This document shows positions 1-64,000 of a DNA stretch of 64,000 bases, in pieces. Where the stretch lies: the NCBI RefSeq assembly GCF_005144885.1, contig NZ_CP039690.1, positions 6,312,873 to 6,376,872 on the forward strand, in the 5' to 3' direction. Each line of letters begins with the position of its first letter. Positions within the stretch are counted from its first letter, which is position 1. A program made the translations under genes and the position numbers. The notes beneath the pieces are model-generated. The model was not told the origin of the DNA, searched no databases, and worked only from the letters and a program-made list of their open reading frames with translations. This DNA comes from Phreatobacter stygius (lineage in GTDB: Bacteria > Pseudomonadota > Alphaproteobacteria > Rhizobiales > Phreatobacteraceae).

Positions 1-1944
1 GTTCAGGCCGTAGTTCAGCCGGCCGCCGCCCTCGACCCGGTCCCAGCCCGAGAACTTGTTGGCCGAGAACAGGTTGGTGTCGTCGAACACCAGGCTCTGC
101 GCGTCTTCGTTCGGCATCCGGCCGATGGCCTGCTCGTTCGGCCGCGCGATCACCTGGATGATCGGTTCCACCGTGGTCACGCCATATTCGGTCGCCGCGA
201 TGAACGGATAACGATAGGTCAGACCAACCGTCGGCATGAAGCGAACCAGGGTTCGCCCGTCATTTTCGACAAGATTGGTGAACGAGCCGAGCACCTTGCC
301 GTGGTCACGCAACTGGTAGCCGAGAACATCGCCGCGCAGCGAAGCGAAGGGCTCCCAGACCTGGCCGAATGCGTCGATGATGCGACGACGCCAGGCGACT
401 TCGATCGAGGCGCGCGAATAATTGCCGTCGATGCCGTTGACCAGGCAATTTGACGGAAGGAGGAGGTTGGTGCCGGTCTTTGGCTGGGTGGCGAAGCAGG
501 TGATCGGCGTCAGCGGATCGCGCGCGGACAGATCGGCCGCCTCGCGCGTCAGGCTGGTGATGTTGACGCGCCAGGAGAACTCGCCGCCCAGGACCGACTG
601 GTCGAGCACCCGGAAATAATCGAGCACCGGATGGGTGACCGGCAGGATCTTGTTGTCGACGTCGGTCGCGGTGATGCCGACATAACGGGTGGCCGACAGG
701 TCGAACCAGCTCCGCTCGCCCTGGCCGCGCAGATAGACCCTCGAATTCGCCTCGGTCTGTCCCGGCAGCGTGAGCGAATAATCGCGCAGGAACGCCGTAT
801 CGGACATGAGATTGAGATCCCAGCCGAAAGACCAGCGATCGGTGATGCGGAAGCTGCCGGTGGTCGATATGACGCCACGGAACTCGCGATTGCCGACTTC
901 CGGCGTGACGCCATCGCTATAGACGAAGACCGAGGGATCGCGCTGCCAGATGCCGGCGCCGCGAATGCTGTAGCTGCCGCTTTCGAAGCCGTGCCGCCAC
1001 TCGGCGATCGGCATGAAGCCCTGCCGCTGGTAGTAGCGCGGCGCGAGCAGCAGATCGTAGTTCGGCTGGATGTTCCAGAAATACGGCACTTCGAGGCCCA
1101 TGCCGGTCCGGTTCGAGCCGGTGACATTGGGCATGAGGATGCCGGACGCCTTGCGGACCGACGGGTCCGGCGAAGACATGTAGGGAATATAGGCGATCGG
1201 CGTGCCGAAGATCTCGACCCGGCTGTCCTCGAAATAGATCGTCCGCTCGGATTCCCTGTGGATGATCCGCTTCGATTTGATCTGCCATGTCGGTGGCCGG
1301 GACGGGTCGTCGCGGCAGGAGTCGCAGGCCGTATAGGTCGAGCGCTCGAAGGTGGTGGTTTCACCACCCTCGCGGGTGACGTTGGCCGCGCCGATATAAC
1401 GCCGGTCCGGCGTCTCCATGTTGAGCGAGCGGACGAAGCCGTTCCGGAAGTCCTGGTCGAACTCCATGTCCTGGGCATGGGCGATGACGCCCGAGGGTTC
1501 GGTGATCCGGACATTGCCGGTGGCACGCACGCGATTGTTGCGCCGGTCGTAGCTGACCTGGTCGGCTTCGATCGTGCGGCCGTCGTAATAGATCTGCACC
1601 CGGCCGCGGGCCGTGACCCGTTCCGAGCGCTCGTCATAGACGAGCTGGTTGGCATTCACATGCATCGGCACGTTGCGCGATGTCTGCGAGAAGGTCGGGG
1701 CCGGCGAGGGCAGCGCCGCGCCCAGCGAGCCGCCGCCCGGCGCGCGCGACTGCTGCGGCAAATCGACGCGCGTCGGATCCGGTATGATCAGCTGTGACGT
1801 ATCGGCCCGCTCGCCCGTCTGGGCGCGCAGAGACGCATACCCACCCCATGCGACGAGAAGCGCAGCCACGCTCACCGACACATAAATGGCGGATCGGGCG
1901 ATTCGGGTCGGAAAGGCGGGAAGAAGGCTGGGTGCGCGACGCAT
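1..1944 (-). CDS. lptD: LptD, LPS-assembly outer-membrane protein (C-terminus beyond the window)
   Basis: LptD forms the outer-membrane beta-barrel that, with LptE, inserts lipopolysaccharide into the outer leaflet. The minus-strand frame is open from the ATG at 1944 to base 1 (648 codons), so the C-terminal part of the barrel is missing. Residues about 17-35 are hydrophobic (signal peptide or anchor). An OstA/LptA-like jelly-roll region follows, with the stretches VTARGRVQIYYDGRTIEADQ and RATGNVRITEPSG, and then the start of the barrel, with FGTPIAYIPYMSSPD. The ATG overlaps the lptG stop (TGATG), so the two are translationally coupled. In many alphaproteobacteria surA, pdxA and ksgA follow, but they would lie outside this window. 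Confidence 0.93.
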   Translation of the reverse strand, partial: MRRAPSLLPAFPTRIARSAIYVSVSVAALLVAWGGYASLRAQTGERADTSQLIIPDPTRVDLPQQSRAPGGGSLGAALPSPAPTFSQTSRNVPMHVNANQLVYDERSERVTARGRVQIYYDGRTIEADQVSYDRRNNRVRATGNVRITEPSGVIAHAQDMEFDQDFRNGFVRSLNMETPDRRYIGAANVTREGGETTTFERSTYTACDSCRDDPSRPPTWQIKSKRIIHRESERTIYFEDSRVEIFGTPIAYIPYMSSPDPSVRKASGILMPNVTGSNRTGMGLEVPYFWNIQPNYDLLLAPRYYQRQGFMPIAEWRHGFESGSYSIRGAGIWQRDPSVFVYSDGVTPEVGNREFRGVISTTGSFRITDRWSFGWDLNLMSDTAFLRDYSLTLPGQTEANSRVYLRGQGERSWFDLSATRYVGITATDVDNKILPVTHPVLDYFRVLDQSVLGGEFSWRVNITSLTREAADLSARDPLTPITCFATQPKTGTNLLLPSNCLVNGIDGNYSRASIEVAWRRRIIDAFGQVWEPFASLRGDVLGYQLRDHGKVLGSFTNLVENDGRTLVRFMPTVGLTYRYPFIAATEYGVTTVEPIIQVIARPNEQAIGRMPNEDAQSLVFDDTNLFSANKFSGWDRVEGGGRLNYGLN

Positions 1945-3029
1945 CAGCCATCCTCCTGCTTCAAAAGCACCATGAAACCCATTAACGCACCGATGAATGC
2001 AGGCGACCACGCAGCGAGCACGGGAGGCACCAGATTGGAGCGCCCCAGGTTCCCCGCGAGTTCGGAGCCCACGTAAAGCAAAAATCCGGCGACCACGCCA
2101 CCTAGAATTGTTCGTCCGAGCCCACCCAGTCGCGCGAACCGCAAGGACGCTGCGGCAGCCACCAGCACCATGGCCATCAGGAGCAGCGGTCTGGCGAGCA
2201 GAAGTTGGTACTGCAGCTCGAATCGGGCGCTCGGCAGCCCCGACTTGCGAGCCAGGTCAATGAACTGTGGAAGCTCCCAGAACGACACCTGCTCGGGCAT
2301 CACGAAGCTCTGCCGCACCTGCTCGGGGGTGAGCTGAGTCGGCAGGCGATAGGTCGCGTGGTTCTCGGGTTCGACGTTCACCGGTGTCACCCGCGCCTTG
2401 TGCAGGGTCCAGTAGCCGTCGTTCAGTTCGGCGGTCTCGGCATCGATCCGCCTGAGGAACCCGTTATCCGCGCCATAGACCAGCGCGGTGACCCCGGAGA
2501 GCCGTCGGCCGCGCTCCGTCGCGGAGGCCGCATTCATCACCACCTGGCCGCCATTGGTGGCCTGGCGCAGCCAGAAGTCATTGCGTGAATCGGCGCCATA
2601 GGCGCGGCCGAACAGCTGCGATTCGAGTTGCATGCCGCGCTCGCGGAAGTCCGAAGCGATCGGATTGTAGAGCGTCGCGGCGGCGATGCCGATGAGGGCG
2701 GCCACGGCCAGCGCCGGCGCCAGGAACTGCCAGGCCGACAGGCCGGCGGCGCGCGCGACGACCAGCTCCAGCTTGCGCGACAGGCCGAGGAAACACAGCA
2801 TCGCGCCGACCAGCACGGCGAATGGCAGCACCACTTCGATGAAGGCCGGCACGCGATAGATCGCCAGGAGCGCGATCAGCTGGGTCGGCGCCCGGCGCGA
2901 ATCCTCGACCCGCCTCAGCTGCTCGACGAAATCGACGATCAGCACCAGGCCGAACGTGCCGAAAAAGGCGCCGGTCACCGCTCCGGTGAACTTTCGCGTC
3001 ATATAGGTCGCAAACGTCCGTCCGATCAT
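1944..3029 (-). CDS. lptG: LptG, LPS export ABC transporter permease
   Basis: LptG is one of the two inner-membrane permeases of the LptB2FG transporter, which extracts LPS from the inner membrane and passes it to LptC/LptA. The 361-residue protein begins MIGRTFATYMTRKF and has the family layout: N-terminal transmembrane helices, a periplasmic beta-jellyroll (about residues 125-260) and C-terminal helices ending in KQEDG. The start at 3029 was chosen because its ATG overlaps the lptF stop (ATGA) and it begins at the conserved N-terminus; the frame stays open further upstream but only inside lptF. Confidence 0.93.
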   Translation of the reverse strand: MIGRTFATYMTRKFTGAVTGAFFGTFGLVLIVDFVEQLRRVEDSRRAPTQLIALLAIYRVPAFIEVVLPFAVLVGAMLCFLGLSRKLELVVARAAGLSAWQFLAPALAVAALIGIAAATLYNPIASDFRERGMQLESQLFGRAYGADSRNDFWLRQATNGGQVVMNAASATERGRRLSGVTALVYGADNGFLRRIDAETAELNDGYWTLHKARVTPVNVEPENHATYRLPTQLTPEQVRQSFVMPEQVSFWELPQFIDLARKSGLPSARFELQYQLLLARPLLLMAMVLVAAAASLRFARLGGLGRTILGGVVAGFLLYVGSELAGNLGRSNLVPPVLAAWSPAFIGALMGFMVLLKQEDG

Positions 3030-4204
3030 GCCTGCCCCCCGGAGGCGAAGCGCTCGGTGAAACGTTGGGCGATGCGGTCGGAAAAATCGCTCACGGCGCG
3101 GCTGATCGCGGCCGGCACGCGCGGCCTGAACCAGCCGAGCGCCATCGCGCCGAAGATGACGATGCCGGACAGCGGCACGGCATAGACGAACGGCACCGCC
3201 CACGCGCGCGTCGCCGCCATGCCGGAAACGGCAAAGCCGATGCCGCGGACGAGCGCCATCGCGACGATCGCCGCAGCGATCGCCGCGCCGCGGCTTTGCC
3301 GCGTGGTACGTGCGTGTCCCAGCATGGCGAACGCAATACACATCAGAGCCAGTGGGTAGAGCGGCGCGCTGAAACGATCGTGCAGCTCTTGTCGGAACCG
3401 GCCCTGCCACCGCTCCAGCATGGGATCGGCGGGGTCCGGGTTTATCAGTTCGTAGGTATAGCGTTCCGAAGGTCTATAAATGGTTTCCGCGGCCTGGGTC
3501 AGTTGCGACAGGTCGAAGGCATAGCGGTCGAACACGACGATCGAGGTCGACCCGTCCTTCACTTCGCGGCGCTGCAGGTTGCCGCGCTCCAGGACGAAGA
3601 ACGTGCCCTGCGGTTGTTCGCTGATGACGCCGCGCTCGGCGACATAGGTCATCTGCAGGGCCGGGTCGCGGCTGTCGGACACGACGATGCCGAGCAGCAC
3701 GCCGCCGGGCGCACGATCGCGGATATGAAAGGTGAGGCCGCGGTCGGCCTGGGTGAACTGGCCGGGGCGGACGATGGCGGTCAAAAGGTTTGCCTGCACC
3801 TGGGTGAGAAGCTGGCGGAAATAGCGGATCGACGATGGCGTGAGGTAGAGCGCGAGAACGCCGACCATGACCGAGACCAGCACGGTGAGCATGACGAACG
3901 GCCGCATCAGCCGGACCGGCGAAACGCCGGCCGCCGCCATGACGATCAGTTCGGAATCGCCGTTCAGCTTGTTCAGGGTCTGGACGATCGCCATGAACAG
4001 CGAGATCGGCGCGATCAGGGTCACCAGCACGGGAATGCCGAGGCTGGTCATCAGGAAGAACAGCGCGATCGTCTGGCCGCTATTGGTGACGAGGTCGAGC
4101 TGGCGCAGCACCTGGGTAATCCAGACCACCAGGGTGAGAACGAACAAGCCGCCCACGAAGGCGACCGCGGCCTGCCGGAAAATATAGCGTTCGAGCGATT
4201 CCAT
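3026..4204 (-). CDS. lptF: LptF, LPS export ABC transporter permease
   Basis: LptF is the partner permease of LptG in LPS export. The 392-residue protein starts MESLERYIFRQ, the usual LptF N-terminus, followed by a long first transmembrane segment (about residues 13-35), further helices, a central periplasmic domain and three C-terminal helices. A further in-frame start 17 codons upstream is possible but not supported by family alignment. It is first in the lptF-lptG-lptD operon, with 4-bp overlaps, and lies divergent from pepA across a 197-bp gap that should hold both promoters. Confidence 0.93.
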   Translation of the reverse strand: MESLERYIFRQAAVAFVGGLFVLTLVVWITQVLRQLDLVTNSGQTIALFFLMTSLGIPVLVTLIAPISLFMAIVQTLNKLNGDSELIVMAAAGVSPVRLMRPFVMLTVLVSVMVGVLALYLTPSSIRYFRQLLTQVQANLLTAIVRPGQFTQADRGLTFHIRDRAPGGVLLGIVVSDSRDPALQMTYVAERGVISEQPQGTFFVLERGNLQRREVKDGSTSIVVFDRYAFDLSQLTQAAETIYRPSERYTYELINPDPADPMLERWQGRFRQELHDRFSAPLYPLALMCIAFAMLGHARTTRQSRGAAIAAAIVAMALVRGIGFAVSGMAATRAWAVPFVYAVPLSGIVIFGAMALGWFRPRVPAAISRAVSDFSDRIAQRFTERFASGGQA

Positions 4205-4401
4205 TTCCGGCCCATGCTTGCGGCCGTTGGATGAAGGTCCGCATGTTCTCGACAAAGACGCCTAAGAGGCGATCGTGGCAACGGCGCGGCAAGCTCGCGG
4301 CTTCGATTCCAGCTGATGCGTCTCCCCCGCGCCACATCTGCCAGATAGTGTCAAAGTGATGCGCTTGCGCCTGATTCCCATCCGACCCCAAGCTGTGGTT
4401 C

Positions 4402-5898
4402 ATGCCAGATATCATCAAGATCACCTTCGCCGCCTTGTCCAGCCCGGCCTCGGGCCTCGCCGTGGTGCTTGTCGGACCCGACCTTGCGCCGGGAGCCCGG
4501 ACCGCGAGCCTCGTCAAACCCGCCGGAGATATTCTGGCCCGCGCCGCCGCCGCCGATGGCTTTAAAGGCAAGGCCGGCTCGTTCATCGACATCCTGGCGC
4601 CCGACAAGCTGCCGGTGACCCGGCTGATCGTTGCCGGCGTCGGCAAGCCGGCGGACTGGAAAGAACTTGAAATCATCAAGCTCGGCGGCACGATCGTCGC
4701 GAAGCTGCCGGACGCGGCAACCGACGCAACCATCATCGCCGAGACCGGGCAGGGGGCTCTGAGCCCTGATCAGGCGGCCGATCTGGCGCTTGGCATCCGG
4801 CTGCGCTTCTACGCCTTCGACCGCTACAAGACCAAGAAGAAGGACGGCGACGAGGGCGCCAAGAAGCGCCATATCACTTTGCTGGTCGATGACGAAAAGG
4901 CCGCGCGCAAAGCCTATCGGGCGCGCGAGGCGGTGGCCGACGGCGTCGATGTCGCCCGCGACCTGGTCAACGAGCCGCCGAATGTGCTGACGCCGCCGGA
5001 ATTTGCCCGCCGCGCCGGCGCGCTCGGCGATCTCGGCGTCGAGGTCGAGGTGCTCGGCGAGAAGGACATGAAGAAGCTCGGCATGGGCGCGCTCCTGGCG
5101 GTCGGCCAGGGCTCGGCCCGCGACAGCCAGTTGGTGGTCATGCGCTGGGACGGCGGCAAGGACGGCGAAGCGCCGCTGGCCTTCATCGGCAAGGGCGTGT
5201 GTTTCGACACCGGCGGCATTTCGATCAAGCCCGGCGAGGGCATGCAGGACATGAAGGGCGACATGGGCGGGGCCGCCGTCGTTGTCGGCCTGATGCATGC
5301 GCTCGCCGCGCGCAAGGCCAAGGTCAATGCCGTCGGCCTGATCGGCGTGGTCGAGAACATGCCCGACGGCAATGCCTATCGCCCGGGCGACATCCTCACC
5401 TCGATGTCGGGCCAGACCATCGAGATCATCAACACCGATGCCGAAGGCCGGCTCGTGCTGGCCGATGTGCTCTGGTACGCCAAGGACCGGTTCAAGCCCA
5501 AATTCATGATCAATCTGGCGACCTTGACCGGCGCCATCATGGTGGCGCTCGGGCAGGAGCATGCCGGACTGTTCTCCAACAATGACGACCTGGCCAGGGC
5601 GCTGGGCGAGGCGGGTCTGGCCACCGGCGAAAAGGTCTGGCGCATGCCGCTGACGCCGGAATACGACAAGATCATGGACAGCCAGTTTGCCGACATGAAA
5701 AATGCCGGTGGCCGTTTCGCCGGCGCGATCACCGCGGCGCAGTTCCTGCAGCGCTTCGTCGACACCACGCCGTGGGTCCATCTCGATGTCGCGGGCACGG
5801 CGATGAATTCGCCGAAGACCGACCTCAACCGCTCCTGGGGCGGTGGCTGGGGCGTCAGGCTGCTCGACCGTTTCGTCAAGGACACTTACGAGAGCTGA
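4402..5898 (+). CDS. pepA: Leucyl aminopeptidase (M17)
   Basis: PepA is a cytosolic, hexameric, two-metal aminopeptidase that removes N-terminal residues from peptides; in E. coli it also binds DNA. At 498 residues it has the normal family length. The M17 core is clear: [16 protein letters not shown], a lysine in [12 protein letters not shown] (metal and catalytic residues) and the signature [12 protein letters not shown] near residue 345. The N-terminal macro-like domain occupies about residues 1-170. It is divergent from lptF and precedes holC, an order seen in many proteobacteria. Confidence 0.95.
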
Positions 5899-6044
5899 CC
5901 TGGGCGCCGGCGCGGCGGCCGGCGCACCGGCCGTCGCGCGGGTTTGGTGCACTGCGGCAATTCTGGCCGCTGGCCATGTCGGGACGGAGGGTCACGACCG
6001 TTCCACGACAGGCTATGCTCGGCAGATCCGGAGCCCGAACCCAC

Positions 6045-6497
6045 GTGACCGACGTCTTCTTCTACCACCTGCAGAACCAGCCCCTGGAAAAGGTTCTGCC
6101 GACGCTGCTCGAAAAATCGGTCGAGCGCGGCTGGAAGGTTGTGGTCGAAGCGGCCTCGCCCGAACGCGTCGAGGCGCTGGACAGCCTGCTCTGGACCTTC
6201 TCCGACGAGAGCTTCCTTGCCCATGGCACGGACCGCGAGGCCGATGCCGCGCTCCAGCCGATCCTCATCACCACCAGGCCCGACCGGGCCAATGGCGCGG
6301 CCGTGCGCTTCCTGGTCGACGGCGCGGCGCTGCCCGCCGATGTGGCGAGCTACGACCGGCTGGTGCTGATGTTCGACGGCAATGATCCCGATGCCGTCGA
6401 TCTGGCGCGTCAGCAATGGCGCGAGGCCAAGGGCGGCGGCCATGCCTGCACCTATTGGCAGCAGAACGATATCGGCCGCTGGGAGAAGAAGGCGTGA
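6045..6497 (+). CDS. holC: DNA polymerase III chi subunit
   Basis: Chi belongs to the clamp-loader complex and links the replisome to single-strand binding protein. The 150-residue protein begins VTDVFFYHLQNQPLEKVLP, close to rhizobial HolC N-termini, and ends in a region with TYWQQNDIGRWEKKA. GTG at 6045 was chosen; an in-frame ATG ten codons upstream would add residues the family lacks. It lies 146 bp after pepA and overlaps the next gene by GTGA. Confidence 0.9.
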   Translation: MTDVFFYHLQNQPLEKVLPTLLEKSVERGWKVVVEAASPERVEALDSLLWTFSDESFLAHGTDREADAALQPILITTRPDRANGAAVRFLVDGAALPADVASYDRLVLMFDGNDPDAVDLARQQWREAKGGGHACTYWQQNDIGRWEKKA

Positions 6498-7666
6498 CCG
6501 GTGAGGCACGTCTGACCCCACCCGGCTTCGTCGATCCGAAAGCGCGCTCCGAATTCATCCGCCTCGGAACCATCGTGTTCCTGACCGCGATGACCAATCA
6601 GCAGGCGGTGATCCTCGCCGTCGTCTGGCAGGAGGCCGGTTTCAGCCACGCCGACATTGGCATCCTGCTCGGCGTCTATGGCGTGCCGCTGGTGCTGGCG
6701 AGCCTGTTTTCCGGGGCCGCCGCCAACCGTTTCGGCCTGCTGCCGACGGTCAGGCTCGGCGCCGTTCTGACCACCTTCGGCCTCGTCAGCCTCTATTTCA
6801 CCCATGAGTCCTTCGCCGGCTCCTTTGCCTCGCGCATCGTCCAGGGGGCCGGCTTTGCCCTGTTCCACGCGCCGGTCATGACCTACGGCACGACCAGGCT
6901 GACCCAGGATCGCTTCATCCAGCTGTTCGGCCTGCTCTCGGCCATGGCGCCGCTGCCTTATGCCTTCGGTCCGGTGGTGGCCGAATATCTGTTCCACGCC
7001 TTCGGCCCGCGCACGTTTTTCCTGGCCGGCTCGCTCCCGGGCCTTCTCGCCCTGCCGCTGCTGTGGACCTTGCGGCCGGTCGAGAAAGCCGAGCCGCAGG
7101 TCGGCGGCATGCGGGCGCTCTTGTCGTCGGGCCGGATCACGCTGCCGATGATCGCGGCCTGCGTGTTCGGCGCGATGTTCGGTTTCGTCAGCGCTTTCAT
7201 GGCGCCGGTCATGCTCGAGCGCGGCCTGTCGATCGGTGCCTTCTTCACCAGTTTCACGCTGTCGATCTTCATCGTCCGGCTCGGCTTGCTCGGGCCGCTC
7301 GAAACCATCGACCGGCGCCTTGTGGTCGCCGGCGGGGCGGTGGTCCTGGCGCTCGGCCTGACGCTTGCGGCACTCGCCAACAGCCTGCCGATGGCGATCG
7401 CCGCCGGCCTGGTCTTCGGCATGGGCCATTCCATTGGCTTTCCGGTTCTGTCCGCCTGGATCTGCGACGGCACGCCGCCGGAAGCGCGGGCGACGCCGCT
7501 GGCCCTGTTCAATGCGACGTTTTTCGCCGCGATCTACCTCATCGCCCTGCCGGCCAGCCTGGCGATCGCCCGCTTCGGCTATCCGCCGGTCATGATCGCC
7601 ACCGCCAGCACCGGCCTGGTCCTGGCGGTTGGCCTGACCGTCGCCTGGTACCGGCGGTTTCGCTGA
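6494..7666 (+). CDS. Major facilitator superfamily transporter
   Basis: This is a 390-residue inner-membrane permease with about twelve hydrophobic segments and no signal peptide. The loop after helix 2 contains SGAAANRFGLLPTVRLGA, which resembles the MFS loop 2-3 motif (G-x-x-x-D/N-R-x-G-R/x-R). The substrate cannot be told from sequence. The GTG start overlaps the holC stop (GTGA), indicating translational coupling, although a functional link to holC is unlikely. It is followed closely by a convergent GST-like gene. Confidence 0.8.
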   Translation: MTGEARLTPPGFVDPKARSEFIRLGTIVFLTAMTNQQAVILAVVWQEAGFSHADIGILLGVYGVPLVLASLFSGAAANRFGLLPTVRLGAVLTTFGLVSLYFTHESFAGSFASRIVQGAGFALFHAPVMTYGTTRLTQDRFIQLFGLLSAMAPLPYAFGPVVAEYLFHAFGPRTFFLAGSLPGLLALPLLWTLRPVEKAEPQVGGMRALLSSGRITLPMIAACVFGAMFGFVSAFMAPVMLERGLSIGAFFTSFTLSIFIVRLGLLGPLETIDRRLVVAGGAVVLALGLTLAALANSLPMAIAAGLVFGMGHSIGFPVLSAWICDGTPPEARATPLALFNATFFAAIYLIALPASLAIARFGYPPVMIATASTGLVLAVGLTVAWYRRFR

Positions 7667-7676
7667 AGCCGGCGCC

Positions 7677-8396
7677 TCACGCCGCCTGCCGCCACGGATG
7701 CTCAGGGTAATAGCGCGCCATCATCCGGTCGACATAGGCGACCAGGTTGGCATGGGCCTCGGCCCGACGGCGCAGCGGCGTGTCGAAGAACGGCGTCAGA
7801 ATCTGCGCCAGCATGGCGAAAGCCGTCGCGTCGACGCCGACCGGGTGATCGGCCATCAGATGGTCGCGCTCGCCGAGCAGGAGCGACAGGGCGGCCAGCG
7901 AGCGTTCGCCGAGCGCGACGATCTCGGCCGGCGAATGTCTGAGGATGCCGACCGCGTTGAGATTGGCGGTGACCGCCGCCTTGAGGTCTTCGCGCAGCTT
8001 GGCGCGGATGGGTTCCGGCGCCTGGTCGAACCAGCGGGCCGGACCCTTGGCGAAATTCGCCGGGTTCAGGTAGCGCTCCGGACAGGCCGTCCAGCCCAGG
8101 TGGTTTTCCAGCATCCGCTCGATCGCCCAGGCCTGCGCCCGCTCGACCGGGGTGAGGCCCGCGTCGAAGTCGTGGCCATAGGTCTTTTCGATATGGGCGC
8201 GGATGAAGGTCGAATCGGCGATCAGCGCGCCGTTGTCGGCAATGAAGGGCAGCTGTCCCTTGGGTGAGGCCTCGGGCATGGCGAAGTCCTTGGCATAGGC
8301 CAGGCCCGCCATCTTGAGCTGAACCTCGGTCTTGGTGACATAGGGGCTGACCTCGGGAAGGCCGAACTGGGCGCCGCCGCCGAACAGGGTGATCAT
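7677..8396 (-). CDS. Glutathione S-transferase-like protein (metaxin/FAXC type)
   Basis: The 239-residue cytosolic protein has an N-terminal thioredoxin-like half beginning MITLFGGGAQFGLPEVSPY, with the cis-proline region KGQLPFIADNG and the SxxIxxHI element IADSTFIRAHIE. A helical C-terminal half follows, with DHPVGVDATAFAMLAQIL. This pattern fits the Tom37/metaxin/FAXC group of GST-fold proteins better than classical GSTs. The start at 8396 is at the beginning of the fold. It is divergent from a WYL-domain regulator across 89 bp, which suggests local control. The substrate is unknown. Confidence 0.75.
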   Translation of the reverse strand: MITLFGGGAQFGLPEVSPYVTKTEVQLKMAGLAYAKDFAMPEASPKGQLPFIADNGALIADSTFIRAHIEKTYGHDFDAGLTPVERAQAWAIERMLENHLGWTACPERYLNPANFAKGPARWFDQAPEPIRAKLREDLKAAVTANLNAVGILRHSPAEIVALGERSLAALSLLLGERDHLMADHPVGVDATAFAMLAQILTPFFDTPLRRRAEAHANLVAYVDRMMARYYPEHPWRQAA

Positions 8397-8485
8397 CGGT
8401 TTCTCCTGATGTGGAACACCCTCTTGTCCTACTGCCATCCTGCTGCCATCATGGTGTCAGCATCATCACGACGGGCTGTCGTTTC

Positions 8486-9169
8486 ATGAGACCCGCTGAC
8501 CGGCTGTTCCAGATCATCCAGATCCTGCGGCGCACCCGCAAACCGCTGACGGCGGACGCGATCGCCGCCGAACTGGAGACCTCCAAGCGCACGGTCTATC
8601 GCGATATCGCCACCCTGATGGGCCAGCGCGTGCCGATCCGCGGCGAGGCGGGCATTGGTTATGTGCTGGAGGGTGGTTTCGATTTGCCGCCCCTGATGCT
8701 GACATCGGTGGAAATCGAGGCGGCCGTGCTGGGCGCCCAATGGGTGGCCCATCGCGGCGACCCGGAACTGTCACGCGCCGCGCACGATCTGATCGCCAAG
8801 ATCGCCGCCATCGTGCCGGAGCGGCTGCGCTCCTATGTGCTCGAGCCCGCCGCCCGCACGCCGCCGGTCTGGGCCGCGACGCCCGACGCCATCGACATGG
8901 CGCAGGTGCGCGCCGCCATCCATGCCGGCCGCAAGGTGCTGATCGGTTATGGCGACGAACACGGCCGGGTCAGCGAACGCAAGATCTGGCCGGTCGCCAT
9001 CGGCTATTTCGACGCGGTCAAACATGTCGTCGCCTGGTGCGAGACGCGCCAGGATTTCCGCAGTTTCCGCACCGATCGTGTGCTGAGCGCGACCTTCCTC
9101 GAAGAGCGCCATCCGGAACGGCCGACCCAGCTCAGGGCCAAGTGGCGCAAGACGCTCGGCAAGGGATGA
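8486..9169 (+). CDS. YafY-type HTH/WYL transcriptional regulator
   Basis: The 227-residue regulator has an N-terminal winged helix (residues about 1-60, recognition helix around SKRTVYRDIATL) and a C-terminal WYL-type ligand-sensing domain with KHVVAWCETRQDFRSFRTD, close to the family pattern. Such proteins often regulate an adjacent, divergently transcribed gene, here the GST-like gene at 7677-8396. The start MRPADRLFQIIQ at 8486 matches the family N-terminus, although the frame is open upstream to 8411. Its 3' end lies nine bases from the convergent ABC-F gene. Confidence 0.85.
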   Translation: MRPADRLFQIIQILRRTRKPLTADAIAAELETSKRTVYRDIATLMGQRVPIRGEAGIGYVLEGGFDLPPLMLTSVEIEAAVLGAQWVAHRGDPELSRAAHDLIAKIAAIVPERLRSYVLEPAARTPPVWAATPDAIDMAQVRAAIHAGRKVLIGYGDEHGRVSERKIWPVAIGYFDAVKHVVAWCETRQDFRSFRTDRVLSATFLEERHPERPTQLRAKWRKTLGKG

Positions 9170-9178
9170 GACCGGCCC

Positions 9179-11119
9179 CTAGCTCGCGGCCTCGAGCGCC
9201 GCGCTGGCCTCGAGCCAGGCCTCTTCGGCTTCCGCCAGTTGCGCGACCCGCTGGGTGCGGATCCTGGAGGCTTCCGCGGCATTGTTCGGCTGCGCCTTGA
9301 AATAGCCGGGCTGGGCCAGGATCCGGTCGATCTTCTGGATATCGTCGCGCAGGCGCTTCATCGACGCCTCGATCTCGGCGACCTTCTTGGCCATGGCCTT
9401 GGCTTCGAGCTTGCCGAGCGGCTTGGCTTCGACCGCGACGGCTGGCGCCGGGGCGGCCGGAGCGGCCGATTGGGCCGCCAGCTCGGCGGCTTCCGCCGAC
9501 GCCTTTTCCGCGGATTTGCCGGTGCCCTTGCCGGGCTTGACCGATTGCGCGGAGCCGCCGCTCAAGACGATCTTGCGGTAATCGTCGAGGTCGCCGTCGA
9601 ACGGCTGCACGCTGCCGTCGGCGACCAGCCAGAGCCGGTCGACCGTCGCCTCCAGGAGATAGCGGTCGTGCGACACGATCATCACGGCGCCGGGATAGCC
9701 GTTGAGCGCCTCGACCAGGGCCGCGCGGCTGTCGATGTCGAGATGGTTGGTCGGTTCGTCGAGGATCAGCAGGTGAGGGCCCTCGAACACCGCAAGCGCG
9801 AACAGGAGCCGTGCCTTTTCGCCGCCCGACAGCGCCGAGACCTTGGTGTTGGACCGCTCGCCCGAGAAGCCGGCGCGGGCGGAAGCGGCGCGCACCTTGG
9901 CTTCGGCGTCGTTCGGCATCAGCCGCCGGAGGTGCTGGTAGACATTCTCCTCCGGGCGCAATTCGTCCAGCTGGTGCTGGGCGAAATAGGCGATCTTCAG
10001 CTTGTCGGCGCGAGTCACGCGCCCGGACATGGCTTTCAGGCGATCGGAAATCAGCTTCAGGAACGTCGATTTGCCATTGCCGTTCGAGCCGAGCAGGCCA
10101 ATGCGGTCGTCGTCGTCGATCCGCAGGTCGAGCCGCTTCAGGATCGGCTTGTTCTCGGTATAACCGACGGACGCGCCTTCCAGATTGATGATCGGCGGCG
10201 ACGCCTTGCGCTCAGGCGGGGGAATGGTGAACGGCGCGACGTCGGTCTCGACGATCGCCGTCACCGTCTCCATCTTTTCCAGCATCTTCAGGCGCGACTG
10301 GGCCTGGCGCGCCTTGCTCGCCTTGGCGCGGAAGCGGTCGACGAAAGCCTGCAGGTCGGCGCGCCGGTCCTCCTGCTTGCGGATCGCCTTTTCGCGCACC
10401 GCCATTTCGATCGCCCGCGACCGGGCAAAGGTCGAATAGGAGCCGCGCCAGAGCGTCAGCTTGCGCTGGTCGAGGTGCAGGATGTGCTCGACGGAGGCAT
10501 CGAGCAGGTCGCGGTCGTGGCTGATCAGCAGCACGCTGTGCGGATAGGTGGCCAGATATTCCTGCAGCCAGAGCGTGCCTTCGAGATCCAGATAGTTGGT
10601 CGGCTCGTCCAGCAGCAGCAGGTCGGGCTCGGCGAACAGCACGGCGGCGAGCGCCACGCGCATGCGCCAGCCGCCGGAGAAGTCGGAACAGGGGCGCAGC
10701 TGCGCCTCGGCATCGAAGCCGAGGCCGGCCAGGATCACCGCCGCGCGCGCCGGCGCCGAATGGGCGTCGATATCGACGAGCCGCATCTGGATCTCGGCGA
10801 TCCGATGCGGATCGGTCGCGGTCTCGGCTTCGGCGAGCAGGCTGGAACGCTCCTTGTCCGCCTGCAGCACGAAGTCGATGAGCGATTGCGGACCGCCCGG
10901 CGCTTCCTGGGCGACGCCGCCGATGCGCGCCCGCGACGGCAGCTTGATCGTGCCCTCGTCGGCCCCGTATTCGCCGGTGATCACCTTGAACAAAGTGGTC
11001 TTGCCCGTGCCGTTGCGGCCGAGGAAGCCGACGCGCGCATTGGGCGGCAAGGCGACGGAGGCCTTGTCGAGGAGAACGCGGCCGGCCACGCGTACGGTAA
11101 GGTCGTTGATCTGCAACAT
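9179..11119 (-). CDS. ABC-F family ATPase (ribosome-associated, Uup/YheS-like)
   Basis: The 646-residue protein has two fused ABC ATPase domains and no transmembrane region. Domain 1 has Walker A GRNGTGKT (residues 34-41), signature SGGWRMRVALA and Walker B LLLLDEPTNYLD. Domain 2 has GSNGNGKST, LSGGEKARLLFALA and LLILDEPTNHLD. They are joined by a charged linker (KASKARQAQSRLKMLEK), the P-site tRNA-interacting motif of ABC-F factors. An Ala/Lys-rich tail and a C-terminal coiled coil resemble Uup or YheS. ABC-F proteins act on the ribosomal E site to relieve stalling. The start MLQINDLTVRV is standard; the longer upstream frame is rejected. Confidence 0.92.
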   Translation of the reverse strand: MLQINDLTVRVAGRVLLDKASVALPPNARVGFLGRNGTGKTTLFKVITGEYGADEGTIKLPSRARIGGVAQEAPGGPQSLIDFVLQADKERSSLLAEAETATDPHRIAEIQMRLVDIDAHSAPARAAVILAGLGFDAEAQLRPCSDFSGGWRMRVALAAVLFAEPDLLLLDEPTNYLDLEGTLWLQEYLATYPHSVLLISHDRDLLDASVEHILHLDQRKLTLWRGSYSTFARSRAIEMAVREKAIRKQEDRRADLQAFVDRFRAKASKARQAQSRLKMLEKMETVTAIVETDVAPFTIPPPERKASPPIINLEGASVGYTENKPILKRLDLRIDDDDRIGLLGSNGNGKSTFLKLISDRLKAMSGRVTRADKLKIAYFAQHQLDELRPEENVYQHLRRLMPNDAEAKVRAASARAGFSGERSNTKVSALSGGEKARLLFALAVFEGPHLLILDEPTNHLDIDSRAALVEALNGYPGAVMIVSHDRYLLEATVDRLWLVADGSVQPFDGDLDDYRKIVLSGGSAQSVKPGKGTGKSAEKASAEAAELAAQSAAPAAPAPAVAVEAKPLGKLEAKAMAKKVAEIEASMKRLRDDIQKIDRILAQPGYFKAQPNNAAEASRIRTQRVAQLAEAEEAWLEASAALEAAS

Positions 11120-11416
11120 GGCGGTGCTTGTGACGGAGGACGTGGTTCCACGCAAGACGCGCGTGTGCCGGCATGTTAATCTCCGGCGACTGGACTCGAC
11201 AGGGACAGGCCTCCCGATGAGACCAAGATGGCCGGACGCAAAGGCAGGCGCGGGGCGCGACGCGGTCGCATCGGCCGGGCATTTCAACCAGCTGCCGGTC
11301 ATCCTCGCCATGGCGCAGCACGGGCACGGAGCGGCGCGCTCGAGCCGCATCGCCGCGTCATCCGGCCGGCATGTTTTTCCTGAACTGCCCATCCATCACG
11401 TACGGAGCTTGAGGCC

Positions 11417-11815
11417 ATGCGTGCATTTCCTGCTGCCGGCGCCATCATCGTGATGCTGGTTTCGGCGCCTGACGCCGTCGCCCAGACCATTCGGACGACC
11501 GCCACCGAGGCGCATTGGAAATCCGGCGTCGTCCAGCTCGCCATCAAGGCCGACCTGCCCGACGACTGCACGCGGCTGGTGCGGGCGATCGCCAAAGGGG
11601 TCACCACGCGGACGCTGGCGGTCGAGGTCACGGTGGTGCGCGAACCGACAGCCCAGTGTGGCCGGTCGGCCGGCCGGGTCGAGCGCAGCTACAGCTACAA
11701 CTTTCCCGGTATCACCCAGGCCGCCACCGCGGTGACGCTGCGCTTCCTGCGTGACGGACAGGAATTGGGGCGTGAAACCACGCCAATCGCCGCGTCAACC
11801 CCCATTCGCAGATGA
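11417..11815 (+). CDS. Small exported protein of unknown function
   Basis: This 132-residue product is not recognised. It has a plausible Sec signal peptide (hydrophobic residues 4-17, likely cleavage after AVA at 20-22). The mature domain looks all-beta and contains two cysteines (C51 and C81) that could form a disulfide in the periplasm. It stands alone, 297 bp from the divergent ABC-F gene and 105 bp before aqpZ on the same strand. The 11120-11416 gap shows no other feature. Confidence 0.55.
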   Translation: MRAFPAAGAIIVMLVSAPDAVAQTIRTTATEAHWKSGVVQLAIKADLPDDCTRLVRAIAKGVTTRTLAVEVTVVREPTAQCGRSAGRVERSYSYNFPGITQAATAVTLRFLRDGQELGRETTPIAASTPIRR

Positions 11816-11920
11816 CAATCCGCGCGAATTGCGCCGAATTCGACCGTTCCTCGCCTCTGACTGGTGTTAAGCTCCGTCTGCCTGACCAAAAAACGAGTCG
11901 GGCAATGGAGAGGGCCAGTT

Positions 11921-12631
11921 ATGAACGGTTCTATGAAGAAGTATCTTGCCGAATTCATCGGATCGGCAGCTTTGGTGATCATCGGTTGCGGCGCGATCAC
12001 CTTGGGTGGCCTCGGTGGTGCCTTGGGCAGCGGCCAGCCCTTGGCCTCGCTTGCGATCCTGCCGATTGGCCTGGCGTTCGGCCTGGCGGTCACCGCCATG
12101 GCCTATGGCATCGGCCCGGTGTCCGGCTGCCACATCAATCCGGCGGTCACCGTCGGCGCCTGGGTCGCCGGACGCATGCCGACCTCGGAAGTTCCCGGCT
12201 ATATCATCGCGCAGTTCCTCGGCGCGATCGTGGGGGCGGCCATCCTCTATGTCACGCTGACCGGCAAGACCGGCGGTTATGACGTCGCAACCGCTGGCCT
12301 CGGCCAGACCGGCTGGTCGGGTTATTCGATGACCTCGGCGATCATCGCCGAATTCGTCGCCACGTTCCTGTTCGTCGTGGTCATTCTGGGGGCCACCTCG
12401 AAGGCCGGCGCGACGCCGGTCGCGGGCCTCGCCATCGGCCTGACGCTGGCCATCCTGCATCTGGCCTTCGTGCCGGTCTCGGGCAATTCGCTCAATCCGT
12501 CGCGGTCCTTCGGGCCGGCCCTGTTCGTCGGCGGCACCGCCTTCGCCCAGGTCTGGATGTTCCTGATCGTGCCGACCCTTGCCGGCGCGGTCGCCGGCGC
12601 CCTGTTCAAGTCGAAGACGCTGGAAGCCTGA
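11921..12631 (+). CDS. aqpZ: Aquaporin Z-like water channel
   Basis: The 236-residue protein has six hydrophobic helices and two half-helix loops of the MIP family. The first pore motif is intact (SGCHINPAVT). The second reads SGNSLNPSRSFGPAL, so the usual NPA is NPS. By alignment to E. coli AqpZ the selectivity filter keeps Phe43 (LAFGL), His174 (ILHLAF) and Arg189, while position 183 is Asn rather than Thr. Water permeation is likely, but the altered second motif could change selectivity. The ATG at 11921 was chosen over an in-frame start 19 codons upstream because it begins the first helix (MNGSMKKYLAEFIG). Confidence 0.88.
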   Translation: MNGSMKKYLAEFIGSAALVIIGCGAITLGGLGGALGSGQPLASLAILPIGLAFGLAVTAMAYGIGPVSGCHINPAVTVGAWVAGRMPTSEVPGYIIAQFLGAIVGAAILYVTLTGKTGGYDVATAGLGQTGWSGYSMTSAIIAEFVATFLFVVVILGATSKAGATPVAGLAIGLTLAILHLAFVPVSGNSLNPSRSFGPALFVGGTAFAQVWMFLIVPTLAGAVAGALFKSKTLEA

Positions 12632-12790
12632 TCCGGGCGCGATGCGTCCGGCTTCGCGCCACCTCGCATCCGTCCGGATGCGGGTTCTCCATGCAACAAG
12701 AAGGCCCGCCGCTCCGGATCAACCGGGGCGACGGGCCGACTTCGCGCGGGCCGGGTGGGGCGACACAACCCGCGCGACTACTCTTGTGCC

Positions 12791-13156
12791 TCAGCGGCAG
12801 ATGCGAACGTCACGCGGGCGGGCGCCCCAGGGGGTCTCGACCCAGCGCCGCTCGACCCAGCAGCGCCGGGGGCCGTAGCCGCCGCCGAAGCCGTAGGGAC
12901 GATAGTGGTGATGCGGGCGGTAATGCGGGCGATCGCCCCAACCGCCGTGGCGATGATGCGGGCGGTCCCAGCCGCCGTGGCGATGATGCGGGCGATCCCA
13001 ACCGCCGCCGCCGCCGTAATACTGGACCGGGACATAGGGCCCGGGAGTGGCGACACCGATGCCGATGGACACCTGGGCGTCAGCCTTGGATGGCGTCAAC
13101 GCCACTGCCGTCAGGGCGGCAAGGCCGACGATGGCGGTGAGGGCGAGCTTGCGCAT
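12791..13156 (-). CDS. Exported His/Gly/Tyr-rich small protein with tandem repeats
   Basis: The 121-residue protein has a Sec signal peptide (MRKLALTAIVGLAALTAVAL, cleavage near ADAQ). Its mature part is rich in Gly, His, Arg and Trp and contains GGWDRPHHRH twice in tandem plus a diverged third copy, coded by about 30-bp tandem repeats near 12945-13010. Two cysteines lie in the C-terminal part (RRCWVERRW and VRICR). Small repetitive exported proteins of this type are common in Rhizobiales and have no assigned function. The His clusters could bind metal, but this is inference. It converges on aqpZ. Confidence 0.65.
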   Translation of the reverse strand: MRKLALTAIVGLAALTAVALTPSKADAQVSIGIGVATPGPYVPVQYYGGGGGWDRPHHRHGGWDRPHHRHGGWGDRPHYRPHHHYRPYGFGGGYGPRRCWVERRWVETPWGARPRDVRICR

Positions 13157-13272
13157 TATAGTTCTCCAAAAGGCGGCCGCGAGAGGCGGCTTCATTCGGC
13201 GGCTTGGCGACATCGCTCAGCCGTTGTGAGAGAAGCTAGCCGCCGCGCGCTGAACGCCTTCTGATCCATCGC

Positions 13273-13287
13273 TTCATGTTGGGTTCA
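13273..13287 (+). promoter_or_regulatory. TTCA-N7-TTCA direct repeat
   Basis: TTCATGTTGGGTTCA lies between the exported His-rich gene (start 13156, minus) and ndk (start 13423, plus). A near-identical arrangement is at 38118-38132 upstream of another small exported protein. Eleven-base-spaced direct repeats are the kind of site bound by OmpR-family response regulators. The assignment is inference from two copies. Confidence 0.3.
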
Positions 13288-13306
13288 TCGCAGCGCCGTC
13301 GGGAAG

Positions 13307-13356
13307 CCCAAGACGTTGCCGGGCCCAAGACGTTGCCGGGCCCAAGACGTTGCGGG
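13307..13356. repeat. 17-bp tandem repeat, about three copies, upstream of ndk
   Basis: The unit CCCAAGACGTTGCCGGG occurs at 13307-13323 and 13324-13340, with a third, slightly shorter copy at 13341-13356. The array ends about 65 bp before the ndk start codon and may therefore overlap or flank its promoter. Confidence 0.85.
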
Positions 13357-13422
13357 CGGGTTAAGGCACTGCTAGAAGCGCGCCAACCTCATCCCAATCC
13401 CCATCTTTTCAAGGAACAGTCG

Positions 13423-13848
13423 ATGGCCATCGAGCGCACCTTCTCCATCCTCAAGCCGGACGCCACCCAGCGGAACCTCACCGGCGGGATCAATGCCCTG
13501 ATCGAGGCCGCCGGCCTGAAGATCGTCGCCCAGAAGCGCATTCAGATGTCGCTGGCCGAGGCCCGCCGCTTCTATGCGGTGCACAAGGAGCGGCCGTTCT
13601 TCGGCGAGCTCGTCGAATTCATGGTCTCGGCGCCGGTCGTGGTGCAGGTGCTGGAGGGCGAGAACGCCATTGCCAAATACCGCGAAGTGATGGGCGCGAC
13701 CAATCCGGCCCAGGCCGCGGAGGGCACCATTCGCAAGCAGTTCGCGCTGTCGGTCGGCGAGAACTCGGTGCACGGTTCGGACTCGGCCGACAACGCCAAG
13801 CTCGAGATCGCCCAGTTCTTCTCCGAGAACGAAATCATCTCGGGTTGA
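13423..13848 (+). CDS. ndk: Nucleoside-diphosphate kinase
   Basis: Ndk transfers the gamma-phosphate of ATP to other nucleoside diphosphates through a phospho-histidine and balances NTP and dNTP pools in the cytosol. At 141 residues the length is normal. Features are the N-terminal [14 protein letters not shown], the [10 protein letters not shown] loop, RKQFA, and the active-site histidine in NSVHGSDS (near residue 118). The start at 13423 follows an AAGGAAC ribosome-binding site; a longer in-frame extension runs back through the tandem repeat and is rejected. A strong terminator follows at 13876. Confidence 0.96.
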
Positions 13849-13875
13849 TCTTTTTCGCAGGACAGCATGCGTCAA

Positions 13876-13900
13876 GGCGGGCCCAGGGCCCGCCTTTTTC
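13876..13900 (+). terminator. Rho-independent terminator of ndk
   Basis: A perfect 9-bp stem, GGCGGGCCC/GGGCCCGCC, with a single-base nominal loop (effectively a smaller stem with a wider loop) is followed by TTTTT, 28 bases after the ndk stop codon. Confidence 0.85.
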
Positions 13901-13980
13901 GTTTCCGCGATATGGCTTAGGCTCGTCATCGATCCCAAGGCCGATCCACGGTCAGGGGCTTGCCAGATCCGGAGCTCCCG

Positions 13981-16086
13981 ATGAATGCGCCGCTGCGTAT
14001 CGAACGCCGCCAGTCGACCTGCCCGCATGATTGCCCGTCGGCCTGCTCGCTCGATATCGAAGTGATCGACGGCCGGACCATTGGCCGTGTCCATGGCGAT
14101 GCCAGGCAAAGCTACACGGCGGGCGTCGTCTGCGCCAAGGTCGCGCGTTATGCCGAGCGCACCTACCATCCCGACCGGCTGTTGCATCCGTTGATCCGCA
14201 AGGGCCCCAAGGGCTCCGGCGAGTTCCAGCGTATTTCCTGGGACGAGGCGCTCGACATCACCGCCGCCAGGCTGCTCGAGGCCGAAGCCCGCCATGGCTC
14301 GGAAACGGTCTGGCCCTATTATTATGCCGGCACCATGGGTTTCGTCATGCGCGACGGCATCAACCGCCTGCGCCATGTGAAGAAATATTCCGGTTTCTTC
14401 TCGACCATTTGCACCAATATGGCCTGGTCCGGCTTCATTGCCGGCACCGGCAAGCTCGCCGGCGTCGATCCGCGCGAAATGGCGCTGGCCGATGTCGTGG
14501 TGATCTGGGGCACCAATGCGGTGTCCACCCAGGTCAATGTGATGACCCATGCCATCAAGGCGCGCAAGGACCGCGGCGCCAAGGTGGTGGTCATCGACGT
14601 CTACAAGACCGATACGATGAAACAGGCCGATCTCAGCCTGGTGGTGAAGCCCGGCACCGATGGCGCGCTCGCCTGCGCCGTCATGCATGTGCTGTTCCGC
14701 GACGGCCATGCCGACCGGGACTATCTCGCCCGCTATACCGACGTGCCGGTCGAGCTCGAGGAGCATCTGCGGACGCGCACGCCGGCTTGGGCCGCGGCCA
14801 TCACGGGCTTGAGCGTCGACGAGATCGAGACCTTCGCCAGGCTGGTCGGCGAGAACAAGAAGACCTTCTTCCGGCTCGGCTACGGCTTCGGCCGCCAGCG
14901 CAACGGCGCCGTCAACATGCATGCCGCGTCCTGCATCGCGGCGGTGACCGGCGCCTGGGCCGTCGAGGGGGGCGGGGCCTTCCACAACAACGGCGCGATC
15001 TATCATTGGCGCAAATCGCTGATCGAGGGGCTGGATGCCCGCGATCCCAAGATCCGCATCCTCGACCAGTCGCGCATCGGGCCGATTCTCACCGGCGAGC
15101 GCCAGGCCCTGAAGCGCCCGGACGGCAGCGACGGGCCACCGGTCACCGCGCTGCTGATCCAGAACACCAATCCGGTCAATGTCGCGCCCGACCAGAGCAA
15201 GGTGATCAAGGGGTTCGCCCGCGACGACCTGTTCACCGTGGTGCATGAGCAGTTCATGACCGACACGGCCAGGATGGCCGATATCGTGCTGCCGGCCACC
15301 ATGTTCATGGAACATGACGATCTCTATGCCGGCGGCGGCCACCAGCACATCATGCTCGGCCTGAAACTGGTCGAGGCGCCCGGCGAATGCCGGTCGAATC
15401 ACCAGGTGATCTCGGAGCTGGCGAGACGGCTCGGCGCGGAACACCAGGGGTTCACCATGAGCCCGCGCGAAATCATCGACTGGACCCTGCAGCATTCCGG
15501 CTGGGGCACGCTGGCCGAGCTGGAAACCACCAATTTCCGCGACGTCCAGCCGAAATTCGAGGACGCGCATTACATCAACGGCTTCGCCTACCGGGACGGC
15601 AGGTTCAAGTTCAAGCCGGACTGGCCGAATGTGCCCAACGCCAATATCGGCACGCTCGGGCCCTGGGACAAAATGCCGTCATTGCCCGACCATTGGGAGG
15701 TGACCGAGGAGCCGGATGCCGAGCACCCGTTCAAGCTCGCCACCTCGCCCTCGCGCAGCTACCTCAATTCGACCTTCGCCGAGACGCCCTCCTCTAGAAA
15801 GCGCGAAGGCCGGCCGGAAGTGATGATCAATCCGGTCGACGCCGAACGGCTGTCGATCGCGCCGGGCGCCAAGGTCGAACTCGGCAATGAGCGCGGCCAG
15901 CTGGTGCTGCATGCCAAGGTCACCGACCAGACCCGGCCGGGCACCCTGATCGCCGAGGGGCTCTGGCCCAATTCGGCGCATGAGAACGGCCAGGGCATCA
16001 ATGTGCTGACCGGCGCCGATGCGGTCGCGCCGTTCGGCGGCGCCGCCTTCCACGACAACAAGGCCTGGATCAGGCCGGTCGGGTGA
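13981..16086 (+). CDS. Molybdopterin-dependent oxidoreductase (DMSO reductase superfamily)
   Basis: The 701-residue enzyme carries an N-terminal [4Fe-4S] motif with cysteines 14, 18, 22 and 51 (CPHDCPSACS and VVCAKV). The Molybdopterin and Molydop-binding domains follow, the latter after about residue 590 (PEVMINPVDAERLSIAPG). No twin-arginine signal is seen, so a cytoplasmic location is likely. No electron-transfer partner gene is adjacent, and the substrate cannot be assigned; formate dehydrogenase-like and BisC-like groups share this architecture. The ATG at 13981 sits just before the cysteine motif. It is a stand-alone gene after the ndk terminator. Confidence 0.88.
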   Translation: MNAPLRIERRQSTCPHDCPSACSLDIEVIDGRTIGRVHGDARQSYTAGVVCAKVARYAERTYHPDRLLHPLIRKGPKGSGEFQRISWDEALDITAARLLEAEARHGSETVWPYYYAGTMGFVMRDGINRLRHVKKYSGFFSTICTNMAWSGFIAGTGKLAGVDPREMALADVVVIWGTNAVSTQVNVMTHAIKARKDRGAKVVVIDVYKTDTMKQADLSLVVKPGTDGALACAVMHVLFRDGHADRDYLARYTDVPVELEEHLRTRTPAWAAAITGLSVDEIETFARLVGENKKTFFRLGYGFGRQRNGAVNMHAASCIAAVTGAWAVEGGGAFHNNGAIYHWRKSLIEGLDARDPKIRILDQSRIGPILTGERQALKRPDGSDGPPVTALLIQNTNPVNVAPDQSKVIKGFARDDLFTVVHEQFMTDTARMADIVLPATMFMEHDDLYAGGGHQHIMLGLKLVEAPGECRSNHQVISELARRLGAEHQGFTMSPREIIDWTLQHSGWGTLAELETTNFRDVQPKFEDAHYINGFAYRDGRFKFKPDWPNVPNANIGTLGPWDKMPSLPDHWEVTEEPDAEHPFKLATSPSRSYLNSTFAETPSSRKREGRPEVMINPVDAERLSIAPGAKVELGNERGQLVLHAKVTDQTRPGTLIAEGLWPNSAHENGQGINVLTGADAVAPFGGAAFHDNKAWIRPVG

Positions 16087-16121
16087 TGCAGGCCTGCACG
16101 ACGAGCCCTGCATCGAGGTTA

Positions 16122-16290
16122 GCCGTCCTTCGAGGGTCGCTTCGCTCCCACCTCGGGATGAGGTCTGTTGGGTTTGGCATCGGAGGTGGTGCCGGATGCT
16201 CTTTGAGGGGCGAGTGTCGCCAGGAACATCAATGCGATACTCCACCTCCCTCATCCTGAGGTGGGAGCGAAGCGACCCTCGAAGGACGGC
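16122..16290. repeat. Inverted pair of an approximately 42-bp palindromic intergenic element
   Basis: The left arm (16122-16163) and right arm (16248-16290) are imperfect reverse complements with the core GTCCTTCGAGGGTCGCTTCG. They flank about 85 bp. This fills most of the 327-bp gap between the oxidoreductase gene and purN, where no gene was found. Partial copies of the core occur at 38934-38990 and 52509-52528. Confidence 0.8.
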
Positions 16291-16413
16291 CGACCGCTGT
16301 GCAAATTCGTCGCATCTGCCGCGAATCAAAAAGCCGGCTAATTGAATGCCCGCCGATTTCCACCTCACGGATCGCTTCAGCGACCCGGTCGCCGTCTCGG
16401 GAGAGTCCGGAGC

Positions 16414-17001
16414 TCAGACCAGCTTATACTCGGTCGCGATCATGCGGAGCGCCTCCGGATAGATCCGGTGCTCGACCGCCAGAACCCGTTTGCCCAGGGC
16501 TTCCGCGGTATCACCAGGCAGAACCGGCACTTCGCCCTGCAGGATGATCGGTCCGGCATCCATTTCCGGCACCACGAAATGCACCGTCGCGCCATGCCGC
16601 GTCACGCCGTCGGCGAGCGCGCGCGCATGGGTGTCGAGGCCTTTGTAAGCCGGCAAAAGAGCTGGGTGGATATTGATCATCCGCCCTTGCCACTGGCCGA
16701 CCAGCCAGGGGGTCAGAATGCGCAAGAAGCCGGCAAGGCAGACGATGTCGATGGCATGGCTTTCGAGCTCGGCCTGCACCGCCCGTTCGAAGGCTTCACG
16801 ATCGCGGCCGAAGCTCTTGTGGTCGACGGTCGCGGTGGCAATGCCATTGGCCGCGGCGAGGTCGAGGCCGCCGGCACCGGGAACATTGGACAGAACCAGC
16901 GCGATTTCGGCCGGATAATCCGTGGCCTTGGCGGCCTCGATCAGCGCGGCCATGTTGGAACCGCGCCCGGAGATCAGGATCGCGACGCGCTTGCGGCTCA
17001 C
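16414..17001 (-). CDS. purN: Phosphoribosylglycinamide formyltransferase
   Basis: PurN transfers a formyl group from 10-formyl-tetrahydrofolate to GAR in step 3 of purine synthesis. The 195-residue protein has the folate-dependent transferase fold, with phosphate loop [11 protein letters not shown] near residue 10, the catalytic Asn and His in [20 protein letters not shown], and the catalytic Asp in [10 protein letters not shown]. It overlaps purM by 4 bp (ATGA) and is the second gene of a purM-purN operon. Confidence 0.96.
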
Positions 17002-18074
17002 AGCGCCAGCGCTCCGCTGAAGGTCACCAGCGGCTCTTCCGCCGCGGCAACCACCCGGCCGAGCGTGACCACCGTCTCGCCGGCCTCACGGAAGGTTGCG
17101 GCGAGCCGTTCCGCGTCGGCCGGCGCCGTCACCACCACCATGCCGATGCCGCAATTGAAGGTCCTGACCATCTCGGCCTGGTCGAGGCCGCCGACCTTGG
17201 CGAGCCAGCCGAACACCGGCGGCACCGGCACGGCCGACAGGTCGACCGCGACGCCGAACCCCTTGGGCAAAACGCGCGGAATATTGTCGACGAAGCCGCC
17301 GCCGGTAATATGGGCGAGCGCCTTGATCGCGCCGGTCGAGCGGTGCGCGGCGAGCACGCTCTTGACATAGATGCGGGTTGGCACCAGCAGGGCTTCACCG
17401 AGCGATTGTCCCTCGGCGAAGGGCGCCGGCGCATCCCAGCGCAGGCCCGAGACCTCGGCGATCTTGCGCACCAGCGAATAGCCGTTGGAATGGACGCCGG
17501 ACGAGGCCAGGCCCAGCACGACGTCGCCTTCGCCGACATCCGGCCTGGGCAGCAGCGTACCGCGTTCGGCGGCGCCGACCGAAAAGCCGGCGAGGTCATA
17601 GTCACCCTCGGCATAAAGCCCGGGCATTTCGGCGGTCTCGCCGCCGATCAGCGCGCAGCCGGCTTCCCGGCAGCCGAGCGCAATGCCCTTGACCACCTGG
17701 GCCGCGGCCTCCGGCGACAGCTTGCCGGTGGCGAAATAATCCAGGAAGAACAGCGGCTCGGCGCCTTGGACCACCAGGTCGTTGACACACATGGCGACGA
17801 GATCGATGCCGATCGTGTCATGCCGGTTGGCCTCGATGGCGATCTTGATCTTGGTGCCGACGCCGTCATTGGCGGCGACCAGCACCGGATCCTTGAACCC
17901 GGCCGCCTTCAGGTCGAACAGGCCGCCGAACCCGCCGATCTCGGCGTCCGCCCCCGGCCGCGCGGTGGCGCGCACCAGCGGCTTGATCATGTCGACCAGG
18001 CGGTTGCCGGCATCGATATCGACGCCGGCTTGCGCATAGGTCAGGCCATTTGAGGTTTTCGGCTTATCGGTCAC
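16998..18074 (-). CDS. purM: Phosphoribosylformylglycinamidine cyclo-ligase
   Basis: PurM closes FGAM to AIR with ATP, step 5 of purine synthesis. The 358-residue protein starts [20 protein letters not shown] and shows the AIRS domains with [34 protein letters not shown] and [19 protein letters not shown] at 18074 is chosen since the aligned family N-terminus begins here; the frame is open further upstream without similarity. It is divergent from maeB across 191 bp. Confidence 0.95.
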
Positions 18075-18265
18075 GTGGCTGATCCCCGTTGAACCGTTCG
18101 GATAGCCCGCTCGGGCCCGGCTCGCAACGGCGAAGCGGCCCGAATGGGCTTTTTCCTGTTCGGCAAAGGTCCTGCGTGGCGACGCCGGCTTTCCGGCCAG
18201 CCTTGAATATCGGAAGGTTGACCCGGCAAGACCAGAAGCGCATGACCGCGTCATTGGAGGGGTGC

Positions 18266-20563
18266 ATGTCCAAGGAAATTACCGACGATCTGAAGACCGG
18301 CGCGCTGATCTATCATCGCCTGCCGCGGCCGGGGAAGTTGGAGATCCAGGCCACCAAGCCTTTGGGCAATCAGCGCGATCTGGCACTGGCTTATTCCCCC
18401 GGCGTGGCCGCCGCCTGCGAGGCGATCGTCGCCGACCCGGCGCAAGCCGCCGAACTGACCATTCGCGCCAATCTCGTCGCGGTCATCTCCAACGGCACCG
18501 CGGTGCTCGGGCTCGGCGATATCGGCCCGCTCGCCGGCAAGCCGGTGATGGAGGGCAAGGCGGTCCTGTTCAAGAAATTCGCCGGCATCGACGTGTTCGA
18601 CATCGAGATCGACGCGCGCGAGGTCGACCGCGTGGTCGATGTCATCGCAGCGCTCGAGCCGACCTTCGGCGGCATCAATCTCGAAGACATCAAGGCGCCC
18701 GAATGTTTCGAGATCGAGCGGCGCCTGCGCGAGCGCATGGGCATTCCGGTCTTCCACGACGACCAGCACGGCACGGCGATCATCGTCGGCGCCGCCGTCA
18801 CCAATGCGCTGGCGCTGATGGGCAAGCGTATCGAGGACGTGAAGATCGTCGCCTCGGGCGCGGGTGCGGCGGCCATCGCCTGCCTCAACCTGCTGGTCGA
18901 GCTCGGCGCCAAGACCGACAATATCTGGGTCTCCGATATCGAGGGGGTCGTCTACAAGGGCCGCGAGAAGCTGATGGACCCCTATAAGGAGGTCTATGCC
19001 AAGGACACCAATGCCCGCACCCTCGGCGATATCATTGGCGATGCCGACATCTTCCTCGGCGTCTCGGCGGCCGGCGTGCTCAAACCCGACATGGTCAAGC
19101 GCATGGGCAAGGGCCCGCTGATCATGGCGCTGGCCAATCCCAACCCGGAGATCATGCCCGACGTGGCGCGCGAGGCGCGCCCCGACGCCATGATCTGCAC
19201 CGGCCGGTCGGATTTTCCGAACCAGGTCAACAACGTCCTGTGTTTTCCCTACATCTTCCGCGGCGCGCTCGATTGCGGCGCCACCGCGATCAACGAGCCG
19301 ATGAAGCTCGCCGCCGTCCGCGCCATCGCGGGTCTTGCACGCGAGGCACCGTCCGATGTCGTGGCGCGCGCCTATGGCGGCGAAGTCGGCACGTTCGGCG
19401 CCGGCAGCCTGATCCCGTCGCCGTTCGATCCGCGGCTGATCCTGCGCATCGCGCCGGCGGTCGCCAAGGCGGCCATGGATACCGGCGTCGCGACCCGGCC
19501 GATCGCCGATTTCGATGCTTATCGGACCGAGCTGTCGCGTTTCGTCTTCCGCTCCGGCCTGTTGATGAAGCCGGTCTTCGACAAGGCGCGCGAGGCGCCG
19601 AAGCGGGTGATCTATGCCGAGGGCGAGGACGAGCGGATCCTGCGCGCCGCCCAGGTGGTGGTCGAGGAGGGGCTGGCCCTGCCGGTCCTGATCGGCCGTC
19701 CCGCGGTGGTCGAGCAGCGGCTCGAGCGTTTCGGCCTGTCGATCCGGCCGGGCAAGGATTTCGAACTGGTCGACCCGCAGTCGGACCCGCGCTATCGCGA
19801 CTATGTCGCGACCTATCACGAGCGCGTCGGCCGGCGCGGCGTGACCCCGGATGCGGCGCGCACCATCATGCGCACGTCCAATTCGGCGATCGCCACGGTG
19901 GCGCTGGCGCGCGGCGATGCCGACGCCATGATCTGCGGCGTCGAGGGCCGGTTCAACACGCATCTGCGCCATATCCGCCAGGTCATCGGGCTCGACGACG
20001 ATTGCGAGGGACTGGCCGCGCTATCGCTGCTGATCACCTCGAAGGGGCCGCTGTTCATTGCCGACACCCATGTCAACGCCCATCCGACGCCGGAACAGAT
20101 CGCCAATATGGCGGTCACCGCCGCCGAGCATGTCCGGCGATTCGGGCTGGAGCCGAAGATCGCCCTGGTCTGCCACTCCGATTTCGGCAGCCATGACGAT
20201 GCCGATGCCGAAACCTTGCAGAAGGCGCTGAAGCTGATCTGGGAACGGGCGCCCGGCCTCGAGGTCGACGGCGAAATGCATGCCGACACGGCGCTGCTGC
20301 CGGAACTGCGCGAGCGCATCTTCCCGCATTCCAAGCTGACCGGCGTCGCCAATGTGCTGATCATGCCCAATATGGCTGCGGCCAATACGGCTTTCCAGGT
20401 GATCAAGGTGCTCGCCGACGCCCTGCCGGTGGGCCCGATCCTGGTTGGCCCAGCCAAGCCCGCGCATATCCTGACCTCGTCGGTCACCGCGCGCGGCGTC
20501 GTCAACATGACGGCGCTGGCCGTTGTCGAGGCCCAGGAAGCCGCGAAATTACCCGCCGGCTGA
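18266..20563 (+). CDS. maeB: NADP-dependent malic enzyme with phosphotransacetylase-like domain
   Basis: This enzyme decarboxylates malate to pyruvate and makes NADPH. The 765-residue protein is the long rhizobial form: a malic enzyme (residues about 1-430, with [38 protein letters not shown] and [14 protein letters not shown]) fused to a PTA_PTB-like domain (about 440-765, with [14 protein letters not shown] and [10 protein letters not shown]). The PTA-like part usually has a structural or regulatory role and no transacetylase activity. The start at 18266 ([20 protein letters not shown]) is preferred to MTASLEGC, eight codons upstream. Confidence 0.93.
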
Positions 20564-20618
20564 CCGTAGGGCAGTCAACAGAGCATTAAGACGCACTGCC
20601 TAATCTGCCGATATCCTT

Positions 20619-22256
20619 GTGCGATCCAGCCAAATCGCGGCGGATTCGGCAGTGATCGGTGGGGTGGGTTTGACCGCGGGCTTGGGGGCGAAAGGCCTGA
20701 TCTGGATCGCGGCGACCGCCGTCGCGGTGCTTTTGCCTGTCGCCGTCTATTTCGGCGCCGAAGCCTATGTCGAGCGCGAGCTGCAGGCCCATCTCCAGCG
20801 CACCGCCGTGCTGGTGGTCCAGCGCGTCGAAAACGCCATCGACCGTTCGGTGGTGACGTTGAAGGAAGCCGCGCTCAGGCGCGCCAACAGCTGCAATCTG
20901 AGGGATCGCGAGGCGCTGCGCGTCCTGGCTTTCGGATCACCGGTCCTGAAGGAAGTCGCGGTGCTGGCGCCGGATGGCGCGGTGCTCTGCAACAATATTG
21001 GCGAACTCGTCAGGATCTCGCCGCTGTCGGACCTGTTGCCGACGCGCGATCCGCGCATCTCGCTCGGCTCGGTGGTGGCCTTCGGTTCCGAGGGGCGGGC
21101 GCTCCGGGTGGTCTGGCGCGAGCATGAGCGGGCCATCTTCGGCGGACTGGTCGCCGCCGGCCTGTTCGCGCCCTTCCAGGAGGTCAACGGGCAGGGCGAC
21201 CGGCTCGGGATCGAGGTCAATCTCAGCGAGGGTTCGGCCTTGCTGATCTCCCGCAACGAAGGCCGGAACGGGCCGTTCGACGCCAGGCTCGACAGTGTCT
21301 CGCCGCGCTTTCCGGTCAAGATCGCGATCACCGCGTCGCGCGCCGACTGGCGCCAGGCGCGGCTCTGGATCATTGGCCTGGCCACCGCGGCGGCGGCGGT
21401 TCTCGGCCTCGTCGTCGGCGCGCTCATCGTGATCGCCGCCCGCCGCGACGCCGACCCCATGGCCGAGATGCAGGACGCGCTCGACAATGGCGAGTTCATT
21501 CCGCACTACCAGCCGATCCTCGATATCGACACCGGCCGGATCCTCGGCTGCGAAGTGCTGGTGCGCTGGCGCAAACCCGACGGCAGCATCGTCTCGCCCG
21601 GCGCCTTCATCGACCAGGCCGAACGATCCGGCTTCATCTTCCCGCTGACGCTCGCCCTGATGCGCCAGGCCGCCCAGGAACTCGGCCCGACCTATTCGGC
21701 CCGCCCCAAGCTGAAATGCGGCTTCAATCTCTGCGCCGCCCATTTCAAGCATGACGGCATCATCACCGATGTCGCCACCATTTTCGGGGCGTCTGCCATC
21801 CAGCTCTCGCAGGTGCTGCTCGAGGTCACCGAACGCGACCCGCTCGACGATATCGACACCGCGCGCGCAATCATCGCGCGGTTCCAGGGCATGGGCGTCA
21901 AGGTCGCGCTCGACGATGTCGGCACCGGCCATGGCGGCATGAGCTATCTCTTGAAGCTCGGTGTCGACGTCATGAAGATCGACAAGCTGTTCATCGATGC
22001 GCTCGGCGCCGAGCGCCAGTCGACCGCCATTGTCGACAGCCTGATCGACCTGGCCGCGCACCTGAACATGGACGTGGTCGCCGAGGGCGTGGAGACCTTC
22101 GCCCAGGTCGAGGCCTTGCGCCGCCGCGGCGTCCGCAGCGCGCAAGGGTATGTCTTCGCGCCGCCCCTGCCGGGCTCGTCCTTCATTCAGCTGGTCGAGG
22201 CCATGGAGCCCGCCACCACCAGCGAACCACCGAAGCGGATGACCCTGCGGGGGTGA
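20619..22256 (+). CDS. Membrane-anchored EAL-domain c-di-GMP phosphodiesterase with CSS-like sensor
   Basis: The 545-residue protein has two transmembrane segments (about residues 26-50 and 249-273) bracketing a periplasmic domain, then a cytoplasmic EAL domain (about 285-520). The signature glutamate is in CEVLVRWRKPD (EVL in place of EAL). Other catalytic motifs are LEVTERD, LDDVGTGHGGMSYL, KIDKLFID and VVAEGVET, so it is probably an active diesterase degrading c-di-GMP. The periplasmic part has two cysteines (C92 in NSCNLRD and C124 in AVLCNN), similar to CSS-motif phosphodiesterases whose activity is redox-controlled. GTG at 20619 is used. It stands alone after maeB. Confidence 0.88.
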   Translation: MRSSQIAADSAVIGGVGLTAGLGAKGLIWIAATAVAVLLPVAVYFGAEAYVERELQAHLQRTAVLVVQRVENAIDRSVVTLKEAALRRANSCNLRDREALRVLAFGSPVLKEVAVLAPDGAVLCNNIGELVRISPLSDLLPTRDPRISLGSVVAFGSEGRALRVVWREHERAIFGGLVAAGLFAPFQEVNGQGDRLGIEVNLSEGSALLISRNEGRNGPFDARLDSVSPRFPVKIAITASRADWRQARLWIIGLATAAAAVLGLVVGALIVIAARRDADPMAEMQDALDNGEFIPHYQPILDIDTGRILGCEVLVRWRKPDGSIVSPGAFIDQAERSGFIFPLTLALMRQAAQELGPTYSARPKLKCGFNLCAAHFKHDGIITDVATIFGASAIQLSQVLLEVTERDPLDDIDTARAIIARFQGMGVKVALDDVGTGHGGMSYLLKLGVDVMKIDKLFIDALGAERQSTAIVDSLIDLAAHLNMDVVAEGVETFAQVEALRRRGVRSAQGYVFAPPLPGSSFIQLVEAMEPATTSEPPKRMTLRG

Positions 22257-22267
22257 TGCACGCTGAT

Positions 22268-22331
22268 CCTCGCCCGCGTCTTCGCGGGAGAGGGTTTACG
22301 CGCTGCGCGTTTTGCGTCATCGCCACTCGCC
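22268..22331. repeat. Palindromic intergenic repeat, type A, copy 1
   Basis: A hairpin with CCCGCGTCTTCGCGGG is followed by GAGAGGGTTTACGCG and a short tail ending near CACTCGCC. Related copies lie at 42145-42210 and 47080-47148. It occupies the gap between the EAL gene and the convergent AhpD-like gene and could serve as a transcript end, although it lacks a T-run. Confidence 0.85.
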
Positions 22332-22335
22332 AGCC

Positions 22336-22797
22336 TCACGCCACCGGCAGTGCGTAACGCATGGAGGCGGCGATGCGGTTCAGCGCGTTGATCGTGGCGA
22401 TCACCATGGTCAAGGCGCCGACCTCGGCCTCGTCGAACTGTTCGCGGACGGCGGCATAGGCCGCATCGGTGGCGCCGGGCCCGGGCGGGCCGGTGATCGC
22501 CTCGGCCCAGGCGAGCGCGGCCCGCTCGCGCGGCGAATGCACGCCGGCTTCCGCCCAGGCCACCAGCAGGTCGAGCTTGGCCGGGGGCACGCCGATCTTG
22601 CGCGCGTCGCTCAGGTGGCTGTGCACGCAGTAGGCGCAACCATTGATCTGCGAGGCGCGAATCTTGACCAGTTCGACCAGCGTCGGATCGAGGCCGAGGC
22701 CGTTCAGCTCGGCGTTCAGCGTACGCAGCGCGGCATAGGCCTTCGGAACCGCCTTGATGAACTGGGCTTGGGTCAGGCGGGCAGCGGATGCGGACAT
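22336..22797 (-). CDS. AhpD-like carboxymuconolactone decarboxylase family protein
   Basis: The 153-residue cytosolic protein carries the CMD/AhpD-fold active-site motif GCAYCVHSH near residue 52 (two cysteines and a histidine for peroxide or disulfide chemistry). It continues with DARKIGVPPAKLDLL and a C-terminal helix with INALNRIAASMR. Such proteins act as alkylhydroperoxidases or are involved in redox stress. It is divergent from a MarR regulator, which probably controls it. The start MSASAARLTQ at 22797 is chosen over an upstream in-frame start that lies antisense to the regulator gene. Confidence 0.88.
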   Translation of the reverse strand: MSASAARLTQAQFIKAVPKAYAALRTLNAELNGLGLDPTLVELVKIRASQINGCAYCVHSHLSDARKIGVPPAKLDLLVAWAEAGVHSPRERAALAWAEAITGPPGPGATDAAYAAVREQFDEAEVGALTMVIATINALNRIAASMRYALPVA

Positions 22798-22860
22798 GAC
22801 TGGCTCTTTGGACAGGGGTGGAATAGTGTCAGAACACGAACAACATATAAGAGCGCTGAT

Positions 22861-23346
22861 ATGATGCACAAGCCTTCGCACCTGATCCCGCCGCCGGATG
22901 TCGGCGAAGGCAAGCGTGGCGAGGAGGGCTATCTCGGCTATCTGCTGCGCCAGGCCAATGCCGCGCACCGGTTGCGCATGGAGCGGGCGCTGGGCGAGCT
23001 CGACGCCACTCTGCCGCAATTCCTGGTGCTGACCATGCTCGGCGCCTATCCCGGCCTGTCCAATGCCGATCTCGCCCGGCTGGCCATGCTGACGCCGCAG
23101 ACGCTGAGTGTCATCGTCGCCAATCTGGAACGGGCCGGCGCCATCACGCGCAAGGCCCATGCGGTGCACGGCCGGATCCAGGAGCTCAGCCTGTCGGACG
23201 CCGGCAAGGATCTGCTGGCGCGCTGCCGCCTACGCGTCCAGGACACCGAGCAGCGACTGTCGGAGGGCCTGTCGGAGGCGGACGAGCGGATCATCCGCCG
23301 CTGGCTGGTGGCGGTTGCGGTCGACCGGCAGGCGGGCAAACGCTGA
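22861..23346 (+). CDS. MarR-family transcriptional regulator
   Basis: The 161-residue protein has the MarR winged-helix core. The region around PQFLVLTMLGAYPGLSNADL leads into the recognition helix LTPQTLSVIVANLERAGAI, with wing KAHAVHGRIQELSLSDAG. No cysteine is present in the N-terminal 30 residues, unlike OhrR-type peroxide sensors. It sits head to head with the AhpD-like gene across 63 bp, the usual layout of a regulator and its oxidative-stress target. Its 3' end is 14 bp from the convergent slt gene. Confidence 0.88.
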   Translation: MMHKPSHLIPPPDVGEGKRGEEGYLGYLLRQANAAHRLRMERALGELDATLPQFLVLTMLGAYPGLSNADLARLAMLTPQTLSVIVANLERAGAITRKAHAVHGRIQELSLSDAGKDLLARCRLRVQDTEQRLSEGLSEADERIIRRWLVAVAVDRQAGKR

Positions 23347-23360
23347 GGGCCGGTGCGGCC

Positions 23361-25529
23361 TCAGTTCGCCCGGCCGCGCCTGAGATCGGCCTCGATCCGC
23401 AGGCCGGAGCCGCCGCCGAGGCGTGCCCGATAGACCTGCACGTTTTCCATCACGCGCTGCACGTAATTGCGGGTTTCGGTGAACGGGATGCGCTCCACCC
23501 AGTCGATCGGATCGACGCGCGGATCGCGTGGATCGCCATAGGCCTGCACCCATTCGCGCACCCGGCCGCGCCCGGCATTATAGGCGGCGAAGGTCATGAT
23601 GTAGCTGCCGTTGAACTCGGCCACGAGTTCGCCGAGATGGGCCGCCCCGATCCGCGCATTATAGGCGGGATCGGTGATCAGCCGGCCCTGGTCGAAAGCC
23701 ACGCCATAGGTGCGGGCCGTCGCCCGCGCCGTTGCCGGCATGAGTTGCAGCAGGCCGCGCGCGCCGGCATGGCTGACGGCGCGCGGGTCGAAGGTCGATT
23801 CCTGCCGGGCGATGGCAAAGACCACGGCGCGGTCGACCTCCGGCCCGACATGGGCATAGCTGGGAATGCCGATCGTCGGGAAGGCGTGGATGTCGAAGGG
23901 CAGGCCGCGATTATTGGCGAGCTTGCCGAGGATCAGCACGCCCTTGGCGTCGTTGTTGCGGGCGGCCACTTCGGCTGCCGCATGCAACTGGCCGGTGTCC
24001 ATGGCGCGCAGGCCGAGATCGGCCAGAATGGCGCGGGCAAGGTCCTGCTCGCCGAGCTGGTAGAGCATGCGCAGCGCCCGCGCCGACGGGCCGCTGACCG
24101 GGGCTGCTTCCGCCGGCCGCCGGATCGGCAGGTCGTTGATGCCGAGCTTGGCGCGCGCCAATTGCCCGTAATAATGCGTTGGATGCCGCGCTGCCGCCTC
24201 ATAGGCCCGGCGCGCCTCGCCCTGATGGCCCAGGGCTTCCTGGGCGCGGGCCACCCAATAGAAGGCGCGCGACTGCGACATCGGCGTATGCGAGGCGTGG
24301 CGCGCGGCTTCGAAATGGCGCAGCGCGGCCGCGGGATCGTTGAGGAAGCGCAGCGCCAGCCAGCCGCAATGGAACTCGGCTTCGACCCGCGCCGAGCCCT
24401 CGCGGACCGAATGGGTGGAGGCGACGCGATAGGCGGTGCGGGCGTCACCGGCATCGAGCAGCTTGCGCACCATGACGCGCCGTTCGGTCCACCAGTCCTC
24501 GGGACTGCCGAGCAGCGCCGGATCGCGCGGCGCGCCGATCAGGATGGCGGCCGCCTCCTGGGCCCGGTCCTCGCGGCGCAGCCATTGCGCCCGGGCGAAC
24601 AGATAGGCGGGATCGCGATGCAGCGTTTCCGGGACCTGGGCGAGCAGGGCGCCGCCATTGGATCGCCTTGCGCCAATGGCCAGGAAGGCACGCGCCAGCG
24701 CCACCTGGCCGGCGCCGAGGCGCTGCGCCGCGCGCATCGCGGTGCCGTCCTGCGAGGCATGCAGCATGCGGTCGAGCCGGGCCTTGTGGTCGGCGGCGCC
24801 GAGCACCGGGCCGAAAGCGGTGAGCAAGGTCTGCTCGGTATCGGCGGAGAGATCGTCGCGGCGCCAGATCTCGCGCGCCAGCCGGTTGCCGCGTTCGGCG
24901 TCGCCGCCGCGCTTCAGGGCGATGGCGAGCGCGATCTTGCCCTTGGCCGAGTTCGGCTGGCGGGTGGCATAGAAGGCCCGGACCGTCGCCCCGTCGATAT
25001 TCTCTTCGAGCAGCGCGCCCTCGGCGCGCAGCCGGATGCGCTGGGCCGCCGGAAAACCCGGATTGGCCTGCAGGAAGGCCGAAAGCCTGGCAAAGCCAAC
25101 GCCTTCGTTCGATCGGAGAATGGCCCATTCGGCGATGGCCCGCGAGATCGGGTCGGTCAAGGCGTTGCGGCCGGCGGTGGCCTGATCGACCCGGCCAGCC
25201 TTGGCCGCCGCGATCACCCGTCCGAGCGCCGCGACATCGACCTGGCCGCCATTGTCGCCTTGCGGACGCCAGGCGCGTTCGGTCTGCGGGATCGACCCGG
25301 TGACGGCCGGCGCCGTGGCGCGCGCTTCGATGATCGGCTGCGCGGCGGCCGCCGGCTCGGCGATCGAGGTCTCGCCGTCATTGGCTTCGGACGCGCGCCG
25401 TTCCAGCAGGTGCTGGGCAATATCACCGTCGCTGGCCTGGCCCAAGGCCGGGCCGGCAAGCATCAGGACGCCAAGGGCAACGCCGGTCAGAAAGGTGAGA
25501 CGCGGCAGGAAAACAGCGGTCGGCGCCAT
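23361..25529 (-). CDS. slt: Soluble lytic murein transglycosylase
   Basis: This periplasmic enzyme cleaves peptidoglycan between MurNAc and GlcNAc to form 1,6-anhydroMurNAc ends. The 722-residue protein has a Sec signal peptide (cleavage near LGQA, residue about 31), a long alpha-helical superhelical region like Slt70 and a C-terminal SLT domain (about 560-700). The catalytic glutamate is in IARQESTFDPRAVSHAGARG, followed by LLQLMPATA and FAAYNAGRGRVREW. The start MAPTAVFLPRL at 25529 gives the signal peptide directly. It appears monocistronic. Confidence 0.92.
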   Translation of the reverse strand: MAPTAVFLPRLTFLTGVALGVLMLAGPALGQASDGDIAQHLLERRASEANDGETSIAEPAAAAQPIIEARATAPAVTGSIPQTERAWRPQGDNGGQVDVAALGRVIAAAKAGRVDQATAGRNALTDPISRAIAEWAILRSNEGVGFARLSAFLQANPGFPAAQRIRLRAEGALLEENIDGATVRAFYATRQPNSAKGKIALAIALKRGGDAERGNRLAREIWRRDDLSADTEQTLLTAFGPVLGAADHKARLDRMLHASQDGTAMRAAQRLGAGQVALARAFLAIGARRSNGGALLAQVPETLHRDPAYLFARAQWLRREDRAQEAAAILIGAPRDPALLGSPEDWWTERRVMVRKLLDAGDARTAYRVASTHSVREGSARVEAEFHCGWLALRFLNDPAAALRHFEAARHASHTPMSQSRAFYWVARAQEALGHQGEARRAYEAAARHPTHYYGQLARAKLGINDLPIRRPAEAAPVSGPSARALRMLYQLGEQDLARAILADLGLRAMDTGQLHAAAEVAARNNDAKGVLILGKLANNRGLPFDIHAFPTIGIPSYAHVGPEVDRAVVFAIARQESTFDPRAVSHAGARGLLQLMPATARATARTYGVAFDQGRLITDPAYNARIGAAHLGELVAEFNGSYIMTFAAYNAGRGRVREWVQAYGDPRDPRVDPIDWVERIPFTETRNYVQRVMENVQVYRARLGGGSGLRIEADLRRGRAN

Positions 25530-25689
25530 GGATCCGTCCTGATACGCAATACTGGACGGCCGCACCGCACAGGCAGAATACGGCCATTGAGTGATCGTTT
25601 GTCGTTTGTTTTCCTTGACGAGTGCTGAACGGGACGGGGGGCTTCCGCCGAACCTGGTTAAGCAGCGGTTGACGACAGGCCCGGCGCGG

Positions 25690-26220
25690 TCAGGTCTGGC
25701 CGAGCCCGGTCCAGCCGATCAGCGCCCCGGCGGCGAGCGCCCAGAGCGGGTGGATGCGCGTCTTGAAGGTGACGAAAGCGACCGCGGCGGTGATCGCCGC
25801 CAGGACCCATTCATGGTCGGAGGCTTGCGTGATCAAGGCGGCGCTGGCCGACACCAGGCCGGCGGTCATCGGCACCAGCCCGGCCTGTACCGTGGCGCGC
25901 CAGGGATTGCCCTTGAAGCGCTGCCACAGGCCCAGGGCGATGCCGGTGACGATCGAGGACGGGCCGAATTTCGCCAGCGAGGTCACCAGCACGCCTTGCC
26001 AGCCGGCGACATGCCAGCCGACCAGCGTGACGATCATCATGTTCGGTCCGGGGGCCGCCTGCGCCACCGCGAACATGGCGGAGAATTCGCGTGCCGACAT
26101 CCAGTGATGGATATCGACGACCTGGCGCTGCATCTCGGGCAGCACGGTATTGCCGCCGCCGAAGGCGAGCAGCGAGAGCTGGGTGAAGATGACCGCAAGG
26201 GCGAGCAGAACCGAGGTCAT
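25690..26220 (-). CDS. Chromate transporter half-protein (CHR domain, second of pair)
   Basis: The 176-residue inner-membrane protein has a single CHR domain with about six hydrophobic segments. Conserved features are LLAFGGGNTVLPEMQRQ, the acidic segment with HHWMSAREFSAMFAVAQA and APGPNMMIVTLVGW. Short-chain CHR proteins work as pairs with opposite topology, and this one overlaps its partner at 26217-26220 (ATGA). They export or take up oxyanions such as chromate or sulfate; the true substrate here is uncertain. Confidence 0.88.
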   Translation of the reverse strand: MTSVLLALAVIFTQLSLLAFGGGNTVLPEMQRQVVDIHHWMSAREFSAMFAVAQAAPGPNMMIVTLVGWHVAGWQGVLVTSLAKFGPSSIVTGIALGLWQRFKGNPWRATVQAGLVPMTAGLVSASAALITQASDHEWVLAAITAAVAFVTFKTRIHPLWALAAGALIGWTGLGQT

Positions 26221-26819
26221 CGCCTGGGCCTCCCGAGATCGGAGGCGCGAAGCCGCATCGCCCAGGTCGCGGCAATGCTCAATGGTGCCAGCGTCAGCAT
26301 GGTCGGCAGCAGGGGCAGGCGCAGCACCGCGATGGCCATGAAGCAGAGGACCGCGACGACGATGGCTTCCGGCCGGTTGCGCAGCGGCAGGGCGATCTTG
26401 ATCGCCATGGAGACGAGCAGGCCGGCGGCGGCCGCCGCCAGGCCCGCGAACATGTGCTGGACATGCGGATCGGCGCGCACCTGGTCATAGACCACGCCGA
26501 GCCCGACCACGATGGCCGAGGGGAATGCGATCAAGCCGATGATCGATGCCAGAGCGCCCCTGGCGCCATGGAATTTCAGGCCGATCGCCACCGAGAGATT
26601 GATGATATTGCCGCCGGGCAGAAACTGGCAGAGCCCGAGAAGATCGGTGAATTCCTCCGCCGTCAGCCATTGGCGCCGTTCGACGATCATGGTGCGGGCG
26701 AGCGGCAGGACGCCGCCGAAGCCGGTCAGGCCAAGACCGAGAAAGCCCAGGAACAGCGCGCCGATCGTCGGCGGACCCGGTTGAACCGCGGCTTGAGCTT
26801 CGCCTGTCGTCATGGCCAT
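26217..26819 (-). CDS. Chromate transporter half-protein (CHR domain, first of pair)
   Basis: The 200-residue partner CHR protein has GLTGFGGVLPLARTMIVE, the WLTAEEFTDLLGLCQFLPGG motif and NIINLSVAIGLKFHG, followed by several transmembrane segments. Two start codons are possible (26819 and 26813; MAMTT), and the upstream one is taken. It is transcribed first, overlaps the second CHR gene by 4 bp and is divergent from a LysR regulator, which is the likely controller. The whole transporter is thus split in two genes, not fused as in long-chain ChrA. Confidence 0.88.
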   Translation of the reverse strand: MAMTTGEAQAAVQPGPPTIGALFLGFLGLGLTGFGGVLPLARTMIVERRQWLTAEEFTDLLGLCQFLPGGNIINLSVAIGLKFHGARGALASIIGLIAFPSAIVVGLGVVYDQVRADPHVQHMFAGLAAAAAGLLVSMAIKIALPLRNRPEAIVVAVLCFMAIAVLRLPLLPTMLTLAPLSIAATWAMRLRASDLGRPRR

Positions 26820-26949
26820 CGTTCCACTGCGCGACCGGCCGGGCCAATGGGCAGGGCTCGGCCCGCCGCCGCTGGTCGCGACCGGATCTGTCGCAATCGG
26901 CCTACTTCTCCCGAGGGCTCAGGTCCAATATATGTTTGGAAGCCCTGCC

Positions 26950-26964
26950 ATATCCCTGGGATAT
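26950..26964. promoter_or_regulatory. Perfect palindrome at the LysR start (likely operator)
   Basis: ATATCCCTGGGATAT is a perfect 15-bp dyad. Its end overlaps an ATG at 26963, six bases before the preferred LysR start at 26969. A second looser dyad, CCAATATATGTTTGG, is at 26925-26939. Both sit in the 149-bp gap between the divergent CHR pair and the LysR gene, as expected for LysR-type binding sites. Confidence 0.55.
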
Positions 26965-26968
26965 GCCA

Positions 26969-27889
26969 ATGATCGATCTGCGCCAGCTCCGCTATTTCAT
27001 CGCCGTTGCCGAGGAAGGCCATGTCACGCGGGCCGCCGAGCGGCTCGGCATGCAGCAGCCGCCGTTGAGCCAGCAAATCCGCGCCATGGAAGCGGAGATC
27101 GGTGTGGTGCTGTTCCATCGGCTGCCGCGCGGCATGCAACTGACCGAAAGCGGCCAGGCTCTGCTCGGCGATGCCCGTTCCATCATCGCCCAGCTCGAAC
27201 GGGCCCTGGAAACCGCCCGCCGGGTCGCGCGCGGCGAGACCGGCCGGGTCGCCGTCGGCTTCACCAGTTCGGCCGCCTTCCATCCCTTCGTGCTCTCGGC
27301 CATCCGCGCCTTCGGCGAGGCCGCGCCTGACGTGTCGCTGCTGCTCGAGGAGGGCGGCACGGTCGAGCTGGTCGAAGCCTTGCGGGCGGAACGGCTCGAC
27401 GCCGCCTTTGTCCGCGCCCCGGCCGGCGAGGCCGCCGGCATCGTCATCGAGCCGCTGCTGGAGGAGCCGATGCTCGCGGCCTTGCCGTCGCAGCATCATC
27501 TGGCGCGGGGCCGGGGCGGCCGGCCGCGCGACAGCATCGCGCTTGCCGATCTCGCCGGCGAGACCTTCATTCTGTACCGGCGCCCGACCGGGCCCGGTCT
27601 CTATGACGCGATCATCGCCGCCTGCCGCGCCGCCGGCTTCAGCCCTCGTATCGGCCAGGAAGCACCGCGCATGCCCTCGACCCTCAGCCTGGTCGCCGCG
27701 GGCCTCGGCGTCTCGATCATTCCGGCCTCCATGCGCCGGCTGGAGACCGAGGGCATTGCCTATCTCGGCCTGACCGACGCGCCGCAACTGGTCGCGCCGC
27801 TGCACCTGGCCTATCGCGCCGGCGCCTTGTCGGCGGCGACCGGGCGCCTGATCGGGCAGGTCAGGGACATGGCCGCAGGCCGCGGCTGA
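26969..27889 (+). CDS. LysR-family transcriptional regulator
   Basis: The 306-residue protein has the N-terminal LysR winged helix (IDLRQLRYFIAVAEEGHVTR through AERLGMQQPPLSQQIRAME) and the periplasmic-binding-like effector domain (about 90-295, with ETGRVAVGFTSSAAFHP). This resembles BenM/CatM-type regulators of aromatic metabolism, but the neighbour here is a CHR transporter pair. The start at 26969 (MIDLRQLRYF) is preferred; ATG at 26963 would add two residues. Confidence 0.9.
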   Translation: MIDLRQLRYFIAVAEEGHVTRAAERLGMQQPPLSQQIRAMEAEIGVVLFHRLPRGMQLTESGQALLGDARSIIAQLERALETARRVARGETGRVAVGFTSSAAFHPFVLSAIRAFGEAAPDVSLLLEEGGTVELVEALRAERLDAAFVRAPAGEAAGIVIEPLLEEPMLAALPSQHHLARGRGGRPRDSIALADLAGETFILYRRPTGPGLYDAIIAACRAAGFSPRIGQEAPRMPSTLSLVAAGLGVSIIPASMRRLETEGIAYLGLTDAPQLVAPLHLAYRAGALSAATGRLIGQVRDMAAGRG

Positions 27890-28145
27890 AGCGACGGCGG
27901 CGCGCCTCGCCGACCGCTTGCATATGGCATGGTGATGAGAGGGTCACGAAATCCTCATGGGATTTTTATGCGGCGCTTGTGTATCTCTTGGGCTGTTCGT
28001 CCGAGTCTTCGAGCCGCTGCCGTCATGCTGAAATACCGCTGCGCTTGACGTCCGGGCCGTCACAAGGCTTTGTGTCCGACCTTTCATGCGTGGCGCTCGG
28101 CCGCGTCTTGTCGTTCCAACTCATCCACGTTCGGGAGAACGTTCC

Positions 28146-29033
28146 ATGTCTGCCGCTCTGTTCAAGGGGTCGATGCCCGCGCTCGTCACGCCATTCTCCA
28201 ATGGCAAGCTCGACGAGAAAGCGTTCCGCGCCCATGTGAACTGGGTGATCGCCGAAGGCTCCCACGGCATCGTGCCGGTCGGCACGACGGGCGAGAGCCC
28301 GACGCTGACCCATGATGAGCACAAGCAGGTGATCGTCTGGGCGATCGAGGAAGCGCGTGGCCGGGTGCCGGTCATCGCGGGTGCCGGATCGAACAACACG
28401 GTCGATGCCATCGAATTCTCGCAGCACGCCGAAAGGGCCGGCGCGCAGGGGCTGCTGCATGTCACGCCCTATTACAACAAGCCGAACCAGGAAGGGCTCT
28501 ACCAGCACTTCAAGGCGATCGCCGAATCGACCGCGCTGCCGATCCTGATCTACAACATCCCGCCGCGTTCGGTGATCGACATGACCGTCGAGACCATGGG
28601 GCGGCTGGCCCGGATCAAGAACATCGTCGGCGTCAAGGACGCGACCGCCAAGCTCGACCGCGTTTCGGCGCAGCGCGAGGTCTGCGGTGCCGACTTCATC
28701 CAGCTCTCGGGCGAGGACGGCACCGCGCTGGCCCATATGGCCCATGGCGGCCATGGCTGTATTTCGGTCACCGCCAATGTCGCGCCGAGGCTCTGCGCCG
28801 ATTTCCAGAATGCCTGCCTGGCCGGTGACTACAAGACCGCGCTGAAGCTGCAGGACAAGCTGTTCCCGCTGCACCAGGCGCTGTTCGTCGAGCCCAATCC
28901 GGCTCCTTCCAAGGCGGCGCTGGCCCTGCTCGGCCGCATGTCGGAGGAGACCCGGCTGCCCATGGTGCCGGTCACCGCGGCCACCAAGGAGACCTTGAAG
29001 GCAGCGCTCGTGCATGCCGGCCTGATGAACTGA
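28146..29033 (+). CDS. dapA: 4-hydroxy-tetrahydrodipicolinate synthase
   Basis: DapA condenses pyruvate and aspartate semialdehyde, the first committed step to lysine and meso-diaminopimelate for peptidoglycan. The 295-residue TIM barrel has [10 protein letters not shown] (substrate loop), the tyrosine in LIYNIPPRS and the Schiff-base lysine in [13 protein letters not shown]. The start [17 protein letters not shown] at 28146 fits the family. It is preceded by 256 bp without a gene and shares one base with the smpB start (TGATG-type junction), a coupling common in alphaproteobacteria. Confidence 0.96.
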
Positions 29034-29506
29034 TGGCGCCGAAGCAAGACCCCAATATCAAGCTGATCGCGGACAACCGGCGCGGTCGCTACGACTACGA
29101 GATCATGGAGACCTTCGAGGCCGGCCTGTCGCTGACCGGCACCGAGGTGAAGTCGTTGCGCGCCGCCAAGGCGACCATTGCCGAGAGCTATGCCGGCCCG
29201 TCGGGCGAAGAATTCTTCCTGTTCAACTGCAATATCCCGGAATATCTGCAGGCCAACCGGTTCAATCACGAGCCGCGCCGGCCGCGCCGCCTGCTGCTGC
29301 ACAAGAAAGAAATCGCCAAGCTGATCGGCGGGGTCCAGCGCGAAGGCATGACCGTCATTCCGTTGAAGCTCTATTTCAACGAGAAGGGCCGGGCCAAGCT
29401 GCAGATCGCGCTCGCCCGCGGCAAGAAGCTGCACGACAAGCGCGAGAGCGAGAAGAAGCGCGACTGGCAGCGCGACCAGGCGCGCATCATGCGCGATCGC
29501 GGATAG
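29033..29506 (+). CDS. smpB: SsrA-binding protein SmpB
   Basis: SmpB binds tmRNA and delivers it to stalled ribosomes for trans-translation. The 157-residue protein has the expected OB-fold motifs: [45 protein letters not shown] and a basic C-terminal tail with [20 protein letters not shown]. It directly follows dapA with a one-base overlap. The tmRNA gene itself is not in this window. Confidence 0.97.
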
Positions 29507-29528
29507 CCCCGGACCGAAGGGAAAGCCG

Positions 29529-29912
29529 ATGTGGATCAAGCTCGACCATTGCGTGATCCATATCGGCGACTGGGCGACATCCAACGCCTTCTACCGCGAC
29601 GTGCTCGGCGCCGAGGTGGTGCCGCGCGGGCCGGGCTTCGCCTATCGCTTCGGCGACACCCAGCTGAATTGCCACGGCCCGGGTGTCGAGGCGACACCGG
29701 TGGCGCGGCTGCCGGTTCAGCCCGGCAATTCCGATCTCTGTTTCGTCTGGGACGGACCGATCGACGGGGCCATCGCCCATCTTGGCCGTCATGGCGTCCA
29801 GGTCGAACTCGGGCCGGTCGCGCGCCATGGCGCCAAGGGGCCCGGGACCAGTGTCTATTTTCGCGACCCGGACGGCTCACTGATGGAATTCATGAGCTAT
29901 AACAACATATAG
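29529..29912 (+). CDS. VOC-family (glyoxalase/dioxygenase-fold) protein
   Basis: The 127-residue protein forms a single vicinal-oxygen-chelate module pair: beta-alpha-beta units with possible metal ligands His7 (KLDHCVIHIGDW), His near residue 63 and Glu at the end (DGSLMEFMSY). YFRDPDGSLMEF is the characteristic closing motif. It lies 22 bp after smpB on the same strand and may be co-transcribed. The reaction is unknown; this group includes lyases, dioxygenases and antibiotic-binding proteins. Confidence 0.82.
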   Translation: MWIKLDHCVIHIGDWATSNAFYRDVLGAEVVPRGPGFAYRFGDTQLNCHGPGVEATPVARLPVQPGNSDLCFVWDGPIDGAIAHLGRHGVQVELGPVARHGAKGPGTSVYFRDPDGSLMEFMSYNNI

Positions 29913-30000
29913 CGCTGGCTTCTTCGACAAATTTAGAAGCCGGCGGTGAGGGAGCACCGCCGACGTCCTGCAAGCGTGGCCGACGCCACGGCCGCTGAAC

Positions 30001-30717
30001 TTACGCCATGGCCTTGGTGAAATTCGCGCCGGCCTTGGTCCAGTTCACCGTGTTCCACCAGGTCGTCACGTAGTCCGGGCGCCGGTTCTGGTATTTCAGA
30101 TAATAGGCGTGTTCCCAGACATCGACGCCGAGCACCACGCCCTTGACGCCGTCCATCAGCGGATTGTCCTGGTTGGGCGTCGAGACCACGGCGAGCTTCT
30201 TGTCCTTGTCGACCACCAGCCAGGCCCAGCCCGAGCCGAAGCGGCCGACGGCGGCTGCATTGAACCGCTGGCGGAACTGGCCGAGATCGCCGAAAGCGCC
30301 GTTGATGGCGGTGGCCAGTTCGGTGCCCGGTTCCTTGGCCCCGCCCGGCGTCATGATCTCCCAGAAATGCACGTGGTTCCAATGGCCGCCGAGATTGTTG
30401 CGGATGCCGGTGCGGATCGCGTCGGGGGCCGCGGCGAGGTCGCGCAGCACGGTCTCGATCGCATCGGGTTTCAAGGCCGGATATTGGCCGGCAAAGGTAT
30501 TCAGGTTGCCGATGAAGGCGCCGTGGTGGCGCTGGTGATGGATGGTCATGGTCATCGTGTCGATATTCGGCTCCAGGGCGTCATAGCCATAGCCGAGCGG
30601 CGGCAGTGCAAAGGGGCCGGCCGCGGCCTGAGCGAAAACCTTGTGGCTCGCGGGGATCGGCAGGATCGCGCCGAGGGCGGCGGCGCCGAAGATCTTGAGA
30701 GCGTGACGGCGATGCAT
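30001..30717 (-). CDS. Exported Fe/Mn superoxide dismutase
   Basis: The 238-residue protein converts superoxide to oxygen and peroxide. Metal ligands are visible: His in TIHHQRHHGAFIGNLN, His in GGHWNHVHFW, and Asp and His in LGVDVWEHAYYLKY. NQDNPLM and GGH favour a manganese or cambialistic type. Unlike most cytosolic SODs it has a 30-residue leader, HRRHALKIFGAAALGA, that resembles a twin-arginine signal (cleavage near FAQA), so a periplasmic location is inferred. The start at 30717 follows a GGGAGACT ribosome-binding site. The 3' gap (29913-30000) has small hairpins but no T-run. Confidence 0.9.
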   Translation of the reverse strand: MHRRHALKIFGAAALGAILPIPASHKVFAQAAAGPFALPPLGYGYDALEPNIDTMTMTIHHQRHHGAFIGNLNTFAGQYPALKPDAIETVLRDLAAAPDAIRTGIRNNLGGHWNHVHFWEIMTPGGAKEPGTELATAINGAFGDLGQFRQRFNAAAVGRFGSGWAWLVVDKDKKLAVVSTPNQDNPLMDGVKGVVLGVDVWEHAYYLKYQNRRPDYVTTWWNTVNWTKAGANFTKAMA

Positions 30718-30884
30718 GGAAGTCTCCCGTTTTTTTTCAACCCGCCAGCCGGCAGGTGCAGAGGGAACACGGCAAGTGTTTCGAGTGGACGCTTCGCTGG
30801 TGATCACGAGCGCGTGATCATCCGCGGCCGGCCCCACGGCGGCAGCCTGATCCGGCAGCGAAACTAACGCAACGGAAATTGCCG

Positions 30885-31196
30885 TCAGGAGCGGCTCAGA
30901 TCGAAGATCGTCCAGGGGAACCACGGCCAGAGCGTGTCCGAGGCGACGCCGACCACCAGGGCGGCGAGGATGCCGCCGAAGACCAGCCAGCGACCGAGGA
31001 TGCCGAGAATCAGCAGGGGCAGGACGAGGCCGAGGAAATAGGCGGTGGCCAGCATGACGCCGATCATTTCAAAGCCGTCGCGGCGCCCGATCGGCATGGC
31101 CATCACGCGCGCCGCGGTGGCGAGCCAGAAAAAGGTTCCGATGGCGGCTGCGGCGAAGATCGCGACACGCAGGATGCGCCTGAAGTCGCTGGTCAT
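30885..31196 (-). CDS. Small inner-membrane protein of unknown function
   Basis: The 103-residue protein is not recognised. It has three predicted transmembrane helices (about residues 10-30, 42-65 and 68-86) separated by a basic loop PIGRRDG, and a Trp-rich C-terminal segment (DTLWPWFPWTIFDL). It is probably an integral inner-membrane protein. The start MTSDFRRIL at 31196 gives a short polar N-terminus before the first helix. It lies between the exported SOD and the uracil-DNA glycosylase, all on the minus strand with gaps of 130-170 bp. Confidence 0.6.
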   Translation of the reverse strand: MTSDFRRILRVAIFAAAAIGTFFWLATAARVMAMPIGRRDGFEMIGVMLATAYFLGLVLPLLILGILGRWLVFGGILAALVVGVASDTLWPWFPWTIFDLSRS

Positions 31197-31326
31197 GGCG
31201 ATGCACTTTCCCTTGGCCGGCATGAGGGCGCCGGCGAGGCCACGGCCACCCGCCACAGGGCGGGGCCGGCCATGGGTGTCCTGGACCTGGGAAAAGGTTC
31301 AAAGCCGCGCCGGGAAAATGGCCCGG

Positions 31327-31965
31327 TCAGGCCGCGTCGAGATGGCCGCGCACGGCCTGGAACACCGCGCGGAACATGGCCGTCGTCAGCACGCCGGTAT
31401 TCGTGTTGTAGCGCGAGCAGTGATAGCTATCGAACAGGGTCAGCTGGCCGATCCTGTGGGTTGCGCCATGGCCGAAGCCAACCCGCGACGGCCGTTCGCC
31501 GAGCGCCCTGACCACGCTGTCATGACCGATACGGCCGAGCGCCACGATGGCCTGGAGCCGGGGCATGGCGGCAACGGTGGCGCTCAGAAACGGCCGGCAG
31601 GTGGCGATCTCTTCGGTCGTCGGCTTGTTTTCCGGCGGCACGCAGCGCACCGCATTGGTGATCCGCGCATCGACCAGCGTCAGGCCGTCATCCGGCCGCT
31701 CGTCATAGACGCCGGTGGCGAAGCCGAAATCGATCAGCGTCTCGTAGAGCAGGTCGCCGGCCCAATCGCCGGTGAACGGCCGGCCGGTCTTGTTGGCGCC
31801 CTGCAGGCCGGGCGCCAGGCCGACGATCAGCAGGCGTGCATCATCGGTGCCGAAGGACGGCACCGGGGCATTGTGCCAGTCGGGATGGGCGGCGCGCTGC
31901 TTGTCGCGGAACCCGACCAGGCGAGGGCAGAGCGGGCAGTCACGCCCGGGGCCAAGCGCTGTCAT
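31327..31965 (-). CDS. Family 5 (UDGb-type) uracil-DNA glycosylase with Fe-S cluster
   Basis: The 212-residue enzyme removes uracil and related deaminated bases from DNA. Motif 1 is GLAPGLQGANKTGRPFTGD, which matches the UDGb family (no catalytic Asp/Asn at the family 4 position). Motif 2 is HCSRYNTNTG. Four cysteines suited to a [4Fe-4S] cluster are C10 and C13 (DCPLCPRL) plus two in NAVRCVPP and EIATCRPFL. It is 14 bp downstream of the NYN-domain gene and likely co-transcribed with it. Confidence 0.88.
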   Translation of the reverse strand: MTALGPGRDCPLCPRLVGFRDKQRAAHPDWHNAPVPSFGTDDARLLIVGLAPGLQGANKTGRPFTGDWAGDLLYETLIDFGFATGVYDERPDDGLTLVDARITNAVRCVPPENKPTTEEIATCRPFLSATVAAMPRLQAIVALGRIGHDSVVRALGERPSRVGFGHGATHRIGQLTLFDSYHCSRYNTNTGVLTTAMFRAVFQAVRGHLDAA

Positions 31966-31979
31966 GGGCTTGTCGATGC

Positions 31980-32639
31980 TCAGCGGTCGGCGAAGTCGTC
32001 GTCCGGCCCGGTCGCGGCCGGATTGGTCGAGGCGACCGGCGGCCGGGGCGGGCGCGGGCGGTCACGGACGAAACCCGGAATGTCCTGGGCGGTCTGGCGC
32101 TGGCCGCGCTCGGAGGGATCGCGGCCGACCCGCGGGATCAGATGCGCGAGATCGATGAACTCGTCGGCCTGGCGGCGCAATTCGTCGGCGATCATCGCCG
32201 GCTGCACCGACACGGTCGACACCACCGAGACCTTGACGCCGCGGCGCTGCAGCGCCTCGACCAGCGAACGGAAGTCGCCATCGCCGGAGAACAGCACGAT
32301 ATGGTCGACCCGCGGTGCCAGCTCCATGGCATCGACGGCGAGCTCGATGTCCATATTGCCCTTCACCTTCCGGCGCCCCATGGAATCGGTGAATTCCTTG
32401 GCCGATTTGGTGATGACCGTGAAGCCGTTATAGTCGAGCCAGTCGATCAGCGGCCGGATCGACGAATATTCCTGATCCTCGATCAGCGCCGTATAATAAT
32501 AGGCCCGCAGCAAATAACCGCGGCTCTGGAATTCCTTCAGCAGCCGTTTGTAGTCGATATCAAAACCAATGGTCTTGGCGGTCGCATAGAGATTGGCGCC
32601 GTCAATGAAGAGCGCAATGCGTTCCTGTCCGAGCGACAT
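31980..32639 (-). CDS. NYN-domain protein (LabA/DUF88-like)
   Basis: The 219-residue protein has a PIN-like NYN domain in residues 1-165. Acidic positions are in ALFIDGANLYATAK (Asp and Asn), the KGNMDIELAVDAM motif and IVLFSGDGDFRSLVEALQ, which fits a metal-dependent RNase active site. The C-terminal 50 residues are Pro/Arg-rich and probably disordered. Related LabA proteins act in RNA processing or regulation. The start MSLGQERIALFIDGAN is preferred. The upstream 285-bp gap to the divergent DUF1810 gene shows no feature I can name. Confidence 0.88.
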   Translation of the reverse strand: MSLGQERIALFIDGANLYATAKTIGFDIDYKRLLKEFQSRGYLLRAYYYTALIEDQEYSSIRPLIDWLDYNGFTVITKSAKEFTDSMGRRKVKGNMDIELAVDAMELAPRVDHIVLFSGDGDFRSLVEALQRRGVKVSVVSTVSVQPAMIADELRRQADEFIDLAHLIPRVGRDPSERGQRQTAQDIPGFVRDRPRPPRPPVASTNPAATGPDDDFADR

Positions 32640-32924
32640 GGATCCGGTCCTTCGAGGCAATGCGGCGCGGGGCAGGTGATCCATTGAAAAAGCAAGCCGC
32701 GCGTCGGCAAACGGGGTCGTCAACAAACGATGAGGCAAGTTTTAGCCAAATCTGGAATGACTTTAACATGCAGCATACCGCCGACAAGATGGGACTGTCA
32801 TAATCCACGGCAATAACGAGGAAAATCTTCGGCTTATCCGGCCTGGCGCAGACCGGGCAGGGGCCGCGGACCGGGACGCCGGTCCCGGCGGTCTCCAACA
32901 TCCGCAATCTCGAGGGTTACGCTG

Positions 32925-33344
32925 GTGATCGCGACCGATCCGCTACGGCATTTCGTTCTGGCGCAGGACCCGGTCTATCCGCAGGTCCTGGCTGAACTGG
33001 GCCAGGCCCGCAAGACCAGCCACTGGATGTGGTTCATCTTCCCGCAGATCGCCGGCCTCGGCTTCAGCCCGATGGCGCAGCGCTTCGCGCTCGCCTCGCG
33101 CGCCGAAGCGGAGGCCTATGCCGCCCATCCGGTGCTCGGGCCCCGGCTCACGACCTGCACGGCGCTGGTGACCAGGGCCGAGGGCCGCACCATCCATGAG
33201 ATCTTCGGCAGTCCCGATGATCTGAAATTCCGCTCCTCGATGACCTTGTTCGCCCATGCGGTGCCGGCCGAACCGCTGTTCGCGCAGGCCCTGGCCAAAT
33301 ATTTCGGCGGAACCCACGACCCGGCGACGCTCGATCGGTTATGA
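32925..33344 (+). CDS. DUF1810 family protein
   Basis: The 139-residue protein matches the DUF1810 family by its conserved pattern: FVLAQDPVYPQVLAELGQAR, KTSHWMWFIFPQIAGLG and a C-terminal DDLKFRSSMTLFA with FGGTHDPATL. The fold is all-alpha and the function is unknown. The GTG start at 32925 is used. It stands alone between the NYN gene and rpoZ. Confidence 0.85.
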   Translation: MIATDPLRHFVLAQDPVYPQVLAELGQARKTSHWMWFIFPQIAGLGFSPMAQRFALASRAEAEAYAAHPVLGPRLTTCTALVTRAEGRTIHEIFGSPDDLKFRSSMTLFAHAVPAEPLFAQALAKYFGGTHDPATLDRL

Positions 33345-33465
33345 GCCAGCCGCCCTCGGATCCCTCGGTCCGGCATCAACACTTGTATCGGCGGCCCGAC
33401 ACGGCTATACAGCCCAGCTTTCCGGACATCCGCCTCATTGCAAGGCGCCCCCAAAAGGATAACCG

Positions 33466-33855
33466 ATGGCTCGCGTCACCGTCGAAGACTGCATTGAGAA
33501 GGTCGACAACCGGTTCGAGCTGGTGCTGCTGTCCAGCCACCGCGCGCGCATGCTCGCCGCCGGCGCACCGCTGACGATCGATCGCGATCGCGACAAGAAC
33601 CCCGTCGTCGCCCTGCGCGAGATCGCCGATGCGACCGTCTCGCCCGACGATCTGAAGGAAGATCTGATCCACTCGCTGCAGAAATATGTCGAGGTCGACG
33701 AGCCGGAGCCGGATGCGGTGCCGATGATCGCTTCGGCCGGCGGCAGCCAGCGCGACGACGATGTCGTGCTCGACCGCATGAGCGAAGAGGACCTGCTGCG
33801 CGGGCTCGAAGGCCTGAAGCCGCCGGAAGACACCGACGAAGACGACGGCATGTGA
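33466..33855 (+). CDS. rpoZ: RNA polymerase omega subunit
   Basis: Omega assists assembly of beta-prime into RNA polymerase and is involved in ppGpp binding in some bacteria. The 129-residue protein begins [20 protein letters not shown], with the helix [12 protein letters not shown] and the conserved [11 protein letters not shown]. The C-terminal half is acidic ([10 protein letters not shown]), typical of alphaproteobacteria. It precedes the (p)ppGpp synthetase gene rsh, a conserved neighbourhood, but an intervening terminator indicates separate transcription. Confidence 0.95.
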
Positions 33856-33888
33856 GCCCGGCGCCATATTGGCGAGACGACCCCCGGA

Positions 33889-33912
33889 GGGCGGCCATTG
33901 GCCGCCCTTTTT
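33889..33912 (+). terminator. Rho-independent terminator of rpoZ
   Basis: An 8-bp stem, GGGCGGCC/GGCCGCCC, with a 3-base loop is followed by TTTTTC, 33 bases after the rpoZ stop codon. Confidence 0.85.
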
Positions 33913-34053
33913 CGTGTTCGTCGCACGAGCCTCGCAGGCCTGCCCTGATTCCGGCTTTTTTAGACTTTGTCTTGTGAGATCAATGCCGAGGGATGATATC
34001 CATATCTGCCGGCGTTCCCGCCGGCTTTCCGACCCGAGGCAAATGTTCACTCC

Positions 34054-36231
34054 ATGATGCGGCAATACGAGCTGGTCGACCGCGTCAAGCGTTACAACCC
34101 GAAGGCCGACGAGGCCCTGCTCGATCGGGCTTATGTCTATGCGATGCTGGCGCACGGCAGCCAGAAGCGGGCCTCCGGCGACCCGTATTTTTCGCACCCG
34201 CTGGAAGTCGCGGCGATCCTCACCGACCTGAAGCTCGACGACGCCACCATTGTCGCGGCGCTGTTGCACGACACGATCGAGGATACCGCCGCGACGAAAG
34301 AGGATATCCGCGAGAAGTTCGGTGAGAACATCGCCGAACTGGTCGACGGCCTGACCAAGCTGAAGAAGCTCGACCTCGTCTCCAAACAGGCGGTGCAGGC
34401 GGAGAACCTGCGCAAGCTGCTGCTGGCCATCACCTCCGACGTCAGGGTGCTGCTGGTCAAGCTCGCCGACCGCCTGCACAATATGCGCACGCTGCACTAT
34501 GTGCCGCCGGCCAAGCGCGACCGAATCGCCCAGGAAACCCTCGACATCTATGCGCCGCTCGCCGGCCGCATGGGCATGCACGACATGCGCGAGGAGCTGG
34601 AGGACCTGTCGTTCCGCCAGATCAACCCGGAAGCCCATGCGGCGCTGACCGCCAGGCTCGACCGGCAGCGCGAGGCCAATGCCAAGGCGATCGCCGAGAT
34701 CGAGACCCAATTGACCGGCAAGCTCTTCGACCAGGGCATATCGGCCGAGGTCTCGGGCCGCGAGAAGAAGCCCTATTCGATCTACCGCAAGATGGAGCGC
34801 AAATCGGTCTCCTTCGAGCAGCTGTCCGACATTGTCGGTTTCCGCGTGGTGGTCGAAAGCCTGGCCGATTGTTATCGCGCCATCGGCGTCATCCACACCA
34901 CCTGGCCGGCCGTGCCGCAGCGCTTCAAGGACTATATCTCGACGCCCAAGGCCAATGACTACCGGTCGATCCACACCACCGTGATCGGCCCGGGCAGCCA
35001 GCGCGTCGAGATGCAGATCCGCACCCGCGCCATGCATGACGTGGCCGAATATGGCATTGCCGCCCATGCCCTCTACAAGGACGGCGCCGAGCTCACCAGT
35101 TTCGAGAACGAGAGCAAGGCCTATGCCTGGCTGCGCTATACCGTCGAAACCCTGGCTCACGGCTCCAACCCGGAGGAATTCCTCGAGCACACCAAGCTCG
35201 AGCTGTTCTCCGACCAGGTCTATTGCTTCACGCCCAAGGGCCGGCTGATCGCGCTGCCGCGCAAGGCGATCTGCATCGACTTCGCTTATGCGGTCCACAC
35301 CGATATCGGCAACCATTGTTCGCGCGCCCGCATCAACGGCGTCGAGCGGCCGCTGGTCACCGAGCTGCAGAACGGCGACGAGGTCGAGATCATCACCGAT
35401 CCCAATGCCACGCCGTCGCCGGCCTGGGAGAGCATCGTGGTCACCGGCCGGGCCCGTTCGGCGATCCGGCGCGCGACGCGCGCGGCGACCCGTTCGCAAT
35501 ATCTCGAGCTCGGCCGGCGCATCGTGCAGAACCTGTTCACCCGCGCCGGCAAGCCGTTCTCGGATGAATTGATCAAGCCGGGCCTGAAACGGCTGGCGCG
35601 TGCCTCCGTCGAGGACGTCTACTGGGCTGTCGGCCGCGACGAGATCCCGCCGGACGACGTCTTGAAGGCGGTGCACCCGGATTTCAAGGGCCCGGTCCCG
35701 CTCGGCCCGAAACCGACCGAGGACTGGTTCGGCGTCGGCGGCGCCAATTCGCTGAAGTTCCAGGTGCCGGAGACCGAAGGGGCGATCCCGATTCGCGGCA
35801 TCAACTTCGATCTGCCGGTGCGTTTCGCCGCCGATGGCGGCGCGGTGCCGGGCGATCGCATCGTCGGCATCATGACCCCGGGCGAGGGGATCACCATCTA
35901 TCCGATCCAGTCGCCGGCGCTGGCGGCCTATGACAACGAGCCGGAGCGCTGGCTCGACGTGCGCTGGGACGTCGACGAGAACAAGCCGTCGCGCTATCCC
36001 GTGCGCATCGCGGTGAAATCCAGGAACGAGCCGGGGTCGCTCGCCCGCATCACCCAGGTGATCGCCGACAATGACGGCAATATCGACAACCTGCGCATGC
36101 ACCGCAAGACCGCCGACTACACCGACGTGATGATCGATGTCGAAGTCTGGGACCTGAAACATCTGAACGCCATCATCGGCGGCATCAAGAGCCTGCCGAT
36201 CGCCGCCGATGCGCTGCGCGTGTTCGAGTGA
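34054..36231 (+). CDS. rsh: Bifunctional (p)ppGpp synthetase/hydrolase (Rsh, RelA/SpoT family)
   Basis: This is the single long stringent-response enzyme of many alphaproteobacteria. Domains over 725 residues are: HD hydrolase (about 25-190, [32 protein letters not shown]), synthetase (about 230-345, with DYRSIHTT and [12 protein letters not shown]), TGS (about 385-450) and a C-terminal ACT domain (about 650-725, [20 protein letters not shown]). The RxKD motif is present as RFKDY, which marks bifunctional enzymes as opposed to RelA-type synthetases. Both active sites look intact. The ATG at 34054 starts [12 protein letters not shown]. It lies 142 bp after the rpoZ terminator. Confidence 0.96.
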
Positions 36232-36316
36232 GGGAGTTCGGTTGGTTCGCCACCGACCGGTCGCCGCGGCCGGTCTTGCCAGCGCCGCCGGGCTGAACGA
36301 CGGCCGCAATATCACG

Positions 36317-36490
36317 ACGTCACCCCCGGCGAGCGAAGCGAGGGAAGGGGCCAGGGCTTGCAGAGCAGAAACCCGAATGCCGCGAAATCCCTGGGATGAG
36401 ATCACCTGCGAACTGATTTCATGCGCTGAAAGCGCCGCCAAGTGGCCGCTGGATCCCTTCCCCTCGCTTCGCTCGGCCGGGGATGACGTC
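36317..36490. repeat. Inverted repeat (approximately 37-bp arms) between rsh and pyrE
   Basis: The left arm (36317-36352) and right arm (36451-36490) are near-exact reverse complements with core GAGCGAAGCGAGGG and outer GACGTCA. They enclose about 100 bp. This is a common type of Rhizobiales intergenic palindrome. It occupies much of the 370-bp gap before pyrE; the remaining sequence shows no gene. Confidence 0.85.
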
Positions 36491-36601
36491 GTGCGTCTTG
36501 CAGCCAAGCCCGGTGCAAGACACGTCGCGGTGCCAACAGAGGTTGACAGGACTGGCGGTTCGGCGTTGATCCCCGAAGTTCAAACGGAAGCTGAAACGCC
36601 C

Positions 36602-37195
36602 ATGACACCCGACGACGTGCTCGCCGAATTCCGCGCCGCGGGCGCTCTTCTCGAAGGCCATTTCATCCTGTCTTCCGGGCGGCGCAGCCCGGTCTTCCTG
36701 CAGAAGATGTTCGTGTTCATGGACCCGGAGCGCACAGCCCGGCTCTGCGCGGCGCTGGCCGCCAAGGTGCAGGCGAGCTTCGGCAAGGTCGACTATGTCG
36801 TCTCGCCGGCGGTCGGCGGCATCGTGCCGGGTTACGAGACGGCGCGCCAGCTCGGCGCCAAGGCGATCTTCGTCGAGCGCGAGGACGGCCAGTTCAAGCT
36901 GCGCCGCGGCTTCGAAATCCCCAAGGGCGCCCGTGTGCTGGTGGTCGAGGATATCGTCACGACGGGCCTTTCGACCCGCGAATGCCTGACCGCGATCGAG
37001 GGCCATCCCGGCGTCACGGTCGGCGCGGCGGTGCTGGTCGACCGGTCCGGCGGCAAGGTCGATGTCGGCGTGCCCCTGGTCTCGCTCCTGTCCTGGTTCG
37101 TGCCGGATTTCGCCGCCGACGCCCTGCCGCCGGAACTTGCGGCCCTGCCGCCGATCAAGCCCGGCTCGCGCGGCATCCAGGGAGCCAAGGCTTGA
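36602..37195 (+). CDS. pyrE: Orotate phosphoribosyltransferase
   Basis: PyrE joins orotate and PRPP to make OMP in pyrimidine synthesis. The 197-residue protein has the PRPP-binding motif [14 protein letters not shown] near residue 115 and the flexible loop region [15 protein letters not shown]. The start at 36602 ([20 protein letters not shown]) fits the family; the frame stays open back to 36209 through the inverted repeat, but that part has no similarity. It overlaps the next gene by TTGA. Confidence 0.95.
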
Positions 37196-37641
37196 CCCGG
37201 ATCGCCCAGGACCTCGCGCCGTCCCGCTCCAGGCTCCTGGTCGGGCTGTTCGTGGTCGTGCTGGGCCTGGTCGTGCTCCTGCCCAATGTCTGGCCGCTGG
37301 TGCATTATTGGCGTGCCGACCGCTCCGAGATGGTCACGGCGCGCTGGGTCTCGTCGGTGGTGACCCATTCCGCCCGCGATACGGTATCGGTGCCGGCCTA
37401 TGTCTTCGAGCGGAAGATCGGCCCCATGGTGCAGGAATGCCGCATCGACCTGCCGCAATACCGGCACGCGCCGGACGGCAAGCCGGTGTTCCAGACGCTG
37501 AGCCTGGTCCCGGGCACGACCTGCGACGATGTCGTCGTGCTCGACGATCCGCCGAGGGAGCGCATCCCGCTGGTGATTCTGGGGCTGGTTCTGAGCCTCG
37601 GCGGCCTGGTCATGACCGGTCTCGCGCTCAGGAGGCGCTAA
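37192..37641 (+). CDS. Small membrane protein between pyrE and acpS
   Basis: The 149-residue product is not recognised. It has two transmembrane segments (about residues 14-34 and 125-143) with a soluble domain of about 90 residues between them containing two cysteines (QECRID and TTCDDVV), which would suit a periplasmic disulfide. The layout resembles a DUF3592-type protein, but I cannot confirm that. The TTG start overlaps the pyrE stop, which supports expression. acpS follows after one base, so pyrE, this gene and acpS form an operon. Confidence 0.65.
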
Positions 37642-37642
37642 A

Positions 37643-38047
37643 GTGATTCTCGGGATCGGCTCCGACCTGATCGACATCCGGCGCATCGAAAAATCGCTGG
37701 AGCGCCACGGCGAGCGCTTTACCCACCGCCTGTTCACCGATCTGGAGCGGGCCCGCGCCGAGGGCCGCATGCATCGCGCCGCCACCTATGCCAAGCGTTT
37801 CGCCGCCAAGGAGGCCTGCTCCAAGGCGCTCGGCACAGGCATCCGGCGCGGCGTGTTCTGGCGCGACATGGGGGTGGCCAATCTGGCCTCGGGCAAGCCG
37901 ACCATGGTGCTGACCAATGGCGCGCTCGACCGGCTGAAGGCGATGACGCCGGCCGGCTATCGTGCCCAGATCGACCTGACCATCACCGACGACTATCCGA
38001 TGGCGCAGGCGGTCGTGATCATTTCGGCCGTGCCGGAACCGGCGTAA
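37643..38047 (+). CDS. acpS: Holo-[acyl-carrier-protein] synthase
   Basis: AcpS transfers 4'-phosphopantetheine from CoA to acyl carrier protein. The 134-residue protein shows the family motifs [16 protein letters not shown] (metal-binding Asp) and [20 protein letters not shown] (Glu and Lys of the active site). The GTG start is one base after the preceding stop. In many alphaproteobacteria lepB, rnc and era follow acpS. Here they do not, and the next gene is a small exported protein. Confidence 0.95.
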
Positions 38048-38117
38048 AACGTCCAAGACCCTGTGAAATCTTCATGAATAGCCGTTCATGGACGCGCCAC
38101 GATATCGTCACCGTCCA

Positions 38118-38132
38118 TTCAGCTGGGGTTCA
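38118..38132 (+). promoter_or_regulatory. TTCA-N7-TTCA direct repeat upstream of exported protein
   Basis: TTCAGCTGGGGTTCA ends 93 bp before the start of the exported Tyr-rich protein. It matches the arrangement at 13273-13287, including the GGG before the second TTCA. It may be a binding site for an OmpR-type regulator acting on envelope genes (inference). Confidence 0.35.
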
Positions 38133-38225
38133 AAGGGGAACATCTAATCTCCGGAAGCGTTTGATAAGGGAGCTTGAAGTCGAGGCGCGACGCGCCACGG
38201 AGCTTCCAGACGAACAAGAAGGGGC

Positions 38226-38621
38226 ATGACAATGCTGACCAATGCTTTCAAATCCCGGGGCCTCAAGTCCCTGGTGGCTGGCCTCGTGATCACTGCGGGT
38301 ATTGCCGCGACTGTCACGCCGGCTTCCGCCCAGTACCGCCGCCACCATCACCGCGGTGACCGCGGCGCCGCCGTTGGCGCCGGCATCGCGCTCGGCATCA
38401 TCGGTCTCGCCGCCGGCGCGGCCATCGCATCCGAGAACAGCCGCCGCTACGAGCGCTACGACGACGGTTATTACCCGCGCCGCAGCTATTACGGCGGTGG
38501 CGGTTATTACGCCCCGGCTCCGCGCGCCTATTATTACGACGAAGCGCCGCCGCGGGTCTATTACCAGCGTCCGGCCCGTAATTTCTACACGCCGGGCAGC
38601 AACATGCATGACTGGGATTGA
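38226..38621 (+). CDS. Exported Tyr/Arg-rich small protein
   Basis: The 131-residue protein has a Sec signal peptide (SLVAGLVITAGIAATV, cleavage near ASAQ), a short His/Arg patch, a Gly/Ala-rich hydrophobic segment AVGAGIALGIIGLAAGAAIA that may sit in a membrane, and a C-terminal half rich in Tyr (YYPRRSYYGGGGYYAPAPR). Such small envelope proteins are frequent in Rhizobiales and lack a known role. The start may be 38226 or 38232 (second Met). A terminator follows, so it is monocistronic. Confidence 0.7.
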   Translation: MTMLTNAFKSRGLKSLVAGLVITAGIAATVTPASAQYRRHHHRGDRGAAVGAGIALGIIGLAAGAAIASENSRRYERYDDGYYPRRSYYGGGGYYAPAPRAYYYDEAPPRVYYQRPARNFYTPGSNMHDWD

Positions 38622-38654
38622 GGCCGACAGGCTTCTGAACCCGGATCGGAACGA

Positions 38655-38681
38655 GGCGCGGCCGCAAGGCCGCGCCTTTTT
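38655..38681 (+). terminator. Rho-independent terminator of the exported Tyr-rich protein gene
   Basis: A 9-bp stem, GGCGCGGCC/GGCCGCGCC, with a GCAA tetraloop is followed by TTTTTCTTTT. It lies 33 bases after the stop codon. Confidence 0.9.
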
Positions 38682-38763
38682 CTTTTGGGTTTGGAGAGGG
38701 TGCTCGATCGATCGGACACGGGGGGCGCGCCCGTCGAAAAAGATGACGCGAGCTCAACACATC

Positions 38764-38852
38764 GTCTTGCCCGGGCTTGTCCCGGGCATCCACGCATTCA
38801 TCCGTTCGCGGGGCAAGTCGTGGATGGCCGGGACAAGCCCGGCCAAGACGAG
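38764..38852. repeat. Palindromic intergenic repeat, type D, copy 1
   Basis: The outer arms GGGCTTGTCCCGGGCATCCA and its near complement around GGCCGGGACAAGCCC enclose about 30 bp. Related copies are at 52338-52420 and 55128-55330. It is part of the 406-bp gene-free stretch 38622-39027, which otherwise holds only the terminator and the type C fragment. Confidence 0.85.
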
Positions 38853-38933
38853 AGGGCGGTGCAAGATGCGCTCATCCATTCAAGCTTCATGAGTAACATC
38901 AATGCCATACACTTACATTCCTCATCCCAACGC

Positions 38934-38990
38934 AAAAGCGAGCTTTTGCGCTGGAGGTGCGAGCGAAGCGAGCCTCGACGGACGGCAAAC
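38934..38990. repeat. Type C repeat fragment with internal hairpin
   Basis: A hairpin, GCAAAAGCGAGCTTTTGC, is followed by GGAGGTGCGAGCGAAGCGAG and GACGGACGGC, a diverged relative of the right arm at 16248-16290. It lies just downstream of the minus-strand AEC carrier gene. Confidence 0.65.
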
Positions 38991-39027
38991 CATGGTGCCG
39001 CGCGCTTCAATTCGAGACAATCAGGCC

Positions 39028-39954
39028 CTAACTGACCAGCGCGAGCGCCAGCGGAATGGTCGCCACCGCCACCAGGGTCTGGACGGTCAGGATCTCGGCC
39101 ATCAGCGTTGCGTCGCCGCCCATGTGGCGGGCCAGGATATAGGAGCCCGAAGCGGTCGGCATGGCCGCGCAGAGCACCGCCACCTGCAACGGCACCCCGG
39201 AGACGCCCAGCGCCATGGCGATGGCGCCGACCATGGTCGGCATCAGCACGAGCTTCAGCGCGCAGCTGAGCCAGGTCAGGGCCCGCGGCCTGAGCGCCGC
39301 CTTGACGTCGAGGCCGGCGCCGACCAGCAGCAGGCCGGCACCGAGCGCCGCCGAGCCCAGGATATCGCCGAACCGCATGAGCACCACCGGCACCGGCAGG
39401 CCCAGCGCGTTGATCACGATGCCAATGGCCGAGGACCAGATGAACGGATTGGTGACGATCGCCTTCAGCGTCGGACCGAGCACCACCGGCCGGTCCTGGG
39501 CATAATGCTGCAGCATGATCACCGCGAGCACGTTCAACAGCGGGATCATCGCGGCGACCGCTATTGCCGTCAGCGTCAGGCCGACGGTCGCGTGCAACGC
39601 GCCGGCGGTGGCGATGGCCACGAAGGAATTCCACCGCGTGGCGCCCTGGAACACCGAAGTGAAGGCCGGTCCGTTCATGTCGAACAGCCGGGCGAGCAGC
39701 GGCCGCGCCGCCAGCAGCAGGCCGGTCATGATCAGGATCGACCCGATCAGCGCCACGCCGACCTCGATCACCGGCACGGTGGTGAGGTCCGCCTTGGCCA
39801 GCGTCATGATGATGACGGCCGGAAAGAAGACGTAGTAGGTCGCCCGCTCCAGGCCGTTCCAGCCGCCGCTGTCCATCAGGCCGCGGGTGCGCAGCAGCGC
39901 ACCGAGCACGATGATCAGGAAGACCGGGGCGAGGCTTGAGATGATCGGGGACAT
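39028..39954 (-). CDS. AEC-family (auxin efflux carrier-like) transporter
   Basis: The 308-residue inner-membrane protein has about ten hydrophobic segments in two five-helix bundles, with no signal peptide. Family features include SLAPVFLIIVLGALLR at the N-terminus, ERATYYVFFPAVIIMTLAK, the central PFIWSSAIGI region and ASGSYILARHMGGD near the C-terminus. Members transport malate, malonate or other organic anions; the substrate here is unknown. The start MSPIISSLAP at 39954 is standard. It is divergent from the GGCT-like gene. Confidence 0.87.
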   Translation of the reverse strand: MSPIISSLAPVFLIIVLGALLRTRGLMDSGGWNGLERATYYVFFPAVIIMTLAKADLTTVPVIEVGVALIGSILIMTGLLLAARPLLARLFDMNGPAFTSVFQGATRWNSFVAIATAGALHATVGLTLTAIAVAAMIPLLNVLAVIMLQHYAQDRPVVLGPTLKAIVTNPFIWSSAIGIVINALGLPVPVVLMRFGDILGSAALGAGLLLVGAGLDVKAALRPRALTWLSCALKLVLMPTMVGAIAMALGVSGVPLQVAVLCAAMPTASGSYILARHMGGDATLMAEILTVQTLVAVATIPLALALVS

Positions 39955-40124
39955 GATGCGGCAGGCCGTGGCGGGAGGCGACTTGCATCACGCCGGGGCG
40001 GGCAGGGCAAGTGCCATCGGCGCATGGCGGTGCCCGCGGCTGGCGCCTGCCGGCAAAGGAGGCTCCGGTCTCGCCAGCGCCCTGCCGCTGTCGTTATGCT
40101 GCGGCCGTCCCTTGCCGCGGTGCC

Positions 40125-40562
40125 ATGCTCTATTTCGCCTACGGGTCCAACATGCATGAGGCCGACATGGCGCGCCGCTGCCCCGGCGCCCGTGTGTGCG
40201 GCGTGGCGCGCCTCGACCACCACCTGATCTTTATCAACAGCGAAGGCTATGTGGCGGTCGGCGGCACGCCCGGCCGGTCGGTCCACGGTGTCGTCTGGCG
40301 CCTGACGGCCCGCCACGTCGCCGTGCTCGACCGCTACGAATGCGTCGACCGGGGCCTCTATCGAAAGCGCATGCTGCCGGTGCGCCTGAACGGGCAGACC
40401 GTGATGGCCCTGGTCTATGCCGCAGGCGCGATCGCCGAGGGCCAGCGCCCGCTCAGCGACCATTTCCGTCGCGCGGTCAGGGCTTCGGCACTCGCCTGGA
40501 ACCTGCCGCCGGTCTATATCGCCCGTCTGGACCGCCTCGCGCGGAACGGTTTTCGCAGGTGA
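40125..40562 (+). CDS. Gamma-glutamylcyclotransferase-like protein
   Basis: The 145-residue protein has the GGCT/AIG2 fold: substrate-binding motif LYFAYGSNM at the N-terminus and the catalytic glutamate in LDRYECVDRGLYRK near residue 74. A C-terminal segment with PVYIARLDRLARNG follows. GGCT-type enzymes cyclise gamma-glutamyl amines or peptides to 5-oxoproline; the substrate is not known here. The start at 40125 sits on the conserved motif, whereas the frame upstream has no similarity. It is followed after 48 bp by cfa on the same strand. Confidence 0.85.
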   Translation: MLYFAYGSNMHEADMARRCPGARVCGVARLDHHLIFINSEGYVAVGGTPGRSVHGVVWRLTARHVAVLDRYECVDRGLYRKRMLPVRLNGQTVMALVYAAGAIAEGQRPLSDHFRRAVRASALAWNLPPVYIARLDRLARNGFRR

Positions 40563-40610
40563 GTCCCGGCTTTCGCCGCCGGGGCCCGGTTTTCGAGGTT
40601 GAGGCCTGAC

Positions 40611-41858
40611 ATGAGCATGCTTGCCCATCTTCTCTCGCGCTTCGTCAAGAACGGCCGCCTGACCGTTCTGCATCACGATGGCGGGCGCGAGAGCTTCGGC
40701 TCCGGCACCGGCGGGCCGGATGTGACGGTGAAGCTGCATGACGCCAAGGTGCAGCGCGAGCTGTTCTTCAACCCGGAACTGGCCTCGGCCGAAGCCTATA
40801 TGGATGGCCGCCTGACGATCGAGAACGGCGGCAAGGTGCTGGACCTTCTGACCCTGTTCTCGGTCAACCGGACGGGCTTGGGCTCGCATCCGGTGCAGCA
40901 GGCCCTGCGCAAGGTCTGGCGCGCGCTGAAGCGCCGGCACCAGGCCAACAAGGTCGGCCAGGCCGCCGCCAATGTGTCGAGCCACTACGACCATCCCAGG
41001 GCCTTCTACGAGCTCTGGCTGGACGAGACCATGAGCTATTCCTGCGCCTATTTCGAGCGGCCGGACGTCTCGCTGAGGGATGCGCAGGTCGCCAAGATGC
41101 GCCATATCGCGGCCAAGCTGCGGCTCGAACCGGGCATGACGGTCGCCGAGATCGGCTCCGGCTGGGGCGGGCTTGCGACCTATCTCGCCGCCGTCTGCGA
41201 CGTGCACGTCACGGCCATCAACGTCTCGCCGGATCAGCTGGCGGCGTCCAAGGACCGGGTCGAGAAGGCCGGCATCGCCGACCGCGTCACCTTCTTCGAA
41301 AAGGACTATCGCGAGCTCACCGGCCGCTTCGACCGGGTCGTCTCGGTCGGCATGATGGAACATGTCGGCGTCAGCCATTTCGACGACTATTTCTCGACCG
41401 TGAAACGCCTCCTGAACGATGGCGGCTATGCCATGATCCACGCCATCGGCCGGATGTCGCCGCCCGGCACAACGGCGCCCTTCATCCGCAAATACATCTT
41501 CCCCGGCGGTTATGTTCCGGCGCTCTCGGAGGTCTTCGCCTCGACCGAACGGACCGGGCTCTGGGTCGACGACTGCGAAGTGCTGCGGCTGCATTATTAT
41601 TGGACCATCAAGGCCTGGCGCGAGAATTTCGAGGCCGTGCGCGACCAGGTGGTCGCCATGCAGGGCGAGCGTTTCGCGCGCATGTGGGAATTCTACCTGG
41701 CTGCCGTCGAGCTCGGCTTCCTGCACGGCTCCAACATGGTCTACCAGCTGCTGCTGTCGGACACGCGCGACGCGGTGCCGGTGCAGCGCGATTTCATCAC
41801 GGCGGCGGAAGCCGCGCTGAAGCCCCGCGAAACGAGGCTGCCATGGTCGTCCACCTGA
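40611..41858 (+). CDS. cfa: Cyclopropane-fatty-acyl-phospholipid synthase
   Basis: Cfa methylenates unsaturated acyl chains of membrane lipids with S-adenosylmethionine, usually in stationary phase or under stress. The 415-residue protein has the N-terminal lipid-binding domain and a SAM methyltransferase domain with VAEIGSGWGGLATYLA, YDHPRAFYELWLDETMSYSC, VSVGMMEHVG and FIRKYIFPGGYVP, matching the family core. The start MSMLAHLLSRFVKNG is chosen. Its 3' end overlaps the acylphosphatase gene by 16 bp. Confidence 0.94.
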   Translation: MSMLAHLLSRFVKNGRLTVLHHDGGRESFGSGTGGPDVTVKLHDAKVQRELFFNPELASAEAYMDGRLTIENGGKVLDLLTLFSVNRTGLGSHPVQQALRKVWRALKRRHQANKVGQAAANVSSHYDHPRAFYELWLDETMSYSCAYFERPDVSLRDAQVAKMRHIAAKLRLEPGMTVAEIGSGWGGLATYLAAVCDVHVTAINVSPDQLAASKDRVEKAGIADRVTFFEKDYRELTGRFDRVVSVGMMEHVGVSHFDDYFSTVKRLLNDGGYAMIHAIGRMSPPGTTAPFIRKYIFPGGYVPALSEVFASTERTGLWVDDCEVLRLHYYWTIKAWRENFEAVRDQVVAMQGERFARMWEFYLAAVELGFLHGSNMVYQLLLSDTRDAVPVQRDFITAAEAALKPRETRLPWSST

Positions 41859-42127
41859 TCATTTCCGGCCGCGTCCAGGGCGTCGGTTATCGCCAGTGGC
41901 TGAGCCGCCACGCCGCGGCGCGCGGTGTCCAGGGCTGGGTGCGCAATCGCCGCGACGAGACCGTCGAGGCGGTGCTGTCAGGCGACGAGGCCGCGGTCGA
42001 AGCCACCATCAACGAGGCGATGAACGGCCCGCTCGGCGCCAAGGTCGACCGCATCGACCGGCGCGAGGTGGCGGAGGCCGACGCCAAAGGGCTTACCCAG
42101 GGTTTCGATATCCGCCCGACGCTCTGA
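41843..42127 (+). CDS. acyP: Acylphosphatase
   Basis: AcyP hydrolyses the carboxyl-phosphate bond of acylphosphates. The 94-residue protein shows the active-site arginine in ISGRVQGVGYRQWLSRHA and the asparagine in GWVRNRRDETVEAV, in the normal spacing. The ATG at 41843 overlaps the end of cfa in another frame, so the two are probably co-transcribed. A type A palindromic repeat follows. Confidence 0.94.
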   Translation: MVVHLIISGRVQGVGYRQWLSRHAAARGVQGWVRNRRDETVEAVLSGDEAAVEATINEAMNGPLGAKVDRIDRREVAEADAKGLTQGFDIRPTL

Positions 42128-42144
42128 ACGAGCGCCGGCCTCGA

Positions 42145-42210
42145 CCCTCCCGCGTCTTCGCGGGAGAGGGTTTACGCGCGCGGGGCGTTTCGCTTCAGTC
42201 GCCATTCGCC
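42145..42210. repeat. Palindromic intergenic repeat, type A, copy 2
   Basis: It has a hairpin with CCCGCGTCTTCGCGGG, then GAGAGGGTTTACGCGCGCG and a tail ending CCATTCGCC. It matches 22268-22331 closely. It ends directly before the lipB-derived fragment that marks the left border of the insert. Confidence 0.9.
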
Positions 42211-42211
42211 C

Positions 42212-42302
42212 CACCAAACCGTCACCGAGGCTGCAAGAGTGCGCCTCGAAGCTGCGGCTCAGCAGCGTGTCGACCGCTTCCACGGTCACCGGCAGGCGGA
42301 GA
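42212..42302 (-). pseudogene. Remnant of the 3' end of lipB
   Basis: This stretch aligns with the last about 95 bases of the intact lipB gene (44677-44770) in the same orientation, including the region of its stop codon. The minus-strand translation contains LPVTVEAVDTLLSRSFE against [17 protein letters not shown] in LipB. A one-base difference and loss of the stop make it non-functional. The best-preserved part, 42244-42297, is 50/54 identical to 44706-44759. Confidence 0.8.
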
Positions 42303-42348
42303 GCAACGACGCTGGAGCCGTTCTCGGAAGCACGCGGGGAGTGCGCGA

Positions 42349-42388
42349 TTTGCGCGCGCAAAGGTAGCAACTCCGTGTTATGTGCTAC
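42349..42388. promoter_or_regulatory. Two dyads upstream of the Sel1-repeat protein gene
   Basis: TTTGCGCGCGCAAA (42349-42362) is a perfect 14-bp palindrome. GTAGCA (42364-42369) and TGCTAC (42383-42388) form an inverted repeat with a 13-bp spacer. Both lie 32-71 bases before the preferred ATG at 42420, a position suited to an operator or promoter overlap. No regulator gene is adjacent. Confidence 0.4.
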
Positions 42389-42419
42389 GGAAGAGTTCTC
42401 CGATACTCTTGAGCGACAG

Positions 42420-44606
42420 ATGATCCGGAAGAGCCTTTCGTGCTTGGTCTTCGGCATTGGCGGCGCGGTGCTCCTGGCAGAGAGCTCCCCAAGCGCACTC
42501 GGGGTTGCGGCAATCGCCGGCAGCCTCATGACTGGCGCCGCAGGAAACTTCCTGCATGAGATCGCCGACAAGACAGACCGACGGCTGCTGACCGCGATCT
42601 TTCGACGGCGCCCGGAGATTAACGAGAACAACCACATTCTCCTGGCCTTGAGGCAAGCGCACCTCCTGGCGCTCGATCGCGTGTTGACGCGCTATGATTC
42701 GGCTTGGCGCGACGATCGCGACGCTTCACGCAGCGCCAAGGCAGAACGGTTCTCCCGAGAGGCCCGCCGGTTTCTGAAGGAAGCCAAGCTCGAAGCCAAG
42801 ACAGGCGCTGGCGCGCTGACCGACCTCGAACGCACGGTGTTTGCGGAGCTTCCGGCGGCGTTCAACGCGGCATTCGCCGCAGGCGGCAAAAAGTCCCCGG
42901 AAGCAGCGCTGGTTGACGCACAAGAGTTGCGCAAAGACGCCGAGGCAGCGGTCCTCGCCGAACTTCTCATGGAGACCGGAACCGACGATGGCGAGCTGCC
43001 ACCGCTTTTCCGCAGCATATTCATTGGCGTGCAGGGCGATGGCTGGTTCGATATTTTCGTGCACGGCGGGGTCGCGAGCCTGAGGGAAAACAAGGCGTTT
43101 CATGCAATCTGGACGGCCGAAAGGCTTGCCGGGATCTCTCAGCAGACCGACAAACTGCTTACGACCGTCGAACAGGCCTCGATCGATGCCGAAAGACGGC
43201 ACCAGGAAGCCGAGCGACGTGGCGAGCGTATTGAAGGCAAGATTGATGTCATCCTGGCAAACACCGGAGGAGAGGCGAGCGTCATAGGCGGGGCGGCATC
43301 GAGAGCCTCATCCGTCGGCCGATCGTCAGACCCACTGATGGCATACGAGCCGTCGCCCACGGCGACGAGGGCGGCCAGGTCACCTTCGCGTCGCGTGGCT
43401 GCGGAGCCCGGGCAGGTGGACCGTGTCGGCCGGTCCCCCGCGGTGATGCTTCTCGGCCTTCTCGTCATTGGCGCGCTGACCGGTGTCGGGCTGTCCTGGC
43501 AGCACATCGTGCCCCTCTTGGCCTCCGCGCCGGCGATCGCGGCCAACCCGTGTGACTTCTTGGCCAAGGCTCCCTGGGACAAGGACAGTCCCTATAGCGG
43601 CCCCGCGCGCCATGACCTCCCATTGCAGGAAGTGGCAAGCGACGCGCTCAGCGCGTGCCGGGACGCCCATGCCAAATATCCCAATGAGGCACGCTTTCAG
43701 TATCAACTTGGACGCGCCTTGCGCGCCCGGGCCAATTCGGGGCGCTCGCCGGACGCCAAACGCGACCTCGAAGAGATGCACAGCTTCGTGTCCGCCGCAT
43801 TCAACAAGAACTATCCGGCAGCGCGTCTTGATTACGCCTATAATCTGATCCGGGGCCTGGGCGTAGGCAAGAATCCGGAGCAAGGGTGGCGCGTGCTCCT
43901 CCAGCAGTTGCGTCCGGATGCCGATCCCTCGTCGTGGGACGCGTGGTCCGCAAGCGAGGCCTGCGCCCATCTTTTCGAGGGCTTCGCAACACCACCGGGC
44001 GTTCCGGAAGGGCAGCGGAACGCGCTGGCATTCAGGTATTGCGACGCATCCTTCAAGAAGGATCGCAACCCCTGGGCCGCGAGCTATTTGTCGGTCATGT
44101 ATTTTCGGGGCCAGGGCGTCACGGCCAACCCTGAGCAGGCGTTCACCTATGCCGCGCTTGCCGAGCCAACGCGGATTCCGGGCGCTCTACATGATCTCGG
44201 CTGGTTCTATCAAGAAGGCGCCGGCGGGGCCGGGCAATCAATGTCGACCGGGCAGCGCCTCAAGCGAGCGACGGAGTTGTTCCTGGAAGCGACCAAAGTG
44301 CACGAACGCCAAACGGGGCGCTACTATACCAAATCCGATAATCAGTTGTGCTTCATCTATTTTGGTGTCCTGAGGGAAGGCGCTGCTTTCGAAGATGAAA
44401 TTAGTCCGATTTCCAGTCAGGACATCATCAATATCTGCCGAAGGGCAGAGGAGGCGGGTTGTCCGTCGGGTTTCTATGCGTTCGCCAGAATGTATTCGAC
44501 CGGCAGCTATTCAGCGGTCGGGATTCCCAAGGACGGAAACGTGGCGACGGCATATCAGGGCCGGTTCGAGCGCGCCAAAGCACAACGGCCGAACAGTTGC
44601 TTGTGA
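42420..44606 (+). CDS. Membrane protein with C-terminal Sel1-like repeats (cargo of the putative insert)
   Basis: The 728-residue product is not assigned to a known gene. Two close hydrophobic segments (about residues 6-20 and 26-45) come first. A helical region with NHILLALRQAHLLALDRVLT (about 73-90) and SLRENKAFHAIWTAERL follows, then a charged coiled coil (about 240-280). A third transmembrane helix (about 340-362) precedes a Sel1/TPR-like array (about 460-722; units around YAYNLIRGLGVGKNPEQGW, YLSVMYFRGQGVTANPEQAF and GWFYQEGAGG). No Walker, protease or nuclease motif was found. The helical N-terminal part recalls modules ahead of repeat arrays in bacterial STAND-like proteins, a weak inference. 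The frame extends to a GTG at 42267, but that codon lies in the lipB remnant, so 42420 is preferred. Confidence 0.7.
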   Translation: MIRKSLSCLVFGIGGAVLLAESSPSALGVAAIAGSLMTGAAGNFLHEIADKTDRRLLTAIFRRRPEINENNHILLALRQAHLLALDRVLTRYDSAWRDDRDASRSAKAERFSREARRFLKEAKLEAKTGAGALTDLERTVFAELPAAFNAAFAAGGKKSPEAALVDAQELRKDAEAAVLAELLMETGTDDGELPPLFRSIFIGVQGDGWFDIFVHGGVASLRENKAFHAIWTAERLAGISQQTDKLLTTVEQASIDAERRHQEAERRGERIEGKIDVILANTGGEASVIGGAASRASSVGRSSDPLMAYEPSPTATRAARSPSRRVAAEPGQVDRVGRSPAVMLLGLLVIGALTGVGLSWQHIVPLLASAPAIAANPCDFLAKAPWDKDSPYSGPARHDLPLQEVASDALSACRDAHAKYPNEARFQYQLGRALRARANSGRSPDAKRDLEEMHSFVSAAFNKNYPAARLDYAYNLIRGLGVGKNPEQGWRVLLQQLRPDADPSSWDAWSASEACAHLFEGFATPPGVPEGQRNALAFRYCDASFKKDRNPWAASYLSVMYFRGQGVTANPEQAFTYAALAEPTRIPGALHDLGWFYQEGAGGAGQSMSTGQRLKRATELFLEATKVHERQTGRYYTKSDNQLCFIYFGVLREGAAFEDEISPISSQDIINICRRAEEAGCPSGFYAFARMYSTGSYSAVGIPKDGNVATAYQGRFERAKAQRPNSCL

Positions 44607-44676
44607 CCAAGTCCGGCCGGCATCGCCTTGATGGCGCACCGCAAAGAGGTGACGGCGCTGAATGCGACCGCGTCGT

Positions 44677-45384
44677 CTAAACCGCCACCGTCGCCCCGAA
44701 ACGCTCCTCGAAGCTGCGCCTCAGCACCGTGTCGACCTCTTCCATGGTCACCGGCAGGCCGAGGTCGACCAGGCTGGTGATGCCGTAGCGCGGGTCCTCG
44801 ATGCCGCAGGCGACGATGCCGCCGAAATGGTCGAGATCCGGTTCGACGTTCAGCGAGATGCCATGCAGGGTCACCCAGCGCTTCACGCGGATGCCGATGG
44901 CGGCGATCTTGTCCTCGTGGCCGGCGCCCTTGTCCGGGCGTCTCACCCAGACGCCGACCCGGTCCTCGCGCCGCTCGCCGCGGATGTTGAAGCCGGCCAG
45001 CGTCGCGATGATCCAGGCTTCCAGCGCCGCGACGAAGACGCGCAGGTCGCGCTTGCGCCGGTTCAGGTCGAGCATGACATAGGCGACCCGCTGGCCGGGA
45101 CCGTGATAGGTCATCTGGCCGCCGCGGCCGGCCTCGAACACCGGAAAGCGGGCGTCGATCAGGCCGGCGCCGCGGGCGCTGGTGCCGGCGGTATAGAGCG
45201 GCGGATGTTCGAGCAGCCAGATGCGCTCGGCCGCCCGGCCTTCCGAGATCGCCTGGACATGCCGGTCCATTTCGGCCAGCGCATCCTCATAGGCGACCGG
45301 CTCCGGCGCGATCAGCCATTCGACCGGCGCCGCGCCGTCGACCGGCGTCAGCGCGCCGACTAATTCCTCGCGGGTATTTACCAC
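44677..45384 (-). CDS. lipB: Octanoyl-[ACP]:protein N-octanoyltransferase
   Basis: LipB moves octanoate from ACP to lipoyl domains, the first step of lipoate synthesis. The 235-residue protein has [34 protein letters not shown], the lysine in [20 protein letters not shown] and the catalytic cysteine in [20 protein letters not shown] at 45384 ([14 protein letters not shown]) is chosen. Its C-terminal coding end (44706-44759) is duplicated at 42244-42297, across the putative insert. It is divergent from the FliN-like gene. Confidence 0.94.
44706..44759. repeat. Right direct repeat (functional lipB 3' end)
   Basis: This is the 54-bp segment of intact lipB that matches 42244-42297 with four mismatches, in the same orientation. 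It would correspond to the regenerated attachment site of an element using the lipB 3' end. Confidence 0.75.
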
Positions 45385-45434
45385 TCGTTCACCATGATCA
45401 TGGTCTGGTAACAGCCACTCCTGCTGGTGCATTC

Positions 45435-45677
45435 ATGGCGCAAATCGAAACTGTATCGCTCGACATCTCGGTGGTCCTCGGCACGACGAAAATGCCGATC
45501 CACCAGATGCTGCGCATGGCCCGTGGCGCCATCATCGAACTCGATGCCACGGAGGACGACGAGGTGCAAATCCTGGCCAATGACATGCCGATCGCCCGCG
45601 GCCAGGTGGTGATCAACGGCAACCGCATTGGCGTCCAGATCACCGAAATGCTGCCGCGCCCGGTCGAGCTGCGTTAG
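45435..45677 (+). CDS. Orphan FliN/SpoA-domain protein
   Basis: The 80-residue protein is a minimal surface-presentation-of-antigens (SpoA) domain as found at the C-terminus of FliN: LDISVVLGTTKMPIHQMLRM, GAIIELDATEDDEVQILAND, IARGQVVINGNRIGVQITEM. FliN forms the C-ring of the flagellar switch. No other flagellar or type III secretion gene is near, and the N-terminal part of standard FliN is missing. It could be a second FliN, a free SpoA partner or a divergent regulator. It is 50 bp from the divergent lipB. Confidence 0.82.
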   Translation: MAQIETVSLDISVVLGTTKMPIHQMLRMARGAIIELDATEDDEVQILANDMPIARGQVVINGNRIGVQITEMLPRPVELR

Positions 45678-45685
45678 GGCGAACG

Positions 45686-45773
45686 AGCGAATAGCGAATG
45701 GCGAATAGCGAATGGGGGAAGAAGAGCCCTGAGCCGCCGGGCGCGCCTCCTTCCCGCTCGCTATTCGCCATCC
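45686..45773. repeat. GCGAATAGCGAATGG-type repeat, type B, copy 1
   Basis: Tandem GCGAATAGCGAATGGCGAAT is followed by about 35 bp and the inverse GCTCGCTATTCGCCATCCGC. The right arm runs into the 3' end of ruvX and supplies its stop codon (TAG from CTA at 45761-45763). A related copy flanks 47047-47168. Confidence 0.85.
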
Positions 45774-46249
45774 GCCTCGCCAATTTCGCCATAACCCAGC
45801 CGGTCGAGCGCGCCCTGCAGGATGAAGGCGGCGGCCATCTTGTCGACCAGCTCGGCGCGGCGCGCCCGCGAGGCATCGGCCTCGAGCAAGGTGCGGGTGA
45901 CCGCCGCGGTCGACATGCGTTCGTCCCAGAACACGATGGGCAAGGTGGTCTTCGGCACCAGATTGCGCACGAAGGAGCGGGTTGATTGCGCCCGCGGCCC
46001 CTCGGTGCCGTCCATGTTCTTCGGCAAGCCGATCAGCAGCGCGCCGACATCGTGTTTGGCGGCCAAAGCCAGCAGCGCCGCGACATCGGGGGTGAATTTC
46101 ACCCGCCGGATCGTCTCCAGGGGCGTCGCGATCGTCCAGTTCACGTCCGATAGCGCCAGCCCGATCGTCTTGGTGCCGAGGTCGAGCCCCATCACCCGCT
46201 GCCCCCTGGCGACCTGGGCCCGGACCTCGGCCAGTTCCACGATCGCCAT
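45761..46249 (-). CDS. ruvX: RuvX/YqgF-type putative pre-16S rRNA nuclease
   Basis: YqgF proteins have an RNase H-like fold and are linked to 16S rRNA 5'-end maturation. The 162-residue protein shows [17 protein letters not shown] (first catalytic Asp), [17 protein letters not shown] and [16 protein letters not shown] (second acidic site). The start [10 protein letters not shown] at 46249 is preferred over 46261. The last residues (ADGE and the stop) are encoded by the type B repeat, so its C-terminus may have been altered by that repeat. Confidence 0.92.
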
Positions 46250-46341
46250 GCTGCTGCCCATCCTTGCCGTGCGTTGTGACCATCCGTGCGGCCTCTATAC
46301 TGCCGAACCGGACGAAGTCCTACCGCATGAGGAGACGCCTG

Positions 46342-47040
46342 ATGAAACTCACCTGGTTCGGCCATTCCGCCTTTCGGCTCGAGTTCGGCCAGTCGATCGT
46401 GCTGATCGATCCGTTCCTGACCGGCAATCCGTCATTCACCGGCAACCGCGCCGAGGCGATCGCCGGCGCGACCCATGTCCTGCTGACCCATGGCCACTCC
46501 GATCATGTCGGCGATACGCTGACGATCGCGGCCGAAACCGGCGCCAAGGTGGTGACCAATTTCGACCTGTGCATGGTGCTGGCCTCGAAGGGGCTGAAAA
46601 CCTTCGACCCGATGAACTGCGGTGGCACCACCGACCAGGGCGACTTCACGGTGTCGCTGACCAACGCACTGCATTCGTCCTGCGATTTTCACGACGGCAT
46701 CAGCCACGCGCTGGGCAATCCGAACGGCCTGGTGATCAAGGTCAAGGGCAGGCCCAACCTCTATGCCATGGGCGATACCGACATGATGCCGGACATGGCG
46801 CTGATCGCCGAATATCACAAGCCGTCGCTGGCGCTGGTGCCGGTCGGCGACCGTTTCACCATGGGCGGCGATGCCGCCGCCTTCGCCTGCCGCAAGTTCT
46901 TCGATTTCGACACGGTCGTTCCCTGCCACTACGGCACTTTCCCGATCATCGACCAGACCGCCGACAAATTCGTCGGCGCCATGGGCGGGTCCAGGACCAA
47001 GGTGGCGGTGCCGAAAGTGGGGGAAAGCCTGACGCTGTGA
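46342..47040 (+). CDS. UPF0173-type metal-dependent hydrolase
   Basis: The 232-residue protein has the metallo-beta-lactamase fold of the UPF0173 (YtkL-like) family. It starts [16 protein letters not shown], and the metal-binding motif is [13 protein letters not shown]. Further ligand positions are in [25 protein letters not shown] and [10 protein letters not shown]. The substrate is unknown. The ATG at 46342 was chosen for agreement with the family; an in-frame start 26 codons upstream runs into the ruvX promoter region. It is divergent from ruvX. Confidence 0.9.
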
Positions 47041-47046
47041 GAAGAG

Positions 47047-47168
47047 CGAAGGGCGAGTAGCGAGTAGGGCTGCGCGCAACCCTCGCCCACGGCTTCGCGG
47101 GAGAGGGTTTACGCGCGCGGCGCTCGCGGCTTCATCCCCATTCGCTATTTGCCACTCGCTATTCGCTT
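47047..47168. repeat. Nested repeats: type A copy 3 inside type B arms
   Basis: GCGAGTAGCGAGTAG (47053-47067) and the inverse with CTATTTGCCACTCGCTATTC (about 47145-47168) form the outer arms. Type A copy 3 (47080-47148, CCCACGGCTTCGCGGGAGAG and GGTTTACGCGCGCGG) lies between them. The element fills the gap between the convergent UPF0173 and folE genes. Confidence 0.85.
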
Positions 47169-47170
47169 TT

Positions 47171-47803
47171 TTACCCCCCGAACCCCCGGATCATCGTCAT
47201 GAACCGGACCTGCTCGGTGGCGTCGGCCTTGAACAGGCCGGTAAAGCCTGTCGTGATGGTCGAGACGCCCTGTTTCTGCACGCCGCGCATCGACATGCAC
47301 ATGTGCTCGGCCTCGACCAGCACGGCGATGCCGCGCGGACGCAGGCTCTCCTCGATGGCGCCGACGATCTCGGCCGTCATGTTCTCCTGCGTCTGCAGGC
47401 GACGGGCGAAGATATCGACCACGCGGGCGAGCTTGGACAGGCCGACGACGCCGTCGCGCGGGTAATAGGCGATATGCGCCTTGCCCTGGATCGGCACGAT
47501 ATGGTGCTCGCAGTGGGAAAAGAACGGAATGTCGCGCACCAGCACGACATCGCCATAACCGCCGACTTCCTCGAAAACCGTCCCCAGCTCGTCCGCGGCC
47601 GACTGGCCATAGCCGCGAAACAGATCCTCCCAGGATTTCACCATGCGACGCGGCGTGTCGAGCAGGCCTTCCCGATCGGGATCCTCACCAACCCATTCGA
47701 TCAGGGTACGAACAGCGGCTTCGGCTTCCTCTCGTGTCGGACGGCGATGACGCTTTGCCTCGGGACCCTTGTGAACCGGAAGGGTCGTAACGACGGCATC
47801 CAT
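47171..47803 (-). CDS. folE: GTP cyclohydrolase I
   Basis: FolE opens and rearranges GTP to dihydroneopterin triphosphate, the entry to folate or tetrahydropterin synthesis. The 210-residue protein has zinc ligands in [12 protein letters not shown] and [14 protein letters not shown], the [20 protein letters not shown] motif and TGFTGLF. The N-terminal 20 residues are basic and variable. Its ATG at 47803 is preceded, 68 bases upstream, by a 20-bp tandem array (47871-47930). Confidence 0.95.
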
Positions 47804-47870
47804 GACTCAACTCCAGTAGAGGGACGTTCCCAACGGCTTTCTTGCGGCGGTGCGGGGCAGGCTGTCTTTT

Positions 47871-47930
47871 CTGGAAGATCAAGAACTTGGCTGGAAGGTC
47901 AAGAACTTGGCTGGAGGATCAAGAGGTCAG
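47871..47930. repeat. 20-bp tandem repeat, three units, upstream of folE
   Basis: CTGGAAGATCAAGAACTTGG (47871-47890) is followed by a copy with one change (47891-47910) and a more diverged third copy (47911-47930). It lies in the 274-bp gap between divergent folE and the IscU-like gene and may overlap their promoters. Confidence 0.9.
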
Positions 47931-48077
47931 GGTAGGACGAAATGCATGCCCGATAGCGCCGGTGCAACGCCCCGGTGTGGTCCGGGGTTCCATGTCTACA
48001 CGCGAGGCATATATGATGGATGCATCTGAACGGCCCATGAACAGTTGTTCATCTTTCGGCCGCAGGGAACCGCCGCC

Positions 48078-48527
48078 GTGATCGACGATATCTACAACAA
48101 GCGCATCCTGGAATTGGCCGCCGATATCCCGCGGCTCGGCCGCCTGGCGCAGCCGCAGGCGAGCGCCACAGCCCATTCCAAGCTCTGCGGTTCGACGGTG
48201 ACCGTCGATCTCGTCATGGACGGCGACCGGGTCGCCGATTTCGCCCATGAGGTGAAGGCCTGCGCGCTCGGCCAGGCCTCGTCCTCGATCATGGCGCGCC
48301 ATGTCGTCGGCTCCAGCGCCGCGGAACTCCGGGACTTGCGTGAGGCGGTCAGGCGCATGCTGAAGGAAAACGGTCAGCCGCCTTCGGGCAAATGGGCCGA
48401 TATCGCGGTGCTCGAGCCGGTGCGCGACTACAAGGCCCGCCATGCCTCGACACTCCTGACCTTCGACGCGGTGGTCGACGCGATCGGCAAGATCCAGGCG
48501 GCGCGGGCACCCGAAGCCGCCGAATAG
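48078..48527 (+). CDS. IscU/NifU-N-like iron-sulfur cluster scaffold protein lacking the third cysteine
   Basis: The 149-residue protein aligns with IscU/SufU scaffolds: residues 1-25 (IDDIYNKRILELAADIPRLG), Cys37 in HSKLCGSTVTVDL and Cys62 in EVKACALGQASSSIMA, equivalent to the first two cluster ligands. The third cysteine, usually in a sequence such as IKCALL, is replaced here (KARHASTLLTFDAV). No other Cys is present after residue 62. It is a common rhizobial variant whose cluster-binding ability is uncertain. GTG at 48078 begins the conserved part. yidD follows after 44 bp. Confidence 0.88.
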   Translation: MIDDIYNKRILELAADIPRLGRLAQPQASATAHSKLCGSTVTVDLVMDGDRVADFAHEVKACALGQASSSIMARHVVGSSAAELRDLREAVRRMLKENGQPPSGKWADIAVLEPVRDYKARHASTLLTFDAVVDAIGKIQAARAPEAAE

Positions 48528-48571
48528 ATCCGTGAGCCCCGACAGCCGGCGCCCATGCTAAGAGGCAGCCG

Positions 48572-48943
48572 ATGAGCGGCTCCGATCTCGACCGGCTGTT
48601 TGACGACAAGCGTCCGCGGCGCTGGCCGAGGCTGGCCGGCCATTGGCTGCTGCGCGGCTACCAGCTGAGCATTTCCATGCTGGTCGGCCGCTGGTGCCGG
48701 CATATGCCCAGCTGTTCGGCCTATATGGACGAGGCGGTCATGCGCCATGGCCTCTGGGCCGGCGGCTGGACCGGTTTTGCCAGGCTTTGCCGCTGCCATC
48801 CGCTTGGCACTTCCGGCATCGACAACCCGCCGCTCGTCCTGCCGGACCGGGCACGCTGGTTTCTGCCCTGGCGTTACGGTCAATGGCGCTGGCGCAGGGG
48901 CGGGCCGGTCTGCGAAGCCGTGGACGTCGCTCAGAAACCTTGA
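48572..48943 (+). CDS. yidD: YidD membrane-protein insertion efficiency factor
   Basis: YidD helps YidC-dependent insertion of inner-membrane proteins. The 123-residue protein has an amphipathic N-terminal helix region (LLRGYQLSISMLVGRWC) and the family cysteine pattern CRHMPSCSAYMDEAVMRHG with ARLCRCHPLGTSGIDNPP. The last codons (QKP and TGA at 48941) belong to the first unit of the 24-bp tandem array. It is normally encoded near yidC or rnpA; here it follows the IscU-like gene. Confidence 0.92.
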   Translation: MSGSDLDRLFDDKRPRRWPRLAGHWLLRGYQLSISMLVGRWCRHMPSCSAYMDEAVMRHGLWAGGWTGFARLCRCHPLGTSGIDNPPLVLPDRARWFLPWRYGQWRWRRGGPVCEAVDVAQKP

Positions 48944-49069
48944 TCCCCCCGCGATCAGAAACCTTGATCCCCCCGCGATCAGAAACCTTGATCCCCCCGC
49001 GATCAGAAACCTTGATCCCCTCGCGATCAGAAACCTTGATCCCCCGCAATCAGAAACCTTGATCGCGGG
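48931..49069. repeat. 24-bp tandem array shared by two convergent gene ends
   Basis: Units starting with TCAGAAACCTTGATC begin at 48931, 48955, 48979, 49003, 49027 and 49050; the first four are 24 bp, the fifth 23 bp and the sixth partial. Read on the plus strand each unit contains CAG AAA CCT TGA (the yidD stop in unit 1). On the minus strand each contains GAT CAA GGT TTC TGA (the stop of the ClpP-like gene in unit 6). There are no unique spacers, so it is not a CRISPR. Confidence 0.95.
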
Positions 49070-49781
49070 TGATGATGCCATAACCCTCCAGGATGCCCCG
49101 TTCGGGATAGAAGGCATCGTGCTGTTCGCCGTCCATCAGGCCGCCGAGCGCCGGATCGAGACCCATGTCGCCGAAATAGCCGCGCACCCGCTCCAGGGTC
49201 GCGGCGATCAGTTTCTGCCGGAGCGCGTCGGGCAAGGCGCCGCCGGCCGGATGGCGGAAGTCGATCGGACTGATCGAGATGACCGCTCCGGGGGCTGCCG
49301 CCCGCTGCACGCCGGCAACCAGGAGGTAGAGGCAGGAGCCGTAACAGACGCCGTCGAGGGCGAGCGTCGGGGTCTCGCCGGACCGTTCGGTGCGCGCCAC
49401 GATCGTGTCGAGCCTGGCGCGCCTGACGATCCGGCCGAGCGCCATCGAGACGTCGACAAGGCCGCCTTCCGAATGGATGGCGATCGGCGGCCTGGCGGTC
49501 CCGAGCTGCTGCACCAGGGCGGCGAAGGTCACCACCGTGCCGGGCAGGATCACGCCTTCGGCGGCGATCCATTCCGAACAGCCCTGGCCGCAGGCGCCGG
49601 GCGTGCCGGTCATCCGGGTAAAGGTCATCGGTGTCATCGCCGGCTGGGCCGCGCGCGGGGCAGGGGCAGGCGATAGCGCCTCGCCCGGCGTCGCCGGCGG
49701 GGGCGCCGGCTGGGCATGCGCCGGCGGCACCGGCCAGAGGCTTGCCGCGAGACCGGCGAGAAGGGCGAGGGTCATGCGCAT
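49050..49781 (-). CDS. Exported ClpP-like (COG3904-type) protein
   Basis: The 243-residue protein has a signal peptide (MRMTLALLAGLAASLWPVPP, cleavage near AHAQ) and a Pro/Ala-rich spacer. A ClpP/crotonase-like domain follows, with IAIHSEGGLVDVSMALGRIV and GVCYGSCLYLLVAGVQRAA, where the serine in GSC could be the nucleophile. Cysteine pairs (ACGQGCS and CYGSC) suggest disulfides in the periplasm. The family is known only as predicted periplasmic ClpP-like proteins. The longer frame upstream to 49985 arises from a 15-bp tandem array (AWTINAWTINP) and is rejected. Its stop lies in the 24-bp array. Confidence 0.75.
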   Translation of the reverse strand: MRMTLALLAGLAASLWPVPPAHAQPAPPPATPGEALSPAPAPRAAQPAMTPMTFTRMTGTPGACGQGCSEWIAAEGVILPGTVVTFAALVQQLGTARPPIAIHSEGGLVDVSMALGRIVRRARLDTIVARTERSGETPTLALDGVCYGSCLYLLVAGVQRAAAPGAVISISPIDFRHPAGGALPDALRQKLIAATLERVRGYFGDMGLDPALGGLMDGEQHDAFYPERGILEGYGIITRDQGF

Positions 49782-49831
49782 CGCCGCCAAGGCTAGCCGT
49801 CGCCGCCGGCCGGGGGAAGAACGATCGATCG

Positions 49832-49890
49832 CGCAAGGATTGATCGGCCAAGGATTGATCGTCCAAGCATTGATCGTCCAAGCATTGCCC
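49832..49890. repeat. 15-bp tandem repeat, four units
   Basis: CAAGGATTGATCG/CAAGCATTGATCG-type units recur with 15-bp period (starts near 49834, 49849, 49864 and 49879). The array lies upstream of the ClpP-like gene (start 49781) and of thrS on the other strand (start 50027). The rest of the 245-bp gap shows no other feature. Confidence 0.88.
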
Positions 49891-50026
49891 TGGCCGCCGG
49901 GCTCCGCTATCCCAGCCTCCTTCGTCGACCGTATGCCGCGCCTGTGTGCGGCAAGTCCGGCTGACGGATCCACCCTATCGTCCACCCCCTTACCTGCTCT
50001 GTCGGCAGGAGTGAGAGGAGAATTCC

Positions 50027-51994
50027 ATGCCCGTGCTGACTTTCCCCGATGGCGCGAAACGTTCCTATGATGCCGGTGCGACCGGCCTCGACGTCGCCAA
50101 GGCCATTGCCCCTTCGCTTGCCAAAAGATCGATTGCCGTGAAGCTCGACGGGGTGGTCACCGACCTCTCCGATCCGATCCTGCGCGACGCCAATATCGAA
50201 TTCCTGTCGCGCGAGAGCGCCGAGGCGCTCGAGCTGATCCGCCACGACGCCGCCCATGTGATGGCGGAAGCGGTGCAGAAGCTGTGGCCGGGCACCCAGG
50301 TGACCATTGGCCCGGTGATCGAGAACGGCTTCTATTACGACTTCTTCCGCAACGAGCCGTTCACGCCGGAAGATTTCGGCGCGATCGAAGCCGAGATGCG
50401 CAAGATCATCGCCGCCAACAAGCCCTTCACCAAGCGCGTCGTGTCGCGCGAAGAGGCGATCCGGATCTTCCGGGACAAGGGCGAGGCCTTCAAGGTCGAA
50501 CTGGTCGAGGCGATCCCCGCCGACCAGCAGATCAAGCTTTATGACCAGGGCGGCTGGTTCGATCTCTGCCGCGGCCCGCACATGGCCTCGACCGGCCAGA
50601 TCGGCAATTCCTTCAAGCTGATGCGGGTGGCGGGTGCCTATTGGCGCGGCGACGCCAAGAACCCGATGCTGACCCGCATCTATGCCACGGCCTGGCGCAC
50701 CGACGACGAGCTGAAGGCTTATGCCCACATGCTCGAGGAAGCCGAGAAGCGGGACCACCGCAAGCTCGGCCGCGAAATGGACCTGTTCCACTTCCAGGAG
50801 GAGGGGCCGGGCGTCGTGTTCTGGCACGCCAAGGGCTGGACCATGTTCCAGAACCTGGTCGCCTATATGCGCCGCCGCCTCAACGAGATGGAATACCAGG
50901 AGGTCAATGCGCCGCAGCTGCTCGACAAGTCGTTGTGGGAGACCTCGGGCCATTGGGAGTGGTATCGCGAGAACATGTTCGCGGCCCAGTCGGCCGGCGA
51001 CGAAGCCGAGGACAAGCGCTGGTTCGCGATCAAGCCGATGAACTGCCCTGGCCACGTCCAGATCTTCAAGCATGGCTTGAAGAGTTACCGCGATCTACCG
51101 ATGAAACTTGCGGAATTCGGCGTCGTTCACCGCTACGAACCATCAGGCGCCCTGCATGGCCTGATGCGCGTGCGCGGTTTCACCCAGGACGACGCCCATG
51201 TCTTCTGCACCGACGAGCAGATGGCCGCGGAATGTATCCGCATCAACGAGCTGATCCTGACCACCTATGCCGATTTCGGCTTCGACGAGATCGTGGTGAA
51301 GCTGTCGACCCGGCCCGACAAGCGGGTCGGTACCGACGCCATGTGGGATCGCGCCGAAGAGGTCATGGGCGAGGTGCTGAAGACCATTGCGCACCAGTCC
51401 GGCAACCGCATCAAGACCGCGATCAATCCGGGCGAGGGCGCCTTCTACGGGCCGAAATTCGAATATGTGCTGCGTGACGCCATTGGCCGGGAATGGCAAT
51501 GCGGCACGACCCAGGTCGATTTCAACCTGCCGGAACGGTTCGGCGCCTTCTATATTGGCCCCGATGGCGAAAAGACCACGCCGGTCATGATCCACCGGGC
51601 GATCTGCGGTTCGATGGAGCGTTTCATCGGCATTCTCATCGAGCACTATGCCGGCCATTTCCCGTTCTGGTTCGCGCCGAAACAGGTGATCATCTGCCCG
51701 ATCACCTCGGAGGCCGACGATTACGGCCTGGAAGTGCTCGCCGCCTGCCGCAAGGCCGGGCTGAGGGCCGATGCCGACCTGCGCAACGAGAAGATCTCCT
51801 ACAAGGTGCGCGAGCACTCGCTCGGCAAGGTCCCGGTGATCCTGGCGGTCGGCAAGAAAGAGGCGGCCGAGCGCTCCGTCTCGGTCCGCCGGCTCGGCTC
51901 GCAGGCGCAGGAGACCGTCAGCCTCGACCAGATCGTCGCCACCTTGACCGATGAAGCGACCCCGCCGGATGTCCGGCGCGCCCGCGCGGCGTGA
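50027..51994 (+). CDS. thrS: Threonyl-tRNA synthetase
   Basis: ThrS charges tRNA-Thr and edits mis-acylated serine. The 655-residue protein has the full bacterial layout: TGS domain (residues 1-65), editing domain with [17 protein letters not shown] (His pair) and [15 protein letters not shown], class II catalytic core with zinc ligands in [37 protein letters not shown] (motif 2), and [20 protein letters not shown] (motif 3). An anticodon-binding domain comes last ([15 protein letters not shown]). AGGAG lies eight bases before the ATG. A terminator follows. Confidence 0.97.
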
Positions 51995-52003
51995 TCGAAT
52001 TCA

Positions 52004-52037
52004 GGGGCCTTGGTGAAAGCCAAGGCCCCTGTCTTTT
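52004..52037 (+). terminator. Rho-independent terminator of thrS
   Basis: The stem GGGGCCTTGG/CCAAGGCCCC with loop TGAAAG is followed by TGTCTTTT, ten bases after the thrS stop codon. Confidence 0.9.
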
Positions 52038-52107
52038 GGCGGGCGGGAAACGGGATCTCCGCAGAAAGGTCGGTTGTCCTTTCTGGCGCGCGCTCCGGAA
52101 CCACCGG

Positions 52108-52528
52108 CCCCACCTCGCCCCGGCGGGGAGAGGTCGGCGCGCCAGCGCCGGGAGAGGGGGAATAGATCTTTCCCAACAGGGCTTTATGCGCTTCGCAAGA
52201 TGCCTCTTCGACGAGCGCCCCACCCCCCTCTCCCGCTGGGGCTACGACATTCACACATCTCTCAAAGCGGCCTGAATTCGCCACCTCTCAAGGCTTCGCA
52301 CGAGAACCACGGATAGCGCATGCGCCGTCCTTTTTCGTCATGGCCGGCCTTGTGCCGGCCATCCACGCATTGCCTTGACCGCGGAGGACGTGGATGGCCG
52401 TGACAAGCACGGCCATGACGAAGCGAGAAACACCGCGCCAAGACATGGATTGTCGAGATGTGTGAATCCGATAGCCCGCTGGGGAGAGGTGAAGGTCGTG
52501 GTTCCGGCGCGACCCTCGAAGGACGGCT
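52108..52528. repeat. Mosaic of nested palindromic repeats after thrS
   Basis: The 593-bp gap to the next gene has several elements. A CCCCGGCGGGGAGAGGT hairpin is at 52108-52162. An outer inverted pair with ATTCACACATCTC (52249-52261) and GAGATGTGTGAAT (52455-52467) follows, its arms extended by CCCGCTGGGG. A type D palindrome (52338-52420) is nested inside, and a type C core (ACCCTCGAAGGACGGC) is near 52512-52527. No gene was recognised here. Confidence 0.85.
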
Positions 52529-52587
52529 ATCCCTGTTGCAAGGGAAGAGACGCTGGCCCCTGATGCGCAGCACCAACGTGCCAAACC

Positions 52588-53663
52588 CTACCGCGCGACG
52601 ACCTGAAGCTCCAGGTCCTTGCCCGCTTCGACCTGGAATTTCCGGTTGAACACGCGGCCCTCATAGCGGGCGATGGCGAGATATTCGCCCTCCTGCAGCA
52701 CCATGGAGGGGAAGGCGCCGATCGATTCCTTGATCACGTCGCCGCCGGGCGTCAGCACGGTCCAGGCGGCATTGCCGATCGGCTCGCCGCCTTCGCGCTC
52801 CTTGACCAGCCTCAGGCTGACATTGGCGGCGCGGTGATGGATGGTCGCGTCCGTCACCTGTCCGGCCCGGATCCGGATATCGGCGCGGATGGTGGCATTG
52901 GCGTCGCCATAGACCGAAACGATGTGATAGGTGCCCTCGGTCAGGGCGATCAGGTCGCCGGCCGGTGCCTGGCGCATGACCAGGCGCGGCTCGCCGCCGT
53001 CGAACAGGCCACCGGCAAAAATATCGAAAGCCAGCCGGGCATTGGGAATGTCGCGTTCGCCGACCTTGCCGACCAGTTTCAGCGCGCCGGCGTTCAGCAC
53101 CATGGTCTGGCGGAACGGGCCGGTGCCGATCTCGACCTTCTGGGCCTGGGCCACCGTGCCGAACGCGGTGTGGACGATATAGGTGCCGGGCCTGAGCGCA
53201 AAAGTCGGCGCGGCATCGCGCGATTCGGTGATCAGCGCGATGGCGCCATTGGCCTCCGGCTGGTCGGCGAAGACCCGCCAGTGCAGCCCGCCGCGGACGA
53301 ACTGGCCGTTCTGCTTGTAGCGGGCGTCGAAATTGACCGGAGTGCGGTCGGTGAATTGCGGCACGATATTGGGCTGCGGCGGCGCGCCTTGCAGCTGCAG
53401 CGGACTGGTGCCCGCCTGGGGGCGAAGGGCAGGGCGCCGTCCGGCAAGGTGAAGAACGGCGTGGCGGCGCCGCCCGGGATATGCCGGCGCCGGCGCTGCG
53501 GTTCGGAGGCCAGCGGCGCAAGCTCGGTCTGCAGCGGTGCCGCGCCGGATCCCGCCCCTTGGGTGAGCCGCGGCGACTGCGCCACCGCCACGCCCAGGGG
53601 CGCCGTGGTGGCGATCACCGCGGCGAGACAGGACGAACACAGGCGCTTGGCGGTCGGTGGCAT
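52588..53663 (-). pseudogene. Exported repeat-domain protein, interrupted by a frameshift
   Basis: An N-terminal part in one frame (ATG at 53663) has a signal peptide, CLAAVIATTAPLGVAVAQ, and reads to LPDGALPFAPRR. The protein-like sequence then continues in another frame (PLQLQGAPPQPNIVPQF onward) to the stop at 52588. The change occurs at a run of five C (minus strand; 53418-53422), where one extra C would join the frames. The intact product would be about 358 residues with three related beta-type units (LRPGTYIVHTAFG, LTEGTYHIVSVYG and LQEGEYLAIARYEG), perhaps carboxypeptidase-regulatory-like folds. Function is unknown. It could be a true mutation or a sequencing error. Confidence 0.75.
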
Positions 53664-53837
53664 CGGCTGATATTTCTAGGGTCCGCGTTTCCCGTGAACC
53701 ATTCTCCGGACATTATGGCCTTTTTGCTGCGCATCAGCCCTGCAGGCAAGGGGAAAGCGTCTCGGTCAACGGGATAAGGTCTTGGCGTGGCGGCCGAACC
53801 GACCTAGTTGAGCGCTGACCCCGAGGAAACCGCAGCC

Positions 53838-54416
53838 ATGCCCGCATCCGCAGATCTGATCGCTCATCTGAAGACCCGCCGTTCCGTGCCGTTCCCGCTG
53901 ATGGCCGAGCCGGGGCCGGACGCAGCCACTTTGACCGACATGCTCGCCATAGCGGCCCGGGTTCCCGATCACGGCAAGCTGGCGCCCTGGCGTTTCATCA
54001 TCATCGACCGGGCGGCCGGCGCCAGGCTCGGCGCCTTTCTGGTCGAGCTCGCCAAGGCCGATGATCCGGCCGCCGACGCCAAAAAACTCGAAGCCGACGC
54101 CGCCCGTTTCAGCCGGGCGCCGGTCTGTGTCGCCGTCGTCTCGCGCGCCGGTCCGCATGTCAAAATTCCGGAATGGGAACAGCTGATGTCGGCCGGCGCG
54201 GTCGGCCTCAACCTGCTGCATGCCGCCGCCGCCTTCGGTTTCGGCGGCAACTGGGTGACCGAATGGCCAGCCTATGACCGGCGCGTGCTGGACCGGCTGG
54301 GTCTTGCGGCCGCCGAAAAGATCGCCGGTTTCGTCCATATCGGCACGCCCACCGCCAAGGCCGAAGACCGCGTCCGACCGGATATGGCCAGCATCATCTC
54401 GCACTTCGAAGGCTGA
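53838..54416 (+). CDS. Nitroreductase-family flavoprotein
   Basis: The 192-residue protein has the FMN-binding nitroreductase fold: LIAHLKTRRSVPFPLM (FMN phosphate contact), IAARVPDHGKLAPWRFIIID, the SAGAVGLNLLHAAAAFGFGG helix and FVHIGTPTAKAEDR. It resembles the short YdjA/TdsD-like group. The ATG at 53838 begins the conserved part. It is four bases upstream of a flavin-reductase-like gene on the same strand, and the two may form a redox pair. Confidence 0.88.
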   Translation: MPASADLIAHLKTRRSVPFPLMAEPGPDAATLTDMLAIAARVPDHGKLAPWRFIIIDRAAGARLGAFLVELAKADDPAADAKKLEADAARFSRAPVCVAVVSRAGPHVKIPEWEQLMSAGAVGLNLLHAAAAFGFGGNWVTEWPAYDRRVLDRLGLAAAEKIAGFVHIGTPTAKAEDRVRPDMASIISHFEG

Positions 54417-54420
54417 TCTC

Positions 54421-55053
54421 ATGCATTACAATGTCACCGCCGCCGATCACGGCCTGCCTTATGATCCGTTCAAGGCGGTGGTCGCGCCGCGTCCGATCGG
54501 CTGGATCACCGCGCTCGACAGGGACGGCCGGGTCAATTGTTCGCCCTATTCCTTCTTCAACGCCATTTCCGACAAGCCGCACATGGTCGCCTTCGGCGGC
54601 GGCGGCATGAAGGATGCCCGCGCCTTCATCGAGGAGACCGGCGAATTCACCTGTTCGCTGTCGACCTTCGACCTGCGCGAGGAAATGAACCGCACCTCGG
54701 CGCCGCTGCCGCGCGGCGAGGATGAAATGGCCTTTGCCGGCCTCGAAGCCGCGCCTTCGAAATTTGTCAAGCCGCCCCGGGTCAAGGCGTCGCCGGCGGC
54801 GCTCGAATGCAAATATCTGCAGACCGTGCCGCTGACCTCGCTGGAAGGCGTCACCAATTATTTCCTGATCATTGGCCAGGTGCTCGGCATCTATATCGAC
54901 GATGCCTTCATCCGCGACGGCATTGTCGACACCGGCGCGATGCGGCCGATCATGCGCGCCGGCTACGACCAGTATTTCCAGGTCGGGCCGGAGCAGATGT
55001 TCAAGATGACCCGGCCGCCCGGCGGTGGCAATTTCAACGAGCGCAAGCGCTGA
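54421..55053 (+). CDS. Flavin reductase-like (FMN-binding split barrel) protein
   Basis: The 210-residue protein fits the flavin reductase-like family: YDPFKAVVAPRPIGWITALD near the N-terminus (FMN-binding), VNCSPYSFFNAISDKPHMVA, EFTCSLSTFDLREEMNRTSA and IIGQVLGIYIDDAFI. Members reduce or bind FMN and some reduce other substrates. The start at 54421 follows the nitroreductase stop by four bases, which suggests an operon. A type D palindromic repeat follows. Confidence 0.87.
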   Translation: MHYNVTAADHGLPYDPFKAVVAPRPIGWITALDRDGRVNCSPYSFFNAISDKPHMVAFGGGGMKDARAFIEETGEFTCSLSTFDLREEMNRTSAPLPRGEDEMAFAGLEAAPSKFVKPPRVKASPAALECKYLQTVPLTSLEGVTNYFLIIGQVLGIYIDDAFIRDGIVDTGAMRPIMRAGYDQYFQVGPEQMFKMTRPPGGGNFNERKR

Positions 55054-55127
55054 GCCTGCAAAGCGCGGGCGCGACGCGTCATGCCCGCGCTTGGTGCAGG
55101 CATGTGTCTGTTTGGTCGGGACAAGAC

Positions 55128-55330
55128 GTGGGTGGCCGGGACAAGCCCGGCCAAGACGCGGTGTGAGGCGTCGCGCCAGCGATCGATCGCCTGCGGTTCT
55201 TCTCGGCGGAGCCACCGGCTGGGCTCGTGTCCGTCCTCACCGCCCGCTTCGTCCTGGCCGGGCTTGTCCCGGCCATCCACGACTTTTCCCGCGAAGCATA
55301 CGCATGCCTTGACCGCGGAAGTCGTCGACG
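55128..55330. repeat. Type D palindromic repeats, two half-elements
   Basis: GGGTGGCCGGGACAAGCCCG at about 55130-55150 and the inverse GGCCGGGCTTGTCCCGGCCA at about 55256-55275 enclose about 110 bp. The second half continues into GCATGCCTTGACCGCGGAAG, also seen in the type D copy at 52338-52420. The element fills the 281-bp gap between the flavin reductase and CitE-like genes. Confidence 0.85.
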
Positions 55331-55334
55331 CCTC

Positions 55335-56204
55335 TCAGCCCTTGCTGCGGGCGATGAGCCGCTCGGCCCGCGTCAGGTGCGGCCGGTCGAACATTTCACC
55401 TGATATATTGACCACGCCTGCGGCCGGATTGGCGGCAAAGGCGTCGATCACCGCCTGGGCCTCGGCGATCGCCTCGGCGGTCGGCGTGAACACCGCGTTG
55501 ATCACCGGCACCTGCGCCGGATGGATCGCCATCTTGCCGGTGAAGCCGTCGCGACGGGCCTCCTCGCATTCCCGCCTGAGGCCCTCGCTGTCGCGGAACG
55601 CCGGAAACACCGTGTCGATCGGCTGGGCGCCGGCCGCCACCGCGCCGAACAGGCAGAGCGACCGGGCCATGCGGAACGGCTCGGTATGGCGGCCGTCGGC
55701 GGCCCGGTTGGTCTCCGCGCCGATATCGGCGGAGAGGTCCTCGGCGCCCCAGGTGAGGCCGGTCAGCCTCGGGCTGGCGCCCTGGTAGCTGCCGAGGTTG
55801 AACACCGCCTTGGCCGTCTCGGTTGCCACCACGACGATCTTGATCGACCCCTCGGCAAGCCCGTGCACCGCTTCGAGCGCGGTCAGCTTGGCATCGAGAT
55901 GGATGACGTCGGCGCCGCGTTCGGCCTTCGGCAGCATGATCGCGTCCGGCTTCGCGCCGACCACCGCGCCGAGATCGGCATCGGTCAGCCCGCTATCCAG
56001 CGCATTGACCCTGACCATCAGCAAGGGCCGGTCGGTCGAGGCGGCATGGGTTGAAAGGAAAGCCCGGGCGATATCGCGCGCCAGCGGCTTGTTGGCGGCA
56101 GCGACCGAATCTTCCAGATCCAGGATCAACGCATCGGCGCCGCTCGCCAGGCTCTTGCCCAGCTTCTTTTCCGAATCGGCCGGCACGAACAGCATGGAGC
56201 GCAT
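55335..56204 (-). CDS. HpcH/HpaI aldolase/citrate lyase (CitE-like) protein
   Basis: The 289-residue TIM-barrel protein begins MRSMLFVPADSEKKLGK, with LILDLEDSVAAANKPLAR (Mg ligand region), IMLPKAERGADV and GLTWGAEDLSADIGAETNR. GKMAIHPAQVPVIN closes the active site. Such CoA-thioester lyases or thioesterases act on malyl-, citramalyl- or citryl-CoA. It lies three bases after a MaoC-like dehydratase gene and is co-transcribed, so the pair probably handles C4-C6 hydroxyacyl-CoA compounds; the substrate is inference. Confidence 0.88.
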   Translation of the reverse strand: MRSMLFVPADSEKKLGKSLASGADALILDLEDSVAAANKPLARDIARAFLSTHAASTDRPLLMVRVNALDSGLTDADLGAVVGAKPDAIMLPKAERGADVIHLDAKLTALEAVHGLAEGSIKIVVVATETAKAVFNLGSYQGASPRLTGLTWGAEDLSADIGAETNRAADGRHTEPFRMARSLCLFGAVAAGAQPIDTVFPAFRDSEGLRRECEEARRDGFTGKMAIHPAQVPVINAVFTPTAEAIAEAQAVIDAFAANPAAGVVNISGEMFDRPHLTRAERLIARSKG

Positions 56205-56207
56205 GGG

Positions 56208-56702
56208 TCAGGCCGGGCGCTTGAGAACGAGCGATTGGCGCAGGCATTCCGCCACCAGCTTGTCGTTCTGGTTGAAGGCGCGGTGATGAAATTCGATCAC
56301 GCCCATGGTCGGCCGCGATTTCGATTCGCGCTTGGCCACCACCTGGCTCTCGCAATGCACGGTGTCGTCCTCGAACAGCGGGTGGGGGAACTTCACATCG
56401 GTCATGCCGAGATTGGCGAACAGCGTGCCATTGGTGGTGTCGGGCACCGAAATGCCGATCATCAGGCCGAGCGTGAACAGCGAGTTCATCAACGGCTTGC
56501 CCCACTCCGATTCGGCCGAAAACTGCCGGTCGATATGCAACGGCTGCGGATTCATCGTCAGATTGGAGAACAGCACATTGTCCATTTGCGTCACCGAACG
56601 GGTGAAGCGGTGCTTGATGAGCTGGCCGACGGCGAAGTCGTCGAAATAGATGCCGCCGCGCGGATGGCGTTGAGCATCGGTGATCAGAACGGTGGAGGTC
56701 AT
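56208..56702 (-). CDS. MaoC-like hydratase/dehydratase
   Basis: The 164-residue hot-dog-fold protein has YFDDFAVGQLIKHRFTRSVT and the hydratase catalytic region FSNLTMNPQPLHIDRQFS, where Asn and His substitute for the Asp-His pair of canonical (R)-enoyl-CoA hydratases (D-x4-H). C-terminal hot-dog strands follow (ESQVVAKRESKSRPTMG). It is the first gene of the two-gene operon with the CitE-like protein. The start MTSTVLITDAQRH at 56702 fits the family. It is divergent from the muramidase-like gene. Confidence 0.87.
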   Translation of the reverse strand: MTSTVLITDAQRHPRGGIYFDDFAVGQLIKHRFTRSVTQMDNVLFSNLTMNPQPLHIDRQFSAESEWGKPLMNSLFTLGLMIGISVPDTTNGTLFANLGMTDVKFPHPLFEDDTVHCESQVVAKRESKSRPTMGVIEFHHRAFNQNDKLVAECLRQSLVLKRPA

Positions 56703-56769
56703 GGGATCTGCGCCATCGCGGGTGAGGGGATTAGGATTTCGTTTACCATAATGACGCAGGATTGAACCT

Positions 56770-56784
56770 GGAGGTATCACCTCC
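56770..56784. promoter_or_regulatory. Hairpin GGAGGT-ATC-ACCTCC upstream of muramidase-like gene
   Basis: A perfect 6-bp inverted repeat with 3-base loop, containing a Shine-Dalgarno-like GGAGG, lies 14 bases before the ATG at 56799. Folded, it would bury the GGAGG; as DNA it could be a small operator between the divergent MaoC and muramidase-like genes. Confidence 0.4.
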
Positions 56785-56798
56785 GGGGTCCTGCCAAG

Positions 56799-57875
56799 AT
56801 GTTCCTTTTCCGTTCACCTGCCGATCCGCAGAGCCGTCCGACCAGCGCGACGGAAGCCGGGGTGAATCGTGTCGTCTCGGCGATCCAGTCGGCGGCCCAG
56901 ACCACCGGCGCCGGGTTCGATTATCTGTTGCGCACGGCGCAGCGCGAGTCGAGCCTGCAGCCCTCGGCGCAGGCACCCACCTCCAGCGCCCGCGGCCTCT
57001 ACCAGTTCATCGACACGACCTGGCTGACCATGGTGCGCGACGAAGGCCGCAAGCTCGGCCTCGAGCGCTACGCCGCGCAGATCGGTTCCAACAGCAATGG
57101 CCAGCCGGTGGTCGCCGATGCCGCCACCCGCCAGCAGATCCTGGCGCTGCGCGACGATCCGAAGGTCGCGGCCCTGATGGCCGGCGCCTTCACCAACCGC
57201 AATGCCGCCGATCTGCGCGCCGCCACGGGTCGCAACCCGACCGAAGGCGAGCTCTACATGGCGCATTTCCTCGGCTCGGGCGGCGCCTCGCGCCTGATCG
57301 GCCTCAACCAGACCAATCCGCAGGCGATCGCGGCGCGGGCCTTTCCGGACGCCGCCGGCGCCAATCGCCGGATCTTTTTCGACAATGGCCGGCCGCGCAC
57401 CGTCGCCGAGGTCTATGGCCTGCTCAGCTCCGGCCAGACCACGGCGGTTGCCGGCGCCAGCCCGGCCGCCACGGTTCAGCCGGCTGCCGCGAGCCCTGCG
57501 GTCGCGCCGGAAACCGAATCGGATCGTGGCTCCTGGTCGGCCGTGCCGCGCATGAACGCCAATCCGAACCGGCCGTTCCACTCGATGTTCGCCTCCGGAG
57601 CCGGTCCGATCAATGCCTTCGTCTCGGCCACCTGGGCTTCGCTCGGCCGCGGCGCTTCGACACGTGAACCGGTGACCGCCGAGACCGCCCTGGCGCAGAC
57701 CAGCACCAGCGCGCCGAGTGTCGCGCCGCCGGTTGCGGCCCCCGTCTCGACCGTTGCACCGGCCAATGGCCGGGCGCCGGTCGGCGGCCCCTTCATGCCG
57801 GTGCGCACCGAACCGGCCGGCCGCAGCGGCCCGCTCGATCTCAGCCAGTTCAGGCGCACCGCCGAACATCGCTGA
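56799..57875 (+). CDS. Lytic-transglycosylase/muramidase-like protein with disordered C-terminus
   Basis: The 358-residue protein has an N-terminal lysozyme-like domain: GFDYLLRTAQRESSLQPSAQ holds the likely catalytic Glu, followed by SSARGLYQFIDTTWLTMVRD and later FLGSGGASRLIGLNQTNPQA. The second half is Ala/Pro/Thr-rich and low-complexity. No classic signal peptide is seen, as in flagellar or secretion-linked muramidases that leave the cell by another path. It may help cut peptidoglycan for an envelope machine. The neighbouring DUF2336 and DUF1127 genes give no clear clue. Confidence 0.8.
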   Translation: MFLFRSPADPQSRPTSATEAGVNRVVSAIQSAAQTTGAGFDYLLRTAQRESSLQPSAQAPTSSARGLYQFIDTTWLTMVRDEGRKLGLERYAAQIGSNSNGQPVVADAATRQQILALRDDPKVAALMAGAFTNRNAADLRAATGRNPTEGELYMAHFLGSGGASRLIGLNQTNPQAIAARAFPDAAGANRRIFFDNGRPRTVAEVYGLLSSGQTTAVAGASPAATVQPAAASPAVAPETESDRGSWSAVPRMNANPNRPFHSMFASGAGPINAFVSATWASLGRGASTREPVTAETALAQTSTSAPSVAPPVAAPVSTVAPANGRAPVGGPFMPVRTEPAGRSGPLDLSQFRRTAEHR

Positions 57876-57992
57876 CGCAGCGTCGCGAAGTCGAAAAACC
57901 GTTAAATTTCATAGTGAACGCTTTATTAAGCGGCCGCGCGCTAGCTTTGCTCTGCGGGGGCGTCGGGCTCTCGCCTCTGCAGGCGCTTCTCA

Positions 57993-59177
57993 ATGATCGT
58001 GCGTCACTTCCTCCGCTGGATCCAGACCGCTCCAGCCGGCGACAGGGCCGATGCCACCTCCGCCCTGGCACGCGCCTATCTCCATTCCGATCTGACGCCG
58101 GGCGACCGTGCCGCCGCCGAGGCCGCGATGATCGTGCTGCTCGACGATCCCTCGCCCTTGGTCCGCCGGGCGCTCGCCGAGGCGCTGGCGGCCTCGGAGG
58201 ACGCGCCGCACACCGTGCTGGCCGGCCTGTTGCAGGACCAGCCGGAGATCGCCGCGATCGTCGCGCGGCATTCGCCGCTGCTGCTCGATGCCGAGCTGGT
58301 CGATCTCGTCGGCACCGGCGAGCCGCTGGTGCAATATGCGGTTGCCCGCAGGCGCGAGGTGCCGGCGCCGGTGGCGGCCGCGATCGCCGAGGTCGGTTGC
58401 CTGGAGGCCTGTCTTGCCGTGGTCTCGCTCGAGGCCGCCGATGTTCCGGCCTTCTCGATCGACCGGATCGTCGAACGCTTCGGCGACCAGGCCGAGATTC
58501 GCGAAGCGCTGTTCCGCCGCGACGACCTGACGGCCGGCGCCCGCCAGGCGCTGGTGGTCAAACTCTCCGAAGCCCTCTCGGCTTTCGTCTCGGACCGGGC
58601 CTGGCTCGCCAGGGAGCGTGCCGGGCGGATCGTCAAGGAGGCCTCCGAAAAGGCCACCGTGGTGATTGCCGCGGCGGTCCGTGGCGATGCCCTTCGCCCC
58701 CTGGCGCGGCACCTGCGCCAATCCGGCCAGCTCACCACCGGGCTGGTGCTGCGCGCCCTGCTGTCCGGCCACGTCCGCCTGTTCGAGGAGGCGCTGGCCG
58801 AACTGTCGGGTCTCACCGCCCGGCGGGTCGCCGGTCTCGTCAACGACCGCCGCGGCGCCGGCTTTCGCGCCCTCTACGACAAGGCGGGCCTGCCGGCCGC
58901 GGCCTATCCGGCCTTCGGCGCGGCCCTCGACGCCTGGCATGCCGACGGCGCCGGCCGCGGCGGCGACGCGCAATTGCGCCGGCGCATGGTCGAGCGCGTG
59001 CTGACGGCCTATGCGCCGCTGGCGGCAAACGACCTCGATCAGTTGCTGGCGCTGCTGCGCCGTTTCGCCGCCGAAGCCGCGCGCGACGAAGCCCGCGCCT
59101 TTACCGAAGATCTGATCGCCGGCCGGGATGCGCGCGATGACGACGATCTGGCTTTCCCGCTTTCGGCCGCGGCCTGA
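57993..59177 (+). CDS. DUF2336 family protein
   Basis: The 394-residue protein matches the alphaproteobacterial DUF2336 family: an alpha-helical, HEAT-like array with LLDDPSPLVRRALAEALA, LVDLVGTGEPLVQYAVARR and KEASEKATVVIAAAVRGDAL. It has no signal peptide, membrane helix or catalytic motif. The function is unknown; the family is often found near cell-cycle or envelope genes. It lies 117 bp downstream of the muramidase-like gene. Confidence 0.82.
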   Translation: MIVRHFLRWIQTAPAGDRADATSALARAYLHSDLTPGDRAAAEAAMIVLLDDPSPLVRRALAEALAASEDAPHTVLAGLLQDQPEIAAIVARHSPLLLDAELVDLVGTGEPLVQYAVARRREVPAPVAAAIAEVGCLEACLAVVSLEAADVPAFSIDRIVERFGDQAEIREALFRRDDLTAGARQALVVKLSEALSAFVSDRAWLARERAGRIVKEASEKATVVIAAAVRGDALRPLARHLRQSGQLTTGLVLRALLSGHVRLFEEALAELSGLTARRVAGLVNDRRGAGFRALYDKAGLPAAAYPAFGAALDAWHADGAGRGGDAQLRRRMVERVLTAYAPLAANDLDQLLALLRRFAAEAARDEARAFTEDLIAGRDARDDDDLAFPLSAAA

Positions 59178-59482
59178 TCACATCAGGCTGAAGCACTGCA
59201 TCAAGGTTTGCCGCCCTTTGTGCGGCACCGCCCGACCGCTCCAGTTCGAAGTGGTCGCAGCGCGACGCTTGATGAGCTCAGAGCCCGCTCAGCGCTCCTG
59301 AAAGTCGGGCCAGCAACGACCGTAGCAGCCTCATTGGTTCCGATGACGCGGCGGCCGGGGAAGACGGGTCCTATCCGCAGAGCCGAAATTTGGAAGTCGC
59401 AATCGCGGGTTTCACGTCTTGGCATGATCCGAGCAAAACCGCTTGCCGCGAAGATGCCGGACCAGAGCCGGGGAGACGCGCG
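59178..59482. other. Gene-free stretch between DUF2336 and DUF1127 genes
   Basis: No gene is supported in this 305-bp gap. It contains a small hairpin, TGCCGC...GCGGCA (59209-59227, no T-run), and GGCATGATCCGAGCAAAACC (59421-59440), which resembles one half of a widespread Rhizobiales palindrome. The rest may be the leader of the DUF1127 gene. Confidence 0.5.
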
Positions 59483-59731
59483 ATGTCAGACCTACACTAC
59501 GCCACGATTGGTACGACCGGGACGGCATCCAACGGCTTCGGGCAGGCTGTCAGGGCCGGCGTTCACGCCATCATGCGCCGCTATGCCCGGGCACGCGCTC
59601 GGCGAACCCTCGCAGAACTGTCTGATGCCCAACTCGAAGATGCAGGCATCGACCGGACTGTCGCACGCGGCAACCGGCCAGTTTTGGAAGTCGACGCCGC
59701 ATTGATGAGAAACCTCATGTCGATGCGGTGA
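59483..59731 (+). CDS. Small DUF1127-domain protein
   Basis: The 82-residue protein ends in a DUF1127 motif: RRYARARARRTLAELSDAQL and EDAGIDRTVARGN, basic and helical. Small DUF1127 proteins in alphaproteobacteria have been linked to RNA turnover and to phosphate or stress metabolism. The N-terminal 35 residues are low-complexity. The start at 59483 follows GGGGAGA. It converges on the Hpt gene. Confidence 0.8.
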   Translation: MSDLHYATIGTTGTASNGFGQAVRAGVHAIMRRYARARARRTLAELSDAQLEDAGIDRTVARGNRPVLEVDAALMRNLMSMR

Positions 59732-59767
59732 GAGTCCTTTGAAGGCCCGATGCGCGATCCAGGTCTC

Positions 59768-60352
59768 TCACGGCACCAGTGGCGGCGCGCCGGTGATCTC
59801 GATCAGCTTTTCGGTCGTCACCGCGACCAGCTGGTCGACCAGTTCCGCGGCGACCGGGTGATCGAGCCCCTTGGCGGTCTCGCGCACGATGGCTCTGATC
59901 GCGTCGACATGCTGGTTGGCCAAGGCCCAGGGCACCTCGGCGGGGTCGTCGATCCCCTGCAGCAGCAGCGACAGGCTGTCGGCGACGCGCGCCGCCAGCG
60001 GGTAGCCGAAAGTGGCGGCCTCGCCCTTGATGTCATGGGCCGCCGAAAACAGATCGGCGCGGGTCGCGGCATCGAGACCCTGGGCTGCCGCCGCATCGCG
60101 CGCGCTGGTCAGCCGGGCCACTTCCTTGTCCATCCAGCCGTCGAACTCGACCGACAATTCGGCAAGGGCCGCTTCGGCGCGCTCGATCGCCTCCGGATCG
60201 ATCCCGCCGAAACCGTCATCCGGCCCGTCGACCTTGTGGACAAAGGTGCGCAGGTTGTGTTTGGGGACGATGACCTCGTAGTCACCGAAGCTCTTGACGC
60301 TGGCCTCGTCCAACTTGGCCTCTGGGCGCTTCTTCATGGGTCTGTCCGTCAC
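59768..60352 (-). CDS. Hpt-domain phosphotransfer protein
   Basis: The 194-residue protein carries a histidine phosphotransfer domain in its C-terminal half, with the phospho-acceptor His in SAAHDIKGEAATFGYPLAA. The N-terminal 60 residues are charged and have EVIVPKHNLRTFVHKVDGPD. It would carry phosphoryl groups between a hybrid kinase and a response regulator. The GTG start overlaps the upstream response-regulator stop (GTGA), so the two are made together. No sensor kinase is nearby. Confidence 0.88.
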   Translation of the reverse strand: MTDRPMKKRPEAKLDEASVKSFGDYEVIVPKHNLRTFVHKVDGPDDGFGGIDPEAIERAEAALAELSVEFDGWMDKEVARLTSARDAAAAQGLDAATRADLFSAAHDIKGEAATFGYPLAARVADSLSLLLQGIDDPAEVPWALANQHVDAIRAIVRETAKGLDHPVAAELVDQLVAVTTEKLIEITGAPPLVP

Positions 60353-60894
60353 ACCGAACTTTTGGTCTTGTCCAGCAAGGGCTGAACCCGGATGGTTTCG
60401 CTCTTGTCGCTCTTGCGACGTTCCGGCCCGACATAGCTGGAACCGTGGTTGCGCCGGCGGTCCGGGCCGAAAAAGGTCTTGGTCTTGATGAACGGCCGCG
60501 GATTCACCACGACATTCAGGATGCGCTGGTACAGCGCCTTGGCCGAAATCGGCTTGGCCAGGAATTCGGTGACGCCGGCGTCGCGCGATTCCAGCACGCG
60601 TTTCTTTTCGGAATGGCCGGTCAGCATGATGATCGCCACATAGGGATTGGCGTTGGCGCCGGGCTGGCGGATCATGCTGGTCAGCTCGAGCCCGTCGAAG
60701 ATCGGCATCGACCAGTCGGTGATGACGATGTCGGGCATGTAATGGGTGAAGCCCTCGAGCCCCGCCGCGCCGTCCTCGGCCTCATAGACCTCGCGCGCGC
60801 CGAAGCCATGCAGCAGGGTCCTGACGATGCGGCGCATATGCGCGTTGTCGTCAATGACAAGGAATCGCAACCGGTTGAAATCGATGCGGATCAT
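60349..60894 (-). CDS. CheY-like single-domain response regulator with C-terminal basic tail
   Basis: The 181-residue protein has a receiver domain (residues about 8-125): FLVIDDNAHMRRIVRTLL (acidic pocket), phospho-acceptor Asp in DIVITDWSMPIFDG, Thr in IIMLTGHSEKK and Lys in FLAKPIS. There is no DNA-binding domain. The C-terminal 55 residues have two copies of an FxGP-(D/E)-RR-(R/K) motif (FFGPDRRRN and YVGPERRKSD). It is first in an operon with the Hpt protein, so it is likely part of a phosphorelay. The kinase is elsewhere. Confidence 0.88.
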   Translation of the reverse strand: MIRIDFNRLRFLVIDDNAHMRRIVRTLLHGFGAREVYEAEDGAAGLEGFTHYMPDIVITDWSMPIFDGLELTSMIRQPGANANPYVAIIMLTGHSEKKRVLESRDAGVTEFLAKPISAKALYQRILNVVVNPRPFIKTKTFFGPDRRRNHGSSYVGPERRKSDKSETIRVQPLLDKTKSSV

Positions 60895-60965
60895 CGCAGG
60901 CGAATTTAGCCGCCACGGCTCAACGAAGCGTTAAGGCTGAAACGCCCGCGGCGTGGTCCGAGGCT

Positions 60966-61748
60966 CTATTCGCCGAACTGCTCGCGCAGGATGCGCTCGT
61001 CCAGCGAATGGCCGGGATCATGCAGCAGCACCATGCTGCGCGAGCGGTCCATGGCGATATCGACGCTGGCCACCTCGCGCACCTCGTCATTGTCGGCGGT
61101 GGCGCTGACCGGCCGGCGGGTCGGCTCGATCACTTCGATGCGCACCGCCACCCGGTCGGGCAGCAGCGCGCCGCGCCAGCGCCTCGGCCGGAACGGCGAG
61201 ATCGGGGTGATCGCCAGCAGGTTGGTGTTCAAGGGCAGGATCGGACCATTGGCGGAGAGGTTGTAGGCGGTCGAACCGGCGGGCGTCGCCACCAGCACGC
61301 CGTCGCCGGCCAGCTCGTCCATGCGCAACTGCCCGTCGACCAGGATGCGCAGCTTGGCGATCTGCGAGGTTTGCCGGAGCAGCGCCACGTCATTGATGGC
61401 AAGGGCATCATGCCTTTCGCCATGGACATCGACGGTGGTCATGGCGAGCGGATGGATCACCGAGCGCTCGGCCGCCTGGATCCGCTCGACCAGCCCGGCC
61501 TCGATATATTCGTTCATCAGGAAACCGACCGAGCCGCGGTTCATGCCGTAGATCGGCTTTCCCGTCGAAATGAACCGATGCAGGGTCTGCAGCATCAGGC
61601 CGTCGCCGCCGAGCGTGACGATCACGTCGGCCGCATCAGGCTCGACCGAGCCATAACGCTGCGCCAGGCTGGCGAAGGCCGCCTGGGCTTCCGGCGCCGG
61701 CGAGGCGACGAAGGCGATCTTGGGCGGATCAGGACGTTGGTCCGACAT
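60966..61748 (-). CDS. nadK: NAD kinase
   Basis: NadK makes NADP from NAD with ATP or polyphosphate. The 260-residue protein has the GGDG motif in [19 protein letters not shown], the NE/D-type motif with [27 protein letters not shown] and the conserved [18 protein letters not shown]. The start [17 protein letters not shown] at 61748 is used. It lies 71 bp upstream of the response regulator on the same strand. Confidence 0.94.
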
Positions 61749-61900
61749 GGCGGGCCGTCATGCAGAAGAGGAGCTGGCGCAGTGCGAGCGTAGCACCGCC
61801 AGATGTCAATCTCGTCTATACGAGCGCCGCGAGCCTTGTCGAGGCGCTCAGGCACCGGCGCCGGGCGGCGCCGATGCGGGTCACGGCGGAGCGGGGGCGA

Positions 61901-62647
61901 TCAGCCGCGGCCGACGAAGGGCATGTCGTTGGCCATGACGGTCATGGTCAGCACGTTGACGTCGAGCGGCAGGTTGGCAATGTGCACGACCGAATCGGCG
62001 ACATGTTTGACGTTCATCCGCGGCTCGACCTTGACCGAGAAATCCGCCTGCAGCACGCCATTGGTCATCCGCTCGGTCATTTCGGTCGCGGCATTGCCGA
62101 CATCGATCTGCGAACAGACGATCTGGTCGGCGCGGCCCTCGAGCGAGATCGACTTGGTGAGGCCGAGAATGGCGTGTTTGGTGGCGGTATAGGGCGCCGA
62201 ATAGGGCCTCGGCGCATAGGCCGAGATCGAGCCGTTATTGATGATCCGGCCGCCTTTAGGCGACTGGACGCGCATCAATCGCATGGCCTCCTGGGCACAC
62301 AGGAACGAGCCGGTCAGGTTGACGTCCACCACCTGTTTCCACTGGGCAACGGTGAGCTGATCCATCGGGATCGCCGGCGCGCCCATGCCGGCGTTGTTGA
62401 ACAGCACGTCGATGCGGCCGAACCTGTCCTTCACCGCCTTGAACAGGGCGGCAACCGAGGCTTCGTCGGAGACATCGGTCGGCACCGCGACGACCGTGCC
62501 GGCGCCGGCCGCGGCGACCGTCTTGTCCAGCTCGTCCTTGCGCCTTCCGGCGGCGACCACCGCATAGCCCGCGGCGGCCAGTGCAAGCGCCGAGGCGCGC
62601 CCGATGCCGGAGCCTGCTCCGGTGACGACGGCGATCTTCTGCGGCAT
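61901..62647 (-). CDS. Short-chain dehydrogenase/reductase
   Basis: The 248-residue NAD(P)-dependent enzyme shows the SDR Rossmann motif [11 protein letters not shown] (residues about 8-18), NNAGMGAP, the active-site Ser in [13 protein letters not shown] and the Tyr-x3-Lys pair in [17 protein letters not shown] after the second strand suggests NADP preference. The start [12 protein letters not shown] at 62647 is preferred to an upstream in-frame start. The substrate cannot be told from sequence. It has gaps of about 150 bp to the flanking genes. Confidence 0.9.
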
Positions 62648-62796
62648 GTCTTGGATCCTCCCGATCAACGCCCTTGCGGCGCGGTTTTTGTCGGCGCGCA
62701 CACTGGCCGAAACCCGTGTGCGTGTCGACTATGGGCAGGCCAAGGGGAGGGATGCGACGGGCTCGGATCCGGGCAAGCCGGCCGGCCATGCCGCGA

Positions 62797-64000
62797 TCAG
62801 TCGCCCAGGCGCACGCGCAAGCCGGCATAAACCGCCGCGCCGCCGGCATTGTAGCCATAGACCTCCTGATAACGCTGGCCGAAAACGTTCTCGCCGCGGA
62901 TATAGGCGGTGGCGTTCCGGGTCACGTCGTAGGAGAGCTGGGCGCCGACCAGCGTATAGGCCCTGAGATAGACGTCGCTTGTCCCGAGTGGCCCGAAGAA
63001 CCGGTCGCGCATCGTGCCGTTATGGGCAAGCGTCACGGTGAACTTGCCCCGGTCCCCGGCGAAGGCGGCGGTGGCCGACAGGCTTGCCGCATGTTTCGGC
63101 CGGCGCGCCGCCTCCTTGAACACATAGCCCGCAAACGTGTTCTCCGCCGAACGCGTATCGGTATAGGTGTAGGACGCGCTGATCCGCAGCCAGTCGAGCG
63201 GCCTGGCCGTGACCGAGGCCTCGACGCCCTGGCGCGAGGTCGCGAAAGGCAGGTTCTCGACCGTGGTGCCGGAGCCGACGATCTCGTTTTCCAGATTGGC
63301 CCGGAAATAGGTCAGGTCGGTGATCAGCCGGCCGCCGAACCAGCGCTGCTCGATACCGGCATCCCAGCCGATCGACTGCTCCGGCCGGAGATTTGGATTA
63401 CCGACAAAGGTGTTGGTGAAACCGAACTGCTCGATGAAGGTCGGATTGGTCACGCCCTTGCCGAGCGAGGCATGCAGCCTGGTGCCGGTGTCGAAGCTCT
63501 GGGCGGCGGTGACCCGCCAGGTCGCGGCATTGCGGAACGACGAATTCCAGTCCTGGCGCAGCGCCGCCGACAAGGCAAAGCCGGTCGGAAGACTGAGCAG
63601 GTATTCGCCATAGAGGCCCTTGCGCTCGCGGCTCTGGCCCGTTCCGGCGAAACCGCCATTGACGAAGGGGCCGAAGAAACCGTCGCTCTCGTAATAATAG
63701 CGGAAGCGCTCGCGCACGATCTCGGCGCCGCCGACCAGCGTGTGGCGGGCGCCCAGAAAACCGGGCGTCTCGAACGTATAGGCCGAACGGTATTCCGCCC
63801 GGTTGCGCTCGGTCTGCGACCAGAAGGCCTGGCGTTCGAGAAAGCCGAAGGAACTGACATAGGCATCGGCGGCATTGGTGTTCTGGCGCGACGTGTCGGC
63901 GGAAAATTTCTGGATCCAGCGGCCGTCGGCCAGGCTGACGGTGCCGACGATCCGGCCTTGCAGGTCATTGGTCGTGCCCCGACCGGACCCATTGGCCAGA
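62797..64000 (-). CDS. TonB-dependent outer-membrane receptor (N-terminus beyond the window)
   Basis: The minus-strand frame is open from base 64000 to the stop at 62797 (about 400 codons), so the plug domain and signal peptide are missing. The visible part is the C-terminal barrel of a BtuB/FepA-like receptor: SLGKGVTNPTFIEQFGFTNT, NPNLRPEQSIGWDAGIEQRW, RQGVEASVTARPLDWL and the terminal GAAVYAGLRVRLGD. The ligand could be cobalamin or a siderophore; barrel sequence alone does not decide. Confidence 0.88.
   Translation of the reverse strand, partial: LANGSGRGTTNDLQGRIVGTVSLADGRWIQKFSADTSRQNTNAADAYVSSFGFLERQAFWSQTERNRAEYRSAYTFETPGFLGARHTLVGGAEIVRERFRYYYESDGFFGPFVNGGFAGTGQSRERKGLYGEYLLSLPTGFALSAALRQDWNSSFRNAATWRVTAAQSFDTGTRLHASLGKGVTNPTFIEQFGFTNTFVGNPNLRPEQSIGWDAGIEQRWFGGRLITDLTYFRANLENEIVGSGTTVENLPFATSRQGVEASVTARPLDWLRISASYTYTDTRSAENTFAGYVFKEAARRPKHAASLSATAAFAGDRGKFTVTLAHNGTMRDRFFGPLGTSDVYLRAYTLVGAQLSYDVTRNATAYIRGENVFGQRYQEVYGYNAGGAAVYAGLRVRLGD

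Follow-up and report, generated by a model that had tools for sequence, protein, structure and literature searches.

The 3′ end of lipB occurs twice in one region of the Phreatobacter stygius genome, and the two copies, in the same orientation, enclose a 2,363 bp insert with a single compositionally foreign gene. One copy is the end of an intact lipB gene. The other is a decayed fragment, most likely the displaced native end of that gene. The locus is a real insertion scar, left at an uncommon target by an ordinary class of event, and so far it appears to be a one-off and not a regular docking site. Tentatively, we propose that a circular DNA carrying the cargo gene and a lipB 3′ end may have entered by a single (Campbell-type) crossover within the lipB tail; attL and attR sites made by an integrase are not supported.

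The insert and its flanking lipB copies

The window analysed is the whole stretch of 64,000 nucleotides at positions 6,312,873–6,376,872 of a single-contig genome of 7,354,671 bp, and coordinates below are those of the window. The features needed here are as follows.

41843–42127, + strand: acyP (acylphosphatase), the conserved left neighbour; its enclosing ORF matches Pfam Acylphosphatase at E 1.2e-21
42149–42210, no strand assigned: one member of the dispersed type A family of intergenic repeats, ending ATTCGCC; probable native downstream neighbour of the lipB end, with the same junction in the nearest relative, G003
42216–42315, − strand: decayed copy of the lipB 3′ end, most likely displaced (core 42244–42297)
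42316–42419, no strand assigned: non-coding stretch at the left of the insert, before the likely cargo start codon
42420–44606, + strand: cargo gene, 728 aa, with an N-terminal domain of ∼250 aa, followed by what by eye may be a membrane segment and by Sel1-like repeats
44607–44678, no strand assigned: spacer that leads from the cargo stop to lipB and closes the insert on the right; the final two bases fall within the lipB stop codon (44677–44679), as read directly from the sequence
44677–45432, − strand: lipB, intact octanoyltransferase gene, 90% identical in amino acids to that of G003; the right repeat copy is 44679–44777

The wider gene order is CFA synthase, acyP, type A, lipB-tail copy, cargo gene, lipB, a small conserved gene, ruvX and a metal-hydrolase-like gene, where CFA, ruvX and metal-hydrolase-like are what we take those genes to be.

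The global alignment of the left copy with the last ∼100 bp of lipB (44679–44777) has 100 columns, of which 80 are identical and one is a gap. The preliminary description of this DNA had singled out a 54-bp core, 42244–42297 against 44706–44759, with 50 of 54 positions identical, which we reproduced; the weaker similarity that it traced to about 95 bp around the lipB 3′ end proved to cover ∼100 bp. A repeat search paired 42241–42315 with 44703–44777 (85% over 75 nt, same orientation, spacing 2462). BLAST E values for the pair lie between 8e-22 and 4e-18, according to the stretches compared, and its score is 89.8 bits; 200 shuffles of the left 1 kb that kept its dinucleotide composition reached 31.6 at most. 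Self-comparison of the window gave 16 pairs at E 1e-6, among which this is the strongest direct one. The outline drawn earlier, of same-orientation copies around some 2.4 kb with one large, AT-richer gene and an intact lipB on the right, is also borne out: the insert is slightly AT-richer than the window (GC 0.623 vs 0.662), and lipB encodes 251 aa with an LplA-B_cat match at E 3.2e-34. The two boundaries of the similarity differ in kind. On the right it starts at 44679, the last base of the lipB stop codon, and on the left it ends at 42315, inside lipB sequence.

Several other descriptions of the locus were rejected. A dispersed repeat having nothing to do with the insert, which the preliminary description had named as a reading that would count against its own, is contradicted by the number of copies: the lipB tail matches two places in the genome at E≤0.001 (among the 40 of 67 candidates scored), vs 42 for type A, the query itself included. 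A transposon was discarded because, among the 25 pairs listed (of 30), no inverted one links the two ends of the insert, the ORF does not match a transposase, and the flanking duplication is ∼100 bp long. Part of a larger island was discarded too, both flanks being syntenic in the nine same-genus genomes that have the interval on one contig.

The probable native lipB end and its decay

These nine genomes share the order CFA-acyP-lipB, with an acyP-lipB interval from ∼36 bp (G007) to 1.4 kb. In G005 the interval holds a PIN-domain gene, a FitA-like antitoxin gene and a DinB-family gene. By eye, the interval of G011 looks like that of G005, and several others seem to have a DinB-family gene. In G008 the CFA gene and lipB are far apart. 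The preliminary description had predicted that an empty site would join type A directly to lipB, and G003 has this arrangement, although a contig break and a sequence that by eye resembles an IS lie further out; the short interval of G007 likewise agrees with an empty site.

When nine type A copies of the P. stygius genome were aligned with that of G003, the matched part ended in ATTCGC(C) or a near variant. In the window, type A is followed by CCACC (5 nt) and then by AAACCG, where the similarity to the lipB end starts; in G003 it is followed by CGTC (4 nt) and the same AAACCG, and TCA there is the lipB stop. The left copy has kept the type A junction and lost the stop codon, while intact lipB now adjoins the insert. 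Since the left copy still abuts type A as the lipB end does in G003, it is most likely the displaced native end.

A wider alignment with 11 relatives, from which 21 gap columns were dropped and in which some columns lie outside the repeat, has 34 ungapped columns that differ between the copies. At these, G003 has the base of intact lipB in 28, that of the left copy in 4 and neither of the two in 2, and at 25 of the 34 the base of the left copy is present in none of the 11 relatives. Judged by these columns, the left copy is evidently a decayed fragment from a close lineage and not the lipB end of a distant one. A tail from a distant donor was accordingly rejected as an origin; by eye the left copy has the bases of its own genome and G003 against most other relatives.

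The decay is uneven. In the left copy 4 of 54 core columns are changed, vs 16 of 46 outside the core (Fisher 9e-4), and the best 54-column stretch has p 0.008 under random placement. Such preservation would fit a crossover or conversion tract, with few columns behind it; uniform decay of a plain duplication has this p of 0.008, on 100 columns, against it and is not strongly excluded. The intact lipB tail shows no foreign signature: 8 of its 101 sites differ from G003, as do 74 of 655 in the remainder of the gene (Fisher p 0.39). A native end and an end from a very close donor would both be compatible with this comparison, which speaks against an element that brought a divergent end of its own.

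Four-fold sites in five genes differ between P. stygius and G003 at 122 of 544 positions, ∼11% per lineage. The 20% divergence of the left copy suggests an event about as old as the split from G003 or older, or else copies that were unlike from the start. Because 20% exceeds the ∼11% per lineage, the event may predate the split, and G003 would then have lost the insert.

The cargo gene and its relatives

The longest form of the cargo ORF starts at GTG 42267 and has 779 aa. The match of its best relative starts at residue 51 of these, beside ATG 42420, and the conserved block starts close to that ATG, which gives 728 aa. Given where the relative's match starts, the left copy is probably upstream of the cargo gene and not within it. 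The gene is compositionally foreign, with a GC3 of 0.72 vs 0.84–0.89 in five neighbours.

Its Sel1 match (E 5e-6) is below the Pfam cut-off, and two PHROGs families of unknown function match the same repeat part. No Pfam, NCBIfam or PADLOC model covers the N-terminal domain, and NCBIfam and PADLOC have no match to the remainder of the protein either. A profile search of solved structures with the cargo protein gave nothing better than E 0.14, and its AlphaFold model is all-helical with low confidence (mean pLDDT 57). The C-terminal part is 26–27% identical, over ∼30% of the protein, to rhizobial proteins annotated as caspase family / Sel1, found on 14 Rhizobium plasmid records; unlike those proteins, the cargo has no caspase domain that we could find. 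TPR models match up to four of the six full-length proteins scanned, where the cargo has a Sel1 match. A signalling or defence role through helical repeats is a guess.

The N-terminal ∼250 aa are rare. Among the other genomes sampled from the order, 5 of 396 have them; of 384 others in a class sample, two do, as weak matches. They also occur at seven loci of a contig collection (Rhizobium sp. L43, R. ecuadorense, Methylobrevis albus, Ancylobacter polymorphus, two Rhodopila MAGs and a Rhizobiales MAG), three of which are the same records as matches in the order sample. A search for related loci by this one protein, in that collection and in viral contigs, yielded nothing of use. From these matches, the domain appears to define a small, sparse alphaproteobacterial family without a model in the libraries searched. 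Relatives that all carry the gene without a lipB fragment would have told against the preliminary description; the domain is in none of the 11 same-genus genomes, which supports an insert specific to this species among the genomes compared. G003 and G011 have weak matches to the repeat part only, elsewhere in the genome.

None of the 14 loci of cargo relatives contains lipB, and none of the seven distinct loci tested has flanking direct repeats of comparable strength. These seven come from two sets of five that share three records; in two more loci, L175 and L176, no gene was located for this test. Mobile genes lie near two relatives. The Ancylobacter locus (L110) has, 2.3 kb from the cargo relative, an ORF of 336 aa that carries Recombinase and recombinase zinc-ribbon domains (serine-recombinase C-terminal), and in a Rhodopila MAG locus (L176) a DDE transposase lies ∼1.3 kb from the match. 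These neighbours lend mild support to a mobile vehicle of some kind for the cargo family.

The route of entry

The preliminary description compared the locus to an attL/attR arrangement. Its anatomy stands, with a restored gene end, a displaced fragment and direct repeats, and what is not supported is an origin made by an integrase. The one large ORF of the insert matches no recombinase. A search of the genome for tyrosine integrases (PF00589) found six matches, all outside the window. In 40 relatives (of 60), a stretch of 0.5–17 kb downstream of lipB was scanned with the lipB tail of the same genome as query, and none has a duplication of the tail; eight of the 11 same-genus relatives were included, G001, G003 and G009 being the others. 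A strong match appeared only in the window (E 1.6e-21), the best elsewhere being 63 bp at 67% (L120; E 6e-5, 11 kb away) and then 33 bp at 79% (L127; E 5e-4). Recurrent use of lipB as an integration site among the relatives tested is therefore rejected. A separate search of 12 genomes for a second copy missed the real lipB tail itself in seven, so that its lack of second copies says little there.

Two further checks had been suggested, for other elements with a terminal copy of the 54-mer and for a relative with an integrase at the same place, and both came back empty. No attP-like record was found in viral contigs, which were searched for exact matches to patterns of 30 and 26 bases, and when the 122-bp lipB tail was compared with phages and plasmids, 193 and 25 records matched at E≤1, none covering 80% of the query. 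One of the listed phage and plasmid matches is annotated as lipB itself. Among the 40 relatives, integrase-like sequence near lipB was seen only in G032, ∼10 kb away and most like the best PF00589 protein of the P. stygius genome (labelled ‘Xer-type’ by us), in a rough screen whose queries were the ORFs around the PF00589 matches of P. stygius, some in the wrong reading frame. A literature search found no report of lipB as an integration site.

The route that we tentatively prefer would start from a small circle that contained the cargo gene together with a lipB 3′ end. A single Campbell-type crossover within the lipB tail would supply chromosomal lipB with a complete tail, stop codon included, next to the insert, so that the gene remains whole, and would leave the native tail, still joined to type A, at the far side of the insert, where it would later decay. 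A similarity that starts on the right at the stop codon would follow from an incoming tail taken from a site with the gene beside lipB, and the break at 42315 inside lipB from a fragment joint. With no foreign signal in the intact tail, an incoming tail would have to stem from a very close lineage, if indeed one came in at all. We infer the circular intermediate, the crossover, and host homologous recombination as likelier than an integrase that the element later lost; the host-driven route is favoured because no integrase was found and the site shows no recurrent use. A donor with the cargo gene beside lipB was not found in the order and class samples or the contig collection. We give very little credence to a more general version, a minimal mobile unit of one gene and a housekeeping-gene tail that has no recombinase of its own and relies on host homologous recombination for harmless entry at the end of that gene.

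Three other origins have to be weighed against this single crossover. The duplication might have arisen in break repair, foreign DNA being captured by end joining at a staggered or re-replicated break in the lipB tail with ∼100 bp of target duplicated; both copies would then be native, and the unneeded one would have decayed. In its favour, the genome contains two Ku matches, adjacent and divergent, the intact tail has a native appearance, and where the copies differ G003 and most relatives side with the intact one. Even so we think this origin unlikely, as it leaves the start of the right copy at the stop codon unexplained and does not predict the uneven preservation of the core, and duplications of 100 bp are long for end-joining repair. 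A remnant of an integrative element, in which an integrase used the lipB 3′ end as attB and the deletion of its gene left attL, one cargo gene and attR, is a rather unlikely origin that can draw on the better-preserved 54-bp core, which resembles an att core, on the mobile genes near two cargo relatives, and on the same anatomy at icd of Escherichia coli (PMC6379469). Against it stand the window free of tyrosine integrases, the relatives with neither a lipB-tail duplication (0 of 40) nor an integrase closer than ∼10 kb to lipB, the lack of any attP-like record in viral contigs, phages and plasmids, and the cargo-relative loci (seven distinct ones) without comparable flanking direct repeats. 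Improbable, to our minds, is homology-facilitated illegitimate recombination of a linear donor, one end crossing over in lipB and the other being fused illegitimately to the native tail, which stayed where it was. This is a known route of gene gain at one-sided homology (PMC3240628) and predicts the same boundaries as those seen, but it needs a donor with the gene beside lipB, of which none was found, and lipB shows no clear mosaic vs G003.

Known systems offer partial likenesses. The prophage e14, as described for its site-specific integration at icd, provides icd with a new end and leaves behind a pseudo-icd fragment of 163 bp (PMC6379469). Both cases have a direct repeat of the 3′ end of a protein gene, a gene kept whole by a re-supplied end and a pseudo-fragment at the far side (163 bp for e14, 100 bp here); here, unlike e14, there is one gene only, another target gene, no integrase found and no foreign signature in the intact end. 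In the E. coli work on incoming DNA, single-crossover integration after circularisation is recA-dependent (PMC3240628). The reported cases of single-crossover and homology-facilitated illegitimate integration (PMC3240628; PMC5361080) share with ours the homology to a host gene, the added foreign gene, the displaced old gene end and incoming DNA that needs no recombinase; they differ in that our case is known from sequence alone, with no donor locus found. Mesorhizobium ICEs, of the same order, likewise use protein-coding genes as integration sites, namely guaA, radC or dusA, but they are large and delimited with integrases and conjugation genes, and lipB has 0 occurrences in the main text of that report (PMC8627217).

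The locus is a readable fossil of gene gain: the displaced lipB end has held on to its former neighbour, and from this the direction of the event can be deduced. On its own the case alters little; further cases, if found, would show how single genes come in beside a housekeeping gene without an integrase.

Repeats in the window and Ku matches elsewhere in the genome

The displaced copy of the lipB 3' end adjoins a copy of a dispersed intergenic repeat, type A, which occurs in the window at:

42149-42210, type A repeat
22268-22331, type A repeat
47081-47145, type A repeat

Type A consists of a GC-rich palindrome, GTTTACGCGC, often followed by a run of ATTCGCC-like heptamers, and it has 42 matches in the P. 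stygius genome at E<=0.001, the query itself included. It looks like a REP-like family. A short tandem array is also found at 48928-49064, formed by a 66-bp direct repeat (94%) with few bases separating the copies; its translation repeats SETLIPPR / GGSRFLIA in two frames. Elsewhere in the same genome (G000:C1:6839512-6840775) lie two Ku matches, side by side and divergent; Ku is present in 6 of the 12 genomes of the genus.

Relatives of the cargo gene and Sel1-repeat genes near lipB

Mobile genes were found near two relatives of the cargo gene, the 728-aa gene of the insert:

L110 4257-5267, Recombinase and zinc-ribbon domains, Ancylobacter
L176 23-1162, DDE transposase, Rhodopila MAG

A Sel1-repeat gene also lies near lipB in two of 60 relatives, both distant members of the same order, and in both it carries a caspase domain:

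L134 462-3149, directly downstream of lipB, G034
L048 706-3201, upstream of lipB, G048

This may be a chance occurrence.

The acyP-lipB interval within the genus

The interval between the acylphosphatase gene and lipB, where the cargo insert sits in P. stygius, carries other genes in the same-genus relative G005 (L087 2176-3550): a PIN-domain gene paired with one for a FitA-like antitoxin, plus one of the DinB family. The corresponding interval of G011, judged by eye, resembles this. For the nearest relative, G003, the interval lies at contig ends and is apparently broken by IS-like sequence, recognized by eye:

L098 2090-2196, IS-like sequence
L086 1-200, IS-like sequence

The content of the acyP-lipB interval is variable within the genus.
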